A stretch of 48,973 nucleotides of DNA. It comes from Nitrospira sp. LK70. Its GTDB lineage: Bacteria > Nitrospirota > Nitrospiria > Nitrospirales > Nitrospiraceae. Numbering within the stretch: position 1 is the first letter of the stretch; the number at the start of each line of letters is the position of its first letter. Below are positions 1 through 48,973 of this stretch, one piece after another. The stretch is taken from assembly GCA_011090425.1 (NCBI GenBank), contig PHGD01000021.1:1-48973 (forward strand), written 5' to 3'. A model generated the notes under the pieces. The model did no database searches. It saw only the letters and a list, made by a program, of their open reading frames with translations, and was not told where the DNA came from. The translations under genes were made by a program, and so were the position numbers.

Positions 1-156
1 TTCGGGCTGATTACACAGAGTCTGATGAATCGCCGCCATGTTGGCAACAAAACTAGGGCTGTAGCCTTCTCCACGAAACCCTTGCAGACAGAGGAGGGTA
101 TGGCCTCGAAGACGGATTGGAGTGGAGGACCCGGCGTATATTTTTAGATCGGCCAT
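1..156 (-). CDS. DUF1284 domain protein, 5' part only
   Basis: An open frame begins with ATG at 156 on the minus strand and runs off the left edge of the window without a stop (52 codons seen). The translation has IRLRGHTLLCLQGF near residue 14 followed by GEGYSPSFVANMAAIH. I recognise this as the start of the DUF1284 family, small proteins with a conserved RGHxLLCLxGFRG motif and later cysteines that may bind metal or an iron-sulfur cluster. The C-terminal part lies outside the window, so completeness cannot be judged. Function is unknown. No strong ribosome binding site precedes the ATG. Confidence 0.72.
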   Translation of the reverse strand, partial: MADLKIYAGSSTPIRLRGHTLLCLQGFRGEGYSPSFVANMAAIHQTLCNQPE

Positions 157-267
157 CGCGGAAGGTCCATCGCCATTGTGTCACCGCCTAGCCAGACGAT
201 GCAAATAAACGGGAATTGGGCGTGGCATGGCGTGGGGAGTAGCTCACAGAGATGCACGAAACAAGAT

Positions 268-386
268 CTGACCCCTTTAGGCTTCTCGAGATGCTGAAGG
301 AAGCCTATCGGCGAACCCGCAAAGATGGGGCGGTGGGCGTGGATGGCCAGACGGCGGGCGAGTATGAGACCCACAAAAGGGTCAGG
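268..386. repeat. Imperfect inverted repeat, REP-like
   Basis: CTGACCCCTTTAG at 268-280 faces AAAAGGGTCAGG at 375-386 in inverted orientation, about 95 bases apart and just upstream of the RAYT pseudogene. REP-associated tyrosine transposases act on short palindromic repeats of this general kind, so the pair may be the element's cognate repeat. The pairing is short and imperfect and the link is inferred from position only. Confidence 0.3.
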
Positions 387-404
387 GGCCTTTTATTGAG
401 ATGA
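282..404 (+). pseudogene. Group II intron reverse transcriptase, short N-terminal fragment
   Basis: The frame through ATG 291 reads LLEMLKEAYRRTRKDG then AVGVDGQTAGEYE. That matches the N-terminal region of group II intron-encoded (LtrA-type) reverse transcriptases, where a KDGAVGVDG-like stretch precedes the polymerase domain. Similarity stops near 368 and the frame ends at 402-404. No catalytic YADD region or intron RNA domain V is present nearby. This is a fossil of about 30 codons next to a dead transposase, so the region has collected mobile-element debris. Confidence 0.55.
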
Positions 405-433
405 GGTGATCTTTTAGCATATCATGCACGGTG

Positions 434-1010
434 ATGGGCGGTCCCTTGCGAGCCGTTGTCGGGGGCATGAGCTATCATGTCTTGAATCGTGCCAATGGTC
501 GAATGCCGCTGTGTGAAAATCCAGGCGACCATGGCGGCCTTTGAAAAGGTGCTTGGCGAAGCGCACGACCGTCTGCCGATGCGGATTCCGGCCTACTGTC
601 TGATACCCACCCACTAGCATCTGATACGGTAGCCGTGGCAAGACGAAGATCCTTCGCGATTCATGGCCAGGATGACTCAGATGCACACACAACGGTGGCA
701 TGCCCACCGGCGTTCCGCTGGCGCGGGACATTCCGATCAGGATCGGTTCAAGTCCTTTCCCGTGGAGGCGGACGAACACTTCCTAGCGCTGTGTCGCGAT
801 ATCGAACGCAATACCTTGCGAGCCAACCTTGTGCTTCGTGCGGAAGAGTGGCGCTGGTCAAATCTGTGGCGGAGAGGACAGCGGAGTGCCTCTGCGGTTG
901 CCTTTTTGTCTGAATGGCGGGTGGTTCGGCCTCGCGGCGATTGGCCGATTGGCGCTCGCGCCGGCGATCGAAGGCCTGTGCCCACGGAGAAAATGTCCTC
1001 GGTCGGATAG
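434..1010 (+). pseudogene. REP-associated tyrosine transposase (RAYT, Y1_Tnp), inactivated
   Basis: From ATG 434 the translation reads MGGPLRAVVGGMSYHVLNRA, the typical start of this HUH-transposase family. An extra G at 533 shifts the frame, and the protein continues from 534 as AAFEKVLGEAHDRLPMRIPAYC. In that frame TAG codons lie at 615-617 and 630-632. The first replaces the residue between the two histidines of the catalytic H-x-H motif (normally HWH); the second probably also replaced Trp. The frame then stays open through HTQRWHAHRR, RFKSFPVEADEHFL and LRANLVLRAEEWRW to a stop at 1010. The usual YQGRFKSF tyrosine segment reads DQDRFKSF, so the nucleophile also looks lost. Clearly dead, with no flanking target duplication seen. 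Confidence 0.8.
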
Positions 1011-1119
1011 ATGGTTCGTCTCCCACGTTGCCGATCAGAAGGACGAGGACCTTCCGAACCGGAAGATCGAGGTGTCGCGGCCGGGTCTTCCCTCGTATGA
1101 AACGCACGGTCGGGCGTCG

Positions 1120-1150
1120 TTGACAGAGCACCACTTTCACAATAGTGTGA
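1120..1150 (+). promoter_or_regulatory. vapBC promoter with palindromic operator
   Basis: TTGACA at 1120-1125 and TAGTGT at 1143-1148 are 17 bases apart, a good sigma70 spacing. A perfect inverted repeat, TCACA-ATAG-TGTGA (1137-1150), covers the -10 box, which fits autorepression by an antitoxin or TA complex. A start about 7 bases after the -10 box falls on the ATG at 1155, so the message may be leaderless. Regulation is inferred from position. Confidence 0.6.
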
Positions 1151-1154
1151 TGCC

Positions 1155-1385
1155 ATGGCACATCAGCTGAAGCGACTCTCCGTAGCACTCGACCATCGAC
1201 TGCTGGCCGAGGCGCGGCGATTGACTCGCTCCCGAAGCAAGCGAGCCACGATCGCCAAAGCGCTTGAGGAGCTGGTGAAGCTACAGCGTCGTAAGGCGTT
1301 GGCTCACTCCCTGGGTACTGGCGTGTTCGAAACCACTGAGGCCGAATTTCGTTCTCGCCGCCGTCGTACACATGCCCGCCGTTGA
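1155..1385 (+). CDS. VapB-type antitoxin
   Basis: A 76-residue basic protein starting at ATG 1155. Residues 1-45 (KRLSVALDHRLLAEARRLT, then SRSKRATIAKALEELVK) match the short ribbon-helix-helix-like VapB antitoxins of the DUF2191/VapB type, in which a beta strand and two helices bind operator DNA and the C-terminus wraps the toxin. Its end overlaps the toxin gene by 14 bases (1372-1385), the usual coupling of such pairs. The palindrome over the upstream -10 box is the likely operator. The very basic tail (SRRRRTHARR) comes from the overlap region. The pair looks intact, unlike its neighbours. Confidence 0.8.
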   Translation: MAHQLKRLSVALDHRLLAEARRLTRSRSKRATIAKALEELVKLQRRKALAHSLGTGVFETTEAEFRSRRRRTHARR

Positions 1386-1791
1386 CCTCGACCCACGTCT
1401 CGTCGACACCAGCGTCTGGATTCGCGCCGACCGAAAAGGCCATGAGACCCTCAGAGATCGGCTCAAGGAATTGCTCGTTGCCGATTTCGTCTCGATTTGC
1501 TGGCCGATTCGAGCCGAACTGCTTATCGGTGTCAAAACGCCGGAACGGTGGGAGATCCTTGATGAACAACTGGCAGCGCTGGAACAGGTGTCGATAACGG
1601 AGTCGACGTGGTCGCGGGCTGCTCGCTTGGGGCACATGCTTGCGAGAAAAGGACAAAGCGTTCCGCTGCCGGATCTTCTGATCGCGGCCACGGCGCTTCT
1701 CCAGGGCCTTACACTCTGGACTGTAGATAGCGATTTTAAACGAATCGCCGCAGTGGCGCCGCTGGATCTCGACATATTCGGAACAGCGTAG
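1372..1791 (+). CDS. VapC-type PIN-domain toxin
   Basis: A 139-residue PIN-domain ribonuclease. Visible motifs are LVDTSVWIRAD near residues 10-20 (first acidic residue), RAELLIGV near 46 (Glu), PLPDLLIAATAL near 102 (Asp) and LWTVDSDFKRIA near 117 (Asp). The four acidic positions that hold Mg2+ or Mn2+ are all present. VapC toxins cleave tRNA or rRNA until bound by VapB. The start overlaps the antitoxin's end by 14 bases, so translation is probably coupled. Full length for the family. Confidence 0.88.
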   Translation: MPAVDLDPRLVDTSVWIRADRKGHETLRDRLKELLVADFVSICWPIRAELLIGVKTPERWEILDEQLAALEQVSITESTWSRAARLGHMLARKGQSVPLPDLLIAATALLQGLTLWTVDSDFKRIAAVAPLDLDIFGTA

Positions 1792-1800
1792 CTTATGGTT

Positions 1801-1917
1801 TGCTCTCCATCTGGGCATCCCACGCTGAAGCCTCTCATCAGCCAGTTGACGTAACAAACCAAGAAAGCCGATCCGGGCCAGTGTGATCAAGGGACTTGCA
1901 TCGAGAACGAGAATCAC
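1801..1917 (-). pseudogene. PIN-domain toxin (DUF3368-like), N-terminal fragment
   Basis: On the minus strand, GTG 1917 opens a frame reading ILVLDASPLITLARIGFLGL then LRQLADERLQ, the start of a DUF3368-type PIN toxin. Similarity ends about 40 residues in; the frame stays open only as a long shadow of the opposite genes. The start codon shares bases with the stop of a 33-codon reading frame (1914-2015), the arrangement seen between UPF0175 antitoxins and DUF3368 toxins. The intact VapC gene ends 10 bases before this remnant in the opposite direction, which suggests replacement or rearrangement. Confidence 0.5.
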
Positions 1918-2015
1918 GCGGGTTGAGGAGGCGGCGAAGCGGCAAATGTCCGCAGATCGTCACGAAGGGTCTCTGCGGAATAGTCAAACCAGAGAGAAGT
2001 CATGGGGCCAGGCAT
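1914..2015 (-). pseudogene. Possible antitoxin remnant upstream of the PIN fragment
   Basis: A short frame from ATG 2015 (second ATG at 2003) reads MPGPMTSLWFDYSAETLRDD and ends TGA at 1914-1916, overlapping the GTG of the PIN fragment. Its position fits the C-terminal end of an antitoxin, but it is too short to assign and has no good ribosome binding site. It is listed because the overlap with the toxin remnant is exact. Confidence 0.25.
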
Positions 2016-2150
2016 GAGTAGTGACTTATTCCGGAGTCTCATTGCTCTTCTCCATCGCAATGGGCGCAAGGCATGGCGCTTTCGAGTACCCGTTGTTCGG
2101 TGCAGGCAACGGGTGGACCGTCGTGAGTCGTCATCAACAATGCGGACTCA

Positions 2151-3392
2151 TCAAAACGTTTCATCCCCGGTCGGCTCATAGTGCGGCACCGCGTTCATGT
2201 CGTGTCGCAACTTCGATAACTCGAAATACATGCGGCGCCGGGCTCGGCTTTGATTGCCGAGCGGGCGGTGCTCGGCGATGCAGTGCCACGGGTTGTAGGA
2301 GAGCCGTCGTCCGAACGCGATCTGCGCCGGCGAGTCGAACTTCTGCTTGGGGATGCGCAAGGTGGCCACCGAGACGCGGGGCGACAGCCGCTCCGGCCAC
2401 AGCACCGCATTGTTTTCGAGCGGCATCAGATGAGGATCGGTCTGCAATTGCAGGCGAATGTCCAGCTCGACATCGCCCTGATTGAGCGCGGTGATCATGG
2501 CTTGACGCAGGTAGTCATCAGGCGGCCGCAGCGGCAGACGCGGGATCGGGGTTTTCTGGTTTGATGTAGGCCACACCGAATATTGCATCGCCTGCCCTTC
2601 TCCTAACAGATAGGGCACACAACTGAAGTACGGCGCCTCGAATGGACTGCTCTGCGTCTTGATCCACAGTCCCTGCATGATGAAGTCCAAAAGGTGGGGA
2701 CGGCGAAGATTAAAAAAGTAGTACATCTGCGCATTCTTCAGGCTCTCAAGCTGCAACTGAGCGTTCGCGCGTGTGTCCGGTGTGACAAAGGTCGGCGTGG
2801 ATACGCCGAACATGTCCTGCGTGAACTTCTCTTCCTCCATCAATTTGGGACCGGGAACTCCCATCAGCTTGATGCTGATGCTCATGAACCCTACATCGTC
2901 GATGTCCGGCGTCACGTAGGGGCCTGGGCCGGAAAAGCGGACCCATGCGCGATAGGTCTTGGGTTGCGCGTAGATGCCGTGCCGGAACTGCGGCGGCAGG
3001 CCGTCGTGGACGATGAACTCCGCACGCACGATGCCGTGAGTCTTAGTATTTCCGCCTCGTTCGAATCCGCCCGGCTTCCACAGCCCGCGCATCTGCTTCT
3101 GGAACGAATCGATGATCGATTGAAGCGAGGCCTCTTCGTCCGGTTGGATCCTTTCCTCGGCGATCTTCAGTCTTTCGTTCGGGCGCTGCCAGTTGATCAG
3201 CGCGGTGGTCATGCGCGCGACCGGGTCTCGCAGCACCGCGTCGAAGGGCGGACGCATCCAGGGGTCGATGCGTCGCTGCAGTTGCACCAGCCGCAGTGAT
3301 GTATCGCTGATCCAATTCAGGACTGCCGAACCCGTATCGGCAGGCGGCACCGGGCGGCTCGTCATTGAGCCCAACACGTTCCGTTGCATCAC
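2151..3392 (-). CDS. Catalase-family heme protein (y4iL-like)
   Basis: A 413-residue protein of the catalase-related y4iL-like group. Family marks are KTHGIVRAEFIVHDGL near residues 117-132, whose His119 fits the distal histidine, and the C-terminal AFGRRLSYNPWH, where R362-x3-Y366 fits the RxxxY proximal heme ligand pattern. It then continues AEHRPLGNQSRARR. There is no signal peptide, so it is probably cytoplasmic or carried by a partner. Related proteins are thought to bind heme and use peroxides, but the substrate is unknown. The gene starts inside the stop of the DyP gene (overlap 3389-3392) and is the last gene of the six-gene operon. Confidence 0.8.
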   Translation of the reverse strand: MMQRNVLGSMTSRPVPPADTGSAVLNWISDTSLRLVQLQRRIDPWMRPPFDAVLRDPVARMTTALINWQRPNERLKIAEERIQPDEEASLQSIIDSFQKQMRGLWKPGGFERGGNTKTHGIVRAEFIVHDGLPPQFRHGIYAQPKTYRAWVRFSGPGPYVTPDIDDVGFMSISIKLMGVPGPKLMEEEKFTQDMFGVSTPTFVTPDTRANAQLQLESLKNAQMYYFFNLRRPHLLDFIMQGLWIKTQSSPFEAPYFSCVPYLLGEGQAMQYSVWPTSNQKTPIPRLPLRPPDDYLRQAMITALNQGDVELDIRLQLQTDPHLMPLENNAVLWPERLSPRVSVATLRIPKQKFDSPAQIAFGRRLSYNPWHCIAEHRPLGNQSRARRRMYFELSKLRHDMNAVPHYEPTGDETF

Positions 3393-4912
3393 AACCCCTT
3401 TGAATGTGTCGTCGCGATGTACCGCAAGGTGCGAATACCTGGCAGGAAAAAGTAGGCGCCGCCTTGCACGGTGACGAACTGCGGCAACCTGTTCAAGCGG
3501 CGATCCGGCCCATCGGCTTGCGGAATTGAGAATCCATCAGTGGGGGAGTCTCCCGGGTCCGGCAATCGATGGCCGAGCAGTGGATCTCTTTCGCCGGTGA
3601 GACCGTCAAATTTACTCCCGATCACCCACGCGCTTTGCACAAACTCGAACTGACGCTTGATATTGGCCACAAGGCAGATGAAATGGAGCCCGGTCTCTGT
3701 GCCGGGCGAGGATTGCGTCGCGGACAGCGCTGGCGTCACGTCTGTACCGAATGTTCGTCCACGGCGAAGCAGGCGATGAAAGCGTGTCGATGCGACCAGA
3801 TCTTGATGTCGCGCCGTTGCGTTGAATCCCAACATGCGCCACAGGCGCGAGAGGAGTCCCGGCGGACCGGGTGGCAAGTCTGCATTGCGCGGATTCACGC
3901 GTCGGATGTGGGCGCCCAACGGGCAGCGCAGCCCTCGCGGATCGGCTTCGTACGTGAAGTCATTCAGTTTCAATCGCTGCGCGGGATCGTTGCCGGCGAC
4001 TGAGTCCTCGCTTAGCGCGACCAGAGGTTCGCCGTTTTTCTTCCGGCCAACCATCGCCTCGGCTAGTCGCTCGCGCAAGTCCACATCACCGTCCGCTTGC
4101 CGGTTCAGTTCGCTCCAGAAGCCTTGCACGTCTTGCTGAAGTTGACGCAACACGAGATAGCAGCCGTTGCGTCCGAGGTCGGCTTGGTCCGGCGCGTCTT
4201 CGGCTTTCGGCAGCAGAGCATCGGGGTCACGCCGTGGAGTAAGCAGCGGGCGCGCGGTATAGAGCCCGTATTCGTTGGGATAGCCGAGCAGGAACTCGCC
4301 GAGGCAACTCACGTTGCTGTACTCGAGCTGGTCCTGGTCGCGCACCGGGCGCTTGCGCTCCCAATCAATTTGCGGTTGCGAAATGCCGTCGGCGAATCCA
4401 AACGGCTCCATGCCATGTAAATCGGATGTCGACAGACGTTCGATGCGCACGAATCCGGCCCCGCATTGCGCTTCGATCTCCTGTTCCCATGCCGTCAGTT
4501 GCCCTGAACGGGCATACAGAAGCACGGCGACGTGCGGCATCCGGTTGCCGGTGCCCCATTTCCAACCGCTTGGATCATTGGCGCCGATATCTCCCAGACG
4601 GCGCGCGCGTGCGGCGTCGCTCGCCATGCCGGCGACGAATTCGGCTGAAAACTGCGCGAGCAGGTCTGGGGCGACCTCCAATGCACGCAGTCCTTCGCTC
4701 GTGAATGCGACGTGGAGTGCGGTCTCGGGCAGTGGATCGGCCTTGACGGCGCTCGTTACCGGCGCCTGCGCCAGCCACGTACGCGCCGCGGCCGGATCCT
4801 TGACGCGCAGGAGGAGAAAACAAGCTTCCGTCAGGTGCTTGTACCCGAACCGTATCAGACCCTGAACGTCGTCCAGTTCCACGGCCCTGCCCTGACTCAG
4901 GATTTCGTTCAT
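3389..4912 (-). CDS. DyP-type peroxidase family protein
   Basis: A 507-residue protein with the DyP signature. GFADGISQP at residues 172-180 contains the GxxDG motif with Asp175, the acid-base residue for peroxide cleavage. PLGAHIRRVNPR near 331-342 supplies His335 as the likely proximal heme ligand, with arginines beside it. DyP enzymes oxidise bulky phenolic or dye-like substrates with H2O2. It is longer than most DyPs (about 300-450 residues) and lacks a Tat or Sec signal. Both ends overlap neighbours by 4 bases, so its expression is tied to the membrane protein before it and the catalase-like protein after it. The physiological substrate is unknown. Confidence 0.85.
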   Translation of the reverse strand: MNEILSQGRAVELDDVQGLIRFGYKHLTEACFLLLRVKDPAAARTWLAQAPVTSAVKADPLPETALHVAFTSEGLRALEVAPDLLAQFSAEFVAGMASDAARARRLGDIGANDPSGWKWGTGNRMPHVAVLLYARSGQLTAWEQEIEAQCGAGFVRIERLSTSDLHGMEPFGFADGISQPQIDWERKRPVRDQDQLEYSNVSCLGEFLLGYPNEYGLYTARPLLTPRRDPDALLPKAEDAPDQADLGRNGCYLVLRQLQQDVQGFWSELNRQADGDVDLRERLAEAMVGRKKNGEPLVALSEDSVAGNDPAQRLKLNDFTYEADPRGLRCPLGAHIRRVNPRNADLPPGPPGLLSRLWRMLGFNATARHQDLVASTRFHRLLRRGRTFGTDVTPALSATQSSPGTETGLHFICLVANIKRQFEFVQSAWVIGSKFDGLTGERDPLLGHRLPDPGDSPTDGFSIPQADGPDRRLNRLPQFVTVQGGAYFFLPGIRTLRYIATTHSKGL

Positions 4913-6210
4913 AGCAACCGCAACCAGGCCTCAGCCTGCGTATCAGTCACCTGCGCAAGCTCCAGCCCTTCCCTGATGCGCTGGTTGCGCTTGAGGTCGA
5001 CCAGGGCCAGGCCCGGGTAGGCCCTGTACCAGATCTCTGTCGGCAACTGATGCCGCCGCTGGTAGTTCTTGAACTTGTTTTCAATGCGTGCGCCGCGCGC
5101 GACCAGCCAACGAGTGCGTGGCCAGCCCACGCCGTGGCTAAAAGCGAGATTCAGGCCCCACGCCACCTTGTTGATGAAGTCGTCCATGTAGGCCTCGTGG
5201 CCGCCGTCATAGTTGCTGGTGAAGACGAGCCGGCGCTTGTCATCGAGAAAGGCCCAGAACGCAAAGTGAATCGTCTGCACGCGTGCGAGAAAACCGCGCG
5301 TGAAGACATGGCGACAGGTATAGTCGATCAGCACCAACACCACCGCCACGAGCCAGCGGCGAAACAGCCCCGGCTTGACCGAGCCGAACGCCGTGTACTG
5401 GTTGGTCACGTCGTAGTCTTCCAGCTGTTGCAATTCCAGCAGCGCCGCGCCGTCCGGGGGCGGGCAGATTTCGGCATCGGTGCTCTCTTTCGTGCGCAAG
5501 ATGACGATCAAGAGCGGCGACAGGACAATCAGAAACGGTAATAGGATTAGGCCCGCCAGGGGAATCGCAACGAGATGGAGGAGCTTTGCGATTTGCCAGC
5601 GCAGTGGTGTCGGATCCGGCGGCGTCAGGCCAAGCCTTCCGGCGCTGACTTCAGCATCGACGAAGTCGATCAACTCGCGCCGGAGTTGCTGCGCTTGCCT
5701 GGCCGATGCGAGCGGCGCGCGCGGCACTTTCGCGGCGAGAGCACGTTGCAGAGCGCTTTCCTCCTTGACTTGCCGTACCGTGCGACCGACCCAGTTGATG
5801 TAGTTGGCAGCGAGTCGATGCTGATGCGCTTGCATCCAGGGTAGTAGATCATCATCCGCGTCGAAGCCGTCGCAATGCATGAAAACTCGGCGCAGGCCCG
5901 TAGCTGCCCGCCCTGCCAGATCCGCGATGCACTCGTCTGCCGATCCGTCACAGCTGCCGATAAACGCAAGGTAGACGGGCAGGCTCGGGCGCGGGATACC
6001 GATGTCGCCGAGCGTAGGATCATCCAGCACCACCAGCCGAGCAAAATGCAGCCGTTCGAACTGCCCGAACGGCAGGACCGCGTTCGTCGGGTCGGCCATA
6101 CCAGGCTTCGAATTCATCGTCTTCAGCAGTTCCCGCAGACCCTGTTCCCGGCCTGGCGTGACCTGTGCCACCAGCATGAATTGGGACTGCGGAGTCACGG
6201 CATCACCCAT
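4909..6210 (-). CDS. Uncharacterised membrane protein of the DyP/catalase-like operon
   Basis: A 433-residue protein I cannot name. Residues 10-110 alternate strand and helix (FMLVAQVTPGREQGLRELLK, then FERLHFARLVVLDD and PVYLAFIGSCDG), resembling a dimeric alpha-beta barrel half such as is found in DyP proteins. Residues 207-238 form a strongly hydrophobic hairpin (LLHLVAIPLAGLILLPFLIV onward), giving one or two membrane helices. A further hydrophobic stretch is near 285-300. The C-terminal half has conserved-looking polar blocks such as VFTSNYDGGHEAYMDDFIN. It overlaps the DyP gene by 4 bases. It may anchor or feed the two heme enzymes at the membrane; this is inferred from position. Confidence 0.7.
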   Translation of the reverse strand: MGDAVTPQSQFMLVAQVTPGREQGLRELLKTMNSKPGMADPTNAVLPFGQFERLHFARLVVLDDPTLGDIGIPRPSLPVYLAFIGSCDGSADECIADLAGRAATGLRRVFMHCDGFDADDDLLPWMQAHQHRLAANYINWVGRTVRQVKEESALQRALAAKVPRAPLASARQAQQLRRELIDFVDAEVSAGRLGLTPPDPTPLRWQIAKLLHLVAIPLAGLILLPFLIVLSPLLIVILRTKESTDAEICPPPDGAALLELQQLEDYDVTNQYTAFGSVKPGLFRRWLVAVVLVLIDYTCRHVFTRGFLARVQTIHFAFWAFLDDKRRLVFTSNYDGGHEAYMDDFINKVAWGLNLAFSHGVGWPRTRWLVARGARIENKFKNYQRRHQLPTEIWYRAYPGLALVDLKRNQRIREGLELAQVTDTQAEAWLRLL

Positions 6211-6234
6211 CTCGTGACACTCTTGGCCATCGAG

Positions 6235-8178
6235 TTATCCATGATGCGCTCCCATTGCTTCAGTCGACTCATGACTCAGTGGTAAACAAGCCGGCAAGGT
6301 GTCATAGTCCTGCCGAAGTAAGTTTTCTGGAAGGAATGTTACGCCCCGTTTCTGCTGAATCGCAACCACTGCTGCCTTACGAAGCGTCTGCAAATCAGGA
6401 TGACGTTTCCACTCATCGGGACTAATTCGGTGATGCAAGAGATGCATGGCCGGCGGCATCGGCGCTTCCAGCTGTTCTGGGCCGGCCATGTCCCACATGC
6501 TTAGCCGCACGAAGATCCGATCGGCACATTGCTCTAAATTGGCCTCGACCTCGGTGGGAGACCCATGCAGAAAGTTCGGAGGGAAGCTGTCCGTTCCATG
6601 ATGACAAGCACCACAATACCGGTGTAACAGGTTGTGTTCGCCTGTCAGCGAAGCCTCCGACGCTGCACCTGTTGAGTGATGGGAGGCAACCTCGTCGTCC
6701 ACCGGCGGCGGCATGTCGCGATCATCCAGACAGCAACGAAGGGTTACCGGGGCTCCTAATTGCCGATCAAGTGCAGCCAATAATGTCACACGGCGGAACG
6801 GCTGGTTGGCGAACGCATCGGTTCGGCCCATCAAGGTGTTTTGCGCTACGGCGCGTACCATCTGTTTGAGCCGCTCAGGCTGCCGATGCGCCAGGCGGTT
6901 CAGTCGATGGAGATCAGCCTTGGTGAAGAACTGCGCAAAGGTGCTCAGTACTCGCTCGATTGTCTGTGGAGTATAGGGGACGGTCCATACCTCAAGCGGT
7001 TCGCGAGGTAAGGTAGGCTCGTGCGGCCCGCGAAACAGGGACCGTGGTTCTCTTCCCTCAAGAGCGGTCGCTTCCACCTCACTGAGACCGGGGAACTCGC
7101 TCACTGCGACATACCGAAAGGGGTTGCGATTGGGAATATCCGGATTGGGAATGGCCAATCCATGCGGCCAGTGCGCACGCCATGCGACAAGAAAAGAGGG
7201 TGGCTCGACAGAGTCCTCGCTGGCTTGCCGATCCTGGCCCAATTTCTTAGACAGCGCATATCGAAGTACCCACTCGATCAGTTCGGCTCGACAGCTGATC
7301 GACTGCTCCGGTCGACCGGCCTGTTCACATCCCTCGCGCCAGAGCAGCTGGGCCAGCGAAATCTCATTGGCTCGATCAGTGGCATCATCGAAGGCTTGAA
7401 GCACTCCCACTCCTTGTCGAACGGGAAAGCCGTGATACTGACGACGTTGATGGACAAGCAGGGCGGCGATCTTGGGATTCACGTTGGTTTCGTCCCACAT
7501 GGGGCGGGAAAAGATGGGGCTCTGATTTTGATGACAGGCGGTGCAGAGCGCACGATTGGCGTACCGCACGGTCGGCGTTCCACCGGCACGATAGTCATCG
7601 ACAATCTGGAACTCGAACCGGCCCGCCGCCTCGTTATAGCTGATGATCTCCAATACAGCGGTCTTTTCATGGTAACCGACGAAGAGCCGATCTTTGAGAT
7701 GCATGCCCGATAGACCCAAGGTCGAATCCGCTTCTGTATCGACGGCGAGCACAGCTCGCGGATAGGTAAAGAATGCTCCGTCGCCGGCTCGTCGTTGCAG
7801 CGAGCGATTGACGGGAATCAGCAATCGTTTAAGAGCCGACGCTGTACGTTCGGAGTGGAGTTGAGATTCGATTCGAGCTGCCAGAGCGGGAAACGGAAAG
7901 GGAATGTCGTAGACTTTTTTCCTGCTCACGTTCTTTGTAATAAGGAAATCAAACAACGATCGCCCGATCGGCGGGAGGTTCGTCCCAGGTTCGATCGGAT
8001 CAACAACCCATGGAGGTACTGCCGAATCACGAGATACCGGGGTAGTTGGTTCCGCATAGGGAGTAGCCGCAGTGCTGTAGGACAGCTCCGCATCCTGGCG
8101 GCCACATCCTGAAACACACACAGTCGTCATGAGCAGGCATCCCATGGCAGTTGCCCACCGTCTCGTCATCCGTGTCAT
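6235..8178 (-). CDS. Di-heme c-type cytochrome lipoprotein
   Basis: About 647 residues from ATG 8178; a TTG at 8205, overlapping the previous stop, is an alternative start. A signal sequence (CLLMTTVC) ends in the lipobox VSGC, so it should be a lipoprotein. Two CxxCH heme c sites are visible: CTACHQNQSPIF near residue 212 and CGACHHGTDSFPPNFLHG near 522. The spacing of about 310 residues suggests two cytochrome domains in one chain. Other features are not specific enough to name a substrate. It lies 24 bases before the membrane-protein gene and close behind a lipoprotein gene, so it belongs to the same transcription unit. Confidence 0.75.
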   Translation of the reverse strand: MTRMTRRWATAMGCLLMTTVCVSGCGRQDAELSYSTAATPYAEPTTPVSRDSAVPPWVVDPIEPGTNLPPIGRSLFDFLITKNVSRKKVYDIPFPFPALAARIESQLHSERTASALKRLLIPVNRSLQRRAGDGAFFTYPRAVLAVDTEADSTLGLSGMHLKDRLFVGYHEKTAVLEIISYNEAAGRFEFQIVDDYRAGGTPTVRYANRALCTACHQNQSPIFSRPMWDETNVNPKIAALLVHQRRQYHGFPVRQGVGVLQAFDDATDRANEISLAQLLWREGCEQAGRPEQSISCRAELIEWVLRYALSKKLGQDRQASEDSVEPPSFLVAWRAHWPHGLAIPNPDIPNRNPFRYVAVSEFPGLSEVEATALEGREPRSLFRGPHEPTLPREPLEVWTVPYTPQTIERVLSTFAQFFTKADLHRLNRLAHRQPERLKQMVRAVAQNTLMGRTDAFANQPFRRVTLLAALDRQLGAPVTLRCCLDDRDMPPPVDDEVASHHSTGAASEASLTGEHNLLHRYCGACHHGTDSFPPNFLHGSPTEVEANLEQCADRIFVRLSMWDMAGPEQLEAPMPPAMHLLHHRISPDEWKRHPDLQTLRKAAVVAIQQKRGVTFLPENLLRQDYDTLPACLPLSHESTEAMGAHHG

Positions 8179-8197
8179 GTCGTGACCGATCAGACAT

Positions 8198-9115
8198 TCA
8201 TTCAAGGGGTTCCGTTAACCGGGCATGTTGGGTGCCTGCCTTGTTGGGCATTGCCGTCATGCGCTGATTGCCGATCCAACAGTCCTCGTTGACTGTCCCG
8301 GATCCGACAAACGACGAAGATTCCTTGTCCGCCACCGCCTTATTGTAGAGGGTGAAGTTCAAGGCAAAGACCTTTTTGATGTAGGCTCGTCCCAGATAGA
8401 ACCCGGGATGAACCATGCGAATTTCGTCGCGGATCTCCAATCCTTCCCGCCCGGCCAGCACATCCGGCATCTCGCGGTAGCCAGGCACATCGTCTGTAAA
8501 GGCATAGTCGATGATGACGGATTCTCGGCGTCCGTCCAGCAGGCTCTGGCCACAATAGAGCTTCGCGGGGAACAGGAGCCAGGCATCCTTGCCGTCCACA
8601 TCGAGTTTCTTGATCTTCTCGACGTTCGGACCGACGATCGGCTTGAGAAGGACCAGATCCTCGATGCGATTACGGAGCAGCCCTTCGCTGCGATAGAAGA
8701 CTTTCCCTTTCCAGATGAATTCGCCGATATGCTGGAGTGTGGCCGCTTTGCGGTCGACGAGGAATCCTCTGATGCCTCCTCCGACGATTTCGGCCAGGCG
8801 GGCCCGTTCGCTTGATCCCTTCGGAAAAAACATTTGCCCATCGTACACCCCGTCCGGGATCGGGCCGGCCGTCAGGCGAGCATAGATCTGATCGACCTGT
8901 TCCTGCGTGGCGCCCTTGAGATTATCCGGCGTGATCTTCATGAGATCGGCCGGTGTGAGGGGTGACTCGTGCTCCAACCGGGCAAAATCAACCTTGTCGG
9001 AGTATTGCTCGCCGCTCCGGGCAAACGGAATCGGCGGCGGCTCTGGGTTGCAGCCGAGGAGAACAGCTTGGCTCACCATCAAGCCGACCGACATCAACCA
9101 TCCTGCCTGTTTCAT
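8198..9115 (-). CDS. Exported lipoprotein, function unknown
   Basis: The best start is ATG 9115, preceded by GAGGTGA at good spacing; an upstream ATG at 9145 overlaps the previous stop but would bury the signal peptide. The 305-residue product begins MKQAGWLMSVGLMVSQAVLL with lipobox LLGC (Cys22). No CxxCH is present. The mature part is rich in charged residues with blocks such as GVYDGQMFFPKGSSERARL and AYIKKVFALNFTLYN. I do not recognise a family. Placed between two di-heme cytochrome genes, it may be a structural or docking partner of the exported redox proteins; that is an inference. Confidence 0.65.
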   Translation of the reverse strand: MKQAGWLMSVGLMVSQAVLLGCNPEPPPIPFARSGEQYSDKVDFARLEHESPLTPADLMKITPDNLKGATQEQVDQIYARLTAGPIPDGVYDGQMFFPKGSSERARLAEIVGGGIRGFLVDRKAATLQHIGEFIWKGKVFYRSEGLLRNRIEDLVLLKPIVGPNVEKIKKLDVDGKDAWLLFPAKLYCGQSLLDGRRESVIIDYAFTDDVPGYREMPDVLAGREGLEIRDEIRMVHPGFYLGRAYIKKVFALNFTLYNKAVADKESSSFVGSGTVNEDCWIGNQRMTAMPNKAGTQHARLTEPLE

Positions 9116-9144
9116 CGTGATCACCTCTTCACAGGGTTTGTGCA

Positions 9145-11577
9145 TTAGAGTGTCGCGAGGAATGCTGTCAGCGCATCCTTCTCTGTATCCGAGAGATCCT
9201 CGCCGAATCGGTGCCCGTCGTTTTCGATGACTGCGAGACTGTTGCTGTAGACCTTGCGCAATTCCGCTCCAGCCTCAAGGACTGATCCCGGCTTCTCGAG
9301 TAGCTCCTTTCCCTTTTCTTGGATCGTCTTGGCGATCTGTTCGCCCTCTTCCGCTCCATAGCGACCGACGTATTTGGCCTTCAGCTTGTCAACGTCCACC
9401 CGCGCCATGACGAGATCTCCCACCAGTTCCTTGTGGCGAAAGTTCCCGATGCGCGCAGCCGGCGTGCCGACTGGGAAGCGAATGGCCGTGTCGACAAAAC
9501 GCTCCAGTTTGCCGTCGCCCAGCTTCGGGAACAGCCGGATGGTCACCTCGGAATTGAATCCGGTCACCTTTGGAATTCGTTGAGCAGGGTTAAGTAACTC
9601 TTTCATCGATGCTTTGTAGAGCTTGAATCGTCCTTCCACGCTAGGATCGAATATCCAACAGGGTGGAGGGGAGGCCAGCGGTTTCCCATCTGTATCGACA
9701 TATGATGAGTAGTAGTGCTCATCTAAGGGACCACCGCAGACTTCAGGGCCCACGGCGTTGTTGTGCATGAATGGAGCGTAGGCCCAGAGGCTGAGGAGTG
9801 AGATGTTGCGATAATAGCCCCGTCCTCCGTCTGAGGGTTCCTTGAGCTGTGGATCGCCGGGCTTCGCCCGCAAGGTTTCAGAGCCGTACTCTTCCCAGAC
9901 GTGGCCCTGCATGTGATTGGAATGGAGGGATCGCGAGCGGTTCGTCCCGACCTCGCTTACAGGGATGACCTTGTCGTTCCCGAGCCAATCGATGCGGATG
10001 CCTTTGTCCTTAGGATCTGTGGAGACCGTTCGAAAATCTCGATTCTCGAACGGTGGGCTCTGGCTGGAATGGCATGAGGCGCATTTGCTCGCGAAAATCA
10101 GGCGACCCTGCTCAACTGCGCCTTTCCCGAATTCCTTATTGAGCTGTTCGACGAGCACGGCGTTGTTCTTCAACCCACGGGCTTGATACAGGTCGGCCGG
10201 GGCTCCGGTAGACAAGAACTGAGCGATTTCGCCCAAGCGATCCTCAATCGCACGGAATTGTGGACAGTCCCGGCGAACCTGTCCGATGTCGAACGGCGTC
10301 TGCCCGAACCCACGCATCGTAGGATCGAACTGCCGCATATCCGTGAGATGATTGACCCACCCTTCCTCCGAGCAACTGCCGATGTTGAAGTAGACGCGTT
10401 GAATGGCCTCGATGGTGCCGATACTGTCTTCTCCGCCTTTCAGGATGTGGTGGACGAACTCTTTCTTGCGGCCCCTCTCCCAACACTTGCCGTCCTTGCC
10501 CGGTTCACACCAACAGGTCCGCTCGTCTTCGCCGGCCGGACACTGCTTGGTCTTGCGCCACTTGATGATGTCTTCTTCGAACGTCGGTCGCTTGGCCAGG
10601 TTGATGATCGCGTTCATCGTGCCGGCGTTGTTGACCTGATCGTTCGGAATCGCCGAGGTATCGACCGCACCGGGGCGCGAATGCCCGTAGATTTGGTACT
10701 CAATGGTGTTCGGCGCCATTCCCGATCCCAAGATCTGCGCGAATCGGCCATACTGATTGCCGACTGTGCCGGAGAGATTCTCCCATTTCGGATGGATCGG
10801 ATCTTTGGGAGGACGGATCGGATCGAAGGCAATATGGCAGGCACCGCAGGACATGCCGATACGATAGGGTGGCTCGATCGAGCCGTCGACCAGATGACTC
10901 TTGGCGGGCGCTTCACGGTCCTTGCGCGGCACCACTTTGGCCGTATAGCCGTCCCACGAGTCCAGATGTCCGCCGTTGATTTTGAGCCATTTCACCTTGT
11001 CGAACTTGGGATTAGGGAACTTTCGGAGGCCCAGTGCACCGGTGGACGTTCCGAATTCAAGGTCGCAGGCCGACTGGCGAAAATCTTTTTGACCGTGCGT
11101 GTCATCCTTGGCAAGCGGCACGTCCTGCAGATCGCAGGCAGGATCCCGATACCCGCTCTTCCCGACATACTTGAGCAGTTCGTCGTCGCCTGGACAGAAG
11201 TCGAAACCGTAGGTCTCGTCATAGCTCTTGGCCGGACAGTGGGGATCGCCCGGCTTACAACAATCCGGATCGTTGATCAGACCCCATCGATGGAAGCGCG
11301 CGTCGCGTGCATCGCTTCGCAAGACCCGATACCAATCGATCATGACACCGAGCCGCTGCTGATAGACGTAGGTAAAGAAGCGAGCGTTGCCGGCTGTGGC
11401 GTTGAACCAAATCTCCGCTCCAACCAGCTCGGCATCCGTCAGGTGCTTGCCATAGTGAAATGGTGAAGGGGCTGGCTTGCCGCTTGCCGCGACAGCCGTT
11501 CCTTCCGCCAGGACCACATACCCTGTGAGTAAGGCCAAACCGAGAGTGAGTGTGAGTACGGTTTGTATCCGTCGCAT
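9145..11577 (-). CDS. Exported di-heme c-type cytochrome
   Basis: From ATG 11577, 8 bases after GGAGG, the product is about 810 residues. A Sec signal (MRRIQTVLTLTLGLALLTGY) ends near AVAA. Two heme c sites are CGACHIAFDP near residue 244 and CASCHSSQSPPFENRDF near 499. The protein is unusually rich in extra cysteines (for example DPDCCKPGDPHCP and CPAGEDERTCWC), which may form disulfides. The second heme domain resembles the MauG/cytochrome c peroxidase and RoxA-like di-heme group, but I cannot assign a reaction. It is the first gene of the six-gene heme operon and follows a plausible promoter at 11670-11698. Likely periplasmic. Confidence 0.78.
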   Translation of the reverse strand: MRRIQTVLTLTLGLALLTGYVVLAEGTAVAASGKPAPSPFHYGKHLTDAELVGAEIWFNATAGNARFFTYVYQQRLGVMIDWYRVLRSDARDARFHRWGLINDPDCCKPGDPHCPAKSYDETYGFDFCPGDDELLKYVGKSGYRDPACDLQDVPLAKDDTHGQKDFRQSACDLEFGTSTGALGLRKFPNPKFDKVKWLKINGGHLDSWDGYTAKVVPRKDREAPAKSHLVDGSIEPPYRIGMSCGACHIAFDPIRPPKDPIHPKWENLSGTVGNQYGRFAQILGSGMAPNTIEYQIYGHSRPGAVDTSAIPNDQVNNAGTMNAIINLAKRPTFEEDIIKWRKTKQCPAGEDERTCWCEPGKDGKCWERGRKKEFVHHILKGGEDSIGTIEAIQRVYFNIGSCSEEGWVNHLTDMRQFDPTMRGFGQTPFDIGQVRRDCPQFRAIEDRLGEIAQFLSTGAPADLYQARGLKNNAVLVEQLNKEFGKGAVEQGRLIFASKCASCHSSQSPPFENRDFRTVSTDPKDKGIRIDWLGNDKVIPVSEVGTNRSRSLHSNHMQGHVWEEYGSETLRAKPGDPQLKEPSDGGRGYYRNISLLSLWAYAPFMHNNAVGPEVCGGPLDEHYYSSYVDTDGKPLASPPPCWIFDPSVEGRFKLYKASMKELLNPAQRIPKVTGFNSEVTIRLFPKLGDGKLERFVDTAIRFPVGTPAARIGNFRHKELVGDLVMARVDVDKLKAKYVGRYGAEEGEQIAKTIQEKGKELLEKPGSVLEAGAELRKVYSNSLAVIENDGHRFGEDLSDTEKDALTAFLATL

Positions 11578-11669
11578 GACCATGTCCTCCTCCGTCCTTA
11601 TGAGCACCGTTCAGGCGCTGTCGGTGCTCACCAGCGAAGCCTTCGGCATCCAGCGAGCTCTTGAACGTG

Positions 11670-11698
11670 AGAGTACCGAGGCATGTACGTAGAGTCAA
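11670..11698 (-). promoter_or_regulatory. Predicted sigma70 promoter of the heme-protein operon
   Basis: On the minus strand TTGACT (11698-11693) and TACTCT (11675-11670) are 17 bases apart. They lie about 90 bases upstream of the first cytochrome start and point into the operon. The match is reasonable but unproven. Confidence 0.45.
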
Positions 11699-11931
11699 CG
11701 AGCAAGTAGCTTGCCTAGGGGTGTATCGTAGCGAGTCGTCAAATCTGTGAAGATTGTGAGTGAATGCCCGCGGCAAGCGCCAAAGTAGTATCTGATTGGA
11801 TACCGAGTAGGATCAGAAAGGATACAGTGGATAGGGTCTTTGGCTCGTGAGTTGATGCCTCTCGTGCAGGATGCTCGTCTGTAAAGAAGAGGATACCGAA
11901 ATTGCCGGCTATTAATTCAGAGGACTGTTTC
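11699..11931. other. Intergenic region between divergent units
   Basis: This is the core of the 440-base gap between the cytochrome operon (minus) and glyQ (plus). I see no coding frame with family similarity, no strong hairpin and no T-box-like leader for the glycyl-tRNA synthetase genes. Promoter-like boxes sit at each end. Confidence 0.5.
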
Positions 11932-11961
11932 TTGACAGGCGAAAAGCATTCTTGCTAGCTT
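11932..11961 (+). promoter_or_regulatory. Predicted promoter of glyQS
   Basis: TTGACA at 11932-11937 is followed 18 bases later by TAGCTT at 11956-11961. It is on the correct strand about 57 bases before the GTG start of glyQ. The -10 box is weak. Confidence 0.45.
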
Positions 11962-12017
11962 GGCGATCGTTTCCCAAACGTACGCATCGGTTCTTTCCCC
12001 AACCGGGCTGTATCTCC

Positions 12018-12911
12018 GTGAATTTTCAAGACCTTATTCTCGCCCTCCATCGTTTCTGGGCCGATCAGGGCTGTGTCGTTCATCAACCCTATGATGTGGA
12101 GATGGGTGCAGGGACGTTTCATCCGGCCACGTTCTTGCGATCACTCGGACCGGAACCATGGCGGGCGGCCTATGCGCAGCCCTGCCGTCGTCCGACTGAT
12201 GGCCGCTATGGCGAAAACCCCAACCGTCTCCAGCACTATTATCAGTACCAAGTCGTGCTGAAGCCGTCACCGGACAATATTCAAGAGCTGTATCTAGAAA
12301 GTCTGGCCCGGCTGGGGATCAATCCCAAGGAGCACGACATTCGCTTCATCCAAGACGATTGGGAGTCGCCGACCCTGGGGGCCTGGGGGCTTGGGTGGGA
12401 AGTGAGACTGGATGGGATGGAAATCACTCAGTTTACTTACTTCCAGGAGATCGGCGGGATTGAACTGGCTCCGATCACGGGCGAAATCACGTACGGCACG
12501 GAGCGCATCGCCATGTATCTGCAAGAGGTGGACAACGTGTTCGACCTGGCCTGGACGGACTCGATCAAGTATGGCGATATTCACCATGAAACTGAGGTGC
12601 AGGGGTCGCGGTACAACTTCGAGGAAGCGGACGTCAGCATGCTCATGCAAGCGTTCCAGGCGAACGAAGCCGAGTGCAAACGATTGCTCGCACAGGCCGA
12701 CAAGCGCTTGACCTTGCCCGCTTACGACTATTGCATCAAATCATCGCATGCGTTCAATCTCTTGGATGCACGCGGCGCCATCAGTGTCGCGGAACGGACC
12801 GGTTACATTGCGAGGGTGCGGGCGCTGGCGAGGCAATGTGCCGAGCGTTATATCGAGGAGCGGGCCGCGATGGGGCATCCACTCATGAGGATGCAGGTGC
12901 TGCCTCGATGA
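12018..12911 (+). CDS. glyQ: Glycyl-tRNA synthetase alpha subunit
   Basis: This is the catalytic subunit of the bacterial alpha2beta2 glycyl-tRNA synthetase, which charges tRNA-Gly with glycine using ATP. The 297-residue product starts at GTG 12018 with [20 protein letters not shown], the standard GlyQ beginning; an in-frame TTG further up would add a foreign-looking extension. Hallmarks include [19 protein letters not shown] and [20 protein letters not shown] (class II motif 2 region). The C-terminal motif 3-like region is [18 protein letters not shown]. No good Shine-Dalgarno precedes the GTG. The stop overlaps the glyS start by 4 bases, so the two subunits are translationally coupled. Confidence 0.97.
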
Positions 12912-15070
12912 AACGCCGGCTCGTGAAGAAACCTCGGCAGAACACCCGCGGCCCCAAAGCGACCGCTGAGTTATTGTTCGAGATCGGGATGGAGGAGCTG
13001 CCGTTTGAATTTGTCGCGCCGGCCCTGACGGCCCTTCGAGAATCAGCCGACCGCATGTTTCAGGATGCGCGATTGTCGTTCAAGTCCGTCAAAACCTATG
13101 GGACACCACGACGGCTTGTCCTGGTGGTGGACGGTTTGCTTACCCATCAAACTGCGGTTGTCAAAGAAACGATGGGGCCATCGAGAATGGTGGCATTCGA
13201 CCAAACCGGCCAACCCACGAGAGCAGCGATGGGATTCGCAACGGGCCAGGGCGTTGCAGTGGAAAGTTTGGAGGTTCGCGAAACGCCGAAGGGCGAGTAT
13301 CTTTTTGCGGTCAAGCACGATACGGGGCGAGAGACCGCAACCCTTCTTACGGAACTACTGCCTCACCTTGTCGAAAAGATTTCTTTTCCTAAAGCCATGA
13401 AGTGGAACGACACGGGCCTACGCTTTGCCAGGCCCGTACGGTGGATCGTTGCGCTCTTCGGAGGGAAGGTTGTGCCGGTGGAGATAGCAGGCATCCGGGC
13501 CGGCAATCGAACGTCCGGTCACCGCGTGATGGGTGGCGGAAAACCTATCCCGGTGAGGGATTTCAAGACCTATAGCCGTGAGCTCGAACGGCGAGGGGTG
13601 CTGGTTGATCCTGAACGGCGCCGAGCCAAGATTCAGACACAAATCGACGGTCTTTGTGCCGAAGCGGGCGTTGCCTTGAATACAGATGATGCCCTGCTCG
13701 ATCAGGCGGTGTACACCACGGAGTGGCCTTGTGCCGTCCTGGGCAACTTCAAACCGGAGTATTTGGCGGTTCCACCGGAAGTCCTGATGACGTCGATGAA
13801 GCACCATCAAGGATTCTTTTCGACCAAGAACAAGCAGTCCGGCAAACTGGCGCCTCATTTCATCGCAATCGCCGACAATGAACCTCAAAATATGGCGCTG
13901 ATTCGGACGGGGAACGAGCGGGTGTTGGCAGCGCGATTGGCCGACGCGAAGTTCTTTTTTGACGAAGACCGTAAGGTGACGCTGGAGGAACGGGGGAAAA
14001 AACTCAGCGGCGTCACGTTCCATCAGAAGCTCGGCACGATGGCCCACAAGGCGGAACGAGTCTGCAGGCTTGCTCGTCTCATGGCCGGCGTGCTGGCGCT
14101 TCCACAGGATTCTATCGAGGCCTGTGTGAGAGCAGCCCAACTCTGTAAAGCGGATCTCCTGTCCGGCATTGTGGGGGAATTTCCGGAGCTTCAAGGCATC
14201 ATGGGAGGATATTACGCGCAGCATGATGGAGAGAAGCGCGAGGTCTGCGACGCCATCCGGGATCAGTATGTTCCACGGGGGATGGACGGGGCCTTGCCGG
14301 AAACGACCGAAGGGCTCGTGCTGGGACTAGCCGACAGGCTCGATACGATCGTGGCTTTTTTTCAGGCCGACATCATCCCCAAAGGGTCAGAGGATCCGTT
14401 TGCATTGAGGCGGCATGCTTTGTCGGTCGTGCGAATCGTGATTGAAGGCAATATCAAATTTGACCTGCGTCGGATGATCACGAGCGCTAGGCAGGGCGTG
14501 GAGACTGACGTCAAACCGGCAGCGTCGATCGTAGAGGATCCGTTTGGATTCATCATTGAGCGGCTTCGGTTCTACATGAAAACGACGAAGAACCTGCGGG
14601 ATGATGTGATTCACGCTGTCACGGGGTCCGTCACGAACGAATGCGATTTGATCGATCTTGCTCGCCGAATGGAGGTCCTACAGACCACCGCTTCCCTTCC
14701 GGAATTTGACCCCTTGATAGTCGGGTTCAATCGAGCGAACAATATCCTCAAGAAAGAGGGAGTGAGGAAGTCGGAGCCGACACCGGTGGATTCATCGTTG
14801 TTCAAAGATGATGCGGAGCGGGAGCTCCATCAGCGATTGCAATCCATGGAAGAACGGTACGACAGGCTGATCGAGGAGCGTCAGTACAAGGACGCGCTCC
14901 ATTGTCTGGTTCAGTTGAAGCCGTCCATCGATCGTTTTTTTGAATCCGTGATGGTCAATGTCGAAGATTCCGCATTGCGTCATAATCGGCTTTCGTTGCT
15001 GAGACATGTGACGGATGGTTTCTTCGGGAAGTTCGCAGATTTTTCACAGATTGTGGTACAAGTACGGTAG
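12908..15070 (+). CDS. glyS: Glycyl-tRNA synthetase beta subunit
   Basis: The 720-residue beta subunit begins at ATG 12908 inside the glyQ stop (ATGA). After a basic lead ([14 protein letters not shown]) it has the family start [16 protein letters not shown]. It continues with typical GlyS blocks such as [35 protein letters not shown] and [14 protein letters not shown]. The HD-like region [18 protein letters not shown] and the C-terminal anticodon-binding domain are complete. The beta subunit recognises and positions tRNA-Gly for GlyQ. Length is normal. The 25-residue basic extension at the N-terminus is slightly unusual and might be removed if translation starts later, but no better start is visible. 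Confidence 0.97.
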
Positions 15071-15132
15071 ATCAAATCGGACTGAGTGACAGGCATCCTG
15101 TCGGCGAGACGTGAAACAAGACTGGAGAGGCC

Positions 15133-15624
15133 ATGGATCAGCCGATGACGGACGTAGGCCGTCGGGCGGACAAGATCCGACGATTTTCTCTGGGCATCTC
15201 GCTGACCTTGATGGTGCTCTGCAATGCAATCCTCCTCCTCGGGCTTAGACTCAGCGGCATCAATTTGGATGACTTGGTGAAGACACCCGAGCTGTTCAAC
15301 GCAAAACAGGACGTGTGTCTTCGGCTGACGTGGCAGTCATTCCCTGGCATGAACGAACCGGTTCGGCTCTGCTCGGAATGGCTTATTCTCTCCGACCCGA
15401 GCGGGAAACCCCATTATCTTCAGCCGGACACGAAGCTCAAGAAGGGACTTGACGGCCAGTATTACGTCGATCAGGGTATTCAAGCCGACTACCGATTGTT
15501 GATGCTGATCTTGTTCGTCACCGTCATTATCGTCGGTGGCGTAAGGGCGAAGTGGTTCTTGGTGAACCGCTATCGGCTCCGTCTGGAATCAACCGAGGGT
15601 CGTCGCGCGTCGCCCGTTCATTGA
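15133..15624 (+). CDS. Small two-helix membrane protein, unknown
   Basis: A 163-residue protein with a hydrophobic helix near residues 20-40 (ISLTLMVLCNAILLLGLRLS) and another near 122-138 (LLMLILFVTVIIVGG). Between them is an 80-residue loop with two cysteines (VCLRLTW and VRLCSEW), which suggests a disulfide in a periplasmic loop. I do not recognise the family. It lies between glyS and ppdK, 62 bases after one and 29 before the other, and probably rides on the same transcript. Its start follows GGAGAGG at close spacing. Confidence 0.6.
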   Translation: MDQPMTDVGRRADKIRRFSLGISLTLMVLCNAILLLGLRLSGINLDDLVKTPELFNAKQDVCLRLTWQSFPGMNEPVRLCSEWLILSDPSGKPHYLQPDTKLKKGLDGQYYVDQGIQADYRLLMLILFVTVIIVGGVRAKWFLVNRYRLRLESTEGRRASPVH

Positions 15625-15653
15625 TACGCACGCTTCCCGGAAGGAGAAGTCAC

Positions 15654-18422
15654 GTGGCAAAGAAATATGTCTACTATTTCGGCGACGGCAAAGCCGAGGG
15701 TACGTCGAACATGAAGGAACTGCTCGGCGGAAAGGGCGCGGGATTGGCCGAGATGACCAATTTGGGTATCTCCGTCCCACCGGGCTTCACGATTACGACC
15801 GAAGCCTGCATCGAATACTACAAACAAGGCAAGAAATATCCGCCTGGAATGTGGGAGGCGACGTTAGCCGCCCTGAAGCGCGTGGAGCGGTCGATGGGGA
15901 TGGGGTTCGGCAATCCTGAGAAGCCGTTGCTGGTGTCCGTGCGGTCCGGCGCCCGCGCATCGATGCCCGGGATGATGGACACGGTACTGAATGTGGGCCT
16001 CACGCTGAAGACGGTCGAGGGGCTTGCCGCCAAGACGAAGAACGAGCGGTTCGCCCAGGACAGCTATCGTCGTTTCGTCACGATGTTCGGCAACATCGTC
16101 ATGGGGGTGCCTCGCGAACACTTTGAAGCCATCCTGAACCACAAGAAAGAAGAAATGGGCGTGGCCCACGAGACACAATTGGACGGGGGAGTCTTGCGGG
16201 ACCTTGTCGGACGATTCAAGTCGTTGGTGAAGGAGGAGACCGGGAAGGATTTCCCGGATGATCCAAACGACCAACTGCGGATGGCGATCAACGCGGTGTT
16301 CTCGTCGTGGAACGGTGCGCGCGCCATTACCTATCGAAAGCTCAACGGCATTCCGGACCATTGGGGCACCGCAATCAACGTGGTGGCGATGGTGTTCGGC
16401 AACATGGGCGACACCAGCGGGACCGGTGTGGCGTTCACCCGCGATCCGAATACCGGCGAGCACAAATTCTTCGGCGAGTGCCTGATGAATGCTCAGGGCG
16501 AGGACGTCGTGGCCGGCATCAGAACGCCGCTGCCGGTCACTGCCCTTGCGAAGAACGTCCCGGCCGCCTACAGGGAGCTCGAACAGACCTATAAGAAGCT
16601 TGAAAAGCATTACCGAGACATGCTCGACCTGGAATTTACGATTCAGGAGGGCAAGCTCTATATGCTGCAAACACGCGTCGGAAAGCGGACCGGCATCTCG
16701 GCGGTTCGTATCGCCGTCGAAATGGTGAAAGCAGGACTGATCACGAAGCGCGAAGCGGTGCAGCGGGTCGGCCCCGATCAGCTGGCACAGTATCTCTATC
16801 CCATCTTCGACTCACAGGTGGAGTCCGGTTCGACCCCGCTGGGCAAAGGATTGCCGGCCGGTCCCGGTGCGGCGGCGGGCAAGATCGCGTTGACGCCGGA
16901 CCGCGCGGTCGAGATGAAAGCAGCCGGTCAACGTGTCGTGCTGGTCCGCGAAGAAACCAGCCCGGACGACATTCACGGCATGAACGCGGCAACCGGCTTT
17001 TTGACTGCACGCGGCGGGATGACGTCGCATGCGGCGGTGGTGGCACGGCAGATGGGCAAAGTCTGCGTGGCCGGCTGCGAAGCAGTGCAAGTGATCGACG
17101 CTCAATCGGTGCGGATCGGCGCGAAGGTGTTTCACGAAGGGGACTATATCTCCGTCAACGGGTCGACGGGGAACGTCTACGACGGCGATGTGCCGGTGGT
17201 GGAGTCGGAAATCATTCAAGTGGTGCAAGGGAAGCTGGATGCCAAGCAGTCGCCGAAGTATCAACTGTTCGCGACGTTGCTCTCGTGGGCGGACGGTGAA
17301 CGCCGGTTGCGTGTCCGGGCCAACGCCGACGTACCGGACCAGGCCAAGATTGCGAGAGGATTCGGAGCGGAAGGCATCGGCCTCTGTCGGACCGAACACA
17401 TGTTCTTTGCCGAAGATCGTATTCCGATCATGCAGAAGATGATTCTGGCGCGGACCAAAGAAGAACGCGAGAAGTACTTGGATCAACTCCTGCCGCTGCA
17501 GAAGCACGATTTTGTCGGGCTCTATCGGGAGATGCAGGGATACCCGGTCACGATTCGTCTGCTTGATCCGCCGCTCCACGAGTTTTTGCCCAAGCGCGAA
17601 GAATTGATGGTGGAGATTGCGCAGCTGGAATTGACTGAGCATGACGGGGCCAATCTTGAGGAGAAGCGCCGTTTGCTGGCCCGAGTGGAAGAACTTTATG
17701 AATTCAACCCCATGTTGGGTCTTCGTGGATGTCGATTGGGCATCACAATGCCGGAAATCACCCGTATGCAGGCGAGGGCGATCATGGAGGCGGCTTGCGA
17801 ATTGGCGAAGGAAGGCAAGAAGATCGTGCCGGAGGTCATGATCCCGCTTGTCGGCATGGTCTCTGAAATGAAGTCGCAGAAAGATCTCGTGAAAGAAGTC
17901 GCCCAGGAGACGATGAAGCGGTATGGCGTCAAGTTGAGTTACCTGGTCGGCACGATGATCGAGTTGCCGCGCGCGGCGGTGACGGCCGATCGGATTGCGC
18001 AGGAGGCGGAGTTCTTCTCGTTTGGGACGAACGACCTGACTCAGACGACGTTCGGCTTTTCACGCGACGATGCAGCCAAGTTCATCGATTTCTATAAGAC
18101 CGAGAAGATCATGGACTCGGATCCCTTTGCCGTGCTCGACCGCGAAGGCGTCGGTTTGCTGATGAAACAGGCGATCGAAGGCGGGCGCAAGACAAGGTCT
18201 GATCTCAAGCTCGGCATTTGCGGGGAACATGGCGGCGATCCCAGTTCCGTCGAGTTCTGCCATCAATTGGGATTGGATTACGTCAGCTGTTCCCCCTTTC
18301 GTGTGGCGATCGCGAGGTTGGCGGCGGCGCAGGCAGCCATCGCGGAATCGAGTGCAAAGCCGGCAGGGAAAAAGGCTCGGACGGCGCGCAAGCCGTCGAC
18401 CTCACGTCGCAAGAGACGGTGA
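15654..18422 (+). CDS. ppdK: Pyruvate, phosphate dikinase
   Basis: PPDK interconverts pyruvate, ATP and phosphate with phosphoenolpyruvate, AMP and pyrophosphate, a gluconeogenic step needed by autotrophs running a reductive TCA cycle. The start is GTG 15654 after AAGGAGAAG; the 922-residue product begins AKKYVYYFGDGKAEGTSNMK. The ATP-grasp region has LVSVRSGARASMPGMMDTVL. The swivelling domain carries the phospho-histidine in GGMTSHAAVVAR (about His459), and the C-terminal PEP barrel has GICGEHGGDPSS with the catalytic cysteine (about 856). The last 24 residues form a Lys/Arg-rich tail (GKKARTARKPSTSRRKRR) not usual for the family. The stop overlaps the ribD start. Confidence 0.97.
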   Translation: MAKKYVYYFGDGKAEGTSNMKELLGGKGAGLAEMTNLGISVPPGFTITTEACIEYYKQGKKYPPGMWEATLAALKRVERSMGMGFGNPEKPLLVSVRSGARASMPGMMDTVLNVGLTLKTVEGLAAKTKNERFAQDSYRRFVTMFGNIVMGVPREHFEAILNHKKEEMGVAHETQLDGGVLRDLVGRFKSLVKEETGKDFPDDPNDQLRMAINAVFSSWNGARAITYRKLNGIPDHWGTAINVVAMVFGNMGDTSGTGVAFTRDPNTGEHKFFGECLMNAQGEDVVAGIRTPLPVTALAKNVPAAYRELEQTYKKLEKHYRDMLDLEFTIQEGKLYMLQTRVGKRTGISAVRIAVEMVKAGLITKREAVQRVGPDQLAQYLYPIFDSQVESGSTPLGKGLPAGPGAAAGKIALTPDRAVEMKAAGQRVVLVREETSPDDIHGMNAATGFLTARGGMTSHAAVVARQMGKVCVAGCEAVQVIDAQSVRIGAKVFHEGDYISVNGSTGNVYDGDVPVVESEIIQVVQGKLDAKQSPKYQLFATLLSWADGERRLRVRANADVPDQAKIARGFGAEGIGLCRTEHMFFAEDRIPIMQKMILARTKEEREKYLDQLLPLQKHDFVGLYREMQGYPVTIRLLDPPLHEFLPKREELMVEIAQLELTEHDGANLEEKRRLLARVEELYEFNPMLGLRGCRLGITMPEITRMQARAIMEAACELAKEGKKIVPEVMIPLVGMVSEMKSQKDLVKEVAQETMKRYGVKLSYLVGTMIELPRAAVTADRIAQEAEFFSFGTNDLTQTTFGFSRDDAAKFIDFYKTEKIMDSDPFAVLDREGVGLLMKQAIEGGRKTRSDLKLGICGEHGGDPSSVEFCHQLGLDYVSCSPFRVAIARLAAAQAAIAESSAKPAGKKARTARKPSTSRRKRR

Positions 18423-19537
18423 CCAGCAGTCAACGAGATCTCCACTTCATGACCCTGGCCCTTCGCCTGGCGGCGAAGGGCCAGGGGACGACAAGCCCGA
18501 ATCCGATGGTCGGAGCCTTAGTGGTTCGGCAAGGTAACATCATCGGGGAGGGTATTCATCTCCGACCAGGGACTCCTCACGCAGAAATTCTGGCGCTGCG
18601 ACAGGCGGGGAAACAGGCTCAAGGCGCCACATTGTACGTGACGCTTGAGCCATGCTGCCATCTGAAGAAGCGCACTCCCCCTTGCGTCCCAGAAATCCTT
18701 CGCTCACGCGTCCGCCGTGTGGTGATTGCGATGCAGGATCCGAATCCATCGGTAAAGGGTAGAGGAGCCGCAGCGCTTCGGCATGCCGGACTCGCAGTCA
18801 CGGTCGGAGTTGCCCGGTCTGAGGCGGAAGCACTGAACAAGTTCTATTGCCATTGGACGAAAACAAGCCGTCCCTATGTGATACTCAAGGCGGGGATGAC
18901 GCTTGACGGCAAGCTGGCGACGGCAACTGGGGAATCGCGATGGATTACGGGTACGTCATCTCGTCGGGAGGTGCATCAACTTCGTTGTGCTGTCGATGCA
19001 ATCTTGATCGGAGTAGACACCGTTCTGGTTGATGATCCCTCACTGACAGCGAGAACGGGACCGCGACTGGATAAATTAACACTACGGCAGCCTCTTCGCA
19101 TCGTGGTCGATAGCCGGCTGCGCACCCCGTTCAACGCAGAGGTCCTGGGGCAACAGGATAAGGCTAAAACGATTGTCGCGACAACTGCTGCAGCTCCAAC
19201 AACTCGACGATCGGTCCTGCAAAAGAAGGGCATAGAGATCCTCACGTTGCCTGCTCCACAGGGTCGTGTTTCGTTGCCCGCTCTGCTCAAGCAGCTCGGT
19301 CGGCGCGGTATCCTGTCCTTACTCGTGGAGGGTGGTAGCGAGGTCAATGCGGCGATGCTGAAGGCAAAGTTGGTCGATCACATTCGTCTCTACATGGCGC
19401 CGCTGCTTCTCGGTGGCCAGAATGCCAAGGGTGTGATCGGGGGAGCAAGTCCGGCTCGGCTCGCAGGAGCGACCAAGCTACGCCATCTGGTAACACGATC
19501 CGTCGGTGCCGACCTGCTGGTGGAAGGCGATCTGTGA
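18419..19537 (+). CDS. ribD: Bifunctional riboflavin deaminase/reductase RibD
   Basis: RibD carries out the second and third steps of riboflavin synthesis: deamination of the pyrimidine made from GTP, then NADPH reduction of the ribose. The 372-residue product is read from GTG 18419, which overlaps the ppdK stop (GTGA); an in-frame ATG lies 10 codons later. The deaminase domain has the zinc ligands TPHAEILAL (His54, Glu56) and EPCCHLKKRTPPC (Cys80, Cys89), after the typical GTTSPNPMVGALVV. The reductase domain starts near residue 155 with RPYVILKAGMTLDGKLAT and includes LLVEGGSEVNAAML. Its stop overlaps the next gene by 4 bases. Confidence 0.95.
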   Translation: MTSSQRDLHFMTLALRLAAKGQGTTSPNPMVGALVVRQGNIIGEGIHLRPGTPHAEILALRQAGKQAQGATLYVTLEPCCHLKKRTPPCVPEILRSRVRRVVIAMQDPNPSVKGRGAAALRHAGLAVTVGVARSEAEALNKFYCHWTKTSRPYVILKAGMTLDGKLATATGESRWITGTSSRREVHQLRCAVDAILIGVDTVLVDDPSLTARTGPRLDKLTLRQPLRIVVDSRLRTPFNAEVLGQQDKAKTIVATTAAAPTTRRSVLQKKGIEILTLPAPQGRVSLPALLKQLGRRGILSLLVEGGSEVNAAMLKAKLVDHIRLYMAPLLLGGQNAKGVIGGASPARLAGATKLRHLVTRSVGADLLVEGDL

Positions 19538-20823
19538 CTGCCTGGATAAGAGTCATCAGCTTGGCGGTGGTTCTTGGCGGTGGAATTAACTCCAGCGTGG
19601 CAGAGGAGCCGGTAGCGGCCGTCGAGAGTCTGACTTCGCTCGTCGTCCGATACCTAGCAGCCCATGACAGTGATGAGACCGATCGGTTGTTGCGGCGCAT
19701 TCTCCTCGACCAAGGCGCGTCTGTCGAAACAGTCTCTCATATCATAAGGACTGAACGGGTCTATCAGAACCAACCAGTCGGGAGTCTTCCGGAAGAACCG
19801 ATCGTGATCCGTGGACAGCAGTACCCGCTGTCCCTGTTTATCCCGCCGACGTACCAAGCTTCGAAGGCCTATGCATTAGTCGTGTGTCTGCATGGATTTG
19901 GTTTTACCGGCGAGGAATATTTGGAGCGATGGCGACCACGGTTGGGCGAGGACTATCTGTTGGCCTGTCCCTCCTATCCCTCCGGTGCCTGGTTTACAAG
20001 GCGTGCTGAAGAGCTGGTGCTGGAGACGATCCGGCAAGTTGCGCACCGGTATCATGTGGATCCCGATCGCGTGTTTCTCACCGGCATGTCGAACGGCGGG
20101 ATCGGTACCTGGTTGATCGGGATGCACCATGCGACGTTGTTTGCTGGCCTGGCACCCATGGCGAGCGGATTGGATGATGTGTTGATGCCGTTCTTGGCGA
20201 ATCTTCGAAACACGCCGGTCTATATCATTCATGGAGCCAAAGATCAGGTGATGCCGGTGGAGCTGAGTCGCTCGATCGCCCGCGAGCTGGAGAGGCTCGG
20301 CTATCCCTATGTATATCGCGAGCATGAACGTGAGCATCCGATGGCGGGCGGGCACTATTTCCCCAGAGAGGAGTTACCGGACCTTGTTGACTGGTTCAAT
20401 CGTCAGCGCCGTGATCCCTTGCCGACCAGCCTGACCGTCGTCCGTGACGGGAGTCACTTTCAGTCGTTCAACTGGGTCCGCCTCGATGCGACCGATCAGA
20501 TTGCGGCATTTTCAGAAGATTTGGTGGACAAGCGGGACGAACGAATCAAGCGTCGGGTGTATGCCAGGCTTGACGCCTCGATTGCCGGAAGCAATCGTAT
20601 CGAGGTGAAGGCCGAGCACGTTCAGCGCTATAGCCTATTTCTGAACGAGCAGTTGATCGATGTCTCCAAACCGCTCACGGTGGTGACGAACGGCCGTCTC
20701 TCGTTCGAAGGAACCGTGACTCCATCAGTGGAAACCTTGTTGAGACAAGCGAGACTACGACAGGACCCTGAGCGCCTCTTCTCCGTTCATCTCACGATTG
20801 ACATCACGAAGCAGGCTTCATGA
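19534..20823 (+). CDS. Secreted alpha/beta hydrolase (esterase/PHB depolymerase-like)
   Basis: A 429-residue protein started by GTG 19534 inside the ribD stop. The N-terminus (WIRVISLAVVLGGGINSSVA) looks like a Sec signal. An alpha/beta-hydrolase fold spans about residues 85-285. The oxyanion region is VVCLHGFGFTGEEY, the nucleophile elbow GMSNGG gives Ser186, and likely acid and base are Asp237 (HGAKDQVMP) and His274 (MAGGHYF). A C-terminal domain of about 140 residues (290-429) has beta-rich character and may bind substrate. Feruloyl esterase, phospholipase/carboxylesterase or polyester depolymerase are all possible. The link with riboflavin genes is positional only. Confidence 0.78.
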   Translation: MTAWIRVISLAVVLGGGINSSVAEEPVAAVESLTSLVVRYLAAHDSDETDRLLRRILLDQGASVETVSHIIRTERVYQNQPVGSLPEEPIVIRGQQYPLSLFIPPTYQASKAYALVVCLHGFGFTGEEYLERWRPRLGEDYLLACPSYPSGAWFTRRAEELVLETIRQVAHRYHVDPDRVFLTGMSNGGIGTWLIGMHHATLFAGLAPMASGLDDVLMPFLANLRNTPVYIIHGAKDQVMPVELSRSIARELERLGYPYVYREHEREHPMAGGHYFPREELPDLVDWFNRQRRDPLPTSLTVVRDGSHFQSFNWVRLDATDQIAAFSEDLVDKRDERIKRRVYARLDASIAGSNRIEVKAEHVQRYSLFLNEQLIDVSKPLTVVTNGRLSFEGTVTPSVETLLRQARLRQDPERLFSVHLTIDITKQAS

Positions 20824-21635
20824 ATTCCGCATGGCGGTTCCGGCCTGGCCCTGTGACCCACATGCTTGTTGTGTGGATCGGCATGGGGATACTGGTGTCT
20901 GCCGGATATGGCCGGGCGCAAGCCTGCACATTGCCCCCCGATCATGCCGGGCTCATATTTCCCGTCGAACGAGTGGATCCCGTCTGGACCTGTAGACTGC
21001 AAGCCATCCTTCAGAATCATACGACCGAGAGCAGGCTCGGCCCGATCCGAACCGCTCTATCCGAACCGCTGTATCGGCATCTGTTGGATCATCCTCCCTT
21101 TACAGCAGATATGATCCGGCGCCTGCATCTCGGTCGTTACCGGTCGGAAGCGCGAGGCCCTGGTCGTTTCTGGGGCGATGACGGCGAGGGGACGAAGGGC
21201 ATCGTTCAGCTGGTGTACGAGGATCCTACGAGCCGCATCTACTTTCTTGAGGGAACTCATGAAGGCCGATGGCTTCCTCACGTGACCGGGACAGCGGTCG
21301 TCTTTCTCAGGACAGGTGCCATGCGAGACGCGAACAACAATGAAGCGACGGACAGCACATTGGTTGCGTACACCAAGTTGGATAATCGTTTTCTTTCCGG
21401 TTTGGTTTCCCTCCTGCAACCGCTTGTTTCCAGCGTTGTTACAAGCCGGTTGCAAAAAGGAGTAGAGACTGTCGACCGATTGGGAGCGATGATAAAGCAG
21501 GATCCCCAACGGGTGATGTCCGCACTGGCTGGCCCGCCGTCTTTACCGGAGCATCACGTGGCGTTTCTGAAACAGACACTGATGGGTCCACAGAGCACCG
21601 GCGAAGGTAGCTCGGACGGTGGATCGATCCCATGA
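20820..21635 (+). CDS. Exported protein, function unknown
   Basis: A 271-residue product starting at ATG 20820, overlapping the hydrolase stop by 4 bases. Residues 15-35 (MLVVWIGMGILVSAGYGRAQ) form a signal peptide with cleavage near AQA. The mature protein has two early cysteines (ACTLPPDHAG and WTCRLQAILQ) and otherwise no motif I can name. A region near 205-225 (LVSLLQPLVSSVVTSRLQKG) is amphipathic. Its stop overlaps the MFS gene start. Co-translation with the secreted hydrolase suggests a shared role outside the cytoplasm, which is an inference. Confidence 0.6.
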   Translation: MNSAWRFRPGPVTHMLVVWIGMGILVSAGYGRAQACTLPPDHAGLIFPVERVDPVWTCRLQAILQNHTTESRLGPIRTALSEPLYRHLLDHPPFTADMIRRLHLGRYRSEARGPGRFWGDDGEGTKGIVQLVYEDPTSRIYFLEGTHEGRWLPHVTGTAVVFLRTGAMRDANNNEATDSTLVAYTKLDNRFLSGLVSLLQPLVSSVVTSRLQKGVETVDRLGAMIKQDPQRVMSALAGPPSLPEHHVAFLKQTLMGPQSTGEGSSDGGSIP

Positions 21636-22801
21636 CGACATCGCGCAGTTTCGTGCTGATCTGCACGGTCGGCATCTTTTGCTTCATCAGCTACAACATG
21701 GTGCGGATGCCCGCGCTCTCCTTGTTCGCCGAATCGCTCGGCGCTGGTCCGGAGCGGATCGGTCTGATCGTGTCCGTTTCGACCTTGACGGGCGTCTTCC
21801 TGAAACTGCCGTCCGGCGCCCTCTCCGATATCTATGGAAGGCGGTTCTTGCTGCGGATCGGCGTAGTGGCGTTCGGGCTACCGCCGTTTCTCTATCCCTT
21901 CATTACGAACTTGGATGCGCTGACGGCACTACGGTTTCTGCACGGTTTCGCAACAGCCATCTTCGCTCCGAGCGCTCTGGCCACTGTGGCGGAGCTCTAT
22001 CGGGAACGGCGCGGTGCGGCGCTCGGGACCTATACGGCATGCACCCAGTCCGGTTCTCTCTTGGGCCCCTTTCTCGGAGGATATCTCGTCCATGCGGCGG
22101 GCTTTCCCACAGCGTTTGTCACGGCCGGCGTCTTCGGCTGCATCGCCATGCTGTTGTTCTATAGCCTTCATCTCGACGTCTCGGTGCCGGAGAGGAGGGA
22201 ACAGGGGCTGACTGTGGTGTTGTCCGAAATGTGGAAGGGGTTTGCCGTCGTCGCCAAAAACAACAAGGTGCTGATCACCAGCATGACCGACGCAGCCAAG
22301 ATGATCGCGAACGGAGCCTTGATGGCGTTTCTGCCGTTGTACGGAGTTGCAGTAGGTTTGAATCCCGGCGAAGTCGGTCTCTTGTTTACCGTCCAAGCCT
22401 TTACGTCGTTTTTCTCCAAGCCGATTATGGGGCGGATATCAGACCGAGTCGGTCGTCAGCCGTTGATTGTCCTTGGTCTCTTCATTTGCGCCGGAACCTT
22501 TGTCTGTATCCCATATGTAACGATGTTGCCTGTCTTGCTCCTGCTGTCGGCCGGGTTCGGCTTCGGTGAGGCGGTCGTTTCTTCATCCTCATCAGCTCTT
22601 GTTGCTGACAGCTCCGAGTTCAAGACGCTCGGAGCCGGTATGGGAATGCAGGGGACGATCATGGATATCGGGCATGCCAGCGGACCTCTGTTGGCCGGCC
22701 TGCTGATCGCGCACATGAGTTATGGAGGCGCCTTCATGGTCATTGCAGGCTTGCAGATCACAGCAGCTGTCGTCTTCTGGCTGGCCATGAAGAAGAAATA
22801 A
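21632..22801 (+). CDS. Major facilitator superfamily transporter
   Basis: A 389-residue protein with 12 predicted membrane helices in two halves. The MFS loop motif between helices 2 and 3 reads GALSDIYGRRFLL, and its copy in the second half reads GRISDRVGRQPLIV. The N-terminus (FVLICTVGIFCFISYNMV) is the first helix. The family exports or imports small solutes by proton exchange; the sequence resembles multidrug/metabolite efflux MFS proteins, but the substrate cannot be read. It starts inside the previous stop (ATGA at 21632-21635) and sits between ribD and riboflavin synthase, so a flavin-related substrate is possible but unproven. Confidence 0.85.
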   Translation: MTTSRSFVLICTVGIFCFISYNMVRMPALSLFAESLGAGPERIGLIVSVSTLTGVFLKLPSGALSDIYGRRFLLRIGVVAFGLPPFLYPFITNLDALTALRFLHGFATAIFAPSALATVAELYRERRGAALGTYTACTQSGSLLGPFLGGYLVHAAGFPTAFVTAGVFGCIAMLLFYSLHLDVSVPERREQGLTVVLSEMWKGFAVVAKNNKVLITSMTDAAKMIANGALMAFLPLYGVAVGLNPGEVGLLFTVQAFTSFFSKPIMGRISDRVGRQPLIVLGLFICAGTFVCIPYVTMLPVLLLLSAGFGFGEAVVSSSSSALVADSSEFKTLGAGMGMQGTIMDIGHASGPLLAGLLIAHMSYGGAFMVIAGLQITAAVVFWLAMKKK

Positions 22802-22876
22802 CAAAAAGTCGCTATACTATGTGGCGGCATTGAATCATCAACCGGTACTTGAGCTTTGAAAGTCGGGAATTAGAAC

Positions 22877-23530
22877 ATGTTCACCGGTATTGTCGAAGAA
22901 ATAGGCGCGATTACCGTCCTGAGAAAAACGCTTGCGGGGACCAGGCTCACGATTCTGGCATCGACGGTGATGAGCGACCTGAAGATCGGTGACAGCGTGA
23001 GCGTGGATGGAATCTGTCTTACGGTCGTATCGAGAAGCGAGCGTGACTTTTCCGTAGAAGTTTCTCCCGAAACACTCTCGGTGACGACGCTCGGCAACTT
23101 TGCTGTGGGACTGCCGGTCAATCTAGAAAGGGCCATGAGGCTCAACGAACGCATCGGCGGGCATCTGGTGGCCGGGCATGTGGATGGGATCGGGGTCATT
23201 CGCAGTCGGCATCAGGACGGCAATGCCATCATGTTCACCATCGGAGCGCCTCCGGAGATTCTGCGCTATTGTGTCGCAAAGGGCTCAATTACCGTCGATG
23301 GGATCAGCTTGACCGTTAATGACCTGAGCGAGAAGGGGTTTTCCGTCGCCATCATTCCGCACACGGCGAAGGCCACGACGCTTGGTTTGAAGGGGGTGAA
23401 TGATCCCGTCAACCTTGAATCAGACCTCATCGGCAAGTACGTCGAACGCCTGCTCCAAGAGCGTGGTCAACTTCCCAAGCCCACCATCAGCATCGATACA
23501 GACTACCTGCAAAAACGCGGGCTGATTTGA
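22877..23530 (+). CDS. ribE: Riboflavin synthase alpha chain
   Basis: Riboflavin synthase dismutates two 6,7-dimethyl-8-ribityllumazines into riboflavin and the pyrimidine precursor. The 217-residue product shows the internal duplication of the family: MFTGIVEEIGAITVL starts the first barrel and the second is marked by GGHLVAGHVDGIG and GSITVDGISLTVN. Length is normal. It is 75 bases downstream of the MFS gene; a TATACT in that gap could be part of its own promoter, though no clear -35 box accompanies it. No FMN riboswitch was seen before it. Together with ribD it brackets three non-riboflavin genes. Confidence 0.95.
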   Translation: MFTGIVEEIGAITVLRKTLAGTRLTILASTVMSDLKIGDSVSVDGICLTVVSRSERDFSVEVSPETLSVTTLGNFAVGLPVNLERAMRLNERIGGHLVAGHVDGIGVIRSRHQDGNAIMFTIGAPPEILRYCVAKGSITVDGISLTVNDLSEKGFSVAIIPHTAKATTLGLKGVNDPVNLESDLIGKYVERLLQERGQLPKPTISIDTDYLQKRGLI

Positions 23531-23838
23531 CCTACCATCACAGTACTCCGATCGTGAATCCTTCCCAAGAGGTTTAGGCACAAAGCAAGACCCTCAGTTC
23601 ACTCCGTGAATACAAGATTTGGAACTCCTCTAACCCGCAGTGCCCGATAAACCATTGGCGCCGAATAAACGGTTTGCGGCTGAAATCCTGTTCTCGCTAT
23701 GGTCCAGACAATCCAGCGAACCCGCTGACACGCTGAGACGCCAATTCCGCGCAGACCTATCGATGCTCCAACCGGTTCAGGGTGAAAGATAGCCGAAGAG
23801 TGGCTTTCCTTATCGTCAATGATAACCTCAGTTTTGTC
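23531..23838. other. Intergenic region at the boundary of the accessory island
   Basis: About 300 bases with no convincing gene. A minus-strand frame of 85 codons (23599-23856) has no recognisable motif and an unlikely composition. The stretch marks the change from housekeeping genes to the accessory block. I see no tRNA, direct repeat or attachment site in it. Confidence 0.5.
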
Positions 23839-25083
23839 ATGCGGGTATGCATTCATAGGGGAACTCAGGAGGTCGGTGGCACCTGCATTGAAATCGAGTC
23901 TGCGGGCAAGCGCATCGTCTTGGATGTCGGTCTCCCGTTAGAAGCCGAAGACTCTAAGGTCAGCTTACCCCATGTAAAAGGATTTCGTGACCACAAGCCA
24001 TCATTACTGGCGGTTGTCATCTCACACCCGCATCAGGATCACTATGGTTTGGCGAAGTATCTCTTGCCGGACATGCTGATGATCATGGGAGCCGCTGCCG
24101 AACGAATCCTCAAAGCGGCGTGCTTATTTACTCCAGCCGGCGTCGCGTTTCAGCGCCTTCGCCATCTCGAACATCGAATCCCGCTTTCGGTTGGGCCTTT
24201 TACGCTGACCCCTTTCCTGAACGATCATTCCGCGTACGACGCCTATTCTCTCCTCATTGAAGCGGACGGACGGCGGTTATTCTATTCTGGAGATCTGCGC
24301 GGGCATGGACGGAAGGCAAGGATCTTTCAACAATTCCTGAAGAGTCCGCCGATCGATATCGACGTTTTGCTTATGGAAGGCACCACCATCGGGCGTGTCG
24401 GTGTCGCCGAGCGATTTCCTACCGAACGAGAACTCGAATCGTGCTTTCTTGAACAGATGCGGCAAGCTCCGGGCCTGGTCTTGGTCTGGGCATCGGCTCA
24501 GAACATCGATCGGCTCGTCACAATGTTCAAAGCCTGCAAGAGAAGTGGGCGGCAATTGGTGCTCGATATGTACACGGCCGAGATCCTACGAGCAACCGGC
24601 AATCCCAAGCTTCCACAAGCCACTTGGGAGAGCATCAAGGTTTTTCTTCCGCAGTCACAGAAGCGCCAGGTCATCAAGGCAAAGCTATTCGCCCTTGCTG
24701 AACGATACAAGGCCGCTCGCATCTATCCCGAGCAACTGGCAGAGCAGGCCTCCCGGTCGGTCATGCTGTTTCGTCCGTCGATGAGACGGGATTTGGAAAA
24801 GGCAGCATGCCTCAAGGGTGTGCGCATGATCTACTCGTTATGGCATGGTTATTTAGACCGAAAGGAACAGCATCCGTTTCGCGAATGGCTGGACAGCCAG
24901 CACATTCCCCTGACTGAGTGTCATACCTCCGGTCATGCCTCCATATCGGACTTGCAAGCTTTGGCTCGAGCGCTGAATCCCAAGATGCTGGTGCCGATTC
25001 ACTCATTCGAGACAAGGCGGTTCAAGGAATTCTTCGATCGCGTTGAACAGAAAGAAGACGGCAAGTGGTGGGAGGTCGGGTAG
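23839..25083 (+). CDS. Metallo-beta-lactamase-fold protein, RNase J/beta-CASP-like
   Basis: A 414-residue protein from ATG 23839 (an in-frame ATG at 23782 is an alternative). The N-terminus MRVCIHRGTQEVGGTCIEIE and LDVGLPL are the opening strands of a metallo-beta-lactamase fold. The metal motif is HPHQDHYGL (His63, His65, Asp67, His68), followed by FLNDHSAYDAYSLLIEADGR and YSGDLRGHGR. The C-terminal HTSGHASISDLQALARALNP and LVPIHSFE resemble the last metal-binding segments of RNase J/beta-CASP nucleases. A nuclease is therefore more likely than a lactamase. Its stop is 19 bases before the next gene, which also looks nuclease-like. Confidence 0.8.
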   Translation: MRVCIHRGTQEVGGTCIEIESAGKRIVLDVGLPLEAEDSKVSLPHVKGFRDHKPSLLAVVISHPHQDHYGLAKYLLPDMLMIMGAAAERILKAACLFTPAGVAFQRLRHLEHRIPLSVGPFTLTPFLNDHSAYDAYSLLIEADGRRLFYSGDLRGHGRKARIFQQFLKSPPIDIDVLLMEGTTIGRVGVAERFPTERELESCFLEQMRQAPGLVLVWASAQNIDRLVTMFKACKRSGRQLVLDMYTAEILRATGNPKLPQATWESIKVFLPQSQKRQVIKAKLFALAERYKAARIYPEQLAEQASRSVMLFRPSMRRDLEKAACLKGVRMIYSLWHGYLDRKEQHPFREWLDSQHIPLTECHTSGHASISDLQALARALNPKMLVPIHSFETRRFKEFFDRVEQKEDGKWWEVG

Positions 25084-25102
25084 TATCGGAAGGAGGGCGA
25101 TA

Positions 25103-26074
25103 ATGCAGAAAGGAATTCTGAAAGGTGTGGACGAAATTATCGATGACATACTCGGAGTCACGTCAATCGGTAAAACGTTGCCACATTATCGCAACAAGGA
25201 GGCCTGTGATCGACTTCATCACTTTCCCCCTCAAAGCTTTGCCGCCGCCGATCTTCTGAAACAGGTCTCCGACAAGATTGAAGACAATTGGAAAGGGAGA
25301 CTGCACAATAAACAACCCTCTAAAGAAAATTGGCACTTTGAGCCGAAGAAATATATAGCCAAGACGAATCCGAGCTTGGAGGTTCAGCTTGAACGCGCGA
25401 TCGTCAACATCAACCAGAACATGTGGCCGGATGCCGTCAATTGGACGAACCAGGTGCCGACTGCATCCGGATTATGGGATCACAAGTACGACAGACGGCG
25501 CGCCATTGATCTCGTTCATGTGCTTCCCGGTCAGAATCGCTACGATGCTGTGGAATTTATAGAACTCAAAGTGAACAGGGAGAGCGGCTATCCCCTTTAT
25601 GCAGCGATAGAGGTGCTTCTCTATGGCATGCTGTACATTTTTTCTCGACGACACTTCAAAGAATTGAAATACGACCTAACAATGCAACCTTTATTACAAG
25701 CAAAGGCTATCCATTTAGTTGTGCTTGCCCCTTATAAATACTACGACGGCTACCAATTTGACTGGCTCGAGGGGGAAATCACGGACGGACTGAGGCGATT
25801 CATAGAGCCTGAAAGCTATACGATGGACTTCCAGTTTCAGGCATTTCCGTGGGACTGTTCTTTCGAAAAAAGCATTCCAGATGAAGCGCTCATAATAAAA
25901 GCCCTCAAAGACCGAAGCAGGGTAGAAGCCATCGGACAACAATGGCGAAACGAAGCCAAGAGGCTTGAGTGCGAGGCAGACGGCGTGCTCGCTATGCCTC
26001 GATCATGGGCAGGGAAGAACAAAACGAGGAGAGCGCAGCCTCGTTGGGCATCGGCGAAGGGCCAGGCAAAATAA
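25103..26074 (+). CDS. Putative PD-(D/E)XK nuclease-fold protein
   Basis: The 323-residue product starts at ATG 25103 after GGAGGG. I do not recognise a named family. Around residues 93-156 it has an arrangement like the PD-(D/E)XK nuclease core: SLEVQLERAIV with Glu93/Glu97, RRAIDLVHVL with Asp136, and VEFIELKVN with Glu154-x-Lys156. A helix and hydrophobic strand follow (AIEVLLYGMLYIF). The first 90 residues are charged and may bind nucleic acid. It lies 19 bases after the metallo-beta-lactamase-fold gene and 16 before the next gene, so the three probably form one operon. The nuclease assignment rests on motif spacing alone. Confidence 0.55.
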   Translation: MQKGILKGVDEIIDDILGVTSIGKTLPHYRNKEACDRLHHFPPQSFAAADLLKQVSDKIEDNWKGRLHNKQPSKENWHFEPKKYIAKTNPSLEVQLERAIVNINQNMWPDAVNWTNQVPTASGLWDHKYDRRRAIDLVHVLPGQNRYDAVEFIELKVNRESGYPLYAAIEVLLYGMLYIFSRRHFKELKYDLTMQPLLQAKAIHLVVLAPYKYYDGYQFDWLEGEITDGLRRFIEPESYTMDFQFQAFPWDCSFEKSIPDEALIIKALKDRSRVEAIGQQWRNEAKRLECEADGVLAMPRSWAGKNKTRRAQPRWASAKGQAK

Positions 26075-26090
26075 GAACAGTGGGTTTATC

Positions 26091-26660
26091 TTGACCGAAT
26101 GCGACGAAGTGACGAATGCAAAGTCAGTATTGAACAGTGTTGGTCTGGATTTTCCTTTTATGCCTCCCGATCTAGAACCGAGCTTCAAGCAGCGTGATCG
26201 CTGGTGTTTCTCAACCAAGCCCGTCACTGTCTCACCATACTGCTTCGATGACTATGTTCGCGAAGGGACGAAGAGCGATGCTCAAGACTATATGCTTCTG
26301 AGTCATGCCGGTCATGGGGCAAACTCCCATGCCTGGCACTACTACCTTGTGAGTGGTCAGCTACGGCTTTTCCTTCAATTGGGATGGGGTGGCGCGTATA
26401 TGAATCCGGACGAGACAACAAGGGCAGCGAATGAGTGCTTTGGTTTGGTCTCGCAACTTTTCACAAACGTCCAGGAGAGCCGGAACGCCGGTCGTTTACG
26501 GCCCGAAGACCGGCTGATTATCGCAGGCTCGGAATTCTATGGCTCTTACTGGATACTTGGAAGAAAGCGACGGCGAGGCCCTCATGATGAGCGACGTTGT
26601 GTCAAACCTTCCGTGGTACTTGCCGAAGCATTGCGTCGGCTTAATGGCGGTCTCGAATAA
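26091..26660 (+). CDS. Unknown protein, third gene of the nuclease operon
   Basis: A product of about 189 residues if read from TTG 26091, 16 bases after the preceding stop; GTG 26109 is an alternative, and earlier in-frame starts lie inside the upstream gene. I recognise no family. Conspicuous stretches are YMLLSHAGHGANSHAWHYYL, with four histidines in a row of small residues, and LRLFLQLGWGGAYMNPDE, then IIAGSEFYGSYWILGRK. The histidine cluster could bind metal. No membrane segment is present. Its position makes it a partner of the two nuclease-like proteins; a role as immunity or sensor component is only a guess. Confidence 0.5.
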   Translation: MTECDEVTNAKSVLNSVGLDFPFMPPDLEPSFKQRDRWCFSTKPVTVSPYCFDDYVREGTKSDAQDYMLLSHAGHGANSHAWHYYLVSGQLRLFLQLGWGGAYMNPDETTRAANECFGLVSQLFTNVQESRNAGRLRPEDRLIIAGSEFYGSYWILGRKRRRGPHDERRCVKPSVVLAEALRRLNGGLE

Positions 26661-26718
26661 GCCTCGGGATCCGATTGCAGCCTTGCTCTTTGCGGTTTCC
26701 CAGGCTACTCTTCAACGG

Positions 26719-26946
26719 ATGGATTGGAAAAATCGAATCGCCATCGACCCCGAGAAGCGTGGCGGCAAGCCCTGCATCCGTGGCCTCCGCATGACCGTAT
26801 ACGATGTGTTGGAGTATCTTGCCTCCGGAATGAGCGAAGAAGACATTCTCAAAGACTTCCCCGATCTCACAAGCGAAGACATCCGCGCCTGTCTTGCTTT
26901 TGCGGCTGACCGGGAGCGGAAATTGGTGTCAATTCCCCCGTCGTAA
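26719..26946 (+). CDS. DUF433 antitoxin (VapB45-like)
   Basis: A 75-residue protein from ATG 26719 (a longer frame from 26539 overlaps the previous gene and lacks similarity upstream). It reads RIAIDPEKRGGKPCIRGLRM then VYDVLEYLASGMSEEDILKD and FPDLTSEDIRACLAFAADRE, a complete DUF433 domain with the helix-turn-helix used for operator binding. DUF433 genes normally precede a DUF5615 PIN-like toxin. Here the following toxin frame is broken after 17 codons, so the antitoxin may be orphaned. Confidence 0.85.
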   Translation: MDWKNRIAIDPEKRGGKPCIRGLRMTVYDVLEYLASGMSEEDILKDFPDLTSEDIRACLAFAADRERKLVSIPPS

Positions 26947-26996
26947 AGCTGCTCTTCAATCAGAATCTTTCCCATCATCTCGTCACGACCTTGTAG
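26943..26996 (+). pseudogene. DUF5615 PIN-like toxin, N-terminal remnant
   Basis: Overlapping the DUF433 stop, a frame reads VKLLFNQNLSHHLVTTL and stops at TAG 26994-26996. This matches the start of DUF5615 toxins (usually MKLLFDQNLS with a catalytic Asp). Three faults are visible: the start codon is GTA, the acidic residue in FxQNLS is Asn, and the frame ends after 17 codons. Nothing of the remaining domain was found in the next few hundred bases. Confidence 0.65.
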
Positions 26997-27285
26997 CGGG
27001 AGTATCCATGCTCCCCATTTTGTTATTTCTGGATGAACTGAAACCTCTCCGGTACCTGGGTCATCAACCTTGCCGAAAAATGTAGCCAATTCTCAAGGGT
27101 TCCAGTTCGTTGAGACCTGACGGAGTCTGTAGATCGGCGGAGAATATGCAGTGGTTGGTTATGCGTGTGCGTTCGAGGTGTGAGAGAACCAGAACTCATC
27201 GATGATCTACACGCACGTCCGTCATCGAGAGTCCGAGCGTGTCCGCAGTCTGCTGGGCCAGATGTGAGCATAAGAAAGGAAGAAT
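26997..27285. other. Noncoding stretch before the cassette array
   Basis: No gene is supported here. The region holds a GTTATGCG word near 27157, similar to words in the two repeat elements further on, and no frame with family similarity. It may contain eroded recombination sites, but none can be drawn with both halves. Confidence 0.4.
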
Positions 27286-27449
27286 GTTATGCTGATCTGC
27301 ATAAGAATCCATGATAAATAGCCACACAGTCGCAACTCCTTGAAACAGCAGCGGCTGTTGTGTATTGTTCGCGAAGATTCGTGGCGTGTTATACGGAGAG
27401 GAACCGGCAGATCCGGCACTTATGCGGATTGGTCTAGACCAAGTTAGGC
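27286..27449. repeat. Palindromic element A ending in an attC-like GTTAGGC box
   Basis: The left end is itself a near-palindrome, GTTATGC-TGATCT-GCATAAG (27286-27305). CTTATGCGGATTGG at 27419-27432 is its inverted partner, giving a stem around a loop of about 115 bases. GTTAGGC at 27443-27449 fits the R' core box of integron attC sites and directly precedes the BrnT cassette. I did not find a matching RYYYAAC box on the left. A related element with a similar left end lies at 28966. Identity is uncertain: a degenerate long attC or a remnant of another recombinase-mobilised element. Confidence 0.45.
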
Positions 27450-27489
27450 GTGCCGGACTAGGAGATGCCATACAGCGTGAGGAGTGGGA

Positions 27490-27771
27490 GTGGGTTACCT
27501 CTTCGAATGGGACCCGGTGAAAGCGGAAGCGAATGTCCGCAAGCACGGTGTGACATTTGACGAAGGCGCGACGGTCTTTGGGGATCCACTTAACCTCTTG
27601 ATGGCAGACCCTGACCACTCACTTGATGAGGAACGGTATTTGTTGCTCGGCGTGTCAAACCGACGGAGGCTCCTGGTGGTAGCGTTTGGCGAGCGACCAC
27701 CCCGTACCCGTCTCATTTCCGCACGACGAGCCACTCGGCAAGAGCGGAGGCGATATGAAGAAGAGCGGTAG
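27490..27771 (+). CDS. BrnT-type toxin (DUF497)
   Basis: A 93-residue protein from GTG 27490, 5 bases after GAGGAG (GTG 27484 is too close to that site). It has the complete BrnT signature: FEWDPVKAEANVRKHGVTF, then ATVFGDPLN, PDHSLDEERYLLLGVS, LLVVAFGER and RLISARRATRQERRRYEE. BrnT is a RelE-fold ribonuclease that stops translation and is held by an antitoxin. The antitoxin gene overlaps its 3' end by 17 bases. The gene sits 40 bases after a GTTAGGC box and its partner ends in an attC-like site, so the pair appears to form one integron cassette. Confidence 0.88.
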   Translation: MGYLFEWDPVKAEANVRKHGVTFDEGATVFGDPLNLLMADPDHSLDEERYLLLGVSNRRRLLVVAFGERPPRTRLISARRATRQERRRYEEER

Positions 27772-28003
27772 ACGAAAAGGACGGACGGACGACCGCGACA
27801 CGATGCGCCCAGAGTACGACTTTTCCCGTGCTGTGCGCGGGGTTACGGTTGCTCGGTATGCGCAGGGTGCGAATGTGGTGGTCATCGATCCGGACATTCT
27901 GGACGTGTTTCCGACCGGCGCGTCTGTGAACAAGGCACTCCAGGCTCTGGCACCGGTGCTTCGACAGCAACGTCGGGCGGTGGGGCGACGACGAAGTGCC
28001 TAA
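27755..28003 (+). CDS. BrnA-like antitoxin
   Basis: An 82-residue protein from ATG 27755, preceded by GGAGGCGAT. The core MRPEYDFSRAVRGVTVARYA then NVVVIDPDILDVFP is typical of the short antitoxins paired with DUF497 toxins, with a ribbon-helix-helix-like end (SVNKALQALAPVL). It overlaps the toxin gene by 17 bases. The stop codon TAA lies inside GCCTAAC (27998-28004), the first box of the attC-like site that follows; this is the usual geometry of a gene cassette. Antitoxin-toxin complexes of this family repress their own promoter. Confidence 0.82.
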   Translation: MKKSGRRKGRTDDRDTMRPEYDFSRAVRGVTVARYAQGANVVVIDPDILDVFPTGASVNKALQALAPVLRQQRRAVGRRRSA

Positions 28004-28072
28004 CATCGCGATGAATCCGGCGGCGCTTCACGTCACCCGAACAGGCCCCGCGGCTGTCGCGCGTGGTTAGGA
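27998..28072 (+). other. attC-like site 1 (integron cassette recombination site)
   Basis: GCCTAAC (27998-28004, fits RYYYAAC) and GTTAGGA (28066-28072, near GTTRRRY) bracket 75 bases. The arms pair imperfectly: CCTAAC against GTTAGG, then GC-rich inner boxes such as CGGCGGCG against CCCCGCGGC. The first box contains the stop of the BrnA-like gene. These are the features of an attC site, which an integron integrase recombines as a folded single strand. Confidence 0.7.
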
Positions 28073-28195
28073 ACGTGAAGCGCGTCCCAAACCAGTCGCG
28101 GCACAACCTCCCGTTGCTCCGCGCCGGCCGGTGAGCCGCTGGGCCGCCAGGCCTTCCGCCTCGCAGCAGTTGCATGTTTCGTGTATCTTCTCCGC

Positions 28196-28513
28196 ATGAG
28201 CACAAGTTTCCTCACCCGTGACGAGGCGATCCGGCAGCTGCAGGCCGTTGAGACCGAGATTTGATGCCTCGGTGTTCGTTGGCTGGTGCTCTTCGGATCC
28301 GTGCTTCGTAACGAGGCTCGCTGTGAGACTGATGTTGACGTGTTTGTCGAGTTCGCTCCGAGAGAGAAGATCCTCAATCGCTTCATGGTGCCGGCGGATC
28401 TGCTCGACGACAGGCTGAAGCACCGGGTTGAAGTGCTCACCACTGAGTCCCTCTCACCGTTTATTGGGCTGCACATCTTGGCCGAGGCAACAAACGTCCT
28501 TCGAGCCGCGTGA
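28196..28513 (+). pseudogene. MNT-domain nucleotidyltransferase antitoxin, nonsense-mutated
   Basis: ATG 28196 starts MSTSFLTRDEAIRQLQAVET, but codon 23 is TGA (28262-28264). The same frame continues as LGVRWLVLFGSVLRNEA then TDVDVFVEFAPREK to a stop at 28511-28513. The GSV...DxD pattern is the active site of minimal nucleotidyltransferases (MntA), which AMPylate and silence a partner HEPN RNase. The stop is one change from CGA (Arg). Restart downstream is possible, but would lose the N-terminal helix. The gene lies between two attC-like sites with a broken HEPN gene, so the cassette's TA pair looks decayed. Confidence 0.78.
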
Positions 28514-28837
28514 CTATCTGCGGCATATTCTTGTGGAAGTCGAGTACCTCCTCGAGTAGAGTCAGACACTGACCTCTGAGTGTTTCGCGGTGGACGAAAA
28601 GTTGCGACGTGCGTTCGTGCGCAACCTGGAAATTATCGGCGAAACCGCGAAGAACCTGCCAGAGGGGTTCCGCGCAGCGCATCGCGAGGTTGGGCGCCGT
28701 CCGATTGCTCGATGCACGGCTGTCTGATCCACGGTTACTTTGGGGTGGATTATCAGCTCGTATCGGACGTGGGGTCCGAGAAACTTCAAGAGCTGAAACG
28801 TATCATTCAGTGGATCATTGATACACAACAGGCCTAA
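28509..28837 (+). pseudogene. HEPN-domain toxin (DUF86), broken
   Basis: The frame through 28509 reads RDYLRHILVEVEYLLE, then TAG (28557-28559), then SQTLTSECFAVDEKLRRAFV and RNLEIIGETAKNLPEGFRAA. Near 28705-28712 the frame shifts: the Rx4-6H motif region that should read MRDRLIHGYFGVDY appears in another frame as MHGCLIHGYFGVDY, losing the catalytic Arg. It ends TAA at 28835-28837 within GCCTAAC. HEPN toxins are RNases paired with MNT antitoxins. Two independent lesions plus a changed motif make it inactive. The reading frames overlap the MNT end. Confidence 0.78.
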
Positions 28838-28891
28838 CCATCGAGGTGAGAAGGACGCGTCACGCCGCGTCTCTCCCCGGAAACGTTAGCC
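28832..28891 (+). other. attC-like site 2
   Basis: GCCTAAC (28832-28838) contains the stop of the HEPN gene, and GTTAGCC (28885-28891) closes the 60-base site. The inner arms GGTGAGAAGGACGCG and CGCGTCTCTCCCC pair well around CACGC, making a clear hairpin. The right box differs from the GTTRRRY consensus at one position. It matches site 1 in layout, not in inner sequence, as expected for attC sites. Confidence 0.68.
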
Positions 28892-28965
28892 ATCGGTGGG
28901 GTTGTTCCGTTGCCTACGCAGCAAGCCACGGCTGACAAGCTGCGCAGCTCCACGGGACGGGTGAC

Positions 28966-29080
28966 ATGCCGATCCGCATAAGAACCGGTGAACAATGGTC
29001 AGATGGTTGCCGCTTGTGGAAAGAACGAAACAGATGGCGTATGGTGTGCGAACGTTCGTCGCAGGTTATGCGGGTTAGCC
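28966..29080. repeat. Palindromic element B, related to element A
   Basis: The left end CCGATCCGCATAAGAACC (from 28969) closely matches the left end of element A near 27292. GTTATGCGGGTTAGCC at 29065-29080 is its imperfect inverted partner and includes a GTTAGCC box followed by GTGCCGGA, the same word that follows GTTAGGC in element A. The interiors of A and B are unrelated. This pattern of conserved ends and variable middles suggests recombination sites or a family of small mobilised elements. No gene lies inside. Confidence 0.5.
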
Positions 29081-29164
29081 GTGCCGGATGCCGTGCTTGT
29101 GTGGATCGGCCTAAACATAGTTAAGTGTCTTTAGGTCGGTGGTTGAACTGAAACGGAGGTCAAC

Positions 29165-29566
29165 ATGTTACCTTGGTATTGGATGTGGTCCCCTCAAGTC
29201 CATTATCCCTTAAGCGGAAGTGTCCTTCAGGATATTTCGCCCGATCTAGGTTGGTTCTTTGGGGCAATCAAGCCTGAGGCCGGTGTAGGAAGTATCGAAA
29301 AGGAAGTATTTGAGAAAGCTTCGTATGGAAGACAGCTGGGTCTGATATTGGATGTGTTGCTTCCTCTGGTTGGTGAAGGTTCCATGGATTCAGAGAAGGC
29401 GAAGAAGGCTGTAGCCGATTTGAAGCATGTTTACGAAGAGATTGAGAAGGTGAAGTCAGAGAAGAAGGCCGAAATGGAACAGGCGGCTGTTTCGCTTCTT
29501 AGGAAAATAGAAAAGACCGACAAAGAAATGCTGAGTCGCGTAATAAACCAGTTTGAGTCGGCTTGA
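29165..29566 (+). CDS. Unknown cassette-borne protein
   Basis: A 133-residue protein starting at ATG 29165, 5 bases after GGAGGT. The N-terminal 40 residues are aromatic and proline-rich (LPWYWMWSPQVHYPLSG), and the second half is a long charged helix or coiled coil (AKKAVADLKHVYEEIEKVKS then EKKAEMEQAAVSLLRKIEK). No family is recognised. Base use is more AT-rich than in the neighbours. It lies between element B and a degenerate attC-like site starting 10 bases after its stop, so it is probably the cargo of a third cassette. Confidence 0.6.
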   Translation: MLPWYWMWSPQVHYPLSGSVLQDISPDLGWFFGAIKPEAGVGSIEKEVFEKASYGRQLGLILDVLLPLVGEGSMDSEKAKKAVADLKHVYEEIEKVKSEKKAEMEQAAVSLLRKIEKTDKEMLSRVINQFESA

Positions 29567-29575
29567 GGGGGAGAC

Positions 29576-29628
29576 ACCTAACCACTCGTTGGAGCACACT
29601 CACTTCGCGAGCCGCTCAACATGAGGTG
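29576..29628 (+). other. Degenerate attC-like site 3
   Basis: ACCTAAC at 29576-29582 fits RYYYAAC and lies just after the stop of the unknown cassette gene. The 53-base stretch folds imperfectly, with TAACCACTCGTTGGAGC opposing GCCGCTCAACATGAGGTGA, but the right box (GGTGAGCC) is far from consensus. Weaker than sites 1 and 2; probably eroded, or a chance hairpin. Confidence 0.35.
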
Positions 29629-29790
29629 AGCCGTCGACGATGGAAAAGAGATCAGGGACATTCTGGATATTGCTTCACGTTCACGCTCGCGCGAATGATC
29701 GAATGCTCTCCGAACCGAGGCCTGACAGGAGACTGAGTGGCTGAAGGCTGAGATGGCTGGGCGCAACCTGCAGCAGCCGGTTAGAAGCTG

Positions 29791-30024
29791 CTACTGCTGA
29801 TTCTGAGCGGACGATCGGTAGGTGTAGTAGAGGATGATTCCTGTCAGGATTGAAACGAGAATCCCAAATCCCATCTGTGCCTCGAAGCTCACTGGACCCA
29901 CGTAGATCTTGTACAGTTGTAACAGAACAACCGGCAGGCCCACCGCCAGGGCAAGGCTTATCATGTGTCGTCTCTGATAGATCGGCTCACCTGGTTTTCT
30001 CGTCCATTTCATACCAAAAGCCAA
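29791..30024 (-). CDS. Small two-helix membrane protein
   Basis: A 77-residue protein read from TTG 30024, 9 bases after AGGAGA, which overlaps the stop of the preceding gene; ATG 30012 is an alternative without a good ribosome binding site. Two membrane helices are visible: MISLALAVGLPVVLLQLYKI and MGFGILVSILTGIILYYTY, with positive charges before the first (KWTRKPGEPIYQRRH). No family is recognised. It is probably translationally coupled to the TIG-domain gene upstream. Confidence 0.55.
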   Translation of the reverse strand: MAFGMKWTRKPGEPIYQRRHMISLALAVGLPVVLLQLYKIYVGPVSFEAQMGFGILVSILTGIILYYTYRSSAQNQQ

Positions 30025-30037
30025 GAGTAGGATTCTC

Positions 30038-30670
30038 CTATTTCACCAGGAAGGCTTTGGAATCTTCTCCGGACGCCGTTGTGACGGTGACCATGACGAG
30101 ACCCTTGCGACCATCGATCGGGACTGTTGTTACGATGGTGGATTCGTTTTCCATTGTAAAGGTGGAAGCCTGGCCTGGTCCGAAGGACACACCGCGCAAG
30201 CAGTCTGGTGAGCCGAACTCGGCCCCTGTGATCGTGACTTTCACACCGGGTTCTCCTTCATCAGGAACAAGCCGTTCGATCTGTGGCGCAACGCCGAAAC
30301 AGGCGTTGCCATCCGCCGCAGTTTCAACTGTTTGAAACTTCGGTTCGATCTTGGGTTTGGTGGTCTCGGGTTGAATGGTCTCCGGTTTGGTGATCTCGGG
30401 TTGGACAGTCTTGGGTTGAACCGTCTCGGGTTTGACGATCTCGGGTTGGACGGTTTTGGGTGTGGCGACCTCGGGTTTCTCAATCTTGGGTTTGACGCTT
30501 TTTGGTTTGACAGCCTTGGGCTTGACGGTTTTTGGTTTGACGGTCTTGGAGTGTGATTTGGCCTTTGGTTGCTGTTCCGCTGCAGGTGCGAGTCCTGGAT
30601 CGGTTATCTGTAAGAACAGGGTCATGATCCCAATCGAAATTGCCGCAACGAAAGCCGTTGGTTTCTCCAT
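30038..30670 (-). CDS. Exported TIG/IPT-domain protein with KP repeats
   Basis: The start is ATG 30670 after AAAGG (an earlier in-frame start at 30700 would precede the signal). The 210-residue product has a signal peptide (PTAFVAAISIGIMTLFLQIT). A low-complexity segment of about 80 residues follows, made of 5-residue units such as KPKTV, KPKAV, QPEIV and KPETV. A C-terminal TIG/IPT-like domain comes next (PQIERLVPDEGEPGVKVTIT then GAEFG). The repeat segment may be an extended spacer crossing peptidoglycan, as in TonB-like proteins; the TIG domain would bind a surface partner. It lies 54 bases downstream of acs on the same strand. Confidence 0.7.
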   Translation of the reverse strand: MEKPTAFVAAISIGIMTLFLQITDPGLAPAAEQQPKAKSHSKTVKPKTVKPKAVKPKSVKPKIEKPEVATPKTVQPEIVKPETVQPKTVQPEITKPETIQPETTKPKIEPKFQTVETAADGNACFGVAPQIERLVPDEGEPGVKVTITGAEFGSPDCLRGVSFGPGQASTFTMENESTIVTTVPIDGRKGLVMVTVTTASGEDSKAFLVK

Positions 30671-30723
30671 ATGCCTTTCCCTTTGCTCAATTAGACCCAT
30701 ATCAGGCCGAACTTCTCTGTACG

Positions 30724-32613
30724 CTACTCTTCGATCGTCGAGATATCCCCTGGATCTTGTCCTAGCTCTTTTGCTTTGAGGACGCGCCGCATGATTTTTC
30801 CAGACCGAGTTTTGGGGAGAGAGGAGACGATATCAATCTCAGCCGGGACGCCGATCTTGCCCAATTCTTTAAGGACTTGATCCTTAATCGACTGAATCAG
30901 CGCTGGGCTTTCCTGCTCCCCCTGTTTCAAGATGATGAAAGCCTTAATGGATTCGCCGACCGTCTTGTGGGGTTTGCCGATGACGGCAGCCTCCGCGACG
31001 GCAGGGTGACTGACCAAGGCGCTTTCGACTTCAGCAGTGCCGAGCCGATTGCCGGCGACTTTGATCACGTCATCCGCTCGCCCCATGAACCAGAAATAGC
31101 CGTCTGAGTCTTTATGGCAGACGTCCCCGGCTGTGTAGCAATTGGGGATGGTGGACCAGTAGGCTGTATACCGCTCGGGATCCTTGTAAATGGTGCGCAT
31201 CATAGCCGGCCATGGTTTTTTGATGACGGCAAAGCCACCGGCGTCTGCTGGGAGACTGTTCCCTTCACGATCGACAACGTCGGCTTCAATGCCGAGAAAC
31301 GGGCGCGTGGCCGAGCCTGGCTTGAGCGGCACGGTAGGGAGTGGAGTGACCAAGATCGATCCCGTTTCCGTCTGCCACCAGGTGTCCATGATGGGTTTGT
31401 CCTCGCCGGTCACACGATGAAACCATTCCCACGCTTCCGGGTTGATCGGCTCTCCGACGCTCCCGAGAATACGGAGCGTCGAGAGATCGAATTTCTTCGG
31501 CCAATCTTCGCCGTAGCGCATGAGTAGCCGGATAGCGGTCGGAGTCGTATAGAAAATCGAGACCCCGTACCGTTCGATGAGATTCCACCAGCGTCCAGGA
31601 TCCGGATAATCGGGTTTTCCTTCTGCAGTCAGAATCGTTGCACCATTGAGGAGAGGACCATAGACGATATAGCTGTGGCCTGTGACCCACCCCGGATCAG
31701 CGACGCAGAAGTACACGTCATCATCCTTCAGGTCGAACACATACTTCGTCGTCGTATAGGTGCCGACCATGTACCCTCCGTGGACATGGACAACGCCCTT
31801 CGGCCGACCGGTCGTTCCGGACGTATAGAGAATATAGAGCGGTGCTTCAGCGTCCAACTGTTCCGCTTCGCAGACCGGTCGTTCACCCTCGATCCACTCC
31901 GTCCAGTCGATTTCCTTTGGAGCGGAAAGAGGAGGACCTGTAATCTGGCGGCGTACGACAACCACATGGTCGATCGTCGGGCAGGTTTTGATGGCCTCGT
32001 CCACGACCGGTTTCAAGGGGATAGCTTTACTGCGGTCGAACCCGACGTCAGCTGTGATCACCACTTTGGCTTCTGCATCGTTGATACGGCTGGCGAGGGC
32101 AGGAGCGCTGAACCCTGAATAGATGACGCTGTGGATCACGCCGATCCTGGCGCAAGCCAGCATGGCGACAACTTGCTCGGGAATTTTGGGCAGATAGATG
32201 GTGACGCGATCGCCTTTTTGGACGCCCAGCTTTTTGAGAGCGTTGGCGCATCGGTTCACTTGTCGGTACAGTTCACCGTAGGTGAAGATGCGTTCCTGAT
32301 CGTTTTCGCCTACCCAGACCAGTGCGACTTTGTTCTTGCGCCAAGTTTTGACGTGGCGGTCCAGGCAATTGTAGGCGATATTACATCGTGCGCCGACAAA
32401 CCATTTCGCCCATGGATAATTCCACTCTAGGACTTTCTCCCAAGGAGAGAACCACTCCAACTCTTTGGCGGCATTACTCCAAAATGTTTCAGGGTCTGCG
32501 ACGGATTGTTTGTACTCGGTCTCGTAGTCTTTGATATAGGCAGCGGCTATCGTTTTCGCGGTCGGCTGGTATGTCCGACTTTCCTTCAACAGGGTCTCAA
32601 TCTTTTCGCTCAT
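30724..32613 (-). CDS. acs: Acetyl-CoA synthetase (AMP-forming)
   Basis: A 629-residue enzyme making acetyl-CoA from acetate, ATP and CoA. Hallmarks in order are FVGARCNIAYNCLDRH near residue 72, VIYSGFSAPALASRI, the ATP motif YTSGTTGRPKGVVHVHGGY near 261, DTWWQTETGS near 413, and the C-terminal PKTRSGKIMRRVLK containing the lysine that protein acetylases modify. Length is slightly below the usual 650. Translation starts at ATG 32613. In nitrite oxidisers the enzyme would allow acetate recycling or use; that role is an inference. It is followed by the TIG-domain gene and diverges from the caspase-like gene. Confidence 0.96.
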   Translation of the reverse strand: MSEKIETLLKESRTYQPTAKTIAAAYIKDYETEYKQSVADPETFWSNAAKELEWFSPWEKVLEWNYPWAKWFVGARCNIAYNCLDRHVKTWRKNKVALVWVGENDQERIFTYGELYRQVNRCANALKKLGVQKGDRVTIYLPKIPEQVVAMLACARIGVIHSVIYSGFSAPALASRINDAEAKVVITADVGFDRSKAIPLKPVVDEAIKTCPTIDHVVVVRRQITGPPLSAPKEIDWTEWIEGERPVCEAEQLDAEAPLYILYTSGTTGRPKGVVHVHGGYMVGTYTTTKYVFDLKDDDVYFCVADPGWVTGHSYIVYGPLLNGATILTAEGKPDYPDPGRWWNLIERYGVSIFYTTPTAIRLLMRYGEDWPKKFDLSTLRILGSVGEPINPEAWEWFHRVTGEDKPIMDTWWQTETGSILVTPLPTVPLKPGSATRPFLGIEADVVDREGNSLPADAGGFAVIKKPWPAMMRTIYKDPERYTAYWSTIPNCYTAGDVCHKDSDGYFWFMGRADDVIKVAGNRLGTAEVESALVSHPAVAEAAVIGKPHKTVGESIKAFIILKQGEQESPALIQSIKDQVLKELGKIGVPAEIDIVSSLPKTRSGKIMRRVLKAKELGQDPGDISTIEE

Positions 32614-32747
32614 GGCGGCTGCCTCTCCTTCTTCAGAGCAGTCCCTTGCGGACCCGTCATTATGGAGAAAGTGGAGGATGCCTGCAACCGTTCAGTTGCT
32701 GCGAGACCGTCTTATGGTGGCGCCGCCGTTCATCTCAATTCCGTTGC

Positions 32748-32776
32748 TTGACACCTGTCTAGGCCGAAGATAGGGT
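32748..32776 (+). promoter_or_regulatory. Predicted promoter of the caspase-like gene
   Basis: TTGACA (32748-32753) and TAGGGT (32771-32776) are 17 bases apart. The expected start, 7 bases after the -10 box, is the A of the ATG at 32783, so the transcript could be leaderless. The -10 box is weak, and AGGGTGA could instead serve as a ribosome binding site from a promoter further up. Confidence 0.4.
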
Positions 32777-32782
32777 GACTCG

Positions 32783-33709
32783 ATGAACGGCGCAAGGCAG
32801 TTTGGACAACCCCTGTCACTCATGTTTTTAATCCTACTCTTACTGGGCGCTCATATGATCGGCATGGTTTCGGTTGTCGCTCTGTCGACTGCTGAGGCTC
32901 AAGTGGGAAAGCCGGAGGGCCTGTACTACAAGTCCTGGGCGATCATTATTGGGATCGAAAACTATGTCTTGGCTCCTCCCATCCCTGGAGCGATCAGCGA
33001 TGCCAAGAAGGTGGCCGAAGCGTTTCGGCGGTTGGGCTTCGATGAGGTGATTGAGCTCTACGACAAGGACGCTAGCTCGCGACGTCTCCATCAGCTTTTG
33101 GACGATATGTTGCCCAGAAAAGTCGGCCGCATGGACCGGCTCGTCATCTTCTACGCGGGCCATGCCGGGTTTATGCAGGACTCCGATGGACAAGAGCGAG
33201 GGTATCTTGTGCCGTTTGACGCACAGCTCAACCACGCAACGAAGTCGATCACGGTTGAACATTTGAAGGAATTTACGAGGCGGACGGCTTCCAAGCACAC
33301 GCTCCTGATCTTCGATGCGCCGGTATTCGGATGGGAGATCACTGTGCCACCGGAGCTGTCAATGGAAGGACGGACGGCCCCGGAATCGGAGACCGATCGA
33401 CGTGCGGTGCAAGTCATCAGTGCGGCAAGTAAGGGAGAAGCCAGCGTTCGTCTCGAGAAGAGTAGTCGCTTTGTTGAAACACTATTGATCGGGCTGTCCG
33501 GTGATGCCGATCTGGACGGAAACGGCTGGCTCATGGCTTCAGAGTTGGGGGGCTACCTCGTGCGACAGATCGAGACGGCTTCCAATGGTACACAACGACC
33601 ATCGAGTCTACGGATCGATGGTGATGGAGACACGGCGTTGGTCGAAGGACGGAGGTCGGCATTTACGCTTGGCGCCGATCCTCAAACCCCTTCTGAACGG
33701 CAAGAGTAG
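32783..33709 (+). CDS. Secreted caspase-fold (peptidase C14-like) protein lacking the catalytic cysteine
   Basis: A 308-residue protein with a signal peptide (about residues 12-40, ending STAEAQ). The p20-like caspase core is clear: WAIIIGIENYVLAP, then IPGAISDAKKVAEAFRRLGF and LVIFYAGHAGF with the catalytic His127. The nucleophile strand, normally LLLDACYSG-like, reads LLIFDAPVFGW, with Pro180 at the cysteine position. No cysteine occurs anywhere in the protein. A single EF-hand loop, DLDGNGWLMASE (243-254), lies near the C-terminus. It should therefore be a non-proteolytic homologue, possibly a binding or regulatory protein in the periplasm. Confidence 0.82.
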   Translation: MNGARQFGQPLSLMFLILLLLGAHMIGMVSVVALSTAEAQVGKPEGLYYKSWAIIIGIENYVLAPPIPGAISDAKKVAEAFRRLGFDEVIELYDKDASSRRLHQLLDDMLPRKVGRMDRLVIFYAGHAGFMQDSDGQERGYLVPFDAQLNHATKSITVEHLKEFTRRTASKHTLLIFDAPVFGWEITVPPELSMEGRTAPESETDRRAVQVISAASKGEASVRLEKSSRFVETLLIGLSGDADLDGNGWLMASELGGYLVRQIETASNGTQRPSSLRIDGDGDTALVEGRRSAFTLGADPQTPSERQE

Positions 33710-33788
33710 GCGAAGGCTTAATACAAACGTGCTGTTGCGCTACTCTCGCCCGAGCAACCGCCAGGCAAGCTGATTGTGCATTCGTGCC

Positions 33789-33959
33789 CTAACCGCTCTC
33801 GCCACCTTTCAAGTATCCAAGGCCGATCTTGACCGCTCGCCGGGTGATTTCCGCCCAACGTGCCTGCGGGTAGGCGGCGAGTACCGCCGCAGCTTTGGGA
33901 TCCTGGATCTCCAAGTTCAGAATTCTGATCATACCGTCTTCAATCTGGATGTCCGCCAC
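33789..33959 (-). CDS. Small conserved protein, unknown
   Basis: A 56-residue protein best started at GTG 33959, 7 bases after GGAGG; a longer frame to 34037 has no such site. It reads ADIQIEDGMIRILNLEIQDP then KAAAVLAAYPQARWAEITRR and VKIGLGYLKGG. The shape (short strand, two helices, a basic face) resembles small ribbon-helix-helix or antitoxin-like regulators, but no toxin lies beside it. It is divergent from the lipoprotein operon and convergent with the caspase-like gene. Confidence 0.55.
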   Translation of the reverse strand: MADIQIEDGMIRILNLEIQDPKAAAVLAAYPQARWAEITRRAVKIGLGYLKGGESG

Positions 33960-34104
33960 AGAGCTTCCTCCTTGTCTATGACGATCCCCGCTCGAAACGA
34001 GCGTTGCGTTGACTGATAAAATGACGCATGTTAGCATAATTTCAAGGTTTTTAGCCTGATATTATACGCGCGGCAATGGGCATAGTTACCCCAAGGAGGA
34101 TTGT

Positions 34105-34671
34105 ATGATCTGGTCACAAACGATGCGTTCAAGGCTGGTCGGCTCCGGTCTTGTCGTCCTTTTCGTGATGGGACTTGCGGCTTGCGGCGGTCCTCCTAAA
34201 TGGGTTGAAAAGGGTTCCGGAGCCTTTAATGAAAAGGACAGTAAAGCTTTTTATGGCGTGGGGGCGGTCGTGGGGGTTCGGAATGCGCCGCTTGCTTGGG
34301 ATACGGCCGAAAATCGCGGGAGGGCCGAGATCGCCAAGACATTCGATACCTACACCGGGTATCTGATGAGAGACTATGCGGCTTCGACGACCGCTGGAGA
34401 TTTTACCCGGAATACGGAAGAACAGAATGTCGAGCGAGCCATCAAGACCCTCACGATGACGACACTGAGCGGAGTTCGGAGAATTGATCAGTACAAGGAT
34501 CCCAAGACCGAGACCTATTACGTGTTGACCAAGTTGAGTCTGGAGGACATGAAGAATAACTTGGAACAGGCCAAAGAGCTTAATGCAGAAGTACGGGACT
34601 TCGTTCGGAAGAATGCCGACCGTCTGTTCGAACGGTTGGAGAAGGAAGAGGAAAAGCGAGGCGTTCGTTAA
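34105..34671 (+). CDS. LPP20-family lipoprotein (first copy)
   Basis: A 188-residue lipoprotein: signal LVGSGLVVLFVMGLAACG with lipobox LAAC (Cys27), start ATG 34105 after AAGGAGGA. The body YGVGAVVGVRNAPLAWDTAE then NRGRAEIAKTF is the LPP20 fold, followed by TETYYVLTKLSLEDMKNNLE and a charged C-terminal helix. LPP20-like proteins are outer-membrane lipoproteins of unclear role. It heads a four-gene lipoprotein operon; a second LPP20-like gene closes it. An AT-rich segment with TATTAT lies upstream, but no well-spaced -35 box. Confidence 0.82.
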   Translation: MIWSQTMRSRLVGSGLVVLFVMGLAACGGPPKWVEKGSGAFNEKDSKAFYGVGAVVGVRNAPLAWDTAENRGRAEIAKTFDTYTGYLMRDYAASTTAGDFTRNTEEQNVERAIKTLTMTTLSGVRRIDQYKDPKTETYYVLTKLSLEDMKNNLEQAKELNAEVRDFVRKNADRLFERLEKEEEKRGVR

Positions 34672-34711
34672 CCCTTACGGTGAATGAGAGTTCACCCCTT
34701 CTCGGAGGTTC

Positions 34712-35326
34712 ATGGTGATTCGGAAACATCCTCTTTCGCTTGTCGCCACAGTGAGTGTCGTCCTCGCGTTGTCAGGATGTGGACAAGAAACGAAGGTGAC
34801 TCGTGTCGATACCGGGGTCGTGACTGATTTGAGCGGCCGGTGGAACGACACGGATTCCAGAATGGTCGCCGAAGCGATGGTCAGGGATGCGTTACAATAT
34901 CCGTGGCTAGGGAATTTCGAACGGGCGAACCAACGTCAGCCTGTCGTCGTCGTGGGAACGGTTCTGAACAGCAGTCACGAACATATCAACGTGCAGACCT
35001 TTATTACGGATTTAGAGCGAGAACTCACCAATTCTCAGAAAGTCACGTTCGTGGCCGGCAAAGGCGAGCGCGATGAGGTTCGTGCCGAGCGAAAAGAGCA
35101 AGCCATCTACGCGCGCGAAGAAACCCAGAAAGCCCCAGGAAAAGAGACCGGCGCCGATTTCATGATGAAGGGTACGATCGCCACCATTCTTGACGAAGCC
35201 GATGGAACCAAAGCGGTCTTCTATCAAGTGGACCTCCAGATGATCGATCTGGAGAACAATGCGAAAATCTGGTACGGGCAGAAGAAGATCAAGAAGGTGG
35301 TTGAAAGGAAACGCACCGTCTTTTAG
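34712..35326 (+). CDS. LpoB-like lipoprotein (penicillin-binding protein activator family)
   Basis: A 204-residue lipoprotein with signal SLVATVSVVLALSGCG (lipobox LSGC, Cys23). The mature part has the LpoB/YcfM pattern: VVTDLSGRWNDTDSRMVAEA near residue 37, PVVVVGTVLNSSHEHINVQT, then ADFMMKGTIATILDEADG and YQVDLQMIDLENNAKIWYGQ. In enterobacteria LpoB activates PBP1B from the outer membrane; whether this homologue does so here is unknown. It starts 40 bases after the LPP20 gene, with GGAGGT before ATG 34712. Confidence 0.85.
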   Translation: MVIRKHPLSLVATVSVVLALSGCGQETKVTRVDTGVVTDLSGRWNDTDSRMVAEAMVRDALQYPWLGNFERANQRQPVVVVGTVLNSSHEHINVQTFITDLERELTNSQKVTFVAGKGERDEVRAERKEQAIYAREETQKAPGKETGADFMMKGTIATILDEADGTKAVFYQVDLQMIDLENNAKIWYGQKKIKKVVERKRTVF

Positions 35327-35341
35327 GTTCCGCGGACGCTG

Positions 35342-36802
35342 TTGAGCCAAATCCTTCCACGCTTTGCCCACGGGCCGATCTCGTTGCTGCGGTTTCTTGC
35401 CGTGCTCCTGCTCCTGACCGGGTGTAGTCCTTCCGGTAATCGCTACCTCCTCATTGAGCAAAGCCTCTTTGCCGGTGATCCGCAGCGGGCCGCAGCGATC
35501 GTCGAGCAGACCGAGAACGAGTATGGGGCAAAGGGGCGGTTACTGTATGAAATGGATCGAGGAATGATGCTGCAGCTGGCAGGCCAATACCAGCAAAGCA
35601 GTGAGGCATTGGAACGAGCGGAGGAGGAGGTTGAGCGGCTCTATACCAGGACCATCCGCTCGGAGACCGCCGCATTTGTCACCAACGACAATGTCTTGCC
35701 GTATGAGGGCGATGCCTACGAACACGTCATGATCAACGTAATCAAGGCCTTGAATTATGCGGCGCAGGGACAACTCCAAGAAGCACTGGTAGAGGCGCGA
35801 CGTATCGACCATCGTCTAAATGTGCTCAGTGACAGGGTAAAGAGTGCCGATAGGTACCGGAATGACGGGTTTGCGCGGTATGTGAGCGGTATCCTGTACG
35901 AGGTATCTGGTGATCTCAATAACGCCTTCATTGCCTATCGCAACGCCTATGAAGCGTATGGATCGATGAGCGGGTGGTCGAAGGTGTCCGTTCCTCTCTC
36001 CTTGCGCTCCGATCTCTTGCGCACAGCGGAGGCGCTCGGCTTAACAACCGAATTTGCCGAGTATCGGCAGGCTTTCCCGGATGTTGAGTGGCAGTCTCGA
36101 TCATCCCAAGAGCAACTCGCTCACGTCGTGATGATCAGCTATAATGGTCGGGCTCCGCGCAAAGAGGATCTGTTCTTGGACTTACCTATTAGTCTGGATG
36201 CCGCACAGTTAGTCTTGCTGAATCGAGCAGTCTTCCAGTCGTCCTTTCGACGAGATCGAGTGGCGGACAGCATACTGTACGGACTTAATGGAGAAGTGGC
36301 CCGCGTTGCGCTTCCACGGTTAGTTGCGCAGAAGACGCAGGTAGGGTCGGAAAATATGACGCTGACCGATTCGTTCGGCCATTCTGTCACCGTAGGATCG
36401 GAGCCGGTGCAGAATGTAACCGCCCTCGCAGAGAAGAGTCTTGCGGAACGTTTACCGGCGATCACTGCGAAAGCTCTCGCCCGGGCGGCGACAAAATTCG
36501 CGCTGGCGGAGGGGATCACCAGGGGAGCTCGGCATGCTGCCGGCAGAGATGCCGGTCCGTGGGTGGGACTTCTTGTCGAGGTGCTGACGAAGGGGATTGC
36601 TGTGGCGTCCGAAGAAGCCGACAAGCGAAGTTGGCAGACCTTGCCCGACGAGATTCACATGGCTCGGACGTGGGTACGACCAGGTCAGTACCAGGTGTCT
36701 ATTCAACCGCCTGGGCAAGGGGTGACGGCGGTGAAAGATGGACAAACGATCGCACTCACTGCAGGTCAGACGGTGTTCATCATCCAGCGTGTGATGCAAT
36801 GA
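35342..36802 (+). CDS. COG3014-type lipoprotein with TPR-like helices
   Basis: A 486-residue lipoprotein started by TTG 35342, 15 bases after the LpoB-like stop. The signal LLRFLAVLLLLTGCSP has lipobox LTGC (Cys28). Residues 40-240 are helical pairs resembling tetratricopeptide repeats (AGQYQQSSEALERAEEEVER, then VIKALNYAAQGQLQEALVEA and GILYEVSGDLNNAFIAYRNA). The C-terminal part (about 260-486) is strand-rich and ends with a beta segment (TWVRPGQYQVSIQPP). Members of this group occur next to LPP20 and LpoB genes and probably work with them at the envelope. Its stop overlaps the next start (ATGA). Confidence 0.75.
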   Translation: MSQILPRFAHGPISLLRFLAVLLLLTGCSPSGNRYLLIEQSLFAGDPQRAAAIVEQTENEYGAKGRLLYEMDRGMMLQLAGQYQQSSEALERAEEEVERLYTRTIRSETAAFVTNDNVLPYEGDAYEHVMINVIKALNYAAQGQLQEALVEARRIDHRLNVLSDRVKSADRYRNDGFARYVSGILYEVSGDLNNAFIAYRNAYEAYGSMSGWSKVSVPLSLRSDLLRTAEALGLTTEFAEYRQAFPDVEWQSRSSQEQLAHVVMISYNGRAPRKEDLFLDLPISLDAAQLVLLNRAVFQSSFRRDRVADSILYGLNGEVARVALPRLVAQKTQVGSENMTLTDSFGHSVTVGSEPVQNVTALAEKSLAERLPAITAKALARAATKFALAEGITRGARHAAGRDAGPWVGLLVEVLTKGIAVASEEADKRSWQTLPDEIHMARTWVRPGQYQVSIQPPGQGVTAVKDGQTIALTAGQTVFIIQRVMQ

Positions 36803-37938
36803 TGCGCGCCGGCGAGTCTTCTTTCGGACAAGGAGTTGCCGTTTTCCTGTCTTTGTGGTTGATGGTATCCGCATCGACCGCCTGCAGCTGGTTTGCTGAA
36901 AAGGGGAAGCCGGGGTGGGTCGATGGTCGAGGTTCGGAGTATCCGCCGGATCAGTACCTGACCGGAGTCGGCCAAGCAGACCTGCGAAGCAATGCGGAAG
37001 ACCAGGCGTATGCGGCAGTGGCCCGCATCTTCAAGGCGGAAGTCGCGGCGCAGGCGAAGGACCGGGAATCGTATTTGATCGTTGAGAATCGCGGCGTCTC
37101 CAACGCCGAGCGGCGGCTCACGATCGACAATGTGACGAAAGTCTCAACCGACAAAGTGCTCGAAAACGTCAGGATTGCGGATGTCTGGTACGACTCGGAC
37201 AGCCGGTCGTACTACGCTCTGGGCGTGATGAATCGTGGTCAGGCCGAGGCCGTGTTGCTGGAGAAGATGTCGGCGCTGGATCGCGCGATCGACGCGGATG
37301 TCGCCGAGTCACGGCAATCGACGGACAAACTTGCCAAGGTTCGCGCTCTTCGGCGGGCCTGCAGAAATCTCGTTCTGCGCGAGGCATACAACAGGGATTT
37401 GCGAGTGATCCGTCCCAGCGGGAACGGCACCCCATCCAGCTATCAGGTAAACGAATTATCAGATGAGTTGGAGCAATTTCTTGCCACGAATCTGCTGATT
37501 GCGGTACAAATGTCCGGAGATCATGCGGAACCGGTTGGACGTGCGCTGGCAGAAGGGCTGATTCGGGAAGGACTTCACGTGACCACGAAGACGGAAGGTG
37601 AAGAGGTGGGTGCTCCGGAATTGATCGTCCGAGGCACGGTCCGTCTGTTTCCTATTGAGGTGCGCGACCCAAATTTCAAGTACGTTCGGTGGTGCAGCGA
37701 TTTCGAGATCGTGGAGCCGGAGACGGGGCGCGTCCTTGGGACGGTGGCGCAGGGTGGAAAGGAAGGACATCTGACAGAACGTGAAGCCACGGCGAAGACG
37801 TTGCGTGTAATCCAACAAGAGCTGTCGTCGGATGTCGCGAAGGCGATCGTCGCGCATGTTTTGGGCGAGGGCACGTTGCCCGAGACGGTGACGAGGCCGG
37901 CGGGCTGCCCTCGAGAAGAATCAGGGGTGAGGCGGTAA
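36799..37938 (+). CDS. LPP20-family lipoprotein (second copy, longer)
   Basis: Read from ATG 36799, overlapping the previous stop by 4 bases; the longer upstream frame is a shadow of that gene. The 379-residue product has a signal (QGVAVFLSLWLMVSASTAC) with Cys29 as the lipid site. Residues 50-160 repeat the LPP20 pattern: QYLTGVGQADLRSNAEDQAY, then AAVARIFKAEV and SRSYYALGVMNRGQAEAVLL. A second domain (about 200-370) resembles a CsgG/LpoB-type alpha-beta unit (LAEGLIREGLHVTTKTEGEE, GTVRLFPIEV). This LPP20 plus LpoB-like fusion closes the operon. Confidence 0.75.
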   Translation: MMRAGESSFGQGVAVFLSLWLMVSASTACSWFAEKGKPGWVDGRGSEYPPDQYLTGVGQADLRSNAEDQAYAAVARIFKAEVAAQAKDRESYLIVENRGVSNAERRLTIDNVTKVSTDKVLENVRIADVWYDSDSRSYYALGVMNRGQAEAVLLEKMSALDRAIDADVAESRQSTDKLAKVRALRRACRNLVLREAYNRDLRVIRPSGNGTPSSYQVNELSDELEQFLATNLLIAVQMSGDHAEPVGRALAEGLIREGLHVTTKTEGEEVGAPELIVRGTVRLFPIEVRDPNFKYVRWCSDFEIVEPETGRVLGTVAQGGKEGHLTEREATAKTLRVIQQELSSDVAKAIVAHVLGEGTLPETVTRPAGCPREESGVRR

Positions 37939-37969
37939 CTGAACGTGCTTTCAGAAGGAGGCGTCCATC

Positions 37970-38239
37970 GTGGAAAAGACAGATGAACCATCCGTCAGTC
38001 GAGCACCACGCAGTAGGGGACGGGGGCTGACCAAGCCAGGACAAAAGATTTCAAGCCGCCTGGCCAAGCGGCGATTGAATGACCGACTGAAGGAAGACAC
38101 CGTGTCCTTCAATAGAGGTAATCTGGCCGACACCTTGCGAAAAGAAGGGTACGAAGAGGCGCCGCTCGATGAACTACAAGATAGGCTCTCCAAGCTTCAA
38201 GGGCCGCTCGCGGAAATCATTCTGAAGGGGAGGGCGTAA
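37970..38239 (+). CDS. Putative antitoxin of a PIN toxin
   Basis: An 89-residue, very basic protein from GTG 37970 after AAGGAGG. It reads SRLAKRRLNDRLKEDTVSFN then RGNLADTLRKEGYEEAPLDE. No named family is recognised, but it lies 4 bases before a PIN-domain gene, as VapB-type antitoxins do. The disordered, charged N-terminus would be the DNA-contacting part and the C-terminus would bind the toxin. Assignment rests on context. Confidence 0.6.
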   Translation: MEKTDEPSVSRAPRSRGRGLTKPGQKISSRLAKRRLNDRLKEDTVSFNRGNLADTLRKEGYEEAPLDELQDRLSKLQGPLAEIILKGRA

Positions 38240-38243
38240 GGGG

Positions 38244-38687
38244 ATGCCATACTACTATTTCGACTCAACCGCACTCATTAAGCGCTACAGCATGGAGCGA
38301 GGCACCAGGATCGTGAATAAACTGATGGTGAAGCGTGGGAAGGTTGCGATCGTCCCGACCTGGAGCGTGACGGACTTCTATTCGGTTCTCTGCGCACGTG
38401 CTCACGAGGGACAGATCACACGGGATGATTGCTACTCGGTGCTCTATAAGTTCGAAATCGAGTCCAAGCAGGGGCTCTACCGGTTTATCGCACCGAGAAT
38501 GGAAACCTACCTGGCCACGAAAGAATTGGTCTTGGAGTATCCGTCTCTTCGATCACCTCAGGTGATGCATCTGGCGTTGGCATTGGAGCTGAAGCCGTTG
38601 CGATTGACCGTCGTGAGCGCGGATTCTCAACTCTTGGCGGCATCAAAAACCGCAGGACTCCATATCATTAATCCGATAGAAGACTGA
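38244..38687 (+). CDS. PIN-domain toxin, VapC-like, with altered active site
   Basis: A 147-residue protein starting 4 bases after the antitoxin. YYYFDSTALIKRYSMERG (residues 3-20) holds the first Asp, and LTVVSADSQLLAASKTAGL (near 125) the last. The third acidic position, usually RxxDALHLA, reads RSPQVMHLALALE, with Gln in place of Asp. The residues around the second acidic position (WSVTDFYSVLCA) have Asp where Glu is usual. The protein may be weakened or a family variant. Overall length and fold pattern fit PIN ribonucleases. Confidence 0.75.
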   Translation: MPYYYFDSTALIKRYSMERGTRIVNKLMVKRGKVAIVPTWSVTDFYSVLCARAHEGQITRDDCYSVLYKFEIESKQGLYRFIAPRMETYLATKELVLEYPSLRSPQVMHLALALELKPLRLTVVSADSQLLAASKTAGLHIINPIED

Positions 38688-38713
38688 CCCGACAGGTTTG
38701 GAACTGAGGGCGA

Positions 38714-39589
38714 TCATGTGGCTCGGATGTTGACTGTTCTGCCATGAGATGTTTCTTCCGAGGCCTGTCGTAGCAGTTCCAAGACGGCACGATTCCAACC
38801 GGCAGGGCCGATGCCGGGTGCGCGAATGAGGTTCGGCAGGTTGATATCGGGGTCGTACGAGCCGTCTGGTTTTTGCACCAACACCGGATGGTCGACCGTC
38901 AGTAAGAGCGGGAGATCATTGAGGCTATCGCCGATGCCGATGGTTTCTATGTCGTCCGGCAGGTTAGCCAGTCGACCCTGCCGTTTGTAGCAGCGGAGCA
39001 GAATTTCTGCGGCCCGACCTTTGTCGTTGTTTCCCGTCAGGTGAAAGAACCGCCCGCCTCTTGTCCAATTCAGATCTCGCCTCACGATCTGGCGGCAGAT
39101 TTCCTCGATCAACTTGGGAGGGCCGTTCACCAGAAACGGCTCATCGAATTCCCGCAGCATAGCCCGCAGCGCATCTTCTCGGGAGAGCCCTGTGTTCTCC
39201 ATGACTTCGTCGACCGACAGGTCGCCGAACCCTCGGAGCGGTGTGCCCACCGCTTCTTCGATTTGCCGGAGCACATCCCGGAGGAGCGCATAGGGAGTGC
39301 CGAGTTCGATGATCTGATAGCTGAAGCGGCGCCGCGACCGCTCCAGGGGGAAGTCGAAGGTATGGAGGGGCACAAACACCGCCGCGCCGTTCTCAGCGAT
39401 GAAGGGATGGTGGTGATCAAGGCGCTCTCGAAGCGGCTCGATTTCCGCGCGGGTCTTTCCGGAGACGAGAATGATCGGAATGTTCTCTGAACGAAGGGCA
39501 TCGAGGGCCGGTCTCGCCTCGCCAAAGGAATACGTGTCGTTGTCCAACAGAGAGCCGTCCAGATCCGTGAAGAGGATATAGCGTGCCAT
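38714..39589 (-). CDS. Mannosyl-/glucosyl-3-phosphoglycerate phosphatase (HAD family)
   Basis: A 291-residue HAD hydrolase from ATG 39589; upstream codons in frame are shadow sequence. Motif I is ILFTDLDGSLLDND (nucleophile Asp9, Asp11), motif II LVSGKTRAEIEPL, motif III lysine in TGNNDKGRAAEILL, and motif IV IGIGDSLNDLPLL. FIAENGAAVFVP is typical of the mannosyl-3-phosphoglycerate phosphatase branch. It removes phosphate from glycosyl-3-phosphoglycerate to give the compatible solute glucosyl- or mannosylglycerate. Last gene of the osmolyte operon, 4 bases after the channel-like gene. Confidence 0.88.
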   Translation of the reverse strand: MARYILFTDLDGSLLDNDTYSFGEARPALDALRSENIPIILVSGKTRAEIEPLRERLDHHHPFIAENGAAVFVPLHTFDFPLERSRRRFSYQIIELGTPYALLRDVLRQIEEAVGTPLRGFGDLSVDEVMENTGLSREDALRAMLREFDEPFLVNGPPKLIEEICRQIVRRDLNWTRGGRFFHLTGNNDKGRAAEILLRCYKRQGRLANLPDDIETIGIGDSLNDLPLLLTVDHPVLVQKPDGSYDPDINLPNLIRAPGIGPAGWNRAVLELLRQASEETSHGRTVNIRAT

Positions 39590-39593
39590 GGAT

Positions 39594-40301
39594 TTAGAGA
39601 TGCCGTAGGTCTTCGTTGATCTGCGACCGGGAATGTCCGGCCAGCCGTCGCTCCAGGAAATCCTTCGCCAGATCCTTACCGCCCAATCCAAGCGCCAGTG
39701 CAGCGGCGAGGACGAGACCTCCCCAGGTGATGCCGAATCCAACGACGACGATGTGCTGAGCAATCCCTAACTGTTCGAGCGCCATGGCTACCGTCAAAAG
39801 TTGAATGCCCCATCGGGTCCCGGCCGCGATCCAGCGGGCCGGAGGCAACCCCGCGTTCACGGCAGCGATGAGGACGGCCTGTGACACAAAATTCGAGACG
39901 AGATAGCCGATGATCCCGATCACGGCCGCGGTGACTAAATGAGGAATGTACGACAAGAGCGACTGAACCGCCTGATTGATCGGAGCCACGTCGAGCGCGC
40001 CCAACGATGCCGTGGTGGCGAAGATCACGATCAGCCAGTATGTAATGCGACCGATGATGTAGGACGGATCGGCTTTGAGGCCTCCTCTCAGCAGGGCTGC
40101 CGCGATACCGATCCGATCGCAGAGTCGATCCAAACCGATGACGCGAAGCAACCGTTCCATCAAATGCCCCATGCCCCAGGCAGCGCCCAGACCGACCAGC
40201 AAGAGAATCATCATGGCCAACACATTAGGAAGAATGGCGAGCACGCGTTCACCGAGAGCCGCGACCGGTCCGAGTAACGTATGTTCCCAGTTTGAAGTCA
40301 T
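39594..40301 (-). CDS. TM-helix-repeat membrane protein, MscS-like
   Basis: A 235-residue membrane protein with about five helices (ILPNVLAMMILLLVGLGAAW, then YWLIVIFATTASLGAL, HLVTAAVIGIIGYLVSNFVS and VVVGFGITWGGLVLAAALAL). It ends GLGGKDLAKDFLERRL, the sequence that marks the pore end in MscS-related and TM_helix (PF05552) proteins. The cytoplasmic vestibule of full MscS channels is missing. It overlaps the glycosyltransferase gene by 4 bases inside an osmolyte operon, so a part in osmotic pressure release or solute flux is a sensible inference. Confidence 0.78.
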   Translation of the reverse strand: MTSNWEHTLLGPVAALGERVLAILPNVLAMMILLLVGLGAAWGMGHLMERLLRVIGLDRLCDRIGIAAALLRGGLKADPSYIIGRITYWLIVIFATTASLGALDVAPINQAVQSLLSYIPHLVTAAVIGIIGYLVSNFVSQAVLIAAVNAGLPPARWIAAGTRWGIQLLTVAMALEQLGIAQHIVVVGFGITWGGLVLAAALALGLGGKDLAKDFLERRLAGHSRSQINEDLRHL

Positions 40302-41623
40302 GGCTGACTCCTTTCAGGCCTCGCGTGGGCGGCACCGATGACTTCCCGCGCGTCTTGAGGCTGAGGCCAACGTGAGACAAGGTATTCTTTCTGTTTCTCG
40401 AACGTTCGGCAGAGCGCTTCGATGAGGTGTTCGGCTTCTGCCGTCGTCAACCCCTGACTATCCATCACGAATGACGCAGTCTTCCCTAAATAGAGAGGGG
40501 TCAACGCTTTCAAGAGATGTTCTTGTGGGAGCACGTTCCGATGATGCGCGAGGGCCGCATCATAAATAACCTGGGCCCAGAGCGAATCAGGAATGCGGAA
40601 GTCCCGTATGGGGACATCCCGAAGACGGGACAGGTGATCCAGTGCGTCTTCGGAGAGAATGCGCGCCCAAATATCGTAGAGGTCCGTCAGTCCGAGATGA
40701 AACAAATCTACCATCCGTTCGACATTGACGTTCACCGGCTCAACTCCCACCTCATACTGGAAGCCGAAGAGAGGTATCTTTCGCGAGCCTGTGACGGGAA
40801 GCCAGCTGGGGGCATGGGCTTCCATCAAGGCGAACAAGGCGCCTACCACCTGTCGCAACATGGAGGAGAGATCGGCGGCAGGATCCTTGGGGTCATGAAT
40901 CTTGGCCCCGAGAAAACTCTGACACACCTTGGCCCCGCTCGTAATGGCTTCGGTCGTCATCCAAATGTCGATCCCGAAGCGTGCGACATCAGACTCCCAG
41001 ACATGCTTCTCGAGATAGTGTTGAGCCAGCTCTCCGGTAAACCCGAAATCTCCGCCGATCGGCTGACGGACTTCCTGTCCATAGAGGGCTCTGGTAAGAG
41101 GGTAGGCGATGCTGTTGGTGATGGTGCCGTCATACTTGTGGCGTCGATAGTACGGAGCCACATAGTCGTAGCCTTCTTTGATGATCGGATGAAGGAGCAG
41201 TTCCATCCACTCTGGTGTGATGCTGCGGACGTCCGAATCGACGACGGCACAGGCCGTGACTTTGAGTCGCCGAGCGACCTCGAAAATCGTACGAAACGCG
41301 CTGCCCTTGCCTGGGATACCGTAATAGGGCGTGATGATTCGGTGCAGCGTGCTCTGCCGATCGCTGATAAAGAGGGGTTCCAGATCGACCATGGTATGGG
41401 CGACGATCGCTGCGGTGTCGTCGGTGGAGCCGCCGTCGGCATTCACCAGGACGGCACGATGGCCATGAAAGTATTTTGCGAGACCGGCTCCGACGGCGCG
41501 AACAACATGTCCCACGGTGCCCGCATTATTGAAGCTGGGAATGCCGACCAGAATATCGGCGCTGCGCACCGCTTCCAGCAGCGCTTCGGTTTCAGGAGTG
41601 AGTGGGATCAGGCCGGTGTTCAT
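40298..41623 (-). CDS. Family 2-type glycosyltransferase in the osmolyte operon
   Basis: A 441-residue GT-A-fold enzyme from ATG 41623, overlapping the upstream stop by 4 bases. It has ADILVGIPSFNNAGTVGHVV, the nucleotide-sugar loop VNADGGSTDDT near 61, GKGSAFRTIFEVARRL, and a metal-binding DSD motif in CAVVDSDVRSITPEWM (Asp129, Asp131). IGGDFGFTGELAQHYL and GIDIWMTTEAI resemble acceptor regions of glucosylglycerate-type synthases. The C-terminal 130 residues are helical. It may add a second sugar or be an alternative synthase; the product cannot be deduced from sequence alone. Confidence 0.78.
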   Translation of the reverse strand: MNTGLIPLTPETEALLEAVRSADILVGIPSFNNAGTVGHVVRAVGAGLAKYFHGHRAVLVNADGGSTDDTAAIVAHTMVDLEPLFISDRQSTLHRIITPYYGIPGKGSAFRTIFEVARRLKVTACAVVDSDVRSITPEWMELLLHPIIKEGYDYVAPYYRRHKYDGTITNSIAYPLTRALYGQEVRQPIGGDFGFTGELAQHYLEKHVWESDVARFGIDIWMTTEAITSGAKVCQSFLGAKIHDPKDPAADLSSMLRQVVGALFALMEAHAPSWLPVTGSRKIPLFGFQYEVGVEPVNVNVERMVDLFHLGLTDLYDIWARILSEDALDHLSRLRDVPIRDFRIPDSLWAQVIYDAALAHHRNVLPQEHLLKALTPLYLGKTASFVMDSQGLTTAEAEHLIEALCRTFEKQKEYLVSRWPQPQDAREVIGAAHARPERSQP

Positions 41624-42864
41624 GAGACAGGTTGCCTTGTTTCCGCTGTGGGATCCCAGGCATGGTCTTGTTCTACGGCGTCCATGAGCCGGTGAAAAAT
41701 ATCGGGTACGGCATGGGCGACCCGGCTCCAATTCGAGATCATCGGGACGCCCAACGGGTCTCCGAGGAAACTGTCTGTCGCCAAGGTCATGCCCCGCAGA
41801 AACACTTCGACGGCGCGCCGCTCCTCATGGCGGTCAAACTGCAAGCTGTTGATCGCCGCGTCATTTTCATACCGGCTGATCGCTTCTTGCGCAGCCTGGA
41901 GATACGTGGCCCGCAATGTTTTGAGGATGCTTTCCGAGAGGACCAGACCTTCGCTTGCCAAGTTTCGAAACAAGGACTTCGTGATGTCGATGCACATTTT
42001 CAACAAACCCGCATCCGGATTGTGCGTCGACAGCGTTTGATGCTTGTGCTCATAGGCATCGGCGATGTCCGCCTGGCAGATCCGCCGGAGCGCGCAATTA
42101 CGGTATACCTCCGCCAGCATGCCGACCTCTAATCCCCAATCGCCTGGAATACGGTTGATCCAGGCCAGATCACGCACCATCGCAAATTCACCGGCCAGCG
42201 GGTACCGAAAACTATCCAGAAACGAGAGCATGGGATGCGGCCCGACCAACAGTTGTAGGCTACGGATCAGCGGAGTGATGAAGAGACGCGTCACCCGTCC
42301 ATGCATCCGGTCCGTCACGCGGCTGTAATATCCTTTACAAAATTCGTAGGCGAGGTTCGGATTGGCGACAGGATAACAGAGGCGCGCGAGGTACTGGCGG
42401 TCGTAACTCACGATATCGCAGTCATGAATGGCGATCACCTGGCTCTGGCCTCGGGCCAGCACATAGCCGTAGGCCGTCCAACATCCTCGTCCTTTTCCCT
42501 GGAGCCCGATGTCGATTTCATGCGAGACGAGAGTGTTCAATAATGCCTGGATTCGGGCGCCGTCGTTCCAGATCACGCGGACTCGTTGGGGCAGCTGGGA
42601 AAAAAATTGCTTGGCCAGTCTGAATTCCAACGCGGAGGCCTGATCCAGGGAGATGACGATTTCGTTGACATATCGAACTTCGCCGAGGATTCCGACGATT
42701 CGCTTGAGGGCCGGCCGTTCCAGCTCCGAATAGAGGGAGGGGAGAACCAAGGCGATCGGAGTCGTTCTCGCATACCGTTCGAGCTCTTGCTCGAGTTGTT
42801 CGATGTTGGACTGGCCGAGACGGTGGAGAACAGTCACGACGCCATTTTGATAAAAGTCAGACAC
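41620..42864 (-). CDS. gpgS: Glucosyl-3-phosphoglycerate synthase
   Basis: A 414-residue GT81-like enzyme that joins a nucleotide-activated sugar to 3-phosphoglycerate. The start is GTG 42864 after AGAGGA. Landmarks are LVLPSLYSELERPALKRIV, then VIWNDGARIQAL, GLQGKGRGCW, the metal motif HDCDIVSYDRQYLARL (Asp148, Asp150), YEFCKGYYSRVTDRMHGRVT and SFLDSFRYPLAGEFAM near 214. The GDWGLEVGMLAEVYRN segment is also characteristic. With the phosphatase three genes downstream it completes a two-step route to glucosylglycerate, a stress solute. It leads the four-gene operon and sits behind a strong promoter at 42941-42967. Confidence 0.88.
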   Translation of the reverse strand: MSDFYQNGVVTVLHRLGQSNIEQLEQELERYARTTPIALVLPSLYSELERPALKRIVGILGEVRYVNEIVISLDQASALEFRLAKQFFSQLPQRVRVIWNDGARIQALLNTLVSHEIDIGLQGKGRGCWTAYGYVLARGQSQVIAIHDCDIVSYDRQYLARLCYPVANPNLAYEFCKGYYSRVTDRMHGRVTRLFITPLIRSLQLLVGPHPMLSFLDSFRYPLAGEFAMVRDLAWINRIPGDWGLEVGMLAEVYRNCALRRICQADIADAYEHKHQTLSTHNPDAGLLKMCIDITKSLFRNLASEGLVLSESILKTLRATYLQAAQEAISRYENDAAINSLQFDRHEERRAVEVFLRGMTLATDSFLGDPLGVPMISNWSRVAHAVPDIFHRLMDAVEQDHAWDPTAETRQPVS

Positions 42865-42933
42865 GGTATCCTCTTTTACGGATCCCTAATTATTGCTGAA
42901 AGTCGGTCTCGCGTAAAGTCAGATAGACGGGGA

Positions 42934-42967
42934 GGGGTAAATTATACCCCGGTTAAGCGAAATACAA
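42934..42967 (-). promoter_or_regulatory. Promoter and palindromic operator of the osmolyte operon
   Basis: On the minus strand TTGTAT (42967-42962) and a perfect TATAAT (42946-42941) are 15 bases apart (16 if TTTGTA is used). The inverted repeat GGGGTA-AATTA-TACCCC (42934-42950) covers the -10 box completely, as a repressor site would. It lies about 75 bases before gpgS. The binding factor is unknown. Confidence 0.6.
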
Positions 42968-43114
42968 ACAGGCGAAAAAGTGCAGGGAGTATACCATTCT
43001 GACTTAGTGGAAAAAACCCTCGATTGTCGTTGCTTCACGCATGATTTTCAGGGGAGCTACTGGAAATATCTAATGGAGCTGTAGGGGAAAGCAGGCAGGA
43101 GTGGAGGGTTGTCC
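42968..43114. other. Remainder of the gap between gpgS and the decarboxylase gene
   Basis: AT-richer noncoding sequence. No terminator with a T-run was found after the decarboxylase gene, although the strong promoter suggests separate transcription of gpgS. No small gene is supported. Confidence 0.4.
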
Positions 43115-44776
43115 CTATGGTTTATCAGTAGAAAGGCTTTTGCCCAAGCGTCTTGCCAAGCGCACCATGCCGGGCGATCGATCGCTGGGGCTCAAGAGAA
43201 CATTGAGGAGATGCAACTGATGTTGGTCCGCGAAGGCAGCGGCGAGGCTCTGTTCGAACTCTCTCTGGGTGCTTACCCGCGAGCCCTGTCCACCTCCAAT
43301 CAGATCGCACACCTTGTCATATTGCCATTCATGGACATCGTTGAAGGGACCGTCCAAGATCTCTCGTTCGGTTGAATAGCCGTGATTATTAAGCAGGATC
43401 ACAATCGGAGCCTGTCCGTAACGGACGCAGCTCGCTAACTCAGTGCCGGTCATCTGAAAAGCGCCGTCTCCTACCAGGACGATAGGTCGCAGGCTGGGGT
43501 CGGCGAAGGAGGCGCCTAAGGCAGCGGGAACGGCGAATCCCATCGAGGTGTAGTAGGCCGGCGACAGAAACTCGAATCGATGGCGCACGTGCAGGTCAGC
43601 CGCTGCAAAGAGCGACTCGCCGACGTCCGCGATTACGACCGTCTTTTCGGTCAACACCGTATCCAAATGCCGGAAGAGTCCTTTCAGCGTCACCGGGGCG
43701 TCCAAGTTCAATGGTGAGGATGCTACGCCGGTCTGGGATGGGAGCGATCGTTGGGAATGGGAAAAAGAAGGAAGGGGAGATTTCACCAGGCCCTGGACGA
43801 AGTCCTGGAACTTGATGGATTCATACCGATGATGCTTGATCGCGACACGGTCGGCGGTGGCGTGGATGGTTCGTCCCTCGGAGAGTAAGGGCGACGTGAC
43901 ATCAAGATCTTCAACATCAGACAGAATGGACCCCAGAATCAACAGGCAGTCGGAATCGTTGATGAACCGTTGCACCTCATCTCGGCCGATCAGCCCTCCG
44001 TAGACCCCGACATAGAGCGGATGATCCTCGCGGATGATCGATTTGCCGAGCAACGTCGAAGCGACGGGAATGTTGAGCCGTTCTACCAAACGAGCCAAAT
44101 CGTCCTGAAGCCCGAACCGTCCGACTTCCGCACCGACGAGCATGGCGGGTTTCTTGGCTGACGCAAGCATAAGTCGTACTTCACCGATCGCTTCTTCCAT
44201 GGCAGCCTGGTCACTTGGCGTATCTTCAATGCGGAATGGCTTCATGCCTCCTGTCAGCGGGCAGTGAACCATGTCTCTGGGAATTTCGATGTAAATGGGG
44301 CGACGGTAGCGAAGCAGGGCAGCAAAGGCCTGATCCATCTCTCGCTCGGCGGTCAATGGATCGTCCAACGTGACCGCGGCAACCGTCATCCGTTCAAAGA
44401 CTTCTCGTTGCGTGGAGAAATCGCGAACCATATGATGCAAGTACGGTGTGCGGGTTCGTTCCGAGAGCCCGGGAGAACCGGTGAGCAGGACCACCGGCGA
44501 TCGTTCCGCATAGGCGCAGGCAATCGCGTTGACAGTATTCAATCCGCCCACGCAATAGGTCACGCACAGGGCCCCGATACCGTTAATCCTGGCATAGGCG
44601 TCAGCTGCAAAGCCGGCGCAATCTTCCCTGGTCGTCCCGATCTGCTTGATCGGCGAGGCTTCGATCAGCTGGTAGAGAGACAAGACATAGTCGCCTGGAA
44701 TACCGAAGATATGACGGACGCCAAGGCGATGCAGACGATCTAATGCAGCCGATCCGATCGTAGCGTGGTCGCTCAT
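43115..44776 (-). CDS. ThDP-dependent pyruvate/indolepyruvate decarboxylase-like enzyme
   Basis: From ATG 44776 the product has 553 residues; in-frame starts at 44800 and 44887 lie further up. The first domain reads ALDRLHRLGVRHIFGIPGDY with catalytic Glu51 in TTREDCAGFAADAYA. A HH pair (PYLHHMVRDF, His114-His115) marks 2-ketoacid decarboxylases such as PDC and IPDC. The ThDP motif is VGDGAFQMTGTELASCVRYG then LLNNHGYSTE. It should decarboxylate a 2-keto acid (pyruvate, phenylpyruvate or indolepyruvate) to an aldehyde. Acetolactate synthase is less likely because of the HH pair. No partner dehydrogenase lies nearby. Confidence 0.82.
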   Translation of the reverse strand: MSDHATIGSAALDRLHRLGVRHIFGIPGDYVLSLYQLIEASPIKQIGTTREDCAGFAADAYARINGIGALCVTYCVGGLNTVNAIACAYAERSPVVLLTGSPGLSERTRTPYLHHMVRDFSTQREVFERMTVAAVTLDDPLTAEREMDQAFAALLRYRRPIYIEIPRDMVHCPLTGGMKPFRIEDTPSDQAAMEEAIGEVRLMLASAKKPAMLVGAEVGRFGLQDDLARLVERLNIPVASTLLGKSIIREDHPLYVGVYGGLIGRDEVQRFINDSDCLLILGSILSDVEDLDVTSPLLSEGRTIHATADRVAIKHHRYESIKFQDFVQGLVKSPLPSFSHSQRSLPSQTGVASSPLNLDAPVTLKGLFRHLDTVLTEKTVVIADVGESLFAAADLHVRHRFEFLSPAYYTSMGFAVPAALGASFADPSLRPIVLVGDGAFQMTGTELASCVRYGQAPIVILLNNHGYSTEREILDGPFNDVHEWQYDKVCDLIGGGQGSRVSTQREFEQSLAAAFADQHQLHLLNVLLSPSDRSPGMVRLARRLGKSLSTDKP

Positions 44777-44930
44777 GTGTGTGCTCTCAATGGTGTCCAT
44801 TCGATCGTGACTCAATGTTCTGGCTTCAGGAAAACATACTGACGACACTTCGTCAAGAACAACCAAGCGGTGTCTGATTTCTTTCATCCAGCACTTGACC
44901 GATCACTCGTCTCGTCGGGTACAACATGGC

Positions 44931-46118
44931 ATGAGAAAAGATATGACGCAGACCGCACAGATTCGCCTCACCGCATCACGTGGGTCAGAGAGTCGGCATC
45001 TCTGGATCTATGGCGGCCAGTTGGGACCAGTGGTCGGTGAACCAATAGCCGGCGGCCTGATCGATGTCCTCACCCCAGACGGCCGATTCTATGGGCGCGG
45101 CCTCTATAGCCCTGCTTCAAAAATCAGAGTCCGCCTGCTGACGTTCCAGGATGAACCGATCGACGAGGCGTTCTGGCTGGAGAGAATTCAACAGGCGATC
45201 CACTTACGGCAACGTGCCGTCGCTCAGTCCAATGCGTATCGTTTGATTTATGGAGAAGGGGATCGACTGCCGGGGCTGATCGTCGATCGGTATGATCAGT
45301 TGCTGGTCATGCAGACCCTATCCGTTGGGATGGATTGTAGAAAAGAGCTGTTGGCCGATGTACTGATGAAGGAATTGAACGGCGTCGGCATCTATCTTCG
45401 GAACGATGCCAAAAGTCGGCAACTCGAAGGACTGCCGCTTGAAGGAGGATTTCTTCGCGGCAGCGGTCCGACGCAAGTCGAGATTCAGGAAGGTGCCGCT
45501 AAGTTTCTCGTCGATGTGGAACGGGGGCAAAAGACCGGTTGGTTTTGCGACCAACGAGAGAATCGGCTGGCTGCAGCGAAGTTCGCAGCCGGAGCCGAAG
45601 TGTTGGAAGTATTTTGCCATACCGGCGCCTTCGGCATTCATGCTGCCCTTGCTGGGGCGGTCTCTGTGGAGAGTCTCGATGTCAGCCAAGATACGCTGAC
45701 GATTGCTCGACAACATGCGATGATGAATAGGGCAGAGAATCGTTGCACCTATCGCCAAGCCGATGCGTTCGAGGAAATGCGCCACCTGGTGAAAGCCGGG
45801 CGACACTATGATCTCGTCATCCTCGATCCCCCGGCATTCGCTCGCAGCAAACAGGCCGTACCTGGCGCGCTGGCTGGATACAAGGACATTAATCTATTGG
45901 GTTTGAAATTGTTGAAGCCGGACGGGTTTCTGGTTACATGTAGCTGTTCTCACCCAGTAACAGAAGCGGATCTCTGGAACAGCATTCGCCTCGCCGCCCG
46001 TGATGCAAGGCGAGACATTCGCTTGATCGAACAACGAGGCCAAAGCGCCGACCATCCCATCTTAGCCAGTATGCCGGAGACTCGGTATCTGAAATGTTTC
46101 ATCGTGCAGGCGTTTTAA
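44931..46118 (+). CDS. RlmI-like rRNA cytosine methyltransferase
   Basis: Likely start ATG 44931 (ATG 44943 also fits; the frame opens at TTG 44895). The product of about 395 residues begins with a PUA-like domain (QIRLTASRGSESRHLWIYGG). A linker ending GEGDRLPGLIVDRYD follows, then the methyltransferase domain: VERGQKTGWFCDQRENRL, then AEVLEVFCHTGAFGIHAALA and LVILDPPAFARSKQAV. The VTCSCSHPV motif near 340 supplies the conserved cysteine. E. coli RlmI makes m5C1962 in 23S rRNA, and this is the probable role. It is divergent from the decarboxylase gene; TTGACC at 44895 could be part of its promoter. Confidence 0.88.
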   Translation: MRKDMTQTAQIRLTASRGSESRHLWIYGGQLGPVVGEPIAGGLIDVLTPDGRFYGRGLYSPASKIRVRLLTFQDEPIDEAFWLERIQQAIHLRQRAVAQSNAYRLIYGEGDRLPGLIVDRYDQLLVMQTLSVGMDCRKELLADVLMKELNGVGIYLRNDAKSRQLEGLPLEGGFLRGSGPTQVEIQEGAAKFLVDVERGQKTGWFCDQRENRLAAAKFAAGAEVLEVFCHTGAFGIHAALAGAVSVESLDVSQDTLTIARQHAMMNRAENRCTYRQADAFEEMRHLVKAGRHYDLVILDPPAFARSKQAVPGALAGYKDINLLGLKLLKPDGFLVTCSCSHPVTEADLWNSIRLAARDARRDIRLIEQRGQSADHPILASMPETRYLKCFIVQAF

Positions 46119-46202
46119 CAGGTTTTCTGAAGCTGAGCGATTGAAAGCTCACGAATCTACCTCCCATCCTGCTCGACACCTGACACCACTCGGTTTTACC
46201 GG

Positions 46203-47354
46203 TCATCTGACGGACATCTCGAGTGGGACCCCGTTATGCCTGACGGTCAATTGCGCTGGGAGGGTGACCGGATCCGACCAGCTTCCGACCGATCGATCTC
46301 CGGACTCCACGATTTGATCACCCGACTTGATCCCGGCACGGAAGCCCGGCCCACCTTGAAGGACGTCCAGCACTTTTATGCCCTCCCCCGACCAAGTGTA
46401 GTCCGGCACCAGTCCTAATGGATTATCGCCGAAGGCAGCCGTGAGCGCAGCCAATCCATAGGTGGCGGTTTCTTGGAGCAAGAGATGACTGGCGAGAGAC
46501 TCGGGCTTGGCGGAACGTTGTATCCTGGCCGCGACCGGTACGGGCGACGTTTGGCTTCCCGAAACCATTTGGCGGAACAGAGTGGTGCCGCTTTCAACCT
46601 GGAAGAGGCGGAGTTCGAACGCTGCCGACAATGGCAGGCCCTCCGGTAGGATCATTCGATAGATCAGCAAACTGTCCGCGCCGACCAGTCTCCCGATGTG
46701 GATCGACGTTTCGTCATCGACATGGCCGCCGTATTGAATACCCATCTCCTTCAGCACAGCCTTCAGATCCTCTCGTTCCACCAGCACCAAGTCTGGATGG
46801 CGTGTGCGCAGGAAATTCAAGGTCAGATCGAGCCATGAGCTGATTTCGACATCAGACGACCCGTCGATAGGCATGATAGCCAAACGTTGCGGTAGGGGCA
46901 CAATGGGAGGAGGCATGAATACCGGGATCACCGAAATGCGAAGGCCTCCATGGACATGCTCCTTTCGATCGAGCGGAGAAGAAGGCCCACAGACGAGCCC
47001 CAGGAGGGGCCGGACGACCTCAGGCGTTCCCCAGAGGCACAATTGATTGTCCTGCAACACGACATAGTACGGGTGCCCAGCTTCGCCCGGGAAGTAGCAG
47101 TTTGGGAAAAACGGACAATGGATCACATAGGCAGTCCAATCGCCCGCTGGATAGAGCCGATACTCCCAAATGGTCTGCCGCCCCTCGTCCTGAACGACAC
47201 GATTCGGTTTTCCCAACTGCTTCAGGACTTGTTCCTTCGGCATCGACAGGACCAACCGATCTTGTAGCGTTTGAGCATCGTAGATATAAGGAACGAGGAC
47301 GCCGCACCCTCCCACCAACAGAACCGACAGCAGAGCGGTCACAGTCCGTTTCAT
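46203..47354 (-). CDS. Lipoprotein with BamE/SmpA-like and PDZ domains
   Basis: A 383-residue protein from ATG 47354, 6 bases after GAGGAG; the longer frame upstream is noncoding. The signal TVTALLSVLLVGGCG has lipobox VGGC (Cys17). Residues 30-75 (RLVLSMPKEQVLKQLGKPNR then QTIWEYRLYP) match the SmpA/OmlA (BamE) repeat. The middle (RLAIMPIDGSSDVEISSWLD, then LVLVEREDLKAVLKEMGIQY) resembles CsgG/GNA1162-type lipoproteins. The end (IKVLDVLQGGPGFRAGIKSG then DQIVESG) is a PDZ domain. This domain order is uncommon to my knowledge. Probably an outer-membrane periplasm-facing assembly factor. Confidence 0.75.
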   Translation of the reverse strand: MKRTVTALLSVLLVGGCGVLVPYIYDAQTLQDRLVLSMPKEQVLKQLGKPNRVVQDEGRQTIWEYRLYPAGDWTAYVIHCPFFPNCYFPGEAGHPYYVVLQDNQLCLWGTPEVVRPLLGLVCGPSSPLDRKEHVHGGLRISVIPVFMPPPIVPLPQRLAIMPIDGSSDVEISSWLDLTLNFLRTRHPDLVLVEREDLKAVLKEMGIQYGGHVDDETSIHIGRLVGADSLLIYRMILPEGLPLSAAFELRLFQVESGTTLFRQMVSGSQTSPVPVAARIQRSAKPESLASHLLLQETATYGLAALTAAFGDNPLGLVPDYTWSGEGIKVLDVLQGGPGFRAGIKSGDQIVESGDRSVGSWSDPVTLPAQLTVRHNGVPLEMSVR

Positions 47355-47550
47355 GGTGGCTCCTCTGGTCCAGTACCGTCCTCCCACTCGCCTGAAATTT
47401 ATTGTACGCTGGACTGCGGCATCTGAGCTAGAGGGCCTATGGAACCTGGAAATATATGTCGGAAGAGGAGATGTGATGAGATGAACGGCACCCTTGTTGA
47501 TCGAGCTGACGCACAGTAGCATAATGTCAGTAAAGGAAGGTCTCCATAGC

Positions 47551-47886
47551 ATGAAGATCGCCACGTTCCTGTTCTTAGCGAGCCTCCTGTTCGCAACCGG
47601 GTGCGGCCGGGGCCTGTCGGCCCAGCTTGATGCCGACTCGCCCAACTCAAATCAGGACCATTTGAAAATCGCTTCCTATTACTCTCGACAGGCCGTGATT
47701 TCCCGCAAAAAGGCAGCGGAACAAGCCAATCGCGCCTTGACCTACGAACAGCTCTTCGGACATGATTCGGATTGGGTGGCCGGTGCGCAAATGCTCACGC
47801 AGTTTTATGAAGATGCGGCGCGCGAACAGGACCGACAGGCTAATCTGCATCTGGAACTGGCCGGTAGACGACCCTCGAATCGTTAG
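47551..47886 (+). CDS. Small lipoprotein, unknown
   Basis: A 111-residue product from ATG 47551 after GGAAGG, with signal IATFLFLASLLFATGCGR (Cys18). The rest is a charged helix-rich segment (HLKIASYYSRQAVISRKKAA, then MLTQFYEDAAREQDRQANLH). Such short helical lipoproteins often bind peptidoglycan or form coiled coils. No family is recognised. It diverges from the BamE/PDZ lipoprotein gene. Confidence 0.65.
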   Translation: MKIATFLFLASLLFATGCGRGLSAQLDADSPNSNQDHLKIASYYSRQAVISRKKAAEQANRALTYEQLFGHDSDWVAGAQMLTQFYEDAAREQDRQANLHLELAGRRPSNR

Positions 47887-48073
47887 GTCCATCAACCTGT
47901 ATGGGTTCTGGGGTGGGGTGGGGGTGAAGCTCCCTTGTGCTAGGTGACTTGCTTTTGGTGCGAATATCTCTTTTCGGTTTCGTCCTAGGCCACATGAGAG
48001 GTTAGCGGTTCATCTACTTCCACAGGATCTCGTGTCGATTGTTGACTGAAACCCCTATTCATGGGAGGCCGAC

Positions 48074-48514
48074 ATGGAGAAAGAAGCGATACGCAGCAAG
48101 GTCAATGCCGCTCGACTCGAGAAGGAACTCACGATTGCCGACGTCGCGAAAGCTCTCGGCAAGAACCCCGCGTTTGTGGCGGCGGCGTTGAATGGTAATC
48201 ACCGATTTACCCCGGACGAAGCGGTGAAGGTCGGCAAGCTTTTGGATTTGGACAATGAGATTGTCCAGGCCTTGAGCCGCTTTCCGGTACGTACGGATCT
48301 GCCCAACATGACGGACCCGTTCAAGTACCGGTTGCTCGAAATTGTCGGTGTGTACGGCGATTCCTTGCGCGAGATGGCGAACGAGATGTTCGGTGACGGC
48401 ATCATGAGCGCGATCGATTTCACGGTGGACATGGAAAAGGTCACCGGCAGCCAGGGAGAAACCCGCTGCAAAATCACACTGAACGGCAAATGGCTCGAGT
48501 ATAAGTCGTTCTGA
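48074..48514 (+). CDS. cynS: Cyanase (cyanate hydratase)
   Basis: A 146-residue cyanase that turns cyanate and bicarbonate into ammonia and CO2 via carbamate. The start is ATG 48074 after GGGAGG. An N-terminal helix-turn-helix-like domain (LTIADVAKALGKNPAFVAAA) leads to the catalytic domain with Arg86 (FKYRLLEI), Glu89 and Ser112 (DGIMSAIDF). Their 3- and 23-residue spacing equals that of E. coli Arg96, Glu99 and Ser122. It ends in the typical ITLNGKWLEYKSF. No cyanate transporter or CynR regulator is beside it. In nitrite oxidisers cyanase can supply ammonium, also to partner ammonia oxidisers. Confidence 0.96.
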   Translation: MEKEAIRSKVNAARLEKELTIADVAKALGKNPAFVAAALNGNHRFTPDEAVKVGKLLDLDNEIVQALSRFPVRTDLPNMTDPFKYRLLEIVGVYGDSLREMANEMFGDGIMSAIDFTVDMEKVTGSQGETRCKITLNGKWLEYKSF

Positions 48515-48561
48515 CGAGAGGTTTGTCCGCAGCCGGGCAGCGCTATGATCGTGCTACCCAG

Positions 48562-48969
48562 TTAGGTGGTCAGCCATCGGACGGTGATCAGATGCTCGAC
48601 CGCGTGGAATTCAGGATCGCTTGTTAAGACGGTTCCTGACAGGCGATGGGCGGTTGCGATGCAAAAGGCATCGGCATAAGAGACCGCATAGGCACTTTTG
48701 ATTTCCGCTGCCTCTCGCACCAAAGGAAGGTCCACCGGCACCAGTTCGATGGGTAACTGTTCCAATAGATGGAGGGCTTCCACGGCTTGACCGGCCCCAA
48801 CCTTGCGTTTGACGATGTAAAAGAACTCGCCCCAATTGATCCAGTTCAGCAAAGCCTTAGTTCCTGCTCGTTGCTGATCATACAACGCAGCTCGGACTTT
48901 CTCCCACCCCGGCTCCTTATGAAACAGACTGACCAGCGCGAAGCTATCGAGAACGAGTTTTTTGCTCAC
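48562..48969 (-). CDS. PIN-domain toxin (VapC-like)
   Basis: A 135-residue PIN-domain protein started by GTG 48969, five bases from the right edge. Acidic positions are in LVLDSFALVSLF (Asp8), WINWGEFFYIVKR (Glu48), VSYADAFCIATAH (Asp near 99) and VLTSDPEFHAVE (Asp near 117), so the active site is complete. GTGAG at the start suggests overlap with the stop of an upstream antitoxin gene, which would lie outside the window. It converges on cynS. Confidence 0.85.
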   Translation of the reverse strand: MSKKLVLDSFALVSLFHKEPGWEKVRAALYDQQRAGTKALLNWINWGEFFYIVKRKVGAGQAVEALHLLEQLPIELVPVDLPLVREAAEIKSAYAVSYADAFCIATAHRLSGTVLTSDPEFHAVEHLITVRWLTT

Positions 48970-48973
48970 GACG

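Follow-up and report, generated by a model that had tools for sequence, protein, structure and literature searches.

In plants, animals and fungi, oxygenated lipids rank among the major signals, but for bacteria few examples of a route to such lipids are known. The physiological partner and substrate of DyP peroxidases are a long-open question. RoxA-type enzymes of known chemistry oxidise polyisoprene (PMC6311187) and oleate (PMC4496055), and the y4iL cluster of pNGR234a consists of a catalase, a hypothetical protein, a di-haem cytochrome c peroxidase and a patatin. The gene module reported here combines members of such families, and searches of the literature for combinations of its components and for y4iL yielded no account of it in the open-access papers covered. 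We analyzed a 48,973-nucleotide stretch of Nitrospira sp. LK70 DNA (the window), which contains a minus-strand array of six open reading frames, p1 to p6, at the positions that a sequence-only reading had given:

p1, 9145..11583, minus strand: exported protein of 811-813 amino acids with two c haems, a member of the RoxA/RoxB/CytoC_perox superfamily
p2, 8198..9115, minus strand: lipoprotein with a predicted calycin-like beta-barrel domain at about residues 56-261
p3, 6235..8178, minus strand: di-haem c lipoprotein of 647 amino acids with two CxxCH motifs and, by inspection, the lipobox VSGC
p4, 4909..6210, minus strand: membrane-anchored protein with two predicted ABM-type ferredoxin-like domains flanking a hydrophobic segment
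p5, 3389..4912, minus strand: DyP-type peroxidase with D175, H335 and R383 intact, signal peptide absent
p6, 2151..3392, minus strand: y4iL-type catalase-fold protein with T118-H119 and Y366 present, signal peptide absent

The genes are separated by 29 (p1/p2), 19 (p2/p3) and 24 (p3/p4) bases and share an exact 4-base overlap at both p4/p5 and p5/p6, confirming the gaps of about 30 bases or less and the overlaps noted previously. No terminator-like site was present in the p3/p4 gap (6210-6235). A promoter proposed at 11670-11698 is unsupported, because no sigma-70-type promoter scored in 1900-12000, where 3.6 were expected by chance. The start of p2 is most likely at 9115; an alternative ATG overlaps the p1 stop at 9145. 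GMC, patatin and P450 genes were all missing near the LK70 locus within the region examined.

A search with p4 yielded 80 homologous loci, and gene content was counted in the 56 with 8 kb or more of flanking sequence on each side. These encoded a DyP in 56/56 cases, p2-type and p6-type proteins in 55/56 each, a RoxA-like protein in 48/56 and a GMC oxidoreductase in 41/56; the p2 homologues that adjoin p4 in other loci match p2 at 26-61%. All 8 loci without a RoxA-like gene carry an animal haem peroxidase, and therefore oxygenases of two unrelated families stand in for one another, one or the other being present in 56/56 loci. The animal haem peroxidase family includes cyclooxygenase-type fatty-acid dioxygenases. 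In most proteobacterial loci, a more distant RoxA-like gene and a GMC oxidoreductase replace p3, whose homologues are confined to 8 loci; a plasmid search with p3 as query gave no match. Genes for patatin-like phospholipases, alpha/beta hydrolases and P450s, or fusions with them, accompany the module or its relatives, with patatin near only 6/56 p4 loci.

The module was found in at least seven bacterial phyla, with carriers among Nitrospira, ammonia oxidisers, methanotrophs, Variovorax and Acidobacteria. This recurrence upholds the earlier view that the six genes belong together, with no described system evident. At the superfamily level the cytochrome and peroxidase halves do not occur independently, given the RoxA-like protein or animal haem peroxidase in every counted locus, but the exact six-gene set is separable in part, with p1-p3 occurring without p4-p6 in 4/9 Nitrospira genomes. 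The presence of p4 and of a RoxA-like gene was strongly correlated in four taxonomic samples from which the seeds were excluded: Burkholderiaceae (4/4, Fisher p 4.9e-8), one Acidobacteriota family (8/8, p 1.3e-9), Nitrosomonadaceae (16/17, p 2.2e-15) and Nitrospira (4/4, p 1.5e-3). The p1-p3 locus adjoins glyQ, where relatives carry two other RoxA-like cytochromes. In Nitrospira, p1-p3 seem to be native to this site, with p4-p6 apparently acquired from Proteobacteria and added to them.

The constant pairing of a peroxidase set with a haem oxygenase, itself related to enzymes that oxidise lipids or rubber, points to a possible bacterial route, so far little known, by which lipid peroxides are made and processed. 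Based on the sequence families, we tentatively read the locus, with somewhat less than even confidence, as one representative of a widely distributed oxygenase-peroxidase module. This module would form and process (hydro)peroxides of hydrophobic compounds with double bonds, fatty acyl chains or isoprenoids being the likeliest. In the order of steps and the compartments that we infer, the exported RoxA-type p1, with p3 as electron supplier or partner, would insert O2 into a double bond, a step modelled on RoxA with polyisoprene and on P. aeruginosa PA2077 with oleate. Calycin-like p2 would then carry the hydrophobic product at the membrane, and membrane-anchored p4, together with DyP p5 and catalase-fold p6, would reduce or rearrange the peroxide at the inner face. 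Instead of working as a catalase, p6, with any haem that it may bind, would resemble in its action the catalase-related allene oxide synthases or hydroperoxide lyases. The envelope-spanning electron transfer suggested previously is unsupported: neither p5 nor p6 has a signal peptide, and p4 seems to be monotopic, with its two domains on the same side. In favour of the lipid-peroxide model are the conserved gene content, the exchange of RoxA-like for animal haem peroxidase genes, the correlated presence of p4 and RoxA-like genes, the known chemistry of RoxA-type enzymes, the coral allene oxide synthase matches of the p6 profile, the patatin-like, alpha/beta hydrolase and P450 genes of the module or its relatives, and the calycin-like model of p2. 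Against it count the GMC, patatin and P450 genes missing near the LK70 locus within the region examined and the small number of p4 loci with patatin. Fatty-acid and isoprenoid substrates are indistinguishable from the module evidence.

The assignment of p5 is based on profile matches to PF20628 (28.1 bits, cut-off 20) and TIGR01413 (E 4.8e-23; 82 bits, cut-off 100.5) and on a match to structure 8re3 (E 1.1e-42). D175 of the GxxDG motif is present in 74/74 homologues, and H335 (GAHIRR) and R383 (RRG), the conserved active-site candidates whose positions were assigned from alignments with DyP structures, in at least 97%, in agreement with the intact GxxDG and proximal His reported from the sequence alone. 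The residue preceding GLxF was also considered as the distal Arg, which would make p5 inactive, and was dropped because DyP2 and Alr1585 also have no Arg there.

For p6, no significant Pfam match was obtained, PF00199 Catalase included. Homologues named 'catalase family protein' align with about 80% of p6 at about 30-35% identity, and y4iL of NGR234, which matches p6 at 34%, itself scores below the PF00199 cut-off (E 1.8e-4). The only PDB matches of the p6 profile were two entries of a coral allene oxide synthase protein, the match to 1u5u being weak (E 0.0022 over 60 residues). T118 is found in 73/73 family members and H119 in 42/73; the catalase distal His and proximal Tyr are both kept in 12/73, Tyr or His being lost in 61/73. 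This pair reads His/Tyr in the clade of the LK70 protein, Gln/Tyr in Variovorax and His/Met in Nitrosomonas. The RxxxY motif of the previously described catalase-like protein is thus present in p6 but not conserved, with its Arg in 13/73 homologues. The reading of p6 as a classical catalase was rejected because of this poor residue conservation and the missing Pfam match. Since the haem residues are unconserved, the allene oxide synthase or hydroperoxide lyase kind of enzyme may not include p6.

These residue counts bear on an alternative in which the module defends the envelope against peroxide and transfers electrons. Here the exported di-haem proteins would be cytochrome c peroxidases that draw on the respiratory chain, and the DyP and the catalase-like protein would remove cytoplasmic H2O2. 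The intact DyP active site of p5, the place of p1 within the di-haem cytochrome c peroxidase superfamily and the frequency of the module in aerobic nitrifiers and methanotrophs are consistent with such a role; however, the catalase His/Tyr pair is rare in p6 homologues, the module genes are absent in most members of each sampled clade, and neither a constant RoxA-like protein or animal haem peroxidase nor a frequent GMC oxidoreductase is expected of an H2O2 scavenger. We consider this explanation unlikely, and a simple H2O2 detoxifier is disfavoured. The families indicate oxygenation of lipids or isoprenoids more than a role in handling H2O2.

In p1, CxxCH motifs lie at H249 and H504, followed by a C-terminal axial-type His (H790); a MauG-type motif (PFMHNN) is present, and the N-terminus has a Sec-like signal by inspection. 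C245/C248/H249, C500/C503/H504 and H790, that is, two covalent haem motifs and an axial His, are invariant in 26/26 p1 homologues. At the MauG motif (reference PYxHNGSVP), p1 reads PFMHNNAVG, and the family has His in 7/26, Leu in 16/26 and Gln in 3/26. No Pfam family was above cut-off for p3, which also has two CxxCH motifs and, by inspection, a lipoprotein-like N-terminus, in line with the two exported di-haem c proteins first proposed. The profile matches of p1 to NF040606 (E 1.5e-7; 31 bits, cut-off 150) and RoxB (E 1.7e-7; 30 bits, cut-off 900) are under the curated cut-offs; it reaches none of those for RoxA, RoxB or CytoC_perox and scores far below them, which counts against the lipid-peroxide model, and its top PDB match, RoxA 4b2n, is weak. 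The NF040606 profile had no match over cut-off in 14 named control genomes.

The same low scores weigh against catabolism of external isoprenoids or rubber-like polymers, in which RoxA-type cleavage would take place outside and GMC and peroxidases would oxidise aldehydes or ketones inside. Such a role would suit the RoxA/RoxB matches of p1, its exported location and the PF21419 RoxA-like domain in two alternative Nitrospira partner cytochromes. It is nevertheless improbable: it would bring little gain to autotrophic nitrifiers, and clustering of neighbours found no consistently recurring transport or catabolic gene family.

Both remaining proteins were without a significant match in sequence-profile searches against PDB. 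The p2 N-terminus is lipoprotein-like, with the lipobox LLGC by inspection, and its AF2 model (pLDDT 76) is predicted to be calycin-like, matching Tcur_1030 (4mve) with Z 10.2, rmsd 3.2 and 138 aligned residues among the matches listed. Matches to FABP and lipocalins are weak (Z 4-5), and a lipid-binding p2, which may be suggested by them, is a weak point of the lipid-peroxide model. The earlier description of p4 as a membrane protein of no known family holds, with a single 38-residue hydrophobic stretch (205-242) and no match in Pfam or NCBIfam. Its AF2 model (pLDDT 87) predicts tandem dimeric alpha+beta barrel (ABM/SchA-like) domains and, among the matches listed, best fits WhiE-ORFI (9lmn; Z 13.4, rmsd 3.8, 220 aligned over both domains), followed by the polyketide decarboxylase 9ltx (Z 10.7); these nearest folds are polyketide-type enzymes, which also counts against that model. 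Secondary-metabolite biosynthesis, with p4 and the peroxidases jointly tailoring a compound of polyketide-like or aromatic nature, would accommodate these folds and the P450-p4-DyP fusions of alphaproteobacteria, but is very unlikely, as no large synthase-type gene recurs in a neighbour clustering that identified the families of only part of the neighbours.

Extended beyond LK70, the preferred lipid-peroxide reading would describe an undescribed multi-phylum bacterial pathway in which interchangeable haem dioxygenases, of RoxA type or animal-haem-peroxidase type, make hydroperoxides of lipids or isoprenoids. A fixed p2-p4-DyP-catalase-like core would turn these into a specific product, e.g. 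a membrane lipid in modified form or an oxylipin that serves as a signal; this wider proposal we hold to be possible but doubtful. A conserved set of RoxA-type protein or animal haem peroxidase, DyP and catalase-fold protein would offer a candidate for the physiological partner and the substrate of DyP peroxidases. The module is present in assemblies of cultured strains, e.g. Nitrosomonas europaea and Variovorax paradoxus, in which it is directly testable.

Compared with known DyPs (8re3, DyP2, AauDyPI), p5 has the active-site Asp, His and Arg in common and differs in its conserved operon with p4 and p6 and in a long insert between H335 and R383. LK70 p6 shares the Thr-His distal pair (T118-H119) and the Tyr (Y366) of the coral allene oxide synthase/hydroperoxide lyase proteins (1u5u; PMC5617202), whereas the match is weak, the distal Asn is not evident and there is no lipoxygenase fusion. 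RoxA and RoxB (PMC6311187, 4b2n) resemble p1 in the two CxxCH haems, the C-terminal axial-type His and the MauG-type motif, and p1 F430 aligns with F317 of RoxA (4b2n); most module homologues differ in having Leu or Gln for the MauG-motif His, half have Ile at the F317 position, and the partner genes differ. In the pNGR234a y4iL stretch, DyP and p4 were not detected, in contrast to the module; as a point in common, the p6 homologue adjoins a predicted CytoC_perox protein and a putative patatin-like phospholipase. In the P. aeruginosa oleate-diol synthase operon (PA2077 10S-DOX/PA2078, FadCcp; PMC4496055), likened to p1 by description, no DyP, catalase-like, ABM or calycin-like partner is described; like the module, it encodes exported RoxA-like di-haem proteins in an operon, and by analogy the module may also oxygenate a hydrophobic unsaturated substrate.

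All six genes, p1 to p6, lie on the minus strand of the window and span 11583-2151 in a genome of 4.7 Mb. They are separated by gaps of 29, 19 and 24 bases, followed by two exact 4-base overlaps. No terminator-like site was seen at the p3/p4 junction, and a search of the p1-p6 region for sigma-70-type promoters gave none. The genes and their immediate neighbors are as follows.

11952-12911, plus strand: glyQ-like ORF, divergent, upstream of p1
9145..11583, minus strand: p1, weakly but consistently assigned to the RoxA/RoxB/CytoC_perox superfamily
8198..9115, minus strand: p2, lipoprotein
6235..8178, minus strand: p3, di-haem lipoprotein, no family assigned
4909..6210, minus strand: p4, two ABM-type domains
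3389..4912, minus strand: p5, dye-decolourising peroxidase (DyP)
2151..3392, minus strand: p6, y4iL-type catalase-fold protein
1372-1791, plus strand: PIN-domain (VapC-like) gene, immediately downstream of p6 (PF01850, E 1.8e-15)

The association of the six genes, proposed by the sequence-only reading, was confirmed and is conserved across genomes, and the set is therefore of more interest than a single-genome oddity. A scan with p4, one genome per species, returned 171 relatives; 80 of these loci were retrieved, with 10 kb flanks. They come from Nitrospirota, beta- and gammaproteobacteria, Acidobacteriota, Verrucomicrobiota, Myxococcota, Actinomycetota and Thermodesulfobacteriota (phyla judged from record titles). 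Of the p4 loci, 56 extend for 8 kb or more in both directions; a DyP gene was present in 56 of these, p2-type and p6-type genes in 55 each, a RoxA-like gene in 48 and a GMC oxidoreductase gene in 41. As p4 was the selection criterion and the flanks are limited to 10 kb, these counts describe p4 neighborhoods. All 8 loci lacking a RoxA-like gene carried an animal haem peroxidase family gene (PF03098, E 2.5e-68 for a representative), so that one or the other was found in 56/56. Gene order and strand differ between loci, most of all in Acidobacteriota; the identical order p1-p2-p3-p4-p5-p6 occurs in other Nitrospira and, at 44–60% identity, in one gammaproteobacterium (L079), and two Nitrosovibrio hold both halves of the set within one 20 kb stretch. 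Six loci with the peroxidase replacement (L049, L074, L083, L085, L086, L087) have an extra p6-type gene between peroxidase and p2. Nitrosovibrio loci L050 (16050-17666, 539 aa, PF03098 E 2.5e-41) and L073 (near 16006) carry an animal haem peroxidase near the module besides the RoxA-like gene. On alphaproteobacterial plasmids, single proteins of ~1400-1620 aa (L005:4778-9640, L006:4814-9145, L007:4814-9085) align to both p4 and p5; those of L005 and L006 have P450 and DyP domains by Pfam, and that of L007 is annotated as cytochrome P450.

p4 and the RoxA-like protein were also searched separately in whole-genome samples, counting strong matches and excluding the genomes that supplied the queries (family names inferred from these seed records). 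In Burkholderiaceae (150 genomes) each occurred in the same 4; in an Acidobacteriota family (149 genomes) all 8 p4 genomes were among 15 RoxA-like genomes; in Nitrosomonadaceae (99 genomes) 16/17 fell among 18; and in Nitrospira (34 genomes) all 4 lay inside the 8 p1 genomes. Fisher values overstate independence, the species being related; the same result was obtained in four clades.

Four Nitrospira genomes have p1-p2-p3 and lack p4-p6, with two other di-haem proteins after p3, in tandem directly behind it at L109:5639-8707 and in the equivalent place in L110, L111 and L112. The RoxA-like domain PF21419 was found in this pair in the one genome scanned (L109). In 2/4 of these genomes, as in the window, inspection shows a glyQ-like gene on the opposite strand, close to p1 on its upstream side; L110, L111, L113 and L114 all show this divergent ORF. 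GC content is 60–62% for p4-p6 versus 57–58% for p1-p3, and in the tree Nitrospira p4 is nested within proteobacterial sequences (support of 98 for the enclosing 22-row group). Loss of p4-p6 from the Nitrospira genomes now without them is the alternative; the simplest account is acquisition of p4-p6 from a proteobacterium, the genes having replaced, or never coexisted with, the two alternative cytochromes. A PIN gene likewise follows these cytochromes in L109 (8731-9153, minus strand), and a second, diverged pair of p4-like and DyP-like genes lies elsewhere in two Nitrospira genomes with the main module (L117:8272-11649 in G018; L118:8152-11232 in G012).

Across 26 homologues of p1, neither the two CxxCH motifs nor the C-terminal His varies, and the active-site Asp, His and Arg of p5 are conserved. 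The modelled core of p2 is a beta barrel whose nearest match is Tcur_1030 (Z 10.2, rmsd 3.2, 138 aligned); lipocalin and fatty-acid-binding matches rank lower and are weak. The p4 model, of good confidence, places its domains on either side of a 38-residue hydrophobic segment, with WhiE-ORFI as nearest structure (Z 13.4, rmsd 3.8, 220 aligned); since both domains pack as a single unit in the model, they probably lie on the same membrane side. In the PDB, the p6 profile matched two entries for coral allene oxide synthase and nothing else. The RxxxY motif noted earlier is present in the window copy, but the pair at residues 119/366 varies across 73 sequences: Gln-Tyr 28, His-Met 17, His-Tyr 12 (including the window p6), His-Ile 8, His-Phe 4, other 4. 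A role of the family as classical catalases is thus unsupported, and haem binding by homologues beyond the window's clade is uncertain on these residues.

The interchange of RoxA-like and animal haem peroxidase genes suggests that a haem oxygenase is the common requirement of the module. Polyisoprene (PMC6311187) and oleate (PMC4496055) are substrates of characterised RoxA-type enzymes, and catalase-related allene oxide synthases use fatty-acid hydroperoxides (PMC5617202). Neighboring or fused genes for a patatin, an alpha/beta hydrolase, a GMC oxidoreductase or a P450 are compatible with lipid or terpenoid chemistry. We therefore favor a route in which p1, acting outside the inner membrane, would oxygenate an unsaturated lipid or isoprenoid, p2 would carry the oxygenated product and the p4-p5-p6 set would convert it. 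What the analysis establishes is the gene set, its folds, residues and co-occurrence, whereas we infer the substrate, reaction order and compartments of this route. Of the peroxide or electron-transfer pathway first proposed, the peroxide idea has partial support and the electron-transfer idea may hold. No description of the module's gene combination was found in the open-access literature searched, to which the combination appears new; the component families are already known.

Follow-up and report, generated by a model that had tools for sequence, protein, structure and literature searches.

The window analysed here, a stretch of 48,973 nucleotides from Nitrospira sp. LK70 (assembly GCA_011090425.1, contig PHGD01000021.1), carries a gene for a caspase-domain protein without the catalytic cysteine, referred to below as the pseudo-caspase. 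The following features were located in this gene:

32783 to 33709, forward strand: open reading frame of the pseudo-caspase (308 amino acids), ATG to stop with the stop codon included; Pfam PF00656, caspase fold in the AlphaFold2 model
32783 to 32899, forward strand: signal peptide (residues 1-39) as read from the sequence, with a signal-peptidase-I-like site A37-E38-A39 before Q40
32933 to 33502, forward strand: Pfam match to Peptidase_C14 (residues 51-240)
33161 to 33163, forward strand: codon of His127, which is His in 109/109 orthologues
33320 to 33322, forward strand: codon 180, encoding Pro where the nucleophile would stand; no orthologue has Cys here
33332 to 33337, forward strand: Trp184-Glu185, a clade-specific invariant W and E/D beside the former nucleophile
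33359 to 33373, forward strand: S-M-E-G-R (residues 193-197), a conserved linker loop motif in a part of low model confidence
33509 to 33544, forward strand: EF-hand-like loop DLDGNGWLMASE (residues 243-254) between model helices 229-241 and 252-266

A sequence-only reading had described the protein as a cysteine-free caspase homologue with an intact fold, a retained catalytic histidine and an EF-hand loop. The translated reading frame agrees with it in every sequence detail: YAGHAG occupies residues 124-129 with His127, FDAPVFG residues 177-183 with Pro180, the loop lies at 243-254 and the product contains no cysteine. The absence of cysteine from the whole protein is a weak feature when taken alone, because cysteine beyond residue 44 is found in just 2 of the 91 distinct orthologues. 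As to the fold, PF00656 (Peptidase_C14) matched with 52.8 bits (E=5.5e-14; curated cut-off 21.4), and the NCBIfam model NF047832 (caspase, EACC1-associated type) scored 40 bits, below its curated cut-off of 140. The AlphaFold2 model, built from a 40-row alignment, shows a caspase fold predicted with confidence: mean pLDDT is 81.3, 165 of the 308 residues reach 90, and the 10-residue blocks of the caspase domain mostly average at least 88, with the exception of the loop at about 181-210. Searched with Foldseek and VIA-align, this model matched MALT1, metacaspases and caspases at Z 20-23, the best PDB match being MALT1 (Z 23.1, 209 residues, 2.7 A, model residues 45-289). A PDB sequence search with the window protein as single query gave no match, and a profile search gave weak matches only. 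The alignment with full caspase domains reaches residue 289, and a p10-like part seems to be present in the model.

The putative signal-peptidase site is well conserved. Position 37 is A, V, S or G in at least 104 of 109 orthologues (A 87, V 11, S 4, G 2), position 39 is A in 103 and Q40 is found in 107. Judged from this signal peptide, the pseudo-caspase is probably exported.

The gene order acs (divergent), pseudo-caspase, LPP20, LpoB, COG3014, LPP20 is kept within the genus and in other genera. According to their N-termini, the four genes from LPP20 to the second LPP20 look like lipoprotein genes. At the 41 orthologous loci found by scanning genome contigs, acs was present at 40 and LPP20 at 36; the values for a further 14 loci, most of them from other genera, are 13 and 12, and some of the loci missing either gene lie at contig ends or belong to a second copy. 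The second LPP20 gene was matched in 42 of 68 loci, several of the others ending before its expected place. Two more genes of this neighbourhood were recorded:

33789 to 33959, reverse strand: small conserved open reading frame with a core of 56 amino acids, convergent, between the pseudo-caspase and LPP20
30038 to 30700, reverse strand: reading frame adjoining acs, with a K/P-rich repeat run followed by a TIG domain; its product is probably exported

The small reading frame reaches 67-96% identity in 51 of the 57 loci searched and 53-76% in 13 of 14 genomes of neighbouring families. It gave no Pfam family above cut-off (best FliG_M, E 0.17) and is probably a real, unnamed core gene. Because it sits convergently between the pseudo-caspase and LPP20, the pseudo-caspase is probably transcribed alone. 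Furthermore, the 11 sister-family loci (L181-L191) contain acs and the small reading frame in 11/11 and the LPP20-LpoB-COG3014 block in 9/11, with no caspase-domain reading frame. A DUF4301-like gene fills the gap between acs and the small reading frame in all three of these loci that were read (DUF4301 at L181, the one locus tested with Pfam, E 4.6e-202). As the sister family has the block without a caspase gene, the neighbourhood is probably older than the place of the pseudo-caspase in it, and the conserved synteny indicates no functional link. A function via association with the LPP20-LpoB-COG3014 lipoproteins is weakened by the same observation, since the block adjoins acs in that family, too.

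The contig scan yielded 43 loci, comprising the 41 orthologues (56-92% identity to the window protein) and two cysteine-bearing deltaproteobacterial relatives (33-35%). Among 395 Nitrospirota genomes, searched with an orthologue-grade threshold of E<=4e-91 and with rows counted by hand, an orthologue was present in 108 of the 110 Nitrospiraceae genomes (53/54 within the genus, 55/56 in the remainder of the family) and in 0 of the 285 others, 7 of which gave distant matches only. The two remaining Nitrospiraceae genomes (G181, G234) gave no match at all. These 108 genomes hold 109 copies; one genome has two, and nearly all Nitrospiraceae genomes carry just one. In one genome (G334) the gene appears as two separate matches, either because the copy is broken there or through a fault of the assembly; the better piece alone entered the tally of 109 copies. 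A Nitrospira-like orthologue (75% identity, Nitrospira synteny) also lies on a contig labelled as uncultured Nitrosospira (L046), a label which is probably wrong.

Residue 180 of the 109 copies is P in 45, A in 33, N in 19, G in 9, S in 2 and E in 1, and is never Cys; 38 of the 41 orthologues of the contig scan have Pro here and the other 3 have Ala. Cys180 in close homologues would have made the protein of the window a single-strain mutation or a sequencing error, and this refuting condition did not hold. Proline at this position is not conserved (45/109); the constant trait is the lack of cysteine (109/109). His127, Trp184, G196 and R197 are each present in 109/109 copies, and residue 185 is E or D in every case. 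The protein has the catalytic His of active proteases throughout and the catalytic Cys in 0 of 109 copies, the window included. The broken dyad in a prokaryotic p20 domain, H-P in the window and H with P, A, N, G, S or E in the orthologues, is that of a pseudo-orthocaspase. The residue after His127 is A, T, S or V in the orthologues (GHA, GHT, GHS, GHV). The 22 cysteine-bearing relatives, all of which retain the Cys, have GHG in 19 and GHI in 3 cases. The residues near-invariant in the orthologues but not in these relatives include W184, E195-G196-R197, R112, K113, R116 and N247, the stretch LPRKVGR (110-116) being among the clade-specific invariant ones. Constraint has thus moved to new positions, several of them adjoining the old active site. 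Positions of the acidic pocket are kept only in part (D73 in 81/109, D178 in 91/109 orthologues), if D73 and D178 are equated with Asp95 and Asp211 of TbMC2, which is our own mapping from the description in PMC6426788. The genome of the window encodes two further caspase-like proteins (L003, G000:C193; L052, G000:C85) in which the dyad also seems to be absent, His being replaced by Arg or Gln and the Cys motif reading DVSLDPS and DGMV. Both have retained EF-like loops and resemble exported proteins with several domains.

In a tree calculated without column 180 from 54 of the 91 orthologues and the 22 relatives, one branch separates the orthologues from the cysteine-bearing proteins with 99/98 support, a value to be read with the warning of the tree program of long branches nearby and with a FastTree support of only 0.67. 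The FastTree alignment held 113 distinct rows of 140 matched, identical rows having been merged and loci of the same genome scoring <90 omitted; alignment A2 held 39 of the 43 contig-scan loci (L015, L016, L027 and L036 omitted, L032 trimmed at its stop). The simplest reading of these sequences is that a single loss of the cysteine took place no later than the base of the Nitrospiraceae. Among the nearest cysteine-bearing relatives found are the caspase domains of L044 and L045, two ankyrin-repeat proteins from one deltaproteobacterial MAG which carry these domains at the C-terminus.

Many orthologues continue into a C-terminal TPR domain and comprise about 465 amino acids (Pfam TPR in 3/3 long forms scanned). 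This longer form is the ancestral one. AlphaFold2 predicted a confident TPR solenoid for it, the inter-domain arrangement being not interpretable at a pTM of 0.51. In the window the coding region ends as follows:

33707 to 33709, forward strand: stop codon preceding the TPR-coding remnant, at a place where the frame stays open in long-form relatives
33710 to 33745, forward strand: about 12 codons left, in frame, of the former TPR-coding part; after them roughly 390 bp are missing compared to L010, L012 and L018

The same approximately 390 bp, with the same alignment boundaries, are absent from the window, L004, L005, L007 and L008. The TPR-deleted alleles stop at two different neighbouring codons and L015 has a different deletion. 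The FastTree tree suggests that the TPR domain was lost more than once. Unlike the caspase domain, the TPR part of the window allele has decayed.

Pairwise dN/dS values (NG86, residues 44-290) ranged from 0.057 to 0.279 in 14 pairs, which were chosen rather than all compared. The window and L004, both without TPR, gave 0.112. This value of 0.11 falls inside the range of about 0.07-0.20 for the neighbouring genes of the same two genomes (acs ~0.065, LPP20 ~0.08, LpoB ~0.13, COG3014 ~0.20). Because dN/dS stays low in such TPR-less pairs, the caspase domain should be functional in its own right. From the single sequence it had been proposed that the protein is under selection for a role which is presumably non-proteolytic, as opposed to random decay; this is well supported by the absence of Cys180 from 109/109 copies and by dN/dS ratios of 0.06-0.28, which argue against decay. 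The altered GHG motif, the clade-specific residues near the former active site, the signal-peptidase-like site and the loss of the TPR domain had escaped that reading.

The EF-hand-like loop follows the 12-residue pattern D1, D/N3, D/N/S5, G6, E12 in the window and lies between two helices in the AlphaFold2 model. Throughout the 109 copies positions 1, 6 and 12 are Asp, Gly and Glu without exception, position 3 is D or N and position 5 N or D, so the loop is fully conserved. The region matched calmodulin weakly at sequence level (E ~0.02). Position 9 is mostly Met, which differs from canonical EF-hand loops. Since most of the 22 cysteine-bearing relatives have the same loop (D or N at position 1 in 20, E at position 12 in 18), it appears to be inherited, to predate the loss of catalysis and not to mark the functional change. 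The idea of a calcium-linked role as a new function is not specifically supported by this distribution and was dropped.

Several explanations were weighed against these data. A mutation in a single strain or a sequencing error at codon 180 can practically be dismissed, for the 41 contig-scan orthologues, which come from separate assemblies, all have Pro (38) or Ala (3) there, and none of the 109 copies has Cys. It is also very improbable that the gene is a decaying pseudogene, whose protein became dispensable once catalysis was gone. The window allele is indeed truncated, with the TPR part deleted and a stop ahead of it, the signal-peptide part evolves fast and the G334 gene lies in two pieces; against this, dN/dS of the domain is low even between TPR-less alleles and the gene is retained family-wide (108/110 genomes). 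For the caspase domain, decay was rejected on the low dN/dS.

In another reading, the protein would be a dedicated calcium sensor, selected for binding the ion through its EF-like loop. The helix-loop-helix of the model and the presence of Asp1, D/N3, N/D5 and Glu12 in each of the 109 copies would fit, but a loop older than the loss of catalysis (20/22 and 18/22 relatives) and the Met at position 9 make this unlikely. Slightly less likely still is a role like that of c-FLIP towards caspase-8, in which the protein would regulate catalytic caspase relatives of its own cell as a decoy or dominant-negative partner. The genome encodes at least five caspase-domain proteins with seemingly intact His and Cys motifs (L002, L047, L050, L051, L053) and a c-FLIP/caspase-8 complex is among the fold matches; these catalytic paralogues are, however, very divergent from the pseudo-caspase. 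Alternatively it might be that His127 and the neighbouring acidic residue form the active site of a non-cysteine enzyme, as His127 is invariant and residue 185 always Glu or Asp although the nucleophile position drifts. We know of no caspase-fold enzyme with His and an acidic residue in place of Cys, and regard this as improbable.

The best explanation, which we consider probable, is that the gene encodes an exported, vertically inherited pseudo-caspase acting non-proteolytically as a binding or scaffold protein. The loss of proteolysis is itself inferred, from the missing nucleophile. The catalytic Cys would have been lost a single time, no later than the base of the Nitrospiraceae; since then purifying selection has maintained the protein, presumably for a non-proteolytic job. 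The remodelled active-site face may bind a partner or ligand, and the EF-like loop may be a structural calcium site inherited from the catalytic ancestors. In the ancestral form, the TPR domain at the C-terminus, with its roughly 4-5 repeats, would offer another surface for binding. The lineage of the window dropped this domain while the caspase domain stayed under selection, and the latter would accordingly be functional by itself. More speculatively, the face formed by His127, Trp184 and Glu/Asp185 together with Arg197 of the linker might be a self-occupied or partner-gated docking site of an exported binding module encoded by a core gene. Arg197 might then lie in the remaining acidic pocket like the basic P1 residue of a substrate, and the inherited calcium loop might hold the domain together outside the cytoplasm.

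Bacterial pseudo-caspases have so far been discussed mostly for Cyanobacteria and Alphaproteobacteria. The main family of nitrite oxidisers and comammox bacteria has such a protein in nearly all genomes, and its cysteine-bearing relatives can still be traced, which makes it a clear example of a protease fold taken up for a non-cutting role. The invariant residues point to the first targets for mutation. Nitrospira is hard to study genetically, and the protein, if important to the cell, would open a new way into the biology of this genus.

Compared with known systems, the best structural matches over the whole domain are the MALT1 paracaspase (Z 23) and metacaspases (Z 21), which in nature are active proteases with a Cys. 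Animal pseudo-caspases such as c-FLIP have a caspase fold without nucleophile and work by binding. c-FLIP shares only the fold with the Nitrospiraceae protein and acts on caspase-8 inside animal cells. No publication in the literature on Nitrospira or Nitrospirae caspases, metacaspases and bacterial pseudocaspases, of which few subscription papers were covered, apparently describes the Nitrospiraceae gene.

Klemencic et al. (2019, PMC6426788) reported 858 pseudo-orthocaspases among 9,994 orthocaspases, 90% of them alphaproteobacterial or cyanobacterial; 'Nitrospir' is absent from the main text of that paper. Like those proteins as described there, the Nitrospiraceae protein has a p20 domain with a broken dyad, is conserved in a clade and seems to keep part of the acidic specificity pocket, and a C-terminal TPR also occurs in some of them (FS dyads, Rhizobiales). 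The clades described there mainly replace both dyad residues (YS, YN, YA, FS), HA dyads being mentioned for Rhizobiales. The Nitrospiraceae protein differs from these clades in that no copy has lost the His and various residues replace the Cys; its gene occurs once per genome in almost the whole family. SyOC of Synechocystis (PMC7889975) is likewise a bacterial pseudo-orthocaspase, a term defined in that paper by the absent p10 domain, and its deletion raised oxidative-stress tolerance. It is cyanobacterial and described without p10, and neither a signal peptide nor a TPR is mentioned in the abstract. Asplund-Samuelsson et al. (2012, PMC3501461) found the Cys-His dyad kept in only 57% of Nitrospirae caspase homologues; their survey, as far as consulted, singles out no conserved gene, synteny, TPR form or kept His. 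Pseudo-orthocaspases and low dyad conservation in Nitrospirae were already known, whereas the His-retaining clade of the Nitrospiraceae is new.
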